Shown piece by piece: positions 1 through 37,137 of a DNA stretch of 37,137 bases. Each line of letters begins with the position of its first letter. The first letter of the stretch is position 1. Under the pieces are notes generated by a model, which did not search any database, had not been told where the DNA came from, and saw only the letters and a program-made list of their open reading frames with translations. Source of the DNA: Ectothiorhodospiraceae bacterium (GTDB taxonomy: Bacteria > Pseudomonadota > Gammaproteobacteria > Nitrococcales > Aquisalimonadaceae); contig SLCE01000020.1 of the NCBI GenBank assembly GCA_007125985.1, forward strand, positions 1-37,137, written 5' to 3'. A program made the position numbers and the translations under genes.

Positions 1-2
1 AG

Positions 3-986
3 GTGGGCACCAGCACCACCACCGGTGATGGCGGCATGACCGCCGAGGAGCGTGGTCAGTCGAAGACCCTGGTCTACCAGTATCTGCCGTCGCGCTACGG
101 CATGAACCCGGATGATCTGCGTAAGGCGGACGCCATCGAAGTGGTGCTTGGGCAGGGGGCGAAGCCGGGCGGCGGCGGCATGCTGCTGGGGCAGAAAGTC
201 ACCGACCGCGTCGCCGGCATGCGCACACTGCCCGTGGGCGTGGATCAGCGCAGTGCCTGCCGGCACCCGGACTGGACCGGACCCGATGACCTGGCGATCA
301 AGATTCTGGAACTCCGGGAGATCACCGACTGGCAGGTGCCCATCTACATCAAGGTCGGTGCCAGCCGCACCTACTACGATGTGAAACTGGCGGTGAAGGC
401 CGGTGCTGATGTCATCGTGGTGGACGGTATGCAGGGGGGCACCGCTGCCACCCAGGAGGTGTTCATCGAGCACGTGGGCATTCCCACGCTGGCGGCTATT
501 CCCCAGGCTGTCCAGGCGCTGCAGGAAATGGGCATGCATCGGGAGGTGCAGCTGATTGTCTCCGGCGGTATCCGCAATGGCGCGGACGTGGCCAAGGCCA
601 TGGCGCTTGGCGCCGATGCGGTGGCCATCGGCACCGCGGCGCTGATCGCGCTGGGCTGCAACGATCCGCGCTATGACGCGGACTACCGCCGCATGGGGTC
701 CGCCGCCGGGTTCTACGACGACTACCAGGCCGGTCAGTGCCCGGCCGGCATCTCCACCCAGGATCCGGATCTCGCGGCGCGGCTCGACCCGGTGGACGGC
801 GGTCGCCGCTTGGCCAACTACCTGCGCGTGCTGACCCTGGAGGCCCAGACCATGGCCCGGGCCTGCGGCAAATCCCATCTGCTCAATCTGGAACCCGAAG
901 ACCTGGTGGCGCTGACTGTGGAGGCGGCCGCCATGGCCCGGGTTCCGCTTGCCGGCACCAGTTGGGTGCCGGGGGCTGAACGCTAG
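3..986 (+). CDS. mgsC: FMN-binding glutamate synthase-type protein, N-methylglutamate synthase subunit C-like (5' partial)
   Basis: Only the C-terminal 327 residues are present; the reading frame is open from the window edge, so the real start lies upstream. The fragment has the TIM-barrel FMN domain of the GltB central region: [10 protein letters not shown] near residue 50, [13 protein letters not shown], a [10 protein letters not shown] phosphate/FMN loop, and [32 protein letters not shown] near residue 247 sits where glutamate synthases carry Fe-S cysteines. As established for the family, stand-alone proteins of this type (GlxD/MgsC) form part of N-methylglutamate synthase, which moves methylamine nitrogen onto glutamate. 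The folD gene 13 bases downstream fits such a cluster because oxidation of N-methylglutamate releases methylene-tetrahydrofolate. It could instead be another GltB-domain protein; the subunit name is inferred from motifs and context. Confidence 0.75.
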
Positions 987-999
987 CGGGAGACGGAGC

Positions 1000-1887
1000 A
1001 TGCAGGAGCAGAAAGCCGTCCTGATGGATGGGCGTGCGGTGGCGCGCCGACTACGTGACGAAGCGGCCGAACGGGTCCGGGCGCGGCTGGATGCCGGTCT
1101 TACGGCGCCGGGTCTGGCTGTGGTGCTGGTGGGAGACGATGCTGCATCCGCGGTCTATGTGCGCAACAAGCTCCGTGCCTGCGAGGCCGCGGGCCTGGTG
1201 TCGCGGGAATACCGCCTGGCGGCGGACACCAGCCAGGCGGAGCTGCTGTGGGTCATCGACCGGCTCAACCGCGACCCGGCGATTCACGGCATCCTGGTCC
1301 AACTCCCGTTGCCGGCAGGCCTGTCGGCGGATGCGGTGATCGAGCGCATCGATCCGGCCAAGGACGTGGACGGGTTTCACCCCTGGAATCTGGGCCGGCT
1401 GGCGGCGCGCCAGCCGGCACTGCGCCCCTGCACGCCAATGGGGTGCATGCACCTTCTGGATGCATACCGGGTGCCGATCAAGGGTGTGCGGGCGGTCGTG
1501 GTTGGTGCATCCAACATCGTTGGACGGCCCATGGCGCTGGAATTGTTGCTGGCCGGTGCTACGGTAACGGTCTGCCACCGCTTCACAACGGCGCTGGAGG
1601 CAGAGGTCCGCGCCGCGGATATCGTCATTGCCGCGGCCGGCCGCCCGGGGCTGGTGCAAGGGGAGTGGATCAAGCCCGGTGCCACGGTGCTGGATGTGGG
1701 CATCAACCGGCAGGCTGACGGGCGCCTGGTTGGGGATGTGGAATTCACCTCGGCCGCTGCACGGGCCGGGCATATCACGCCGGTGCCGGGCGGTGTCGGT
1801 CCCATGACCGTTGCCTGTCTGCTGCAGAACACGCTGGATGCCGCCGACCGGCTCTCCGGCGAGCAGCGTAGGGCCCTACCCGCATAG
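1000..1887 (+). CDS. folD: Bifunctional methylenetetrahydrofolate dehydrogenase/cyclohydrolase
   Basis: A 295-residue cytoplasmic enzyme that converts 5,10-methylene-THF to methenyl-THF with NADP and then to 10-formyl-THF. Family signatures are all visible: YVRNK with the catalytic lysine at about residue 57, [20 protein letters not shown], the nucleotide-binding [12 protein letters not shown], and [11 protein letters not shown] near the C-terminus. Length matches the usual 280-300. The start at 1000 is chosen for the upstream gggag; an in-frame ATG at 949 would overlap the previous gene by 38 bases. Being placed directly behind an N-methylglutamate synthase-like gene, it probably serves as the C1 oxidation step of methylamine use as a nitrogen source. 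A second, housekeeping folD elsewhere in the genome is likely but cannot be seen here. Confidence 0.95.
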
Positions 1888-2003
1888 GGCGCGCCTCCCC
1901 GGCGGACGCTTGTTGTTGAACACCTCAGGGCCCTCCCGGTGATCACTTGGCTCATCCACCGGGTGGTGATTCTGGTGCCAGCGCGGAACGCAGCGCTTAG
2001 GGG

Positions 2004-2024
2004 CCCTTCCGCGTAGCGGAAGGT
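2004..2024. terminator. Hairpin downstream of folD
   Basis: CCTTCCGC (2005-2012), a GTA loop and GCGGAAGG (2016-2023) form a perfect 8-bp stem 117 bases after the folD stop. No T-run follows, so it is a weak candidate for intrinsic termination and may only be a stable 3' structure. Confidence 0.3.
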
Positions 2025-2057
2025 GCCGATCCGGCCGCGGGCCGGAAACACTACCAG

Positions 2058-2325
2058 TCAGAGTTCGACTTCCAGCGTTTCCATGAGACTGCGGCCGGTG
2101 CGCCAGGCGAAATCGTCGCCCCGGTCAGAGCCAAACACATTGCCCGCGTTGGGCGTCAGGCGGGTTTCCGGTGGAATACGCCCACGCTGACCCAGGCCTG
2201 CCGGTCCAGCAGGTGCTGCTCCAGATTGAGGTTGCCGCTGATCGCGGTTTCCGGATCCAGATCCGGATTGGATTCCACGTAGTAGTCGGCGCGCCGGAAT
2301 TCTCCCGGCGTCCGCGGCTGTAGCT
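2058..2325 (-). pseudogene. Remnant of a TonB-dependent receptor C-terminal barrel, frameshifted
   Basis: On the minus strand one frame reads ADYYVESNPDLDPETAISG and then NLNLEQHLLDRQAWVSVGVF, ending at a stop at 2156-2158. The adjacent frame continues with GDDFAWRTGRSLMETLEVEL and stops at 2058-2060. NPDL.PE followed by a NLNLE strand, and GR....LE.EL, are patterns of the extracellular-loop/strand region of TonB-dependent outer-membrane receptors. No start, plug domain or terminal aromatic residue is present, so this is a short, frameshifted piece of a lost gene. Identification rests on pattern memory only and is moderate to weak. Confidence 0.4.
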
Positions 2326-2579
2326 TGTGTGGTCAGACAGATCAGCCCCAGGCTTGGCAGTCCGCGGAGCGTGCACTGAGCGGTGTCTACTCGGTTTATC
2401 AAAGCGTCTCCATGATTGGTGTCATGCAGGCGGCGGTGGAGCGCCTGTCCGCTTATGGCATGACACTTCAGCAGGTTCCGTGCCCGCCCTTAAGGAAGCA
2501 CTCGGTAGGTGGCTCCCAGGATTCGGCCGAAGGCCATGCACCGTTACTGCGTCATGGCGGTGCGCCGCCGATGTGCGCT

Positions 2580-2655
2580 TGCACCAGGACGGGGCGCGCG
2601 CCAGTCCCTGGTGGTCATCCCGGTGCGGCAAAACGGTGCGCACCAAGGCGGTGCC
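2580..2655. promoter_or_regulatory. Cluster of NtrC-like enhancer sites upstream of urease operon 1
   Basis: Compared with the NtrC consensus TGCACCA-N3-TGGTGCA, three 17-mers match well: 2580-2596 (TGCACCA, GGA, CGGGGCG; 11 of 14), 2624-2640 (TGCGGCA, AAA, CGGTGCG; 10 of 14) and 2639-2655 (cGCACCA, AGG, CGGTGCc; 11 of 14, containing a perfect GCACC-N5-GGTGC dyad). The last is centred about 84 bases before the predicted transcription start. Their density in front of a sigma-54-type promoter and a urease operon supports nitrogen control; binding is inferred. Confidence 0.6.
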
Positions 2656-2674
2656 CGCTTAGGGAAGCGCTGAT
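2656..2674 (+). repeat. 19-bp repeat copy A (inverted partner at 10689)
   Basis: CGCTTAGGGAAGCGCTGAT. The same 19-mer with one mismatch lies in inverted orientation at 10689-10707, and a weaker copy at 30491-30509. The motif looks like the end of a small transposable element, but no transposase is encoded between the two strong copies. Confidence 0.5.
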
Positions 2675-2704
2675 TCATCCCCAGAGTGCTCCGATGCTGG
2701 GATA

Positions 2705-2720
2705 TGGCCCGATGTTTGCT
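2705..2720 (+). promoter_or_regulatory. Sigma-54 (RpoN) promoter of urease operon 1
   Basis: TGGCCCGATGTTTGCT matches the consensus TGGCAC-N5-TTGCW at all but one specified position, with the essential GG (2706-2707) and GC (2718-2719) correctly spaced. Transcription would start near 2731, 60 bases before the ureE ATG. NtrC-like dyads lie upstream, so activation under nitrogen limitation is the likely mode. Confidence 0.72.
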
Positions 2721-2790
2721 TGGCTGTTGTGCGTTGGTGCCGCGGAACGAGTCCGCCGCACACGGTTTCATGCAGTCAGGAGGTTCCGGA

Positions 2791-3255
2791 ATGACGGTCG
2801 AGGGGCGGGCGATCACAGTCACCAGCATCGTGGCTGATGCGCAGGAGGTGCCGGTGGCTGAGCGCATTCACGCGCTGGAGCATGCGCATGGCGTGGAGAC
2901 GCTGTTTCTCGGTCGCGAGGACATGGCGCGCCGCCGCCTTCGCGCCAACACCGATCACGGTACGGAATGCCGCATTGCGTTGCCCCGGGAGCAGCGGCTG
3001 TTTGACGGGGCGGTGCTGATGTTGGGGGATACCCGTGCCGTGGTGGTCCGCCAGGAAGCGGAAACCTGGCTCAGTCTGCGGGCAGCGGACAGCGCCACGG
3101 CCCTGGAACTGGGCTACTTCGCCGGCAATATGCATTGGCGCGTGCGCTTCGAGGGCCAGGTGCTGCACATCGCCGCAACCGGCGAGGTGGACGACATGCT
3201 CGCAAGGCTACAGCCCTTGCTGGAGGGTGGCGGCGTCAGTCGGGTGGACGCATGA
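2791..3255 (+). CDS. ureE: Urease accessory protein UreE, atypical (operon 1)
   Basis: A 154-residue protein at the head of urease operon 1. UreE dimers deliver nickel to the UreDFG-apo-urease complex. The N-terminal half shows the UreE peptide-binding-like pattern (LFLGREDMARRRLRANTDHG). The C-terminal half has ALELGYFAGNMHW where ordinary UreE has YHLGNRHVP; the central histidine is kept, but the arginine and proline are changed. The usual RYxHDHVLDDM segment is replaced by a histidine-poor HIAATGEVDDMLARL, and there is no His-rich tail. Nickel storage is therefore unlikely; transfer through the remaining histidines is possible. The start at 2791 is set by aggagg 7 bases upstream; an in-frame ATG at 2686 lies before the promoter. 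It overlaps ureF by ATGA. Confidence 0.8.
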   Translation: MTVEGRAITVTSIVADAQEVPVAERIHALEHAHGVETLFLGREDMARRRLRANTDHGTECRIALPREQRLFDGAVLMLGDTRAVVVRQEAETWLSLRAADSATALELGYFAGNMHWRVRFEGQVLHIAATGEVDDMLARLQPLLEGGGVSRVDA

Positions 3256-3932
3256 CCGCGCCCGCGCATCTGTTTCTCCTGCTGCAGCATGGAGACACCT
3301 TCTTCCCGTCCGGCGCCGTGTCCTTCTCCTGGGGATTGGAAGGTGCCTTTAACGAGGCCTGGGTGGGCTCCAGTAACGAACTCGCGGAGTTCCTGGAACT
3401 GCAGCTCCGCAATCGCTGGGCCACCGCCGACCGTGCCTTCGTCCATGCAGCGCATGAACAGTCCACGGATCCGGCCGCCATCGCTGAACTCGACCAGCTG
3501 CTTGAGGCCATGACCCTGCCGGAAGAGCAGCGCCTGGGTTCCCGGCGGGCAGGCGGGGCGCTGCTACTGGCCCACGAGAAGCTCGCAACACCTGGAGCGG
3601 CTGACTACCGCCGCCGCCAGCGCAGCGGAGATGTGCTCGGGCACCTGGCCGTGGTGCACGGCATGCTCTGTGCCGGTCTGGGTTTGAGTGCCGAGGAGTC
3701 GGCTGTGCTTTCCGCCTACACCTGCTGTTCCGGCCTTCTGGGGGCTGCCGTACGCCTTGGTCTGGTAGGGCATGTGGACGCCCAGCGCATCCTGGCGCGG
3801 GCTGGTCCGTTGATCGCCGAACTCACCGACCCGCCGCCGCCAGAGGCGGACGAGGCCACCAGTTTCACGCCCAGGCACGACCTGGCGGCCATTTGCCATG
3901 AATCCCAGCACGAGCGGCTGTTTTCAAATTGA
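3252..3932 (+). CDS. ureF: Urease accessory protein UreF (operon 1)
   Basis: A 226-residue cytoplasmic accessory protein. UreF joins UreD on apo-urease and gates GTP hydrolysis by UreG during nickel insertion. Family signals are the N-terminal LLQHGDTFFPSGAVSFSWGLE (core of the LLQLxSPxxPxGxFxxSxGLE motif), a helical middle, GLSAEESAVLSAYTCCSGLLGAAVRLG, and the C-terminal HDLAAICHESQHERLFSN, matching the E.H...RLF.S ending of UreF. The ATG overlaps the ureE stop as ATGA, indicating translational coupling, and 15 bases separate it from ureAB. The sequence is clearly diverged from the UreF of operon 2, suggesting each set matures its own urease. Confidence 0.9.
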   Translation: MTAPAHLFLLLQHGDTFFPSGAVSFSWGLEGAFNEAWVGSSNELAEFLELQLRNRWATADRAFVHAAHEQSTDPAAIAELDQLLEAMTLPEEQRLGSRRAGGALLLAHEKLATPGAADYRRRQRSGDVLGHLAVVHGMLCAGLGLSAEESAVLSAYTCCSGLLGAAVRLGLVGHVDAQRILARAGPLIAELTDPPPPEADEATSFTPRHDLAAICHESQHERLFSN

Positions 3933-3947
3933 TCGGAGACCTTTGCC

Positions 3948-4643
3948 ATGCTTCTTACACCCACCGAACTTGAACGGCTCACGATCTACACGGCGGCCGA
4001 AATCGCCCGCAAGCGCCGCGCCAAGGGCCTGCTGCTGAATTACCCCGAGGCGGTGGCCCTGATCTCGGACGAGATGATCGAGGGCGCGCGGGAAGGCCGC
4101 AGCGTGGCCGAACTGATCGGTGCCGGTTCCCGCATTCTCACCACCGATGACGTGATGCCTGGTGTGGCGGAGATGATGCCCATGCTGCAGGTGGAGGGCA
4201 CCTTCCCCGACGGCACCAAGCTGATCACCGTGCATGAGCCGATCCGCCCGGGCGAGAAGAAGATCGAACACCCGGTGGAACCCGGCGCCATCCTGCCCGC
4301 CGACGGTGATATTGAATTGAATGCCGGCCGAAGCCGCGCCCGCGTCATGGTCACCAACACGGGTGACCGGCCGATCCAGGTGGGCAGCCATTTCCATTTC
4401 TTCGAGGCGAACAGGGAACTGGACTTCGACCGCGCCACTACCTTCGGCATGCACCTGGATATTGCGGCCGGCACGGCGGTGCGGTTCGAGCCGGGAGACG
4501 CCATCGAGGTGGAATTGGTGGCCTTTGGCGGGGATGCGGAAATACGGGGCCTGAACGGCTTGACCGAGGGGTCGACGCGTTCGGACGAGGTCAAACAGGC
4601 AGCGCTGGAACGTGCCCGCGCCGCCGGATTCAAGGGAGCCTGA
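3948..4643 (+). CDS. ureAB: Urease gamma-beta fusion subunit (UreA-UreB fused)
   Basis: A 231-residue structural subunit in which the gamma and beta chains of urease are joined. Residues 1-100 are UreA ([28 protein letters not shown] in pieces, [15 protein letters not shown]). A short linker, [13 protein letters not shown], leads to UreB from about residue 113 ([38 protein letters not shown]). Residues after about 212 form an alanine/arginine-rich tail. Fusions of this kind are known from Helicobacter UreA and some actinobacteria; most proteobacteria keep two genes, as operon 2 of this window does. With the downstream UreC it should form the alpha(gamma-beta) unit of a complete urease. The start has a weak Shine-Dalgarno (ggagac) 10 bases upstream. 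Confidence 0.93.
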
Positions 4644-4647
4644 TCCA

Positions 4648-6357
4648 ATGATAATGTCACGGCGCGATTACGCAGCCATGTTCGGCCCCACCACCGGCGA
4701 CTGCGTTCGCCTGGGGGACACCGAACTGCTGGCTGAGGTGGAACATGACCATGCCTTTCCGGGCGACGAATGCCTGCATGGCGGCGGCAAGACCCTGCGC
4801 GACGGCCTGGGGCTCATGTCCGGCTACAGCAGCGCCGACGGGTCCCTGGACATGCTGCTGTGCAATGCCCTGGTGATCGATCCTGTGCTGGGCATCATCA
4901 AGGGGGATATCGGCATCAAGAACGGCCGCATCGTCGGTATTGGAAAGGCCGGCAACCCGGCCATCATGGACGGCGTCCATCCGAACCTGATCTGCGGCGC
5001 CTCCACTACGGTGCGCGACGCCGAAGGCATGATTGCCACGCCCGGCGGCATCGACTGCCATGTGCATTTCGACAGCGCCCAGCTCGTGAACCACGCTTTT
5101 GCTTCCGGAATCACTACCATGCTGGGTGGCTCCCTCGGCCCCATTACTGTGGGCATCGACAGCGGCGGCCCATGGAATGTGGCGCGCATGCTCCAGGCGG
5201 CGGAACAGTGGCCGATGAATTTCGGCTTCCTGGGTCGCGGCAACTCGTCCCAGCCCCGCTCGCTGGAAGACCAGATCGAGGCCGGGTGCATGGGCCTTAA
5301 AATCCATGAGGACTGGGGCGCCATGCCGGCGGCCATCGATTGCTGCCTGAGTGTGGCCGACGCCATGGATTTCCAGGTCGCCCTGCACACCGACACACTC
5401 AATGAAAGCGGTTTCGTGGAGGATTCACTGGGCGCCATCAAGGGCCGCACCATCCACATGTACCACGTGGAAGGGGCCGGCGGCGGCCATGCGCCGGACA
5501 TCATCCGCATCGTCGGCGAATCCCACTGCCTGCCGTCCTCCACCAATCCCACCAACCCCTACACGGTGAACACCTTCGACGAACACCTGGACATGATCAT
5601 GGTGTGTCACCACCTGAACCCGGCGGTCCCGGAGGATGTCGCCTTCGCAGAGTCCCGCGTGCGGGCCGGCACCATCGCCGCCGAGGACGTGCTGCATGAC
5701 CTGGGAGCGATTTCCATGCTGGGCTCGGACAGCCAGGGCATGGGCCGGATCAACGAAGTGATCTGCCGCACCTGGCAGCTTGCCAGCAAGATGCGGGTGC
5801 AGCGTGGCCGCCTGTCGGAAGAGCGTACCGCGCGTGGCGACAACGAGCGCATCAAGCGCTACATCGCCAAGTACACGCTGAACCCGGCGCGCGCCTTCGG
5901 CCTGGATCACGAGGTGGGCTCGCTGGAACCGGGCAAGCTGGCGGACATCGTGCTTTGGAAGCCGGCCTTCTTTGGCAGCAAGCCGGAAATCATCGTCAAG
6001 GGCGGCTTCATTGCCTGGGGCTCCATGGGGGACAGCGCCGCCTCGCTGATGACCTGTGAGCCGTTGATTCAGCGCCCCCAATGGGGCGCCTTCGGCAAGA
6101 ACCCCGGCGCGCTGGGGGTGAACTTCGTCGCCCAGGCAGCGCTGGATGCCGACATCCGCGGCCGGTTGGGCCTGGAGAAACGCCTGGTGGGCGTGCGCAA
6201 CACCCGCACCATTGGCAAGGCCGACATGCTGCACAACACCGCCTGCCCCGAGATCCATGTGGATCCGGAAACCTTTAACGTCTACGCCGATGGCGAACTT
6301 GCCACCTGCGAGCCCGTGGCAGAGGTGCCGCTGGGCCAGCGCTACATGCTGAGGTGA
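4648..6357 (+). CDS. ureC: Urease alpha subunit, divergent type (operon 1)
   Basis: The 569-residue catalytic subunit; it hydrolyses urea to ammonia and carbamate at a dinickel centre. All catalytic residues are visible with the spacing of Klebsiella UreC: H138/H140 (HVH), K218 for carbamylation and H220 (GLKIHED), H247 (ALHTDTLNE), H273 (HVEGAGGGH), the flap C320-H321 (MVCHHL), R337 (AESRVR) and D361 (GSDSQ). Two segments depart from the norm. [13 protein letters not shown] replaces [12 protein letters not shown], and [17 protein letters not shown] replaces [17 protein letters not shown]. Near the flap, RAGTIAAED replaces RRETIAAED. It is thus probably active but belongs to a different branch from the UreC of operon 2. 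The ATG at 4648 is favoured over 4654 by gggag 10 bases upstream. Confidence 0.95.
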
Positions 6358-6359
6358 TC

Positions 6360-7007
6360 ATGGCCAGTGTACTTGCTGATATCGAACAGCCCGAGGCCGC
6401 CCCGGGTCCTGCCCGGGTGGGCATCGGTGGGCCGGTTGGCTCTGGGAAGACTTCGTTGATCGAGGTGCTGCTGCCCAGGCTGCAGGAACGTGGCTATCAG
6501 GTGGCGGTCATCACCAACGACCTGGTCACCAAGGAAGACGCCGACCGCATCCGCAACAGTGGCCTGCTGCCGCCGGAGCGAGTCCTGGCAGTGGAAACCG
6601 GCGCCTGCCCGCATACCGTGATTCGGGAGGATCCCACGCTCAACATCGAGGCCGCCGAGCGCCTGGAAGCGGATTTCCCGGATCTGGACCTGATTCTGGT
6701 GGAAAGCGGTGGCGACAACCTGGCCTCCACGTTCTCCTTCGATCTGGTGGATTACTGGATGTTCGTCATCGATGTGGCCGGCGGCGATGATATCCCGCGC
6801 AAGCGTGGCCCCGGCGTACTGCGTTCCAATCTGCTGGTGGTCAACAAGGCCGATCTGGCGCCCCATGTGCGCGTGGACCTGGATCAGATGATGACGGATG
6901 CGCGAACGGTCCGTGACGGCCGGCCGGTGGTGCTCACCGACTGCCATCGCGGCACGGGGGTGGATGAACTGATCGACGTGCTGGTGAAGGAGACCTTGTT
7001 CCGGTGA
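6360..7007 (+). CDS. ureG: Urease accessory GTPase UreG (operon 1)
   Basis: A 215-residue SIMIBI GTPase that carries nickel and powers its insertion into urease. The P-loop [13 protein letters not shown] begins at residue 23. The nickel-binding motif is [10 protein letters not shown] ([11 protein letters not shown] in typical UreG, including the operon 2 copy). [13 protein letters not shown] and NKADLAPHV complete the G motifs. A roughly 16-residue N-terminal extension ([17 protein letters not shown]) precedes the core; it has no long His stretch. The ATG at 6360 is used, two bases after the ureC stop; an in-frame GTG at 6354 would overlap ureC. Its stop overlaps a possible GTG start of ureD. 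Confidence 0.93.
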
Positions 7008-7009
7008 AC

Positions 7010-7810
7010 ATGGCACTTGATCCCCGGCTGCTCAACGCGCCGTCGCTGTCTCGGCTGCGCTTTGCCCGCAGCCCCAACGGGGAAACCTTTCTCGCTGAAC
7101 AGCTGCTGCGCTTCCCCTACCACATCACGCGGGTGCACCGGGCCGTTGCCCGGGCCGCGAGGGCGGACCTCTGCCTGCAGGCCCTGGGCGGGGGTCTGGT
7201 GGAAGGCGACAATATCCGCCTGGATGTCGGGTTGGGCCCTGGGGCCCAGGCGCGATTGACCACCCAATCGTCCAACAAGATCCACAGCATGCGCGGTGGC
7301 CGCGCAGCCCAGGACGTGCGTCTTTCGGTCGCCTCCGGCGGCTGGCTCGAGTATCTGCCGCGCCCGCTGATCCTGTTTCCGGACAGCCACTCCCGTAACC
7401 GCACCAGTATCACGCTGGAACCGGAAGCAGGCGCTGTGGTGGTGGATGCCTTCTACCCCTACGACCCTGCGGGTTCCGGCCGCCCACCCGTCCAGTTCAG
7501 CAATACGGTGGAAATGCGTGCTCCGGACGGCCGTCTGCTGGTGCGCGACGCGCTGGCGGCCGGCAGCGAGGATTTCCGCCGCCACCGTTTACCGGAAGGG
7601 ATGTCCTGTCAGTGCGGTATCTTCCTGCTGGGACGTGCGGGTGAGACCACGGCGCTCAAGGGGTATCGCCACCGCAGCGACCAAGTGGATCTGGCCTGCA
7701 GCCGGTTGCCCAACAACACGGGCTGGTGTGCCCGCGGCTTCGCCAGTGGTGCGGAGACGCTGTTGCAGGCCGTACATGCGCTGCTGGCCCGGGCCGGCGT
7801 TAGCCCGTGA
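7010..7810 (+). CDS. ureD: Urease accessory protein UreD/UreH (operon 1)
   Basis: A 266-residue scaffold for nickel insertion that binds apo-urease and recruits UreF and UreG. Recognisable family features are LGGGLVEGDNIRLDVGLGPGAQARLTTQ (the GG...GD...... V.....A.....T.. pattern in order), then SNKIHSMRGG, WLEYLPRPLILFPDSHSRN and FSNTVEMR. UreD usually opens gene clusters; here it closes the ureEFABCGD order, unlike operon 2 where it comes second. ATG at 7010 is taken, though GTG at 7004 overlapping the ureG stop is possible. Compared with typical UreD of about 275-300 residues it is slightly short, and ends in a plain ALLARAGVSP. Confidence 0.88.
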   Translation: MALDPRLLNAPSLSRLRFARSPNGETFLAEQLLRFPYHITRVHRAVARAARADLCLQALGGGLVEGDNIRLDVGLGPGAQARLTTQSSNKIHSMRGGRAAQDVRLSVASGGWLEYLPRPLILFPDSHSRNRTSITLEPEAGAVVVDAFYPYDPAGSGRPPVQFSNTVEMRAPDGRLLVRDALAAGSEDFRRHRLPEGMSCQCGIFLLGRAGETTALKGYRHRSDQVDLACSRLPNNTGWCARGFASGAETLLQAVHALLARAGVSP

Positions 7811-7831
7811 ACAGGTCACCATCTACCTGTT
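7810..7831. other. Small hairpin after ureD of operon 1
   Basis: AACAGGT (7810-7816) and ACCTGTT (7825-7831) form a 7-bp stem with an 8-base loop immediately after the ureD stop. No T-run follows. It may be a processing or weak termination structure separating ureD from the small membrane gene. Confidence 0.3.
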
Positions 7832-7960
7832 GCCGGTAGACGCCATTGCCAGCTATCCCGTTGAGGATGGGGGTTCGTTCCGCCATGCCGCCGCCCCGGT
7901 GGTGATTGCATGTACAATGTTCCCACCGACGCCAGGGTAGCGCACGGGGACGAAGCCGGC

Positions 7961-8170
7961 ATGGACATTGCGATCGGACTGATCACGGCCGCCTTGGTGG
8001 CCCTGCTCTGGAACAAGCCGTTCATCCGTCCGGGACGGCTGCTGGTAGGGGCACTCACCGTGGCCGTGGGTGTCGCATCAGCGGTCTGGCCGCTGGTATT
8101 CATCGGTGCGGCCGTGCTGGTGCTGGCGGTGAACCCGGAGCGGCTACGGGCCAGTGGCAAGGCCGATTGA
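7961..8170 (+). CDS. Small membrane protein following urease operon 1
   Basis: A 69-residue hydrophobic protein; no family is recognised. It shows three likely membrane segments: about residues 3-17 (IAIGLITAALVALLW), 27-43 (LLVGALTVAVGVASAVW) and 44-58 (PLVFIGAAVLVLAVN), with short basic connections and a charged tail (PERLRASGKAD). The ATG at 7961 is preceded by cgggga; an in-frame ATG at 7910 would add 17 polar residues and is less likely. It lies 150 bases after ureD on the same strand and could be co-transcribed, but whether it has a part in urea or ammonia transport cannot be told. It is far too short for UreI or an ammonium channel. Confidence 0.6.
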   Translation: MDIAIGLITAALVALLWNKPFIRPGRLLVGALTVAVGVASAVWPLVFIGAAVLVLAVNPERLRASGKAD

Positions 8171-8194
8171 GGAGCGGGTGTTTCCCTCGGCGCT

Positions 8195-8686
8195 TCAAAC
8201 CGGTGGAGCACCGCTGTGGCCAGCCTGTCGAGCGGCTCTCCTCTCCTCCACAAAACGTTTGAGATTCAGCCCCTCCACCCGCATATGCTCCCGCACCGCG
8301 TCGAATTGCCGCTTGTTCAGACGTGCGCCGATGGGCCCCACGCGAACCGCGATCTCGGCGACGAACCGGTAGCGACCGCCGTCCGCGTCTTCCAACCGGA
8401 ACACCATGCGCGGAATCACCAGCCGCATCAGCCAGTGGGCGGGGGCGAATTCGATATGCCGACCACCGTCAACGCGGGTGTAGACCACCTCTTTTTTCAA
8501 TAGCTTGCCGGCAATGACCTCTTCGAAGTACACCCGGTGGCCCACGCTGAGCCCACGCCCGTGCGTCCAGCGGAGCACCTTGTGATCCGGATGCCATGCC
8601 AGGTAACGGGCGTTGTCCATGTCATCAAAAAAGGCGAACACATCCTCCGGCTCGGCATCGATCTCGATGGAATCCCGCAGAATCAT
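8195..8686 (-). CDS. SRPBCC-superfamily (START/polyketide cyclase-like) protein
   Basis: A 163-residue protein of the SRPBCC helix-grip fold. The opening MILRDSIEIDAEPEDVFAFFDDMDN is the classic beta-alpha start (IDAPPEEVFDFFSD) of this superfamily. It is followed by VGHRVYFEEVI, GRHIEFAPAHW and a final long amphipathic helix (KRQFDAVREHMRVEGLNLKR in pieces). Such proteins bind hydrophobic ligands or act as cyclases/hydrolases; the substrate cannot be inferred. It converges with the small membrane gene 24 bases away and belongs to no visible operon. The start is preceded by ccggaga about 13 bases upstream on the coding strand. Confidence 0.82.
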   Translation of the reverse strand: MILRDSIEIDAEPEDVFAFFDDMDNARYLAWHPDHKVLRWTHGRGLSVGHRVYFEEVIAGKLLKKEVVYTRVDGGRHIEFAPAHWLMRLVIPRMVFRLEDADGGRYRFVAEIAVRVGPIGARLNKRQFDAVREHMRVEGLNLKRFVEERRAARQAGHSGAPPV

Positions 8687-8804
8687 GGCGTGCTAGTCTC
8701 CGGAGTGGTGGTTTTGCGTGGCCTTTAGCCCGGGAGGGCACGGGCCGACTTCTACCCAACAGCGTAAGCGGTGTTGCAGCTTGCCGGGAAAGTCATTAGC
8801 TTAC

Positions 8805-8811
8805 TAATAAT
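8805..8811 (+). promoter_or_regulatory. Possible -10 element for the ABM gene
   Basis: AATAAT (8806-8811) lies 72 bases before the ABM start in an unusually AT-rich patch, with TTGCCG at 8781-8786 as a distant -35 candidate (19-base spacer). Weak support. Confidence 0.25.
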
Positions 8812-8882
8812 CCCGTGCCGCACCTCAAGACCTGGCGACGGCAAGCAAAGACGAACTTTTCACAACGAGCGAGGAGAACACC

Positions 8883-9164
8883 ATGCTGGCAATCGTTGCC
8901 AAACTCAGGGCCGTCGAAGGCAAAGGCGCGGAACTGGCTGAGCGTATGCAGGGCATCGCCGAGAAAGTCCGCACCGAACCGGCAAATCACGCCTATGCCG
9001 TGCACCAGGGGCAGGAAGATGGCGATCTGGTGATGATCTACGAGCAATACGACGACCAGGCAGCGCTGGATGCGCACCGGGCGCATATGAAGGAGATGGG
9101 CGTGGATCTGCGGGGCCTGCTGGCCGGCAAGCCGGAGCTGGAATACTACAGCACGGCCGGCTGA
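8883..9164 (+). CDS. Antibiotic biosynthesis monooxygenase (ABM) domain protein
   Basis: A 93-residue single-domain protein with a ferredoxin-like fold. The pattern MLAIVAKLRAVEGKGAELAE, then EPANHAYAVHQGQEDGDLVMIYEQYDDQAALDAHRAHMK in pieces, is typical of ABM/YgiN-type proteins: two beta-alpha-beta halves with the YEQYxDxxAxxxH motif. Members include quinol monooxygenases and heme-degrading enzymes, but small stand-alone copies are often uncharacterised. It has a strong gaggag ribosome-binding site and stands alone. A cagggtgcg/cgcaccctg hairpin follows it. Confidence 0.85.
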   Translation: MLAIVAKLRAVEGKGAELAERMQGIAEKVRTEPANHAYAVHQGQEDGDLVMIYEQYDDQAALDAHRAHMKEMGVDLRGLLAGKPELEYYSTAG

Positions 9165-9174
9165 CATTACCGGG

Positions 9175-9196
9175 CAGGGTGCGCCATCGCACCCTG
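9175..9196 (+). terminator. Hairpin after the ABM gene
   Basis: CAGGGTGCG (9175-9183), loop CCAT, CGCACCCTG (9188-9196): a perfect 9-bp stem 10 bases after the stop codon. There is no T-run, so termination strength is uncertain. Confidence 0.4.
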
Positions 9197-9343
9197 AATC
9201 AGGCGATGGGCAGCTGACACCGCGTTGTGTCGGCTGCCTGCGAACGCCACCTTGCAGCGCACGCGGTTGGCTCCGCAGAACATCATGGGAATAGAACAGT
9301 GTTCCCCTAGTGGCCAACGCCCGTCCTTAGCCCGGGTGCGACC

Positions 9344-10111
9344 TCAAAAACGGTAGCCAACGCCAACCGTGGCGTGATGCAACCAGGCAAAGGTGTAGAC
9401 ACTGCTGTTATCGGCACCGCCTTCCATCGTGCGATACCCCCCGTAGACATGCCAGCCGGTGGGCAGTTCGTGCCGCAACTGGATGGCAAGGTCAGCCGCA
9501 CGCCCCTGTGGCGCGGCCGCCCCCTCGAAATCGAGCACCAGTGATGTCCGATCGGTTAAGTGATAAGCGCCATACAGATGTAGCAACGGCACGAATCCGA
9601 GATCGGTCTTTTTCGCGCGCACATTGTCTTGGCGCAACGCGATATGAGCATCCCTGACCAGGAGTGCGGCGCCCAGCCCGAGATCCCAGTCCCCACTGCG
9701 GTGGAACATCCAGCGATAGGTCAGCCGGTAGGTGTTGAACTTGTAACTGGCGCGGGTCGGCGTATCCGCCTCGAACTGTTCGCCGTCGAACTGCACTGTC
9801 CGGTCGAGGGTGCCGGTTCCCGTTTCCCTGATCGGCGCCAGGTTGAGCCGAACACTGTGCCGTTCGTTGAACTCATAGGCCACATACAGGCGTACATAGG
9901 GATCGCCGCCGCTTCCCGTCAGATCCCGCAGGTCAACCGTCGTACCGGTATCCGATGGTATGCGGGCGCGATTGCGGCTGAACCAGAGGGCGCCGGTTTC
10001 CAACTCAACCGTCCAACTCGACGGATCAGCATCCGATGCGTGTAGCTGCCCCGGCACCGGCGAGGTCATCAATATCAGAACCACACAGCAGTAGAGCAGG
10101 CACCTGAGCAT
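9344..10111 (-). CDS. Outer-membrane beta-barrel protein with signal peptide
   Basis: A 255-residue secreted protein. It has a signal peptide (MLRCLLYCCVVLILMTSPVPGQLHA), then alternating beta strands such as YVRLYVAYEFNERHSVRLNL, NTYRLTYRWMFHRSGDWDLGLGAALLVRD, LHLYGAYHL, SLVLDFEG, WHVYGGYRTMEGG and a final ATVGVGYRF. Ending on phenylalanine with an alternating aromatic pattern is the BAM recognition signature of outer-membrane barrels. About eight to ten strands are likely; the ligand is unknown. GADNSSVYTFAWLHHATVGVGYRF resembles small OmpW/acyloxyacyl-type barrels. The ATG at 10111 is preferred because agga sits 8 bases upstream; an ATG at 10120 has no spaced ribosome-binding site. Confidence 0.75.
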   Translation of the reverse strand: MLRCLLYCCVVLILMTSPVPGQLHASDADPSSWTVELETGALWFSRNRARIPSDTGTTVDLRDLTGSGGDPYVRLYVAYEFNERHSVRLNLAPIRETGTGTLDRTVQFDGEQFEADTPTRASYKFNTYRLTYRWMFHRSGDWDLGLGAALLVRDAHIALRQDNVRAKKTDLGFVPLLHLYGAYHLTDRTSLVLDFEGAAAPQGRAADLAIQLRHELPTGWHVYGGYRTMEGGADNSSVYTFAWLHHATVGVGYRF

Positions 10112-10317
10112 AGGGGGCATCCTGTGTGATGGGGCTTGGCAACAGCAAACCCGTTCCGGTGTGATGCGTTATCCAGGCTCCACGGAGAGACACGGTTGCG
10201 ACCCTGGTGGGCAGTTCCGTATGGATTCGGGCGGATAGGAAACCGATGGTTTGGCCGCTATAGTGCTCCCCCGATCAACGACCTTCAATGCCAGTGTAAG
10301 GTTCCGACGGCGAACTT
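10112..10317. other. Intergenic region upstream of the outer-membrane protein
   Basis: About 200 bases between the barrel-protein start and the TetR scar. No gene, RNA or repeat is recognised; it presumably holds the minus-strand promoter of the outer-membrane protein gene, but no convincing -35/-10 pair was found. Confidence 0.4.
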
Positions 10318-10564
10318 TCACTGCTTCAGTTGCTCGGCGTCACTCCGTGCCCGGGGATACAGGAACGAAAGCGCCGTGACCACCAGAGCGAAGGTGGCAG
10401 ACAGCACCGGCCGGCGCATCCTTCGAAGGGAAGTGGTTGTATAGCGTCATCGGGGCAACGCCGGTCTCGGCGACGACACGGTCGATGCCGGTGGCGCGGC
10501 CAACTTCCACGTAGAAAAGCCGCTCGGCGGTCTCGAGCGGGGTGGTGCGCTTACTTGTTGGCAT
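10318..10564 (-). pseudogene. Deletion scar: TetR N-terminus joined to a membrane-protein C-terminal tail
   Basis: From 10564 the minus strand encodes a TetR/AcrR helix-turn-helix: TPLETAERLFYVEVGRATGI then DRVVAETGVAPMTLYNHFPSKDA. Homology stops at about 10421, where a full TetR would need some 130 more residues. Immediately after, a second frame (10420-10318) encodes LSATFALVVTALSFLYPRAR and a short polar tail to a stop, like the last membrane helix of an MFS-type exporter. The simplest reading is a deletion that removed the end of a tetR gene and most of a neighbouring transporter. TetR homology is solid; the transporter part is a weak inference. Confidence 0.6.
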
Positions 10565-10688
10565 CGAAGCGGACTTTCTCGAGGCGCGTCTGAATTGCAT
10601 CGCCGGGCGGTAACCGGCCATGGTTCACTGTTGCCGAGAAAAGCAGGGGCATGGGCGTCTGCGATCTGTGGAGGCACGGACAACAGCC

Positions 10689-10707
10689 ATCAGCGCTTCC
10701 TTAAGCG
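10689..10707 (-). repeat. 19-bp repeat copy B, inverted relative to 2656-2674
   Basis: Read on the minus strand this is CGCTTAAGGAAGCGCTGAT, 18 of 19 identical to copy A. The two copies face each other across 8.0 kb carrying urease operon 1. No transposase or target duplication is visible. Confidence 0.5.
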
Positions 10708-10755
10708 GCTGCTGCGCGCCCGGCGGCGTTATACCCGGCGCGCAGCGGGACATGT

Positions 10756-11229
10756 TTAATCCGGGGTGCCCTCGATTGCGTCTACCGGCTTTTCGAAGGC
10801 AATGAAAAGCAGGCATTCTTCTTCCGAGCGGCAATGGGCAACGTGTGGCAGGCGCGGTGGTCCGTATGCGTAGGTGCCGGCGCGCATGACAACCGGATCC
10901 TGCCCGTCGTAGTCGACCTCGAAGGTGCCCGCCACAAGGATCATACGTTCGGCGGAGGTGTGCCAATGGTGCGGAATCGTGCTGTTGCCCGGAACACGCA
11001 GCAGGACGTCGGCGTTGTGCTCTGCGGGATCGCCTTGCAGTACCGCCAGCCCGCATCCATTGGGGAAGTAGTCCGGGCAGGGCCCCCATTCTAGATTCTC
11101 GGCGTCGGTATGGACGATGAAGGCCTTGTCGGAGTCGGCTAGGGCTTGTGTCACCCACAGGCCGCACAGCAGCAGCGAGAGTACAATGGCCGTTGCACTA
11201 CAGCGCCTGGTCTTGTCATGTTCAATCAT
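10756..11229 (-). CDS. Secreted cupin-domain protein
   Basis: A 157-residue protein with an N-terminal signal peptide (hydrophobic ATAIVLSLLLCGLWVTQALA, residues 13-32) and one cupin barrel. Metal-binding signatures are HHWHTSAERMILVAGTFEVD (His-x-His and downstream Glu, about residues 86-105) and the second motif GPPRLPHVAHC near residue 130. The family includes ChrR-like and other small periplasmic cupins that bind a divalent metal; substrate unknown. Three cysteines near CPDYFPNGCG and HCRSEEEC might form periplasmic disulphides. A gggaggt ribosome-binding site lies 6 bases before the start. Single gene, transcribed toward repeat copy B. Confidence 0.8.
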   Translation of the reverse strand: MIEHDKTRRCSATAIVLSLLLCGLWVTQALADSDKAFIVHTDAENLEWGPCPDYFPNGCGLAVLQGDPAEHNADVLLRVPGNSTIPHHWHTSAERMILVAGTFEVDYDGQDPVVMRAGTYAYGPPRLPHVAHCRSEEECLLFIAFEKPVDAIEGTPD

Positions 11230-11327
11230 CGCGCACCTCCCTTCGTGCTTTGGCTTAGGTCAGGAAAAAGCCGGGCAAGCAGGCTTTCCAAGGTAGATGG
11301 GGAGGGAAACGGGCGCATCGCGAGAAA

Positions 11328-11346
11328 CCGGTAGACCACCTACCGG
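11328..11346. other. Short hairpin in the methyltransferase-cupin gap
   Basis: CCGGTAG (11328-11334), loop ACCAC, CTACCGG (11340-11346). A perfect 7-bp stem without a T-run, about 100 bases beyond the methyltransferase stop on the minus strand; it could be a weak terminator or processing structure. The rest of 11230-11444 shows nothing recognisable. Confidence 0.3.
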
Positions 11347-11444
11347 AAACCCCGTACGTCCCTTTAAGGAGGCGCCGGGCGTGAGGATAATCAGCCTGGT
11401 GAAGTGCGTGGAATGCACCGCCTGCTCAACGGCTGCCGGACGCT

Positions 11445-12257
11445 CTACGTTTCGGCATGGCCTCGCGACGGAACGCCTCTCCGGTCACGACTGTGGAAGG
11501 GACGCCGTGCCACGAAGAATTCGTACGCGTAGTACTCGGAATGGCGGCGGTGCATCTCGGGCTCTTCGGCGATCCGGTCGAGTGCGGCCAGCGCTTCCGC
11601 GTCATCAGCATACTTGTCGCGCAATTCTGCAATGCGCGTCTCCATGGGCGTGTAGAAGTCGCTCCACCAGGCTTCATCGGGCAGGGTGAAGTGGCCGACG
11701 AGCTCGAAGCCACTATCGCGTATGGCCGCCATATCGTCGTCCAGCGTTCCCATCGTCGGATAGTCCGAGTCAAAAGCGGCTTTGACGACGGGAGGCGGGT
11801 TGTCCTTGCGCCACACCGCATCGGTGAACGCAAGGTAGCCGCCAGGGCGCAGCAGGCCGTGGCAGATTTGAAGCGCCTTTCGCAGGCCGATGCTGTAAAG
11901 CGCCCCTTCGGACCACACAAGGTCGAAACTCTCCGGCTGTTGCTCCAACCGGGCCATGTCGCCAACCACCGCGCTCACGCGCTGTGTCAGTCCGCGCTCC
12001 GCCGCTGTGGCCTGCAGCCGGTCGATGCTCGGCCGGTGGCTGTCGATTGCCAGGATACTGCCCGAGGTCATCTCCGCGAGATGAACAGTCTGTTCGCCGA
12101 CACCGCACCCCAGGTCCAGTATCGCCGGGCGTTCCTGCAATTCCCGGCAAAGTCCGAGTGCCCTGGCGGCGCAAGCACGGTTGCCGGGTCCCTGCCGGGG
12201 CAGGCCTTCGCAGACCTTGAAGAAGATCTCCCGGAAACGCGCGCTGGGTTCATTCAT
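11445..12257 (-). CDS. Class I SAM-dependent methyltransferase
   Basis: A 270-residue cytoplasmic methyltransferase. Motif I is ILDLGCGVGEQTVHLAE (residues 46-62), followed by the acidic residue of motif II in ILAIDSHRPSIDRL, motif III-like VVGDMARLEQQPESFDLVWSEGALY, and motif IV/V LLRPGGYLAFTD. After the Rossmann core a C-terminal helical part (WWSDFYTPMETRIAELRDKY, SEYYAYEFFVARR) resembles the small-molecule methyltransferases related to UbiE. The substrate is not evident and no biosynthetic partner lies next to it. The gene is single and divergent from the lipoprotein gene at 12430. Confidence 0.85.
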   Translation of the reverse strand: MNEPSARFREIFFKVCEGLPRQGPGNRACAARALGLCRELQERPAILDLGCGVGEQTVHLAEMTSGSILAIDSHRPSIDRLQATAAERGLTQRVSAVVGDMARLEQQPESFDLVWSEGALYSIGLRKALQICHGLLRPGGYLAFTDAVWRKDNPPPVVKAAFDSDYPTMGTLDDDMAAIRDSGFELVGHFTLPDEAWWSDFYTPMETRIAELRDKYADDAEALAALDRIAEEPEMHRRHSEYYAYEFFVARRPFHSRDRRGVPSRGHAET

Positions 12258-12331
12258 TGGCCTGAATCTCCACAGTAGTGGGATAGCGCGCGCAGCCTAA
12301 ACGGCCGCGTAGTTTTCTGGTAAAGGCCGAC

Positions 12332-12365
12332 TATACTCCCAGAGTTTTGACCAAACGCTTTTGGT
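12332..12365 (+). promoter_or_regulatory. Possible promoter and operator for the lipoprotein gene
   Basis: TATACT (12332-12337) is a good -10 element, though no clear -35 is seen. Just downstream, ACCAAA-CGCT-TTTGGT (12350-12365) is a perfect 6-bp dyad placed where a repressor could block transcription. The ATG follows at 12430. Confidence 0.35.
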
Positions 12366-12429
12366 TAACAGGCCGAATGTCCAGGCTAATACGGGGTGGG
12401 CAGCGGCTGAATCCGCGGAGGATTGAGCG

Positions 12430-13356
12430 ATGGTCACGAAAGCAGGCTGTGCTGCGGTATCTTCGCTTCTCTGTGGCTTCGCCCTTGCCGGGTGCATTGG
12501 TGGATCCAGCTCATCCGGCAATGGCGCTGGTTCAGCCGATGGGACGAGGGAAGACTCTACCAATGTGGGTGGACCCACTGGAGCGTCTGCCCGTGCGTGC
12601 CTGAACGACGCCTTGTATCAGTCCGGTACCACGAGCACCGCGATCTACGAAACCGAGCTCCATTTTGAGCGGGACGAATCGCTCCCGGATGGCCCCTTTA
12701 ATATTGACGCTCAAATTGTCGGGCTCGTTGAATTTCAGGTCACCGTGTTGGGTACCTCGGTTTTTGAACCTACCGGTCAGGTTGCCACGGAAGTTGCGTA
12801 CAGCATGGCCAGCAGCGCAACCATGGTTTATGAACTGGACGGTGAGACTTTTGAACAAGAAATGGAGCCGGATGCGGGAGATTCCCGCTTCTACTTCGAC
12901 GTCGATACAACAGCAGGGCACGTGCGAACACTGGGTGAAATCAACATCGGCATCAATGATACCGGTGGCCTGGTCTCCACAAGCGCCGAGATCTATGACC
13001 CCTACGAACTCCATCGGTATGACCTCTCACCCGGAGACTCATACGAGCAAGAGTATGTGCACCGTTATGTTGATCAGGGTCTGGACGAGGGGTATCACGA
13101 CTCGCTGTTCACCCAGACAGTGACCTACGACGGTCGCGAGACTGTAACCGTACCCGCGGGGACTTTTGAGGCCTGTCGTTTCACCATTTCTAGGTCATAC
13201 GAACTGTCCAGTGGTACTCGCGAAACCACCGTAGAGCAGATCTGGGAGGCCGTGGGTGACGGTGTTCTACTCCGCTCCCTTGCCATCGAAGGAGGGCTTC
13301 AGAGTTTCGGAGAATGGCGACTTCTTGCGGCGACCGTTAACGGTGTTGACCTATAG
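12430..13356 (+). CDS. Predicted lipoprotein of unknown function
   Basis: A 308-residue exported protein. A type II signal peptide ends in a lipobox (LAGC, Cys22), followed by a Gly/Ser-rich low-complexity linker (IGGSSSSGNGAGSADG) typical of surface or outer-membrane lipoproteins. The mature part is acidic and beta-rich, with FEVQ/TVTYDGRETVTVPAGTFE-like strands. The piece TVTVPAGTFEACRFTISR resembles the periplasmic DUF3108/LolA-like fold pattern (VPAGTF..CR) seen in uncharacterised lipoproteins. No catalytic motif is seen. A gcggagg ribosome-binding site lies about 10 bases before the start. It stands alone, divergent from the methyltransferase. Confidence 0.75.
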   Translation: MVTKAGCAAVSSLLCGFALAGCIGGSSSSGNGAGSADGTREDSTNVGGPTGASARACLNDALYQSGTTSTAIYETELHFERDESLPDGPFNIDAQIVGLVEFQVTVLGTSVFEPTGQVATEVAYSMASSATMVYELDGETFEQEMEPDAGDSRFYFDVDTTAGHVRTLGEINIGINDTGGLVSTSAEIYDPYELHRYDLSPGDSYEQEYVHRYVDQGLDEGYHDSLFTQTVTYDGRETVTVPAGTFEACRFTISRSYELSSGTRETTVEQIWEAVGDGVLLRSLAIEGGLQSFGEWRLLAATVNGVDL

Positions 13357-13514
13357 ATGTAGAAAGCCAAGGTCACGCTTCAGCTGGCTTACCTGAGGGA
13401 TTCCGGTAGCCGGTGATAGCCGGAGCGAGGGGATAGGGTGAGACTGATGAGATGCCCCGTCAGCGCACTTCCACCCCTCGTCTCCGCGGAATCATCGGAA
13501 ATTTCGGTCCAAGC

Positions 13515-14357
13515 TTAGTTCCCTCCAAGGCTTGGCGCGTAATCGCGACAGAACTGCGAGAACGATGTCGGCTCCCGACCCAGAATGTTCTGGACATGGT
13601 CCGTCAGCGTGTCGTCGTGGGTTTCGCCGTTGCGGTTGCGACGGTTAACGTCTTCGAGAAAGCCGGCGAAATCTTCGGGAATGCCCTGGGAGATCAGCCG
13701 GCGGCGGAAGCTGTCGTCGTCGAGTTCCACGTACCGGATGGGTCGCCCAAGCGCGTCTGAAAGTGCCTCCTCCGCTTGATGATGGCTTAGCGCCTCGGGT
13801 CCGCTCAGGTCATAGGCGCGATTCTCGTGGCCCGGCCGGGTCAATACCCGTGCGGCCACCTGACTGACGTCGCGGGCGTCGACCCGGCTCACCCGGGCAT
13901 CGCCGATGGAGTCGTAGAAGGCATCCTCGTTACGGATGTCATCGCCCATTAGTGTGACAAAGTTCTGCATCAGATAATTGGGGCGCAGAAATGTCCAGGC
14001 CATGCCACTGCCCTGTATGTGCTGCTCGACCTCCCGGTGCAGCTGGCCGACGATGAAGGTATCGGTATCCGCCTTGAAGGAAGAGATGTAGACCACGCGC
14101 CTGACTCCGGCTTCCTTGGCGGCGTCCACCATCGGTTTTTCATGGACCACCTCCTGGGAGAGGAGAAACAGGGTGTCCACGCCTTCCAGCGCTGGCGGCA
14201 GCGTCCCGGGGCGGTCGTAGTCGATACTGCAGGTCTCCACGCCATCGACATCCAGCGGTCGGATATGAACCGCTGCGCGCACGGGTTCACCCTGCCTCAC
14301 CAGCTCTTGCAGCAATTCGGAACCGATGGTTCCGGTTGCACCTGTGACAAGAATCAT
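13515..14357 (-). CDS. NmrA-like NAD(P)-binding reductase (atypical SDR)
   Basis: A 280-residue protein with the N-terminal Rossmann motif MILVTGATGTIGSELLQELV (GxTGxxG, residues 6-12), DTLFLLSQ, and VVYISSFKADTD where classical SDRs have the catalytic Ser. It then reads HREVEQHIQGSGMAWTFLRPNYLMQNF, the NmrA/TMR pattern in which the Tyr-x3-Lys catalytic pair is absent. Members are redox sensors or small-molecule quinone reductases of the QOR2/NmrA group. The start at 14357 has a strong gaggagg upstream; an in-frame ATG at 14393 is less favourable. It is followed upstream by the LuxR regulator on the same strand with a gap of 157 bases, and may be its target. Confidence 0.85.
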   Translation of the reverse strand: MILVTGATGTIGSELLQELVRQGEPVRAAVHIRPLDVDGVETCSIDYDRPGTLPPALEGVDTLFLLSQEVVHEKPMVDAAKEAGVRRVVYISSFKADTDTFIVGQLHREVEQHIQGSGMAWTFLRPNYLMQNFVTLMGDDIRNEDAFYDSIGDARVSRVDARDVSQVAARVLTRPGHENRAYDLSGPEALSHHQAEEALSDALGRPIRYVELDDDSFRRRLISQGIPEDFAGFLEDVNRRNRNGETHDDTLTDHVQNILGREPTSFSQFCRDYAPSLGGN

Positions 14358-14514
14358 GCTGAACCTCCTCCTCGGATAACGGTTGCAGAGCAACGGCTTC
14401 GGTTGAACCGGAAGTCGTTGAACCGGAGGCTAGCGATAAAGTGCACCCCGGCGCTTCGCGCAGACGGGCCATGCCGCACAATTCAAGGAATGGCCTGTTC
14501 GGGCCATGGGTGGG

Positions 14515-16140
14515 TTAGATGAGGCCGGCGGTGGCAGCCTGTTTCGCGGCCGCGGCGCGCGTCGGCGCGTCCAGGCGCAACAGAATGTTGGCAACGTGCC
14601 GGTGCACGGTATGCGCGCTGATGCCCAGCGCGGAAGCAATCTCCGCATCGCTTATGCCCTGCCCGACCAGCCGAAGGATCTCCACCTGTCGAGGCGTGAG
14701 CAGTGGCGACCCGGAAGTACTGGTCTGCTCACGCCAGCCGCGGGCGCCCAGGCGTTTCAGGGTACGCCGTGCTCTGACGGTCTCGGCCCGGGCACGGTCC
14801 GGGCGTTCCAGGGCGGAGAGGACCGCGGCGAGTTCCAGTCGTACACGCGCGGCCTCAAAGGGCATTCCGGCCTGTTCATAGGCGACCACGGCGTCTTCAA
14901 GGCAGGCGGAGGCATGCTGCGGATCACCCCTTGCCCGGGCCAGGGCGCCGGCTGCGAAGTCCGCCGCCGCCTGGAGAGGCCCGGTACCCGCGACCGACGC
15001 GATGGCCTTGAGTTCCTCGACGGCCTGGGTGGCACGCACGTGGTCACCGGAAGCGGTGTCGATGCGCACTTGCAGCTCCAGCGCCGTTGCACGACTCAGG
15101 CGATTGCTGGAAGGGAGATGGCGCAGATAGGTCGCGATCCGTTCGGCAGCGTCCTCCAGGTGGCCGCGATCCAGAGCAACCTCCGCCAGACCAAGCATCG
15201 CCAGTGGATGCCAGTGGAACGGTCGCATCAGCGCTTCAGCTTCGTCCAGACATCCTTGACGTCGACGCAAATCCCCCAGGCGTATGGTCGTTTCGGCGGT
15301 TTGGGGAGGCCAACTGGCCTGGAAACAGGCCGCAGCCTCGCTCAGGGTGGATTCCGCCTCCTGCCAACGGCCACGGCAGGTCAGGAGCGTAGCGTAATGG
15401 GCGCGACAAACCCCCTGGCTGGCCGTGTGCGCCAGGCGCTCCGCGGCGTTCCGCATTATCTCGCACCACTCGGCGGCGCGCCCGAAATCGCGGGCCCGTT
15501 CGCAGGCGAAGATCAGCCAGCAGAGGACGGGTAGTTCCCAGATCGGCTCGCGCAACTCTCCGGCAAGCACCGCGGCGGCTGCCTCATCAAGTCGCTGCAT
15601 GCCATCATCAACGCTGCCATCACTGACCATGGCCAAGCCTTGCATGGCGAGGGCCAGGACGCCGAGATCAGGGTCATCACAGGCCTCCGAGACGTCCAGG
15701 GCCATCCGGGTGCAGTGCCAGACTTGCTCGGGATCCTCGCCGTCAGTCAGGGACGCCCAGCAATCAAACAGGGCTAGCCAACCATGTTCCGGCGCTGTTG
15801 GCTGGCCCTTGAGAAGGCGGTGGGCACGCTGCCGCCAGCCACGGGCCACGGCCAGTTCACCGCGAAAGTCTTCGTGGTCCTTTCCGGCCCACATGGCCAT
15901 GCGCGCGGCGCTCACCGGGTCGTCCTGTTCCCGGTACAGCCGATAGGCGTTTCGTCGCGCCCATAGGGCCTCCTCGCCCGCGTCCATGGCCAGCGCCGCC
16001 CAACTCAGGCCTTCGTAGACCTCGGCGCTGTCCCGGGCTTTCAATACTTCCTTGAAGGCGTTGCGGGCCGAGGCCCAGTCACCCCGTCGTAGGGCGTCTT
16101 CGGACTGATGTAAGAGTTCATCCAGACCAGCGCCTGACAT
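14515..16140 (-). CDS. LuxR-family transcriptional regulator with TPR-like sensor region
   Basis: A 541-residue regulator. Residues 1 to about 465 are alpha-helical repeats of TPR/MalT type (for example LHQSEDALRRGDWASARNAF, YATLLTCRGRWQEAESTLSE, AEVALDRGHLEDAAERIATY). The C-terminal 65 residues hold the LuxR DNA-binding domain: LLTPRQVEILRLVGQGISDA then EIASALGISAHTVHRHVANI. There is no P-loop NTPase domain at the N-terminus, so it is not a full LAL regulator. The start at 16140 has ggagag upstream. It probably controls neighbouring genes: the NmrA-like gene downstream or the lost ycaC/pirin pair upstream. The inducer is unknown. Confidence 0.82.
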   Translation of the reverse strand: MSGAGLDELLHQSEDALRRGDWASARNAFKEVLKARDSAEVYEGLSWAALAMDAGEEALWARRNAYRLYREQDDPVSAARMAMWAGKDHEDFRGELAVARGWRQRAHRLLKGQPTAPEHGWLALFDCWASLTDGEDPEQVWHCTRMALDVSEACDDPDLGVLALAMQGLAMVSDGSVDDGMQRLDEAAAAVLAGELREPIWELPVLCWLIFACERARDFGRAAEWCEIMRNAAERLAHTASQGVCRAHYATLLTCRGRWQEAESTLSEAAACFQASWPPQTAETTIRLGDLRRRQGCLDEAEALMRPFHWHPLAMLGLAEVALDRGHLEDAAERIATYLRHLPSSNRLSRATALELQVRIDTASGDHVRATQAVEELKAIASVAGTGPLQAAADFAAGALARARGDPQHASACLEDAVVAYEQAGMPFEAARVRLELAAVLSALERPDRARAETVRARRTLKRLGARGWREQTSTSGSPLLTPRQVEILRLVGQGISDAEIASALGISAHTVHRHVANILLRLDAPTRAAAAKQAATAGLI

Positions 16141-16273
16141 AGCACTCTCCACTGCCAGTTGGCCTCGAATCGATGCTCCGCGGCAGGTCAAGATCCCGCT
16201 CATAGGGAGTGTAGAAGTCGTCCCACCCCGTTTCGCGCTCTGCGCCTCACACGCCAGTCCGTGCCGCGTCGCG

Positions 16274-16480
16274 TTACGACGCGGCAGTCTTGGCCAGCCG
16301 ATTGCGGCGGAAGTCGGCCAGGGCACGTTCCACCTCGTGCTGGTGATTCATGACGAACGGGCCGTAGCCGGCAACCGGTTCGCCGATTGGCTCGCCGCTG
16401 CGTACCAGCAGCCGAGCATCATTGTTTGCCTCCAGTGAGACTGTGGCGCCCGCCTGGTTAAGAATGGAGGCGGAACAATC
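16274..16480 (-). pseudogene. Pirin family C-terminal fragment
   Basis: The minus strand reads [20 protein letters not shown], then [20 protein letters not shown] and [20 protein letters not shown] to a TAA at 16274-16276. [15 protein letters not shown]...E...A..D is the signature end of pirin proteins. The rest of the gene, including the metal-binding cupin, is missing, and the open frame is lost upstream of about 16480. It abuts the YcaC-like fragment, so a single deletion may have removed the end of one gene and the beginning of the other. Confidence 0.65.
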
Positions 16481-16501
16481 ACCGCAGATGCCCCTAGAAT
16501 T

Positions 16502-16669
16502 TCACCAGAGGCCAAAGTAGTCCCCGCAGGCGGCGGTGGCCAGGACGTTGTTCTTGAACTCTCCCGGGGAGAAGTCCTGCACCAGCGAGATCAGCCCGGA
16601 CTGGTGATCCACCAGCAAGAGGGCCGCGTCGTTGCGGTCGAGCCGCTTGTAGTTGAATTCGTTGCTCAT
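16502..16669 (-). pseudogene. Truncated YcaC-like isochorismatase-family hydrolase
   Basis: Starting at 16669 the minus strand encodes MSNEFNYKRLDRNDAALLLV, then DHQSGLISLVQDFSPGEFKN and NVLATAACGDYFGLW before a stop. This matches the first 55 residues of YcaC/isochorismatase-like cysteine hydrolases (the DHQ with catalytic Asp, then F.NNV..LA....YF.L), which are normally about 200 residues. The catalytic Lys and Cys regions are gone, so no function is expected. A ggga ribosome-binding site is still present upstream of the start. Confidence 0.65.
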
Positions 16670-16999
16670 GGGAATGTCCCTGTCTTCTCTGGATGCGAGT
16701 GGCAGGCCAAGCATGGGCCCGGGGCAGCCGGCCGCCGCTGCGCTTGATATCGGGTTCACCCTAAGAGCAAGCATCCCGCCGACCGCTGTGCGCAGTGTAG
16801 GAAGCGCAAACCTCGCTGCGTAGAGCCGCCGGAAGAACACACCGTTCGGCGTGTGGAACGGTCATGTCGGGCCCTGTGGGTCAACGGATCCTCGGCACCG
16901 AATCCAACGATGGATTACCGCCCGGGTGAAGGGGGTTCCGCCCGTGCCCGGTCATCGACAGGACCGGCATAGAGACTCGGCATCTTGCGAAGCAGGTGC
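16670..16999. other. Intergenic region without recognised gene
   Basis: About 330 bases between the YcaC fragment and the SRAP gene. The open frames here are short, alternate with stops and show no family motif. It may hold the promoter that once served the YcaC gene, but no convincing -35/-10 pair was seen. Confidence 0.4.
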
Positions 17000-17668
17000 C
17001 TACGCGATGGGTTCCAGAAGCTCGGGATCGTCGTTCCGGGGGGTATTCACGCGGGTGCTGACCGGGTAAGCGTCCATCAGTTCGGCGGGGAAGGGTGCCA
17101 GAACCGACCAGGCATCGCTGCTGGAGCCTTCAAGCCAGGCACCGCACTGCTCCGGAGTCACCATTGCCGGCATACGCCCCTTGGCATGAATCTGCGCGAC
17201 CATGGGGTTGGCCGGAACGGTGATGATCGTGCACGACTCCAGCACGCTTCCATCCAGCGCCGTCGATGACTCCCACAGGCCGCAGAATCCGAACGACGCC
17301 CTGCCGGCGAGTTGGATGAAGTACGGTTGCCTCCGGCCTGCGAGTTGTCGCCACTCGTAGAAGCCCACCGCGGGGATGATGCAGCGCTGGCCGTGTTTCC
17401 ACGGGCCCCGGTACGTCGCGGCTGTTTGAATGGTCTCGGCACGGGCGTTGATGGTGCTGTACTGCGTCGGCTGCCCTTTGGCCCACGCCGGGACAAGCCC
17501 CCAGCGGAGCATCACCCCTTCACGCTGCGCCTCGGTGAGCCGGATGACAGGCACTTTCTGCGTGGGCGCGACGTTGTACTTGACCCAGTCCCGCGACCAC
17601 TGACGGGGAAGCACATTGAATGCCTGCTCCATGGCCGCATCGGTCTTGCTTACGAATCGGCCGCACAT
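17000..17668 (-). CDS. yedK: SRAP-domain abasic-site DNA-protein crosslinking protein (YedK/HMCES type)
   Basis: A 222-residue protein of the SOS-response-associated peptidase family. After removal of Met1, Cys2 (MCGRF) forms a thiazolidine crosslink with abasic sites in single-stranded DNA and so shields them. All active-site residues fall at their usual positions: Cys2, Asn75 in INARAE, Glu105 in GFYEW and His161 in QIHAKGRMPAM. Also present are YNVAPTQ, LRWGLVPAWAK and RCIIPAVGFYEW. Length is typical. It is divergent from the uppP fragment with 114 bases between them; no LexA box was identified in that gap. Confidence 0.93.
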   Translation of the reverse strand: MCGRFVSKTDAAMEQAFNVLPRQWSRDWVKYNVAPTQKVPVIRLTEAQREGVMLRWGLVPAWAKGQPTQYSTINARAETIQTAATYRGPWKHGQRCIIPAVGFYEWRQLAGRRQPYFIQLAGRASFGFCGLWESSTALDGSVLESCTIITVPANPMVAQIHAKGRMPAMVTPEQCGAWLEGSSSDAWSVLAPFPAELMDAYPVSTRVNTPRNDDPELLEPIA

Positions 17669-17782
17669 AAGATCCTGGTTGCCAGTGAGATAGCGGTTTC
17701 ATTCTAGCCCAGCTCCCTTGATCTGCACGCCCGGCAACGGTCGAAGAAGTCCGTTGCCGCGCCGTCGAGAGACCCTGCCCCC

Positions 17783-18082
17783 ATGGCTTTGTGGATTGCT
17801 GCCCTGCTCGGTGTGATTCAGGGCATTTTCATGTTCCTGCCCGTCAGTTCCACCGCCCATAGGGTGCTGACCGAGCACTGGCTCATTGCCCGAGGGGAAA
17901 CCCTGCCCCCGCCGGAGAGCCCGGAGATGATCCTCTTCGCCCTGGTGGTGCACGTGGGTACGCTGGTTCCCATCGCCGTGACCTTCTGGCCGAGCCTGAA
18001 GGTGTTCTCCTTCTATGTCTGGGCCCTGGCGCTGGCCATTGCCACCGGGCTGCTAGATCTGACGCCGGCAGCTGAGCTTTAG
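17783..18082 (+). pseudogene. uppP: Shortened undecaprenyl-diphosphatase UppP/BacA
   Basis: The 99-residue frame starts like UppP (MALWIAALLGVIQGIFMFLP then VSSTAH; active-site FLPxSSTAH motif, residues 18-26) and continues to LVVHVGTLVPIAVTFWPSLK at about residue 72. The full enzyme has about 270 residues with eight membrane helices and a second catalytic motif; here only VFSFYVWALALAIATGLLDL and a stop follow. That ending resembles the last helix of UppP, suggesting an in-frame internal deletion. The piece cannot be catalytically complete. A functional uppP is presumably elsewhere in the genome. Confidence 0.65.
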
Positions 18083-18296
18083 ATGCCGTTCAGGGTGGTG
18101 TGCGGGTGGATGAGCCTGCCTTCCGCGGAGGCAGTTGCCGGCGACGCCACACCAACCAGCTTCCAGCCGGCCCATACGTCTGGGGCTCCAGGCTGGCAAT
18201 CTGCGATAATCGGCCTTGATGAGAGCAACGCCACGTTGCTGAAATCTGCTGTGAACCCGTCGTTTCCAGTCCCGGGTGCATCGGTGGGAGGGGAGA

Positions 18297-18953
18297 ATGG
18301 ACGCGTCAGCGAAGTGCCGGGAATTGGTGGATGCCGCCCGCGAAATCAATCGCTGCGGGCTCAACCAGGGGCGTTCGGGCAATCTCAGTGCACGCCACGG
18401 CGACGGTATGCTGATTAGCGCCTCCGGCTCACAGTTCGACGCCATCACGGACGCCGGTTTCGTAGAAACGGACTTCAACGGGAACGGCCACGGTGCCCGT
18501 CAGCCCTCCAGTGAATGGGCCTTTCATGCGGCCATCTACCGGCAGCGCCCGGATGCCGGCGCGGTGGTGCATGTGCATTCGCCCTGGGCCACCACCGTGG
18601 CATGCCTGCGTCGGCCGATACCGTCGTTCCACTACATGGTGGCGGTGGCCGGCGGCCATGACATACCATGCGCGCCCTATGCCACCTTCGGCACGAAAAC
18701 CCTGGCGGATCACGTGGCAGAGGCCCTGCGCAACCGCAATGCCTGCCTGTTGGCGAATCACGGCCAGGTGGCCTTGGCAGATACCGTCTCCGGGGCCATG
18801 GAACTCGCCATGGAAGTGGAACTACTGGCGCGCTGCTACGGTCAGGCGTTGAGCATTGGGGAGCCGGCGCTGCTCAGTGACCAGGAGATGGACGAAGCGT
18901 TGGAGCGTTTCCGGGGCTACTGGCGCCATACGCGTGACCACGGCCCGCTCTGA
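18297..18953 (+). CDS. Class II aldolase/adducin family protein (FucA-like)
   Basis: A 218-residue cytoplasmic zinc enzyme. The catalytic set of L-fuculose-1-phosphate aldolase is fully conserved, even in numbering: Glu73 (SSEWAFH), Zn ligands His92 and His94 (VVHVHSPWAT) and His155 (LLANHGQVAL). It also has GRSGNLSARHGDGMLIS for phosphate binding. It may cleave a sugar-phosphate or decarboxylate/dehydrate a related substrate; specificity cannot be read from sequence. The ATG at 18297 is preferred due to gggaggggag directly upstream; an upstream ATG at 18276 is in the same frame. It is isolated: the gap to uppP has no gene. Confidence 0.88.
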   Translation: MDASAKCRELVDAAREINRCGLNQGRSGNLSARHGDGMLISASGSQFDAITDAGFVETDFNGNGHGARQPSSEWAFHAAIYRQRPDAGAVVHVHSPWATTVACLRRPIPSFHYMVAVAGGHDIPCAPYATFGTKTLADHVAEALRNRNACLLANHGQVALADTVSGAMELAMEVELLARCYGQALSIGEPALLSDQEMDEALERFRGYWRHTRDHGPL

Positions 18954-18976
18954 GCTCTGAGTTGCCCTTGCCCCTA

Positions 18977-19780
18977 TCAGGCCGGTTGTGGGTCTGTATC
19001 CGCGTGGCCCGTGAGGTTGGCCGGTTCTGAGTAGCCGTCGCGCTTCAGGGCGTTGGTAATGGAGACGATCTCCAGCAGGCTGACGCTGGCCCCGAGGCGG
19101 CCGATCTGCTGGTAGTAGATGGCGTCGGCGGGGAATTGCTCGGCTTTTTGGTACTGTCGTAGGTGGGCGCACGTATCCTTGAGGTGGGTGTGCAGCCGCA
19201 TCAGCGATGAGACCAGTTCCGGGTCCATGTATTCGGAGTATTTCATGTTGAGGATGTCCCAGAGATCCTCGGCCTTCTCGTTCAGATAGGCATAGGTGTT
19301 GTCGCTGAACAGGCTGGCCTCCGCCAGTCGGGGAATCAGCTGCTCGGCGCTATCCGTTTCCACGGCGTCCAGCAGTGTCGCGCGCTGGGCCCGGATCGCG
19401 GCGAGTTGCTGAGCCCGGGACATGCCGGCGGGAATGTCCGGCTCAAAGCCGAGGGCGCGCACCGAGAGCCCGTCCCGCAGCCGGTTGATGTTGCGGGCGA
19501 TAAGATAATCCATGTGTTCGCGTACGACTTTCCAGCGCTTGGTCTTGGAGCGCACCAGCAGCGTGTCGATGATGAACAGGGTGAAAGCAGCGCCGAGGAG
19601 TTCCGTGAACAGGCCCAGGGTCAGGTCCGGATGGATGGCCTGGAAAATCCACAGCAGAGCCATGGTGACGATGATCACCGCATAGACTGTCAGGGGGATT
19701 TCGGAGCGGTCGAACAGGCGTAAGCCTTGTTTCTTGCGGGCTTGCTCCTCAGCTGTCTGGGCGGGGGTGTTCGGGGTCAT
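18977..19780 (-). CDS. Membrane-anchored protein of unknown function
   Basis: A 267-residue protein with a charged N-terminus, two transmembrane helices (about residues 29-49, PLTVYAVIIVTMALLWIFQAI, and 54-76, TLGLFTELLGAAFTLFIID), and a cytoplasmic helical domain of about 190 residues. The latter carries RWKVVREHMDYLIARNINRL and YAYLNEKAEDLWDILNMKYS. The two-helix hairpin plus helical domain layout recalls small uncharacterised inner-membrane proteins; no enzyme motif is seen. A gagga ribosome-binding site precedes the start. It converges with the aldolase gene, 23 bases apart. Confidence 0.72.
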   Translation of the reverse strand: MTPNTPAQTAEEQARKKQGLRLFDRSEIPLTVYAVIIVTMALLWIFQAIHPDLTLGLFTELLGAAFTLFIIDTLLVRSKTKRWKVVREHMDYLIARNINRLRDGLSVRALGFEPDIPAGMSRAQQLAAIRAQRATLLDAVETDSAEQLIPRLAEASLFSDNTYAYLNEKAEDLWDILNMKYSEYMDPELVSSLMRLHTHLKDTCAHLRQYQKAEQFPADAIYYQQIGRLGASVSLLEIVSITNALKRDGYSEPANLTGHADTDPQPA

Positions 19781-19923
19781 GGATACCGTCCTCAGTGGGC
19801 GTTTCGGCCTGTTAGCCCATTGGAGGGGTGGTGCAGCGGAAATGCAAGCCTACGGAGAAAAAGCGATGGCGACGGGGGCCGCCATCGCTGCAGAGATGTG
19901 TTGCTGCGGTTGCCCGTTCGAGG

Positions 19924-21183
19924 CTACCAGAGGTCGTATTGTTGCAACTCGGCGCGACCCACTACCATGTGGTGCACTTCGTCCGGGCCGTCGGCAAAGC
20001 GCAGATGGCGCATATCCGTGTACAGCTCCGGCAGGATGGACCACTGGGAAATGCCGGCGGCGCCATGTATCTGAATGGCCTGGTCGATGATGGTGCAGAC
20101 CTTCTCCGGCACCATGGCCTTGACGGCGCTCACATAGACCCGTGCTTCCTTGTTGCCCAGCACATCCATGGCTTTGGCGGCCTGCAACACCATTAGGCGC
20201 ATGGCGTCGATCTCGATGCGGGCGCGGGAGATGATTTCCAGGTTGCCGCCCAGCTTGGCAATGGGCTTGCCGAACGCTTCGCGGGTGGCGGCGCGCTTCA
20301 CCATCAGTTCCAGCGCCACTTCGGCTTTGCCGATGGAGCGCATGCAGTGGTGAATACGGCCCGGGCCCAGGCGCAGCTGGGAGATCTCGAAGCCGCGGCC
20401 TGCGCCCAGCAGGATGTTCTCCTTCGGTACGCGCACATTGGTGAAACGGATGTGCATGTGGCCGCGGGGCGCGTGATCCTTCCCGAACACCTGCATCCCT
20501 TCCAGGATTTCCACCCCCGGGGTGTCGACCGGCACCAGGATCTGCGACTGCTGCTTGTGCGACGGCGCGTTCGGGTCCGTTTTCACCATCACGATCATGA
20601 TCTTGCAGCGGGGATCACCGGCGCCGGAGATGTAGAACTTCTCGCCGTTGATCACCCATTCGTCGCCATCCAGCACCGCCGAGGTGCGGATGTTGCGTGC
20701 GTCCGATGAGGGCAGGTCGGGCTCGGTCATGGCATAAGCCGAGCGGATTTCCCCGTTCAGCAGAGGCTCCAGCCACTGCTTCTTCTGTTCGGGTGTGCCC
20801 ACGCGTTCCAGCACTTCCATGTTGCCGGTGTCCGGGGCGCTGCAGTTCAGCGACTCGGAGGCCAGCGGTGATTTGCCCAGCTCAGCGGCGATGTAGGCGT
20901 AATCCAGATTGGTCAGCCCGCTGCCGTATTCGTTGTCCGGCAGGAAAAAATTCCACAGGCCGTTGGCCTTGGCGGCGTTCTTGGCGCTGTCCAGCAGTTC
21001 CAGCTGGCGCGGGTGCCAGGACCACCGGTCGCTCTTCTCCTTCTCCAGGGCGAAAAACTCTTCGGTGATCGGGTCCACGTTCTCGCGGATGTGCTTGCGC
21101 ACGGCGTCCAGCAGCGGTTGCGCCTCTTCGGACATGGCCAGCTGAAACAGTTCGGGCATCAATCGATCTTGTGGGGCCTGCAT
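19924..21183 (-). CDS. Acyl-CoA dehydrogenase (ACAD10/11-like)
   Basis: A 419-residue flavoenzyme for alpha,beta-dehydrogenation of an acyl-CoA. Motifs in order: an N-terminal helical domain (ELFQLAMSEEAQPLLDAVRK), AYAMTEPDLPSSDARNIRTS (first signature, FAD binding, near residue 150), DGDEWVINGEKFYISGAGDP, GRIHHCMRSIGKAEVALELM, REAFGKPIAKLGG, and IDQAIQIHGAAGISQWSILP with QIHGAAG near residue 385. The R..FG.PI and long-chain-like pattern place it with the ACAD10/11 bacterial homologues; the substrate is unknown. Shine-Dalgarno aggagg lies upstream of the start. It is divergent from the urt operon and not evidently linked with nitrogen metabolism. Confidence 0.92.
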   Translation of the reverse strand: MQAPQDRLMPELFQLAMSEEAQPLLDAVRKHIRENVDPITEEFFALEKEKSDRWSWHPRQLELLDSAKNAAKANGLWNFFLPDNEYGSGLTNLDYAYIAAELGKSPLASESLNCSAPDTGNMEVLERVGTPEQKKQWLEPLLNGEIRSAYAMTEPDLPSSDARNIRTSAVLDGDEWVINGEKFYISGAGDPRCKIMIVMVKTDPNAPSHKQQSQILVPVDTPGVEILEGMQVFGKDHAPRGHMHIRFTNVRVPKENILLGAGRGFEISQLRLGPGRIHHCMRSIGKAEVALELMVKRAATREAFGKPIAKLGGNLEIISRARIEIDAMRLMVLQAAKAMDVLGNKEARVYVSAVKAMVPEKVCTIIDQAIQIHGAAGISQWSILPELYTDMRHLRFADGPDEVHHMVVGRAELQQYDLW

Positions 21184-21333
21184 GTGCGGGGCTCCTCCTA
21201 GTCATCGTGTTGTGGACGGTCAATGTTAGCAGGCTATCGATTTTTGTCGCGTTTCATGTGCACATTCGGCGACCCTTTGTAAGTTCTTGTCATGTAGAGC
21301 GCATGACCCCGAACGGGGCATTTGCCGCTGTTT

Positions 21334-21350
21334 TGCCTCTCTATGGTGCA
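21334..21350. promoter_or_regulatory. NtrC-like site upstream of urt operon
   Basis: TGCCTCT-CTA-TGGTGCA: the right half is a perfect NtrC half-site, the left matches 4 of 7. Its centre is about 126 bases before the predicted start from the sigma-54 promoter, the usual enhancer distance. The rest of 21184-21440 shows no gene. Confidence 0.4.
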
Positions 21351-21440
21351 GAAATCGCGGGGCATGGCGGTAACCCTGTGGCTGCGATTGTTTGTCATAT
21401 TTCTTTATAAAACAAAAAACTACGCGTTATTCAGGTGTTC

Positions 21441-21456
21441 TGGCATGGCCATTGCA
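21441..21456 (+). promoter_or_regulatory. Sigma-54 (RpoN) promoter of the urt operon
   Basis: TGGCATGGCCATTGCA matches TGGCAC-N5-TTGCA with a single difference (T for C), including GG at 21442-21443 and GC at 21454-21455. Transcription would begin near 21468, which rules out the upstream ATG at 21435 and supports the urtA start at 21507. Confidence 0.75.
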
Positions 21457-21506
21457 ATTCTTCTCATGCAACTTTTTTTCTTCTGGCTGCTGGAGTGAAT
21501 GACGTG

Positions 21507-22751
21507 ATGACACAAGGTGTTCGCCGTTTTCTGGCCGGTCGAGGGATGGCACTGGCGCTTTCCGTGGGCGTGCTCGCAGGCTCTGCCGGAGCATACGCGA
21601 ACCAGGACTATCCCACAGACCAGGTCAACACAACCGGGCTGGCGGTGACCGATGACACGGTGACCGTTGGTATTTTGCAGTCACTGACCGGCACCATGGC
21701 GATCAGTGAAATGGGCGCGGTGGAGGCCTTCAGGCTCGCGATCGCGCAGATCAACGAAGAAGGCGGTGTACTCGGCCGCCAGATCGAGTACGTGCTGGAG
21801 GATGGCGCCTCCGACTGGCCCACCTTCGCCGACCGGGCGCGCAAGCTCCTGCGGCAGGATAATGTGGCCACGATCTTCGGCGGCTATACGTCCGCCTCAC
21901 GTCAGGCCATGCTGCCGGTGATCGAGCGTGAGAACGGCCTGCTGTTCTATCCCACCTTCTACGAGGGCATGGAGCAATCCCCGAATGTGGTTTACACGGG
22001 GCAGGAAGCCACGCAGCAGACCATCGCGGCACTCAACTGGCTGGCAGAGGAAAAGGGCGCCGAGACTTTTTATCTGATTGGTTCCGATTACGTCTGGCCG
22101 CGAACCACCAACAACATTGCCCGTACCCACATCGAGGAAGTGCTGGGTGGTGAAGTGGTGGGCGAGGATTACTACGCCCTGGGCCACACCTCATTCGGCT
22201 CCGCGGTTAACCGCGTTCGTCTGCGTCGGCCTGACGCCATCGTCTCCACCGTGGTGGGCGGCAGTAACGTGGCCTTCTTTCGTCAGCTCAACGCCTCGGG
22301 CCTGAATGGTTCCAATACCTTGCTGTTGTCGCTGGCCACCAGTGAGGACGAGGTGCTTGGCATCGGGGGCGAGAACGTGGAGGGCTTCTACTCCGCCTAC
22401 AAGTATTTCATGAGCCTGGAGAACGAAAACAACGAAGCGTTCGTGGCCGCGTTCAAGGAAATGCACGGCTCGGACAGCGTGATCGGTGACAACACGCAGG
22501 CTGCCTACCTGGGCCCGTGGATCTGGAAGGCCGCCGTGGAACGCGCCGGCAGCTTCGATGTGGATGCGGTGAACGACAACCTGGCGGGTATCGAACTGCA
22601 TAACGCACCGGAAGGGTATGTGCGCGTGCATGAAAACCGCCATCTCTGGACCCGTGCCCGCATCGGCAAGTGGAACGCCGACGGTCAGGCCACGGTGGTG
22701 TGGGAGTCCGACGACCTGATTGAGCCGGATCCCTTCCCTGAGGGTTACTGA
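21507..22751 (+). CDS. urtA: Urea/amide ABC transporter, periplasmic binding protein
   Basis: A 414-residue periplasmic protein with a signal peptide (RRFLAGRGMALALSVGVLAG, cleavage near AYA-NQ). The mature part follows the branched-chain-amino-acid-binding/UrtA fold: VTVGILQSLTGTMAISE at the N-terminal lobe, INEEGGVLGRQIEYVLEDGA, NVATIFGGYTSASRQAMLPV, ENGLLFYPTFYEGMEQSPNV, YLIGSDYVWPRTTN. GGYTSASR and FYPTFYEGMEQSPN are characteristic of the UrtA/FmdD/AmiC group that binds urea or short amides. The start at 21507 lies after the sigma-54 start site, with ggag upstream. The ligand could be urea, formamide or acetamide; the amidase genes downstream make amides plausible. Confidence 0.93.
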   Translation: MTQGVRRFLAGRGMALALSVGVLAGSAGAYANQDYPTDQVNTTGLAVTDDTVTVGILQSLTGTMAISEMGAVEAFRLAIAQINEEGGVLGRQIEYVLEDGASDWPTFADRARKLLRQDNVATIFGGYTSASRQAMLPVIERENGLLFYPTFYEGMEQSPNVVYTGQEATQQTIAALNWLAEEKGAETFYLIGSDYVWPRTTNNIARTHIEEVLGGEVVGEDYYALGHTSFGSAVNRVRLRRPDAIVSTVVGGSNVAFFRQLNASGLNGSNTLLLSLATSEDEVLGIGGENVEGFYSAYKYFMSLENENNEAFVAAFKEMHGSDSVIGDNTQAAYLGPWIWKAAVERAGSFDVDAVNDNLAGIELHNAPEGYVRVHENRHLWTRARIGKWNADGQATVVWESDDLIEPDPFPEGY

Positions 22752-22769
22752 TTAGCCCCACGTCCGGCC

Positions 22770-22799
22770 GGCCGGGGGTTGCTGTGCCAGCCCCCGGCC
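22770..22799 (+). other. Hairpin between urtA and urtB
   Basis: GGCCGGGGG (22770-22778) pairs with CCCCCGGCC (22791-22799), 18 bases after the urtA stop, with no T-run. Such a 3' structure usually protects the message of the binding protein so that it is made in excess over the membrane components. Confidence 0.5.
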
Positions 22800-22856
22800 C
22801 TCTCCTTCCAACCATGCTTGGGCGCCAACGGACTCGGCCCGATGGGGGACTGAACC

Positions 22857-23780
22857 ATGGGTGATTTCACCACAGAAGAATTACTGGCGATTTTCGCCAT
22901 GCAGGGCTTCGCGGGGCTGAGCCTGTTCAGCGTGCTACTGCTGATGGCCCTGGGGCTGGCAATCATCTACGGCCAGATGCGCGTGATCAACATGGCCCAT
23001 GGGGAGTTCATGGTGATCGGTGCCTACACCACGTACTTCATCTCCACCCTGGTGGTGAGCCAGGCGCCCTGGTTTCTGGATTACTACGTCTTCATCGCGG
23101 TGCCCGCGGCCTTTCTCATGGCCTTTATCGTCGGCTGGATCGTGGAGGCGGTGCTGATTCGCCACCTCTATCATCGGCCTCTGGATACGCTGCTGGCGAC
23201 CTGGGGACTGGCGCTGATCATGCAGCAGGCGTTCCGCTCCATCTTCGGCGCGCGCGAGGTCAGCGTGCGACTGCCCAGTTGGCTGCAGGGGTCCTATCAG
23301 CCGACGCTGATGATCGACATTCCCATCAACGGCATCGCCATCATGGTGCTTACCCTGTTCGTGACCGCCGGCGTTGCCTGGATGATGTATCGCTCGCGCT
23401 GGGGCCTGCGGGTGCGCTGCACCGTATCCAACCGTGAGATGAGCGGCGCCGTTGGCATCAACACCCGGTCAGTGGACCGACTCACGTTCGCCGTGGGCTG
23501 TGGCATTGCCGGTATCGCCGGTGCGGCCTTCACCACCATCTCGTCCACCGGTCCCACCAGTGGCGCACTCTACATAGTGGATACCTTCCTCGTGGTGGTG
23601 TTCGGCGGTGCGGGCAGCTTGCTGGGAACGATGGCCTCGGCGTTCTCCATCGCCCAGGGCCAGTCGATTCTCGAGTTCTTCATCAGTGGGTCCATGGCGA
23701 AGGTCCTCACCCTGCTCGTGGTGATCGGCATCCTCATGCTTCGCCCGGAAGGCCTCTTCGCCAGCAAGGTGCGCCGCTAG
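22857..23780 (+). CDS. urtB: Urea/amide ABC transporter permease UrtB
   Basis: A 307-residue inner-membrane permease of the LivH family. Eight or so hydrophobic helices are visible (for example LSLFSVLLLMALGLAIIYGQ, DYYVFIAVPAAFLMAFIVGW, AIMVLTLFVTAGVAWMMYRS, VLTLLVVIGILMLRPEGLFA). Family markers are MRVINMAHGEFMVIGAYTTY, LATWGLALIMQQAFRSIFGA and AVGCGIAGIAGAAFTTISST then VVVFGGAGSLLGT. UrtB proteins from many bacteria carry an extra N-terminal region of about 200 residues; it is absent here. It forms the transmembrane pore with UrtC. Confidence 0.92.
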   Translation: MGDFTTEELLAIFAMQGFAGLSLFSVLLLMALGLAIIYGQMRVINMAHGEFMVIGAYTTYFISTLVVSQAPWFLDYYVFIAVPAAFLMAFIVGWIVEAVLIRHLYHRPLDTLLATWGLALIMQQAFRSIFGAREVSVRLPSWLQGSYQPTLMIDIPINGIAIMVLTLFVTAGVAWMMYRSRWGLRVRCTVSNREMSGAVGINTRSVDRLTFAVGCGIAGIAGAAFTTISSTGPTSGALYIVDTFLVVVFGGAGSLLGTMASAFSIAQGQSILEFFISGSMAKVLTLLVVIGILMLRPEGLFASKVRR

Positions 23781-23804
23781 CCGCGGCGCGCCCAGGAGAT
23801 ACGC

Positions 23805-24989
23805 ATGATGAACAAATTACCGGATTTCATTGGTGGACGTAGCGGGCTGCTGGGCCTGCTGGTGTTCGCGGCCCTGCTGCTGCTGGTCTTTCCTGCCGCC
23901 ATGAACGTGGATCAGCTCTCGCTGGCGGGCCGCTTCCTGGCCTTCGGTTTTGTCGCCGCCGGGCTGGTGCTGTGCTGGGGCTACGGCGGCATTCTCAGCC
24001 TGGGGCAGGGCGTGTTTTTCGGTCTGGGTGGCTACGCCATGGCCATGTACATGAAGCTGGAGGCCTCCGACGGGCTGCCGGACTTCATGCGCTGGAACCG
24101 CATCACCGAACTGCCCTGGTTCTGGGAGCCGTTCCACAGCCTCACGTTCACGGTATTCGCGATCCTGCTGTTGCCAGCCGCCCTGGCCTATCTCATCGGC
24201 ATCGCCATGTTCAAGCGGCGGGTGAGCGGCGTGTACTTCGCCATCATTACCCAGGCCATTGCCGTGATCACGACCATTTTGATCATCGGCCAGCAGGGCT
24301 TCACCGGCGGCGCGAACGGTATCACAGACCTGCGCACCCTGAAGGGTTGGGACATCCATACTGATAGTGCGCAGGTGACACTGTATTACGCAACCGCAGT
24401 GCTGTTGATCGGCGTGATCTTGGTGGGTAAGTGGCTGCTTTCCACCAAATACGGCCGCATTCTCGTGGCCATGCGTGACCGGGAGGACAGGGTGCGCTTT
24501 TCCGGCTACGACGTGGCTAATTTCAAGGTGTTCATCTTTTGCGTGGCGGGGGTCTTCTCCGGCATCGGCGGGGCCATGTTCACCCTGCAGGAAGGGTTCA
24601 TGTCCGCCTCCTTCGTCGGGATTGTGCCGTCCATCGAGTTCGTGATCTTCGCGGCGGTGGGTGGGCGCCTTTCGCTGCTGGGCGCCGTTTACGGGGCGCT
24701 GATCGTCGGGTTCGCCAAGGTCATGTTCGCCGAGGCCTATCCGCAGCTTTGGCTGTTCCTGATCGGTTCGGTGTTCATCGTCGTGGTGCTGTTCATGCCC
24801 TACGGGCTGGCGGGGCTGCAGGAGAACCTTACCCGGCGACTGCGTGCGTATCTCAGGCGCACGGAGGAGCACCCGTCATCCACGCCCTCGCCGCCCCGCG
24901 GCACGACCTCTGTCGGCGCGAGTAACCGTCCTTCCCAGGGCGAGCCCGACGCCGATGGATCGCTGTCCACCCAGGAGGTGCGTTCATGA
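23805..24989 (+). CDS. urtC: Urea/amide ABC transporter permease UrtC
   Basis: A 394-residue LivM-type permease. Hydrophobic helices alternate with the family motifs LCWGYGGILSLGQGVFFGLG, FAIITQAIAVITTILIIGQQ and GFTGGANGITDL, and the EAA-like segment RILVAMRDREDRVRFSGYDV. The core ends at about residue 350 (MPYGLAGLQ); the last 45 residues are a polar, proline/serine-rich cytoplasmic tail (RTEEHPSSTPSPPRGTTSVG) longer than usual. aggaga precedes the start, and the stop overlaps urtD as ATGA, so the two are translationally coupled. Confidence 0.92.
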   Translation: MMNKLPDFIGGRSGLLGLLVFAALLLLVFPAAMNVDQLSLAGRFLAFGFVAAGLVLCWGYGGILSLGQGVFFGLGGYAMAMYMKLEASDGLPDFMRWNRITELPWFWEPFHSLTFTVFAILLLPAALAYLIGIAMFKRRVSGVYFAIITQAIAVITTILIIGQQGFTGGANGITDLRTLKGWDIHTDSAQVTLYYATAVLLIGVILVGKWLLSTKYGRILVAMRDREDRVRFSGYDVANFKVFIFCVAGVFSGIGGAMFTLQEGFMSASFVGIVPSIEFVIFAAVGGRLSLLGAVYGALIVGFAKVMFAEAYPQLWLFLIGSVFIVVVLFMPYGLAGLQENLTRRLRAYLRRTEEHPSSTPSPPRGTTSVGASNRPSQGEPDADGSLSTQEVRS

Positions 24990-25732
24990 CCACCAATACG
25001 AATTTTCTCCTCGCGGTGGAGGACTTGACCGTGTCTTTCGACGGATTCAAGGCCATCGACGGGCTCAACTTCTACATGGACTACAAGGAACTGCGGGTGG
25101 TCATCGGCCCCAACGGGGCGGGGAAGACCACGCTGCTGGATCTCATCTGCGGCAAGACCAAGGCCAGTGCCGGGTCCATCAAGTTCAAGGGCCAGGAGCT
25201 GACCGCCTTGCCGGAACACCGCATCGTCTGGGCCGGTGTGGGGCGCAAGTTCCAGACCCCGTCCATCTACGAGAGCCTCACCGTGCGGGAAAACCTGGAG
25301 GTGTCCTATCCGGAAGGGCGCGGCGTGTGGGGCGCGTTGGCGTTCAAGCGTGACCGCCGGGTACTGGAGAAGATCGACGAGGTCGCCGAATCCACCTTCG
25401 TCAAGGACATGCTCGACAAGGAGGCCGGGCTACTCAGTCATGGGCAGAAGCAGTGGCTGGAGATCGGGATGCTGCTGATGCAGGACCCGGAGCTGTTGAT
25501 GCTGGACGAGCCGGTGGCGGGCATGAGCGTGAAAGAGCGCGAGCAGACCGCGGAACTGCTGAACACGATCACCGAGGGTCGCTCGGTCATCGTAATTGAG
25601 CACGACATGAACTTCGTCAAGCGCATCGCACGCAAGGTCACTGTGCTGCACCAAGGGCAGATTCTGGCCGAGGGTGACATGGATAGCGTGCAGTCCGACA
25701 AGCGCGTGATTGACGTCTACCTGGGCCACTAA
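24986..25732 (+). CDS. urtD: Urea/amide ABC transporter ATPase UrtD
   Basis: A 248-residue cytoplasmic ATPase of the LivG type. Walker A is GPNGAGKTTLLD (residues 38-49), the signature LLSHGQKQWLEIGMLL, Walker B LLMLDEPVAGMS and the switch histidine VIVIEHDMNF. The unusual signature SHGQKQWLE (rather than LSGGQ) and AGVGRKFQTPSIYESLTVRE identify UrtD among LivG homologues. It pairs with UrtE to drive import. It overlaps urtC by 4 bases and is followed by urtE after 15 bases. Confidence 0.95.
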   Translation: MTTNTNFLLAVEDLTVSFDGFKAIDGLNFYMDYKELRVVIGPNGAGKTTLLDLICGKTKASAGSIKFKGQELTALPEHRIVWAGVGRKFQTPSIYESLTVRENLEVSYPEGRGVWGALAFKRDRRVLEKIDEVAESTFVKDMLDKEAGLLSHGQKQWLEIGMLLMQDPELLMLDEPVAGMSVKEREQTAELLNTITEGRSVIVIEHDMNFVKRIARKVTVLHQGQILAEGDMDSVQSDKRVIDVYLGH

Positions 25733-25747
25733 CACGGGGAAGACACC

Positions 25748-26437
25748 ATGCTGGAAGTCAGCGGCTTGAGAGTCAGTTACGGGCAGAGTGAGGTGATCCA
25801 CGGCGTCGATCTCAGCGTCAAGCGCAATGAGACGGTGGCCGTGATGGGGCGCAACGGCATGGGCAAGACCACGTTGTTCAAGACCCTGATCGGCATCCTC
25901 AAGGGTGGGGCGGGCAGCGTGAAGCTCGACGGGCAGGAGCTTGTCGGCCTGCCGAGCCACGCCCGTGTGGCCGCGGGGCTGGCCTATGTGCCCCAGGGAC
26001 GGATGATCTTCCCCACGCTGACGGTGATGGAGAACATCCAGGCGGGGTTGGAAACGGCCAGGACGAAAGCCGTTCCCGACGAGATCTTCTCGCTGTTCCC
26101 CGTGCTGCATGAGATGCGTCACCGCAAGGGCGGAAATCTCTCCGGGGGTCAGCAGCAGCAGCTGGCCATTGCCCGCGCACTGGTATCCGATCCCAAGGTG
26201 CTGCTGCTGGATGAGCCCACCGAGGGCATCCAGCCCTCCATCATCAAGGAAATCGCCCAGACACTGAACGAGATCCGGCGCCTGCGCGAGATCACCATTC
26301 TGGTCTCGGAGCAGGTGCTGAGTTTCACCCTGGATATCGCCGACCGGCTGCTGGTACTGGAGTCAGGGCGGCTGGTGCACGAGGTAAGTCGGGCGGAATG
26401 CGATGCGGACAAGATCAGCCGCTACCTGTCGGTGTAG
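25748..26437 (+). CDS. urtE: Urea/amide ABC transporter ATPase UrtE
   Basis: A 229-residue LivF-type ATPase. Walker A is [12 protein letters not shown] (about residues 35-46), then [20 protein letters not shown], signature [20 protein letters not shown], Walker [26 protein letters not shown] and [11 protein letters not shown] are typical of UrtE. It ends the transporter operon; a tRNA gene on the opposite strand starts 27 bases later. No T-run terminator is seen after it, so read-through into the antisense tRNA region and amiE is possible. Confidence 0.95.
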
Positions 26438-26463
26438 CGATGGTGATGCGGGGGAGGGGGAAA

Positions 26464-26540
26464 TGGCGCGCCCGGCAGGATTCGAACCTGCGACCTTCGG
26501 CTTCGGAGGCCGACACTCTATCCAGCTGAGCTACGGGCGC
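26464..26540 (-). tRNA. tRNA-Arg (anticodon CCG)
   Basis: A 77-base tRNA on the minus strand with encoded CCA. The acceptor stem GCGCCCG/CGGGCGC is perfect, the D arm reads GCTCAGCTGGATAGAGT, the anticodon arm TCGGC-CTCCGAA-GCCGA gives CCG (reads CGG), and the T arm is GCAGG-TTCGAAT-CCTGC. The discriminator base is G. It lies between urtE and amiE, transcribed against both. Such a site is a common landing place for integrating elements, but no integrase or attachment repeat is visible nearby. Confidence 0.96.
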
Positions 26541-26562
26541 TTTGTCTCAATCGAGACGGCGA

Positions 26563-26591
26563 ATGATACCGGTTTGATGTGGCCGCGTCCA
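26563..26591 (-). promoter_or_regulatory. Sigma-70-type promoter for tRNA-Arg
   Basis: On the minus strand TGGACG (26586-26591), a 17-base spacer and TATCAT (26563-26568) match 4 of 6 and 5 of 6 of the consensus. They are followed by a GC-rich discriminator just before the tRNA 5' end, as expected for a stable RNA gene. Confidence 0.55.
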
Positions 26592-26724
26592 TGGGGCGAA
26601 GGCTGCCAACCACAACGGGAGGGGCTCCATGCCGCGGTTCCTCTCCGGGCCGACGGTTGCCGCACGGACGCGCAGTGCAATCGCTTTCAATCCTGTCGAT
26701 AGTCGATATACGAGGAGTTGCATC

Positions 26725-27771
26725 ATGCGTCACGGTGATATTTCCAGCAGCAAGGACACGGTGGGTGTTGCGGTCGTCAACTACAAGATGCCGCGCCTGC
26801 ACACCAAGGCCGAAGTGCTCGATAACGCCCAGAAGATCGCAGACATGATCGAGGGCATGAAGGTGGGCCTGCCCGGACTCGATCTGGTCATTTTCCCCGA
26901 GTACAGCACCATGGGGATCATGTACGACCCGGATGAAATGTACGCCACGGCGGCCACCATACCCGGTGACGAAACCGAGATTTTCGCCCGTGCCTGCCGC
27001 AAGGCCAACGTCTGGGGTGTGTTCTCGCTCACCGGCGAGCGCCACGAGGAGCACCCCAAGAAGGCGCCTTACAACACGCTGATCCTCATGAATAACAAGG
27101 GCGAGATCGTTCAGAAGTACCGCAAGTGCATTCCCTGGTGCCCGATCGAGGGCTGGTATCCGGGCGATCGCACCTACGTCAGCGAAGGACCGAAGGGCCT
27201 GAAGTTGAGCCTGATCATCTGCGATGACGGCAATTACCCGGAGATCTGGCGGGACTGCGCGATGCGCGGGGCGGAACTCATCGTCCGCTGCCAGGGCTAT
27301 ATGTACCCGGCCAAGGAACAGCAGATCAACATGTCCAAGTGTATGGCCTGGGCCAATAACACCTACGTGGCCGTGGCCAACGCCACCGGCTTCGACGGGG
27401 TGTACAGCTACTTCGGCCATTCCGCCCTCATCGGTTTCGACGGTCGCACGCTGGGTGAATGCGGTACTGAGGAAAACGGGATCCAGTATGCGCAGTTCTC
27501 CGTCTCGGCCATTCGCGATGCGCGGGAGAACGATCAGTCCCAGAACCACCTGTTCAAGCTGCTGCACCGGGGTTACACCGGCATGCATGACTCCGGTGAC
27601 GGCGACAAGGGCCTGGCGGAATGCCCCTTCGAGTTCTATCGCACCTGGGTGAACGATGCCGAGAAGGCGCGGGAGGACGTGGAAAAGATCACCCGCAGCA
27701 AGGTAGGTGTGGCCAGCGCGCCAGTGAAGGATCTGCCGTACGACGCCAAGGAAGACGAGGCGGCGGAATAG
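26725..27771 (+). CDS. amiE: Aliphatic amidase AmiE
   Basis: A 348-residue cytoplasmic enzyme of the nitrilase superfamily that hydrolyses short aliphatic amides such as acetamide, propionamide and acrylamide to the acid and ammonia. It follows Pseudomonas AmiE from the first residues ([20 protein letters not shown]) onward. The catalytic triad is present: Glu59 (FPEYST), Lys134 (KYRKCIPW) and Cys166 ([10 protein letters not shown]). [20 protein letters not shown] and [19 protein letters not shown] are also conserved. AmiE assembles as a homohexamer. gaggag precedes the start at 26725; the longer frame from 26629 lacks family homology. It is followed by amiB, as in Pseudomonas, but preceded by an ABC transporter. 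Confidence 0.95.
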
Positions 27772-27788
27772 CGTTGACGGCTCGCAAG

Positions 27789-27820
27789 CCGGTGGTGGGC
27801 CCTGCGGGGCCCGCCACCGG
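27789..27820 (+). other. Stable hairpin between amiE and amiB
   Basis: CCGGTGG-T-GGGCCC (27789-27802) pairs with GGGCCC-G-CCACCGG (27807-27820) around a TGCG loop, 17 bases after the amiE stop. The stem is 14 bp with one T-G pair; no T-run follows. It likely stabilises amiE mRNA or attenuates transcription so that the amidase exceeds AmiB. Confidence 0.6.
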
Positions 27821-27840
27821 GCTCACTGGGGATCCCACTC

Positions 27841-28971
27841 ATGCCCTTTCTCAACGAAATGCTGGACGAAACCAGTCGTCGCCGTCTGGAAGAGCAGCGG
27901 CTGGCCGAGGACAACGCCGGCGAAGTGGTATCCGTGAAGCCGATGGAGCCGGACGGTCTGGATAGCCGCTATCGCTTTGACGTCGCTGCGATCATGCGCT
28001 CGGTGCGTGGCGAGATTCTCGGCCAGGAGGCGGCGGTGGATGCGCTGGAACGGATGCTGCACATCGTGCGAGCTGACATCGCCGATCCGCGCCGGCCCCT
28101 GCACACGGCGCTGTTCCTCGGGCCGACCGGGGTCGGCAAGACCGAGCTGGTGCGCGCCCTGGCCCGGGCGCTGCACGGCGACGCCGACGCGTTCTGCCGC
28201 GTGGATATGAACACCTTGTCCCAGGAGCACTACGCCGCTGCGCTCACTGGGGCGCCGCCCGGCTACGTGGGCAGCAAGGAAGGCACCACCATCCTGAACC
28301 AGGAGCTCATCGAGGGCAGCCTGGGGAAGCCAGGTATCGTCCTGTTCGATGAGCTGGAGAAAGCCTCGGATGAGGTGGTGCAGGCCCTGTTGAATGTGTT
28401 CGACAACGGCATGCTGACCGTGGCCTCCGGCGAACGAACCTACAGTTTCCGTAACGCGCTGGTGTTCATGACCAGCAATCTGGGCGCGCGGCGCCTGCAG
28501 AACTTCGAGGAACGTCGTCTCCGCCTGCCGCGCCGCCTTCTGCCCATGACCCCGGCCCGCCAACGGGAGAAACGCGATCAGCTTATGGAGCGCGAGCTGC
28601 TCCGGCGTTTCACCCCGGAATTCGTCAACCGTATCGACACCATCACCGTGTTCAACTGGATGCAGGGCGTGGTGGTGGAACGGTTGGTGGATTTGGAAAC
28701 CGCCCGGCTCAACCGTCGGCTGCGCAGGCATAACGTGGAGCTGCGTCTACAGTCGGAGGTGCGGCACCGCATTGCGACGGAGGGTTTCGACCGCAAGTTC
28801 GGCGCCCGTTCGCTGCGCCGGGCCATGCGGCATCGCATTGAGGCGCCGTTGGCGCATTACCTGCTGACCGAATTCCGGCCGGGGGCGGATGCCGTTCAAG
28901 TGGTGGAAGCACGGCTCGACGGCGGTTCCATCCGGTTCTGTCCCCTGGGTCCTGGCTCACGTCATCCTTAG
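27841..28971 (+). CDS. amiB: AmiB-type AAA+ ATPase (ClpB D2-like) linked to amidase
   Basis: A 376-residue stand-alone AAA+ protein. It has Walker A GPTGVGKT (94-101), the pore loop GYVG (141-144), Walker B IVLFDE (166-171), sensor 1 TSNLG (211-215), an arginine finger in FTPEFVNRID (Arg264) and sensor 2 FGARSLRR (320-327). This is the Clp/Hsp100 second-module type, without the N-domain or first ATPase ring of ClpB/ClpA. In Pseudomonas the gene after amiE is amiB, a ClpA/B-related ATP-binding protein thought to act as chaperone, which supports the name. It probably aids assembly of the amidase; that role is inferred. It sits 11 bases ahead of the next amidase gene. Confidence 0.85.
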   Translation: MPFLNEMLDETSRRRLEEQRLAEDNAGEVVSVKPMEPDGLDSRYRFDVAAIMRSVRGEILGQEAAVDALERMLHIVRADIADPRRPLHTALFLGPTGVGKTELVRALARALHGDADAFCRVDMNTLSQEHYAAALTGAPPGYVGSKEGTTILNQELIEGSLGKPGIVLFDELEKASDEVVQALLNVFDNGMLTVASGERTYSFRNALVFMTSNLGARRLQNFEERRLRLPRRLLPMTPARQREKRDQLMERELLRRFTPEFVNRIDTITVFNWMQGVVVERLVDLETARLNRRLRRHNVELRLQSEVRHRIATEGFDRKFGARSLRRAMRHRIEAPLAHYLLTEFRPGADAVQVVEARLDGGSIRFCPLGPGSRHP

Positions 28972-28982
28972 GAGGTCCCATC

Positions 28983-30497
28983 ATGTCCGTCAAACTGCCC
29001 GATCAGTTCACCCTGGAAGCCATTTCCGACGCATTCGGTTTCAACCTCTCGCCTGAAGAACTGGCGGAGTATGAGCCCGCCGTGGCGGCCAGCCTGGCCG
29101 CCTACGCACGCATTGACGAGTACGCGGATGAGCTGTTGCCTGTGAAGTATCCCCGCGCATCGGTGGGTTATCGGCCCGTGGGTGATCAAAATCCCGGCAA
29201 CGGCTGGGCATGGAAGTGCTCCATTCCCGGTGCGGACGAGGGGCCTCTGGCCGGTCGCACCATTGGCATCAAGGACAACGTGCTGGTGGCGGGCATTCCC
29301 ATGCTCAACGGTTCCCCGATCATGGAAGGCTACGTGCCGCGGGAGGATGCGACCGTGGTCACGCGCTTGCTGGATGCCGGCGCGCACATCATCGGCAAGA
29401 CCGCGGTGCCGGCTTTCTGCTTCGATGGCGGCGGCTGTACCGGCTATCCGGAACCCCAGCCGGAGAACCCCTACAAAGCAGGCTATATGGCGGGCTCATC
29501 GTCCAACGGCAGCGCCGTTGTCGTCATGAAAGGGGAAGCAGACATGGCCCTGGGGGGAGACCAGGGCGGCTCCATCCGCATGCCGGGCTCCTGGAGCGGC
29601 TGCTACGGTCTCAAGCCCACCAAAGGCCTGGTGCCCTACACCGGTATCTTCCCCATCGAACGCACGCTGGACCATACCGGTCCCATGGCCCGCAGCGCCG
29701 AGGACTGCGCCCTGATGCTGCAGGTGATCGCGGGGGCGGACGGGCTGGATCCGCGCCAGTATGACGTGCGTACCGAGGATTACATGGCAGCGCTGGGAGA
29801 GGACCTCTCCGGCTTGCGCATCGGTCTGCTGCGTGAGGGCTTTGGTATTCCCGACATGAGTGAGGCGGATGTGGATGAAGCCGTGCGCCAGGCCGCGGCG
29901 GTGCTGGAGAAGGCCGGTGCCAGCGTGTCCGAGGTGTCGGTTCCCATGCACGCCGACGGGCTGGTGCTCTGGTCCGCGATTGCCACCGAGGGCGCCACCG
30001 ATTTGATGGTCGCCGGCGATGCCTTCGGCACCAACGCCGGTGGCCATTATTCCACCGATCTGGTGGATTTCTTCGGCCGCGCCCGCCGGGCTCGGGGCCA
30101 GGATTTCAGCCAGACTGTGAAGGCAACCGTATTGGCCGGGCATTACATGAGCACGCGCTATCACCGTCGTTATTACGCCAAGGCCCAGAACCTGGGTCGC
30201 CGTCTGCGGCGCGAATACGACGCCGCGCTGCAGGGCGTGGACCTGCTGGTCATGCCCACCACGGCGATGAAGGCCATGCCCAAGCCGGCGGACCGTTCGC
30301 TGGCCACGGTGCTCGCCAGTGCCCTGGGCAATCTGTACAACACCGCGCCCTTTGACGTGACGGGCCACCCGGCCATGAACGTGCCGGCCGGTGTGTCTGA
30401 TGGTCTGCCGGTGGGGATGATGCTGGTGGGCCGTCACTGGGAGGATGCAACGGTGCTGAAGGCTGCGCACGCCTTCCAGGCCAAGACCGGCACTTGA
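28983..30497 (+). CDS. Amidase-signature amidase, nitrile-hydratase-associated type
   Basis: A 504-residue amidase with the Ser-cisSer-Lys triad: Lys97 (GIKDN), Ser173 (MAGSSSNGSA) and nucleophile Ser197 in GGDQGGSIRMPGSW. GGDQGGSIR, KPTKGLVPYTGIFPIERTLD and ADGLDPRQYD are hallmarks of the Rhodococcus-type amidases that sit beside nitrile hydratase and convert aliphatic or aromatic amides to acid and ammonia. The first 90 residues form the extra N-terminal helical domain of this subgroup. No nitrile hydratase is present in the window, so amides rather than nitriles are the likely substrates here. A strong taggaggt lies before the ATG, and amiB precedes it by 11 bases, so the two are in one operon. 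Confidence 0.92.
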   Translation: MSVKLPDQFTLEAISDAFGFNLSPEELAEYEPAVAASLAAYARIDEYADELLPVKYPRASVGYRPVGDQNPGNGWAWKCSIPGADEGPLAGRTIGIKDNVLVAGIPMLNGSPIMEGYVPREDATVVTRLLDAGAHIIGKTAVPAFCFDGGGCTGYPEPQPENPYKAGYMAGSSSNGSAVVVMKGEADMALGGDQGGSIRMPGSWSGCYGLKPTKGLVPYTGIFPIERTLDHTGPMARSAEDCALMLQVIAGADGLDPRQYDVRTEDYMAALGEDLSGLRIGLLREGFGIPDMSEADVDEAVRQAAAVLEKAGASVSEVSVPMHADGLVLWSAIATEGATDLMVAGDAFGTNAGGHYSTDLVDFFGRARRARGQDFSQTVKATVLAGHYMSTRYHRRYYAKAQNLGRRLRREYDAALQGVDLLVMPTTAMKAMPKPADRSLATVLASALGNLYNTAPFDVTGHPAMNVPAGVSDGLPVGMMLVGRHWEDATVLKAAHAFQAKTGT

Positions 30498-30509
30498 GGA
30501 AACGCTGAT
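30491..30509 (+). repeat. Degenerate copy C of the 19-bp repeat
   Basis: CACTTGAGGAAACGCTGAT, 16 of 19 identical to copy B; it overlaps the stop codon of the amidase gene. It might be chance similarity. Confidence 0.3.
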
Positions 30510-30577
30510 CTATTCCATGGCCCTCTGCGGAGCCAGTCGCGTGCGCTGCCCAGGCGGCGTTCGCAGGCAATGGCCAA

Positions 30578-30626
30578 TGCACCAACCTGGCGTGCGCCAG
30601 GGCTGACCATGACCCGCCCTGGTGCA
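30578..30626. promoter_or_regulatory. Two tandem NtrC-like sites upstream of urease operon 2
   Basis: 30578-30594 is TGCACCA-ACC-TGGCGTG (perfect left half) and 30610-30626 is TGACCCG-CCC-TGGTGCA (perfect right half), 10 and 11 of 14 matches to TGCACCA-N3-TGGTGCA. Their centres are 32 bases apart, about three helical turns, and lie about 151 and 119 bases before the predicted start of urease operon 2. This is the classical layout for cooperative NtrC enhancers. Confidence 0.6.
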
Positions 30627-30662
30627 TCGGAACGGGAGTGCCCCGTTCCGATGCACCTTTTT
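30621..30662 (+). terminator. Intrinsic terminator after the amidase operon
   Basis: GGTGCATCGGAACGGG (30621-30636) and its exact complement CCCGTTCCGATGCACC (30642-30657) form a 16-bp stem with a 5-base loop, followed by TTTTT. It ends the amiE-amiB-amidase transcript and insulates urease operon 2. Its first arm shares bases with the second NtrC-like site. Confidence 0.88.
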
Positions 30663-30710
30663 CGAGCAGACCTTGTCGTCCGGTTGCGTGGGATTCACGG
30701 AAACGGTCGA

Positions 30711-30726
30711 TGGCATGGAGCCTGCA
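30711..30726 (+). promoter_or_regulatory. Sigma-54 (RpoN) promoter of urease operon 2
   Basis: TGGCATGGAGCCTGCA fits TGGCAC-N5-TTGCA with two differences, keeping GG (30712-30713) and GC (30724-30725). Predicted start of transcription is near 30737, 33 bases before the first ATG of the operon. Confidence 0.65.
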
Positions 30727-30769
30727 TGACCCATTCTCATCAACGCCCATTCAGAACGGAGAACTGATC

Positions 30770-31372
30770 ATGAAACGAAGCCGACTCCCGCTGCTGCTCC
30801 TTGGTGCATTGCTGCTGGTGCCTGCACTGGCCTTGGCCCATCCACATCCGTATGCGCACACCCACGGTGGTCTGGGTGCGGGTCTGTTGCACCCGATGCT
30901 GGGGCTGGATCACCTGCTGGCTATGCTGGGGGTCGGGTTATGGGCCGCCCAGCAGGTGGACCGGCGTGCTCTGCTGGCGATTCCCGCCGCCTTCCTGGTG
31001 ATGCTGTTGGCGGGGTTTGGTCTGGGGGTCGGCTCCGCACCGTTGCCCTTGGTAGAGCTCGGTATCGTGGGCTCAGTGGCTTTGGTGGGGGCGCTGATTC
31101 TGTTCCGGCGTCAGCTGCCATTGCTCGCCGGAGCGGCTGTGGTGGGCGTCTTCGCCGTTTTTCACGGACATGCCCATGGCGCGGAGATGGCCGCTGGACT
31201 GTCGGCGCTGAGTTTCGGTGTTGGCTTCGCCTTGGCATCCGCTGCCTTGCTCCTGGCCGGCATGGCGGGCTGGCGGTTCACGGAACGGCGCATGCTGCAG
31301 CAACCGGTGGCCCGTTCAGTGGGGGCAACCCTGCTGGCCGCCAGCGCCGTCTTCCTCGTGCTGCTGGTGTAG
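30770..31372 (+). CDS. ureJ: HupE/UreJ-family nickel permease
   Basis: A 200-residue inner-membrane protein that supplies nickel to urease. After a signal-like segment (PLLLLGALLLVPALALAHPH) come six or so short helices. The family motif HPMLGLDHLLAMLGVGLWAA lies near residues 40-60, and FHGHAHGAEMA near residue 130. The histidine clusters HPHPYAHTHGG, HPMLGLDH and FHGHAHG are the presumed metal-binding path. Membership in HupE/UreJ is firm; placement at the head of urease operon 2 supports a nickel role. The ATG at 30770 follows the sigma-54 promoter by about 33 bases, with cggaga upstream. Confidence 0.92.
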   Translation: MKRSRLPLLLLGALLLVPALALAHPHPYAHTHGGLGAGLLHPMLGLDHLLAMLGVGLWAAQQVDRRALLAIPAAFLVMLLAGFGLGVGSAPLPLVELGIVGSVALVGALILFRRQLPLLAGAAVVGVFAVFHGHAHGAEMAAGLSALSFGVGFALASAALLLAGMAGWRFTERRMLQQPVARSVGATLLAASAVFLVLLV

Positions 31373-31399
31373 CCGTCCTTGGCCGCTGCGCCGCAGGTG

Positions 31400-32224
31400 A
31401 TGTCCGCCACGGATGGCTGGCTGGGCAGTCTGGAACTGGGCTACGAGTCCCGTCAGGGCCGCACGGTGCTGGTCCGGCGACGGCATCAGGGCCCTCTACT
31501 GGTGCAGCGCAGTTTTCATCCGGAAGGCGCGCCGTGTCACAGCTACGTGATCCATCCTCCCGGCGGTGTGGTCGGCGGTGACCGGCTGCAATTGCATGTC
31601 ACGGTTGCGCGTGACGCGCATGCCGTCGTGACTACGCCGGCGGCTGCCAAGTTCTACCGTAGCGGCGGCTTCCGGGCGGAGCAGCAGCAGAGCTGTGCGG
31701 TGGAGCCGGGCGGTGCGCTGGAATTTCTGCCGACCGAGACCATCCTGCACGGCGGCTGCGATGTGCTGTTGACGAACCGCTACGAACTCTACGGCGACGC
31801 CCGCTTATGTGTCTGGGATGTGCTCTGCCTGGGGCGTCCCGGCAGCGGCGACCACTTTGCGAACGGCCGGTGCGAGCAGGATCTGCGCATTCTGCGGGAT
31901 GGCCGTCTGTACCTGCATGAACGGCTGCTGCTGCACGACGGTGACCGTCTGCTGCAGGCGCCCTGGGGCTTGGATGGGCAGTCGGTGATCGGCCTGCTGG
32001 TGGCGACGCCGGTGGAGCCAGGTCTGGAGCAGGCGCTGCGCGATGCGCTGCCGGTGCCGGATGGCATCCGCTTGGGCATCACGCGTATCAACGACGTGCT
32101 GTTGCTCCGCTGTCTCGGCCCTGGTTCGGAGCCGGTGCGCCATTTGCTGGAACAGGCCTGGACGCAGCTAAGGCCGGCGGCGCTCGGTCGGCCTGCGTGT
32201 CCACCGCGAATCTGGAGGACCTGA
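31400..32224 (+). CDS. ureD: Urease accessory protein UreD (operon 2)
   Basis: A 274-residue nickel-insertion scaffold of the classical kind. Key segments are [53 protein letters not shown] (the hallmark PPGG.V.GD), [11 protein letters not shown] and [14 protein letters not shown]. The C-terminal half includes [20 protein letters not shown]. The ATG at 31400 is used; a TTG at 31379 would add 7 residues and follows ureJ by 6 bases. It is far more typical than the UreD of operon 1 (PPGGVVGGD versus GGGLVEGDN). It is followed by ureA after 4 bases. Confidence 0.93.
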
Positions 32225-32228
32225 CGAC

Positions 32229-32531
32229 ATGGAACTCACACCACGGGAAAAGGACAAGCTGCTGTTGTTCACGGCGGCGCTGCTTGCGGAGCGCCGTAAG
32301 GCACGAGGACTGAAGTTGAACTACCCGGAGGCGGTGGCGCTGATCTCCGCCGCCATTCTGGAGGGCGCCCGGGACGGTCGCAGCGTGGCGGAACTGATGA
32401 GCGCAGGCGCCGAGGTGCTGGGCCGCGACGAAGTCATGGACGGCGTGCCGGAAATGATTCCGGAGGTGCAGGTGGAAGCCACGTTCCCGGACGGTGTGAA
32501 GCTCGTCACCGTCCACGAGCCCATTCGCTAG
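32229..32531 (+). CDS. ureA: Urease gamma subunit (operon 2)
   Basis: A 100-residue structural subunit with the standard pattern [60 protein letters not shown], and the ending LVTHEPIR-like LVTVHEPIR. Length is the normal 100. It is separated from ureB by 11 bases, whereas operon 1 has the two joined across the same position, so an ancestral stop is retained here. Confidence 0.96.
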
Positions 32532-32542
32532 GAGAGCCGGCC

Positions 32543-32856
32543 ATGATTCCTGGAGAAATCTTCCCCGCGGACGGTGAAATCACGCTCAATGCCGGGCGCG
32601 ACACGCTGACTGTCTCGGTAACCAACACGGGTGACCGGCCGGTACAGGTGGGCTCGCATTACCACTTCTATGAAGTGAACGATGCGTTGACGTTCGATCG
32701 GGAGCCCTGCCGGGGATTCCGGCTTGATATCCCGGCAGGTACCGCCGTGCGGTTCGAACCGGGCCAGGCCCGTACCGTGCAACTCGTGGCCTACGCGGGC
32801 AAACGCACTGTGTACGGCTTCAAGGGCCGCGTCATGGGGCCTCTGGAGGGTAAGGA

Positions 32857-32860
<4 letters not shown>
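32543..32860 (+). CDS. ureB: Urease beta subunit (operon 2)
   Basis: A 105-residue structural subunit: [60 protein letters not shown] and [12 protein letters not shown]. These match UreB along its full length. The ribosome-binding site is aggaga. The stop overlaps ureC as ATGA, so alpha and beta chains are translationally coupled. Confidence 0.96.
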
Positions 32861-34563
<1,703 letters not shown>

Positions 34564-34573
34564 GAGGCTGGCG

Positions 34574-35047
34574 ATGCTGATTCTGGTGGAGCGTATGACC
34601 GCAGCGGCCGGGGACCTGACGGGCCGGCTATGCCTGCCCTTCGACCTGCGCCAGAAGAGCCGTTTCCGAGCCGCGCTGACCGATGGTCGGGCGGTTGGCG
34701 TGTTCCTGGAGCGGGGGCAGATCCTTCGCGACGGCGATGTGCTTCGGGCGGAGGATGGCTCTCTGGTTCAGGTGCAGTCGGCGGCCGAGACGGTCAGCAC
34801 CGTGCGAACCACGGATTCGAAGCAGCTGGCACGGGTGTGCTACCACCTGGGCAACCGGCATGTACCGCTGCAGATCGGGGACGGATTCGCCCGCTACCGG
34901 CATGATCATGTGCTCGATGCCATGGTGGCCGGCCTGGGTCTTCACGCCGAGTGTGAGCAGGAACCATTCGAGCCTGAAGCTGGGGCTTACGGCGGCGGGC
35001 ATTCCCACGGACACGATCATGTGCACAACCACCAGCCCGATGTCTGA
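34574..35047 (+). CDS. ureE: Urease accessory nickel metallochaperone UreE (operon 2)
   Basis: A 157-residue nickel chaperone of the classical type. The N-terminal domain has [21 protein letters not shown], the metal-binding domain [20 protein letters not shown] and [14 protein letters not shown], with the conserved interface histidine in GNRHVP. The C-terminal tail is rich in histidine ([18 protein letters not shown]), giving extra nickel storage. This contrasts with the tail-less UreE of operon 1. ATG at 34574 lies 10 bases after ureC; the stop lies 8 bases into ureF. Confidence 0.95.
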
Positions 35048-35717
35048 TCCCGGGTTGGCGCGTCGGCGCCTGTGGCAGTTGATGAGCCCGACACTGCCAA
35101 CGGGTGCGTTCAGTTACTCCGGAGGCTTGGAAGCGGCGGTGGACGGCGGGCTGATCCGCTCGCTACCGGAGGCCGCGGACTGGATCGCAGGCCAGCTGAT
35201 ACATTGCCACGCCCGAGTGGATGTGCCCCTCCTGGCCCGCCTGCATGACGCCTGGATGAACCGGGATGCGGCGGCTGTCGAGCGATTCAGTACCTGGTTA
35301 CGGGCCTGCCGGGAAACCGCGGAACTGGTTGGGGAGGACCATCATCAGGGCCGCGCGCTGGCCACCCTGTTGGCGGATCTGGGCATGGAGGAGGCCGAAC
35401 CCTGGCGCCACGCGGAGTTGGCAAGCTGGGCCACACTCTTTGCGCTGGCCATGGCCCGTTGGCGGATTCCACTCCAGGAAGGGGTGGAATCCTATCTCTG
35501 GAGTTGGTGTGAAAATCAGGTGGCCGCCGCCGTGAAACTGGTGCCGCTGGGGCAGACCGACGGCCAGCGGCTCCTGCGTGATCTGGCGCCAACGTTGGGC
35601 GACGCCGCGGCACAAGGCTTGGCTGCCGGGCCAGAGGCAATCGGCGGCAGTGCGCCCGGCCTTGCCATTCTCAGCAGCCTGCACGAAACCCAGTATTCCC
35701 GTTTATTCAGAAGCTGA
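35040..35717 (+). CDS. ureF: Urease accessory protein UreF (operon 2)
   Basis: A 225-residue accessory protein. Motifs: [20 protein letters not shown] (the LL...SP..P.G.F.YS.GLE start), [40 protein letters not shown] with G......L.., and the C-terminal [16 protein letters not shown] ending. The start overlaps ureE by 8 bases, indicating coupling. It is the partner of the adjacent UreD and UreG in nickel insertion. A 43-base gap precedes ureG. Confidence 0.95.
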
Positions 35718-35760
35718 TTGGCAATAGGGCAGTGTTTCCATAGGTCTAGAGGAGCGCATC

Positions 35761-36405
35761 ATGAATCGGAACCAGTGCTTGCGGGTTGGCGTCGGGGGGC
35801 CGGTGGGTTCGGGCAAGACGGCCTTGCTGGAGGCCCTCTGTACCGCCATGCGGGGTCATTACAACATCGCCGTGGTCACCAACGACATCTACACGCGGGA
35901 AGATGCGGAGTTCCTCACCCGGCGCGGTGCGCTGGAGCCGGAGCGGATTGTCGGCGTTGAGACGGGCGGATGTCCCCACACCGCGATCCGGGAGGATGCC
36001 TCCATGAACCTGGCGGCGGTGGCGGATCTGAACCGGCGTTTCCCGGGGCTGGAGGTGGTCTTTGTGGAGAGCGGCGGTGACAACCTGTCCGCCACGTTCA
36101 GCCCCGAATTGTCCGATCTCACCATTTACGTCATTGATGTCTGCGCCGGCGATAAGATTCCGCGTAAGGGCGGACCTGGTATTACGCGGTCGGACCTGCT
36201 GGTGATCAACAAGATTGATCTGGCGGATGGGGTCGGCGCCTCGTTGGAGGTGATGGATCGTGATAGCCGGCGCATGCGCAACGGACGGCCCTTCGTGTTC
36301 ACCAACCTCAAGCGTGCCGAGGGGCTCGGCAGCGTCCGGGACTTCATCATCCGGGAAGGCATGCTCCGCCGCTTGGACGGGCCGGGTGCAGAGGCAACAG
36401 GTTGA
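35761..36405 (+). CDS. ureG: Urease accessory GTPase UreG (operon 2)
   Basis: A 214-residue GTPase. It has P-loop [15 protein letters not shown] from residue 11, the nickel-binding Cys-Pro-His in [48 protein letters not shown] and [10 protein letters not shown]. Unlike the copy in operon 1 it has almost no N-terminal extension and keeps the canonical [11 protein letters not shown]. It is the last gene of urease operon 2; no T-run terminator is visible before the next promoter-like motif. Confidence 0.96.
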
Positions 36406-36461
36406 GACCTGACAGGGGGTTGGCGTTAGGCGGCTTGCTTTTCCGGCCGCGGGTTTCTCGC

Positions 36462-36467
36462 TATACT
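36462..36467 (+). promoter_or_regulatory. Possible -10 element for the cytochrome gene
   Basis: TATACT, 68 bases before the cytochrome start, in the only AT-richer spot of the 130-base gap; TTGCTT (36435-36440) is a -35 candidate but the spacer is 21 bases. Confidence 0.35.
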
Positions 36468-36534
36468 CGCCCCCTGCTGCTGAATGCGCCGCCGGCAAGT
36501 CGTGCCCGGGCGGCTTCCACGTGAGGGGGTTAGG

Positions 36535-37050
36535 GTGAGCGAGCAGGACGATACCGCATTCATGAAGACGTTCGGGATGGTGATGGTGGGCCTGGTGGTC
36601 CTCGGCGTCATCATCTTCGCACTGGCCATGTTCGTCGGAACCTTCAGTGGTGACGACCAGGCCCGGTCGGAATTCCAGCGCGAGCGCGCGGAACGCAATC
36701 TGCAGCCCATCGGGAGCGTGCGGCTTGACGGTGAGGCCATGCCGGTGTCGCTGGCGCGCGCCGACGAGCCTGATAACGGTGACGATGTGGTTCGCACCGG
36801 GTCCGATGTTTACGAATCCGTTTGCATGGCCTGCCACTCCCAGGGTGTGATGAACTCGCCGGTCACCGGCGACGAAGCCGTGTGGGCGGAGTTGCTGGAC
36901 GAGAAGGGCTTCGAGGAGCTGGTCTACAACTCCATCAACGGCATCCGCGGCATGCCTGCCCGTGGCGGTGACCGTAGCCTCAGTGATGAGGAAGTCGAGG
37001 ATGCCGTGCGCCACATGCTGGAAGAGGCCGGCTTGTCGGTCGACGACTGA
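36535..37050 (+). CDS. Membrane-anchored c-type cytochrome (cytochrome c5-like)
   Basis: A 171-residue protein with an N-terminal membrane anchor (about residues 13-36, GMVMVGLVVLGVIIFALAMF) and a periplasmic single-heme domain. The heme site is CMACHS, preceded by GSDVYESV, with MPARGGDRSLSDEEVEDAVR giving the methionine ligand (MPARGG) and the final helix, the cytochrome c5/class I pattern (MP..G....L.D.E...AV..M). It is a likely electron carrier to a terminal oxidase. The GTG at 36535 has gaggggg 7 bases upstream; an ATG at 36562 is the alternative and would cut part of the anchor's lead. It is not part of the urease operon. Confidence 0.88.
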   Translation: MSEQDDTAFMKTFGMVMVGLVVLGVIIFALAMFVGTFSGDDQARSEFQRERAERNLQPIGSVRLDGEAMPVSLARADEPDNGDDVVRTGSDVYESVCMACHSQGVMNSPVTGDEAVWAELLDEKGFEELVYNSINGIRGMPARGGDRSLSDEEVEDAVRHMLEEAGLSVDD

Positions 37051-37075
37051 CGCGTGACGGCCGCAAACGAGCATC

Positions 37076-37110
37076 AAGCGGGGCTGCCTCTGGGCAGCCC
37101 CGCTTGCGTT
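37076..37110 (+). terminator. Intrinsic terminator after the cytochrome gene
   Basis: AAGCGGGGCTGCC (37076-37088), loop TCTG, GGCAGCCCCGCTT (37093-37105): a perfect 13-bp stem 25 bases after the stop, followed by GCGTTT. The T-run is short but the stem is strong. Confidence 0.75.
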
Positions 37111-37137
37111 TGGGGTGTTGTTGCTTTGCACCATGAG

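Follow-up and report, generated by a model that had tools for sequence, protein, structure and literature searches.

AmiB is the ATPase of a textbook amidase operon and, to our knowledge, its purpose is still open; an older proposal for Pseudomonas reportedly has it power amide transport by AmiS. We take the Pseudomonas aeruginosa protein PA3365 to be the same single-ring Clp-like ATPase, and the presumed namesake of the family analysed here. No experiment linking AmiB to the AmiE protein was found in print, and combined searches for AmiB with amidase operon, AmiS or ATPase yielded no paper on it. PMC10213629 lists amiB and amiS among the genes of the P. aeruginosa amiE operon (amiEBCRS), with PA3365, a 'probable chaperone', beside amiE (PA3366).

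Client-directed remodelling is described for AAA+ ATPases of the MoxR class that pair with a VWA protein, such as NorQ/NorD and RavA/ViaA, and NorQD is presented as a maturation machine (PMC9976466). In CbbQO, the MoxR ATPase CbbQ is joined by the VWA adaptor CbbO. According to PMC4660213, Rubiscos encoded with CbbQO carry a C-terminal HK/R motif, which is essential for activation by CbbQO. The accounts in PMC4660213 and PMC8718961 add that deleting one residue from this end, or adding one Ala, abolishes activation, that the penultimate His is critical while the last residue may vary, and that the MIDAS of the VWA protein is required for the Rubisco client. A 2026 paper reports CbbQ-type and NorD-like genes in one plasmid amiE operon, and its authors suggest an 'assembly/activation' part for the pair (PMC13209695).

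A single-ring Clp-type ATPase among urea and amide genes

In the window, by which we mean the whole 37,137-nucleotide stretch of DNA analysed here, amiB starts 69 nt after amiE and is followed, after 11 nt (28972-28982), by a gene for a second amidase (Table 1). A Clp-D2-type ATPase gene thus stands beside amiE, as listed for P. aeruginosa, but the surroundings differ from those of amiEBCRS. A search of the window's genome detected no amiS, the window has no AmiR-like match and its AmiC-like match is UrtA, so that an amiC/R/S set is missing from what was found; the locus has urea uptake genes on one side and urease genes on the other, and it is followed by the second amidase. Downstream of the latter are hupE and urease genes, the urease being named by eye from the translations. 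AmiE passes the cut-off of the aliphatic amidase profile NF009802 and has all four of E59, K134, E142 and C166, which are presumably its catalytic residues, and the solved structure nearest to the second amidase is that of amidase 3a1k/3a1i. The enzymes flanking AmiB belong to different superfamilies, CN_hydrolase for AmiE and amidase signature for the downstream protein (Pfam, NCBIfam).

Table 1. Coordinates of the features discussed. Positions refer to the window, except in the last row, where they refer to the loci named.
Feature	Position	Strand	Remarks
urtABCDE urea ABC transporter, upstream	21507..26437	+	TIGR03407-03411 over cut-off
tRNA-Arg(CCG) between urtE and amiE	26464..26540	-	
amiE, aliphatic amidase (CN hydrolase), 348 aa	26725..27771	+	NF009802, 709.7 bits against cut-off 427
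AmiE C-terminal tail (residues 339-348)	27739..27768	+	pLDDT <50
amiE-amiB intercistronic hairpin	27789..27820	+	14 bp stem, z -2.07
amiB, stand-alone Clp-D2-type AAA+ ATPase, 376 aa	27841..28971	+	ATG start
N-terminal helix with conserved MPF-x-N start	27841..27912	+	helix 3-24 in AlphaFold model
Walker A GPTGVGKT (residues 94-101)	28120..28143	+	invariant in 36/36 AmiB
Pore loop GYVG (residues 141-144)	28261..28272	+	GY[VA]G in 36/36 AmiB
Walker B IVLFDE (residues 166-171)	28336..28353	+	D170 and E171 in 36/36 AmiB
Arg-rich segment at the ClpP-docking loop position of ClpA/X	28486..28614	+	without IGF/IGL-type tripeptide
PEFVNRID with Arg finger R264	28615..28638	+	R264 in 36/36 AmiB
Sensor 2 GAR	28801..28809	+	R323 in 36/36 AmiB
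Second amidase, amidase signature (PRK07235/NF005565)	28983..30497	+	702.6 bits against cut-off 545
'Tubulin-like domain' protein pair, three Rhodococcus plasmids	L174 9103-12737; L176 7248-10828; L196 9127-12707		

As separate observations, the window holds two urease clusters, at 3-8 kb and at 31-36 kb (genes named by eye), whose UreC proteins are 60% identical, and an Rfam match to the 5' ureB sRNA at 33012-33295 on the minus strand.

AmiB is a single AAA+ module of the D2 type of Clp/HSP100 proteins, in which the Pfam domains AAA_2 (E 2.5e-41) and ClpB_D2-small (2.9e-17) were both over cut-off and in which N-domain, D1 (the first ring) and M-domain are absent. The best NCBIfam profiles were ClpB, ClpA, ClpK, ClpV and ClpG, each matched in its D2 part only and far under its cut-off; with 238.6 bits against a ClpB cut-off of 1232, and a length of 376 aa only, the protein does not qualify as a ClpB disaggregase. 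Walker A and B, sensor 1, Arg finger, sensor 2, aromatic pore loop and D2-small domain are all present. The motifs are near-invariant across 36 AmiB proteins, with an invariant sensor 1 (TSN) and a pore loop that reads GYVG in 31 and GYAG in 5. An AlphaFold model (mean pLDDT 85.8, with residues 142-148, at the pore loop, below 50) contains two C-terminal strands, and its top Foldseek matches were ClpC and ClpB chains; the nearest proteins by sequence likewise included ClpC. These results agree with the first-pass annotation of the window, which had described a complete set of ATPase motifs with a GYVG pore loop, an 11-base distance to the downstream amidase and two unrelated amidases. Its statement that AmiB has no N-domain was right for the Clp N-domain and is refined here, as the protein carries an N-terminal extension, roughly 45 aa long, with a conserved beginning (MP[FY][ILVA][NT] in 31/36 AmiB).

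AmiB therefore has the fold and ATPase motifs of the D2 module of ClpB and ClpC in common with these proteins, but it consists of one AAA+ module, is encoded as a dedicated neighbour gene and, in the window protein, has no ClpP tripeptide. The segment that we place where ClpA/X have their ClpP-docking loop reads PRRLLP in the window and is a Trp-Arg-Arg-aromatic type of loop in 20 of the 36 AmiB proteins. A docking tripeptide of the IGF/IGL type is absent from the window AmiB and from 31/36 AmiB, with LGL or LGF at this site in the other five, and on this motif the window protein is not a ClpP partner. The segment is a possible candidate for a client-docking loop. Neither does AmiB belong with CbbQO, since it is of Clp-D2 type and not MoxR/CbbQ, has no CbbQ_C domain and comes without a VWA adaptor gene. 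From NorQ/NorD and RavA/ViaA, whose remodelling of clients resembles what is proposed below for AmiB, it differs in AAA+ clade and in the chemistry of the client. A defence role was considered and rejected, as the PADLOC matches were to generic AAA+ proteins (the best, PDC-M37B at E 5.4e-20, covered the ATPase core).

Genomic association of AmiB with AmiE

Among 95 genomes of relatives, searched with an AmiB threshold of E <= 1e-60, AmiB was found in 12 and AmiE in the same 12. All 13 pairs were adjacent and on the same strand, the AmiB gene starting 69-117 bp after AmiE as measured between alignment edges. In a class-level sample, 4 of 370 genomes carried AmiB and 15 carried AmiE; in a phylum-level sample, inferred to be Pseudomonadota, the counts were 11 and 34 of 397, and in both samples every AmiB gene came directly after AmiE (4/4 and 11/11). 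The AmiB search scored five candidates per genome in these two samples, so that weak AmiB may have been missed, and the loci of the AmiE genomes were also read. Genome contigs were further scanned with the pattern PTGVGKTE, which mostly retrieved ClpB/ClpC-type proteins. The best 80 of 461 loci included three AmiB (L032-L034; frames of 368-395 aa, 423-513 bits), all with AmiE, and the other 77 were Clp-type frames of at least 548 aa and at most 311 bits, none with AmiE.

AmiE was present in all 37 AmiB loci read, part of which had been fetched by AmiB and part by AmiE, and it lay upstream on the same strand in 33. In four actinobacterial loci (L034, L174, L175, L196) AmiB is on the opposite strand from AmiE, and in L175 the two are 2.6 kb apart with acs between them. 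Support from beyond the window's phylum consists of plasmid records and loci L032 and L034. The survey of amiB neighbours proposed in the first-pass annotation thus revealed non-random neighbourhoods, and the co-occurrence and adjacency of the two genes single out AmiE as the presumed client.

The same annotation had placed AmiB between two amidases and suggested that it serves both, or that it remodels one specific oligomer. The 11 nt spacing in the window, and direct adjacency in two further loci (L016, L017), speak for the second amidase as a client. This enzyme is, however, encoded in only 5 of the 37 AmiB loci, and directly downstream in three, the window included. Among the 95 relatives, an NF005565 amidase over cut-off was found in eight; it adjoins AmiB in three (G000, G001, G004) and lies 1.9 kb off in G009, but is on another contig in G002 and G016, 216 kb from AmiB in G032, and present in G006, where no AmiB was found. 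The gene distribution led us to reject the second amidase as the client, and a role of AmiB on this enzyme, or on both amidases, is most unlikely. The position between two amidases is real in the window and local to a few relatives, and what persists of the single-oligomer suggestion is the identity of the client, AmiE. A link of the second amidase with nitrile hydratase was also discarded, since NthA and NthB were found only in L117 among the 37 AmiB loci; neither was found in L135-L138, and no paper connecting nitrile hydratase with an AAA ATPase was found. L117, on a Parageobacillus plasmid, combines amiE-amiB with genes for nitrile hydratase and a PRK07235-like amidase inside 10 kb, forming a set for nitriles and amides.

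CbbQ and VWA proteins beside AmiE, and the AmiE C-terminus

Read from AmiE first, the class and phylum samples gave 48 distinct loci (15 and 34, the window being common to both). AmiB was present in 14 of these, a CbbQ/NorQ-type AAA+ protein with a VWA protein in 10, a VWA protein alone in 7 and no machine within 5.5 kb of AmiE in 17, and none had both, so that CbbQ and its VWA partner stand beside AmiE in the place of AmiB. In all seven VWA-only cases the genome carries CbbQ elsewhere (the VWA gene of L130 is 3.9 kb off). In 12 of the 17 partnerless genomes no AmiB, CbbQ or VWA machine was found genome-wide, in draft genomes searched with profile A2 and PF08406 and, for AmiB, by the sample searches. 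AmiE can thus do without either machine in 12 of the 48 genomes, and a partner is not universal. The window's genome, which is 98.9% complete, yielded neither CbbQ nor such a VWA protein, and hence no CbbQO-type activase.

The one CbbQ-like protein scanned, from L125, has AAA_5 and CbbQ_C domains. Nine further regions encode CbbQ proteins with 67-72% identity to the CbbQ of L125 or of L178; in five of these regions a Rubisco large subunit is also encoded, with an HK end in each (5/5). The DxSxS-T-D MIDAS pattern is invariant in all 19 VWA proteins aligned. In two genomes, G349 (L123, L212) and G108 (L130, L211), a single CbbQ was found, and its neighbour is a Rubisco large subunit that has an HK end. 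Each of them also encodes a second VWA protein close to AmiE, immediately downstream of it in G349 and at a distance of 3.9 kb in G108. The plain reading, a possible one, is of one CbbQ motor with two VWA adaptors, common to Rubisco and amidase; some autotrophs perhaps use the same CbbQ for Rubisco and AmiE in this way, with the second VWA protein as adaptor. Neither the alternation of AmiB with CbbQ/VWA nor the AmiE tail motif was found in print among the matches listed; no 'amidase activase' was found, and no paper on MoxR and VWA proteins with AmiE was recognised by title.

AmiE proteins linked to CbbQ/VWA carry at their C-terminus the H-K/R tag that CbbQO, by the accounts cited above, needs on Rubisco. 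In the discovery set, an H[RK] end was found in 19 of 20 AmiE with CbbQ/VWA in the locus, the exception (L123) ending His-Gln, and in 1 of 18 relatives without a partner. The prediction was fixed in advance for a fresh set of 30 new loci, 16 from plasmids and 14 from one family (f99), in which the H[RK] end was present in 17/17 AmiE with a partner and 0/11 without. Here L193, whose VWA gene is on the opposite strand at a distance of 5.2 kb, was counted as partnered, being inside the 5.5 kb limit set earlier, and in L181 and L183 CbbQ is 2.5 kb downstream. Three further AmiE of the fresh set belong to the AmiB branch, among them H33, a plasmid locus outside the pre-written list. Pooled on the tree, with fragment L210 left out, the H[RK] end occurs in 35/36 AmiE with CbbQ/VWA versus 1/29 without, and the penultimate His alone in 36/36 versus 2/29. 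Because the AmiE rows are related, the paired test is the fair one. Over seven independent pairs on supported branches, the tail agreed with the partner in an average of 6.7 and ran against it in none, a result that is only just significant (median p 0.016, range 0.016-0.031). Among 363 columns tested, the penultimate His reached p 2.8e-16, against 1.4e-5 for the best column in the enzyme body, both values being uncorrected for kinship.

By contrast, AmiE proteins of the AmiB branch have no such tag (0/41). The window AmiE ends EDEAAE, unlike a CbbQO client, and the tails of AmiB-type AmiE (..KE-x-x-A..) are only loosely conserved. Four AmiE of this branch have no AmiB in the stretch read (L172, L176 and two in L191). 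With AmiF as the outgroup to 76 AmiE proteins, the tree keeps those linked to AmiB apart from those linked to CbbQ/VWA, with one label change among the labelled rows; in a tree of 106 AmiE built with the tail removed, three Bacillota proteins (L117, L120, L172) fall between both groups. Only four enzyme-body columns (302, 312, 334, 337) tell the groups apart at a level of at least 80%, and there is thus no obvious docking face. Tail and partner were out of step in L128 (G409, 95% complete), where AmiE ends HR in a genome that yielded neither CbbQ nor a VWA protein, reflecting either a recent loss or a gap, and in L202, which has the penultimate His and no partner. Genome G146 has a CbbQ/VWA pair elsewhere, and its AmiE is AmiB-linked and ends ..EKEA, indicating that the tail goes with the machine encoded in its own operon.

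A candidate amidase activase

Taken together, these data suggest that AmiB is a dedicated AAA+ motor for AmiE, an 'amidase activase' that would remodel blocked or dead-end enzyme, a reading to which we assign a probability of about 0.6. That AmiB is a motor of AmiE is well supported. The H-R/K end on an amidase unrelated to Rubisco, and its covariation with CbbQ/VWA, are hard to account for unless this machine handles AmiE as it does Rubisco; by analogy, we infer that AmiB has the role of CbbQ/VWA in its own branch and would engage the AmiE tail. In the proposed mechanism, single-ring AmiB would grip AmiE, with the tail that is predicted to be disordered as the most likely candidate handle, and force from the pore loops would remodel a blocked or dead-end AmiE and return it to activity. 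Rescue would be needed if the active-site Cys became trapped by an amide or urea analogue, the candidate inhibitor. Urea inhibits Pseudomonas amidase, and the amiE-amiB operon adjoins genes for urea uptake and urease.

AmiB might be made in lower amount than AmiE by means of the intercistronic hairpin; that this element sets the AmiB amount is our guess. A stem of at least 9 bp was found in 22/31 amiE-amiB, 7/9 amiE-cbbQ and 2/4 amiE-VWA gaps, with median z of -2.0, -2.5 and -1.4, respectively; folding covered these three classes of gap, some of which include a few coding bases as starts were taken from alignments.

The odds appear even that activases are not peculiar to Rubisco and that AmiE forms a second client class, served by CbbQ through the H-R/K tag or by AmiB. 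Such a swap of motors on one client would mirror the several unrelated activases of Rubisco, the idea of an activase would extend from Rubisco to a nitrogen-scavenging hydrolase, and two unrelated enzymes would have a portable C-terminal tag in common. The proposal names a likely client and role of AmiB and, if true, would offer a practical lever for AmiE-type amidases, which are used on acrylamide and related amides.

The genomic tie to AmiE would be the same if AmiB were a chaperone that assembles or matures the AmiE oligomer, acting once on newly made enzyme as NorQD does for nitric oxide reductase. The maturation role of that MoxR/VWA pair (PMC9976466) and the 'assembly/activation' part suggested for the pair beside amiE (PMC13209695) are in line with such a function. 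However, AmiE is retained in genomes that yielded neither machine, and the HR tail is, in what is reported of Rubisco, an activase tag used on finished enzyme. AmiE, moreover, is not known to need the insertion of a metal or cofactor. Given the Rubisco parallel and the occurrence of AmiE in 12 of 48 genomes without a machine, we prefer an activase and regard maturation as unlikely.

Besides the second amidase, weighed above, two further functions would give AmiB a different task. Unfolding of AmiE for degradation by ClpP when amides run out would suit the Clp-type fold, with ClpC among the nearest proteins, and the LG[FL] tripeptide of five AmiB proteins. Set against this are the absence of the tripeptide from the window AmiB and from the large majority of the family, the waste of co-expressing a degrader with its enzyme, and the nature of the replacing machine, CbbQ/VWA, which is of the remodelling and not the degrading kind; degradation is therefore highly unlikely. 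That AmiB powers an amide transporter with AmiS would account for the presence of both genes in the P. aeruginosa operon (PMC10213629), and AmiS was found in 2 of the 37 AmiB loci. Yet the window's genome yielded no AmiS/UreI, tblastn detected none in the other 35 loci (some of these are short, and a divergent AmiS may escape the search), and 24/37 hold a UrtB-like ABC permease, making a transport function scarcely credible. An amidase activase remains our preferred reading.

Two minor observations concern the plasmid loci. Three Rhodococcus plasmids encode a pair of 'tubulin-like domain' proteins near amiE, annotated as such or alike by tblastn (Table 1), and in RHA1 the pair is directly downstream of amiE, with no AmiB seen there. 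In an Agrobacterium plasmid (L173), a second CbbQ/VWA pair, at 1-4 kb of the locus, is located 3-5 kb upstream of an amiE-cbbQ-VWA operon and adjoins a gene for a protein like the Rhodococcus tubulin-like one.
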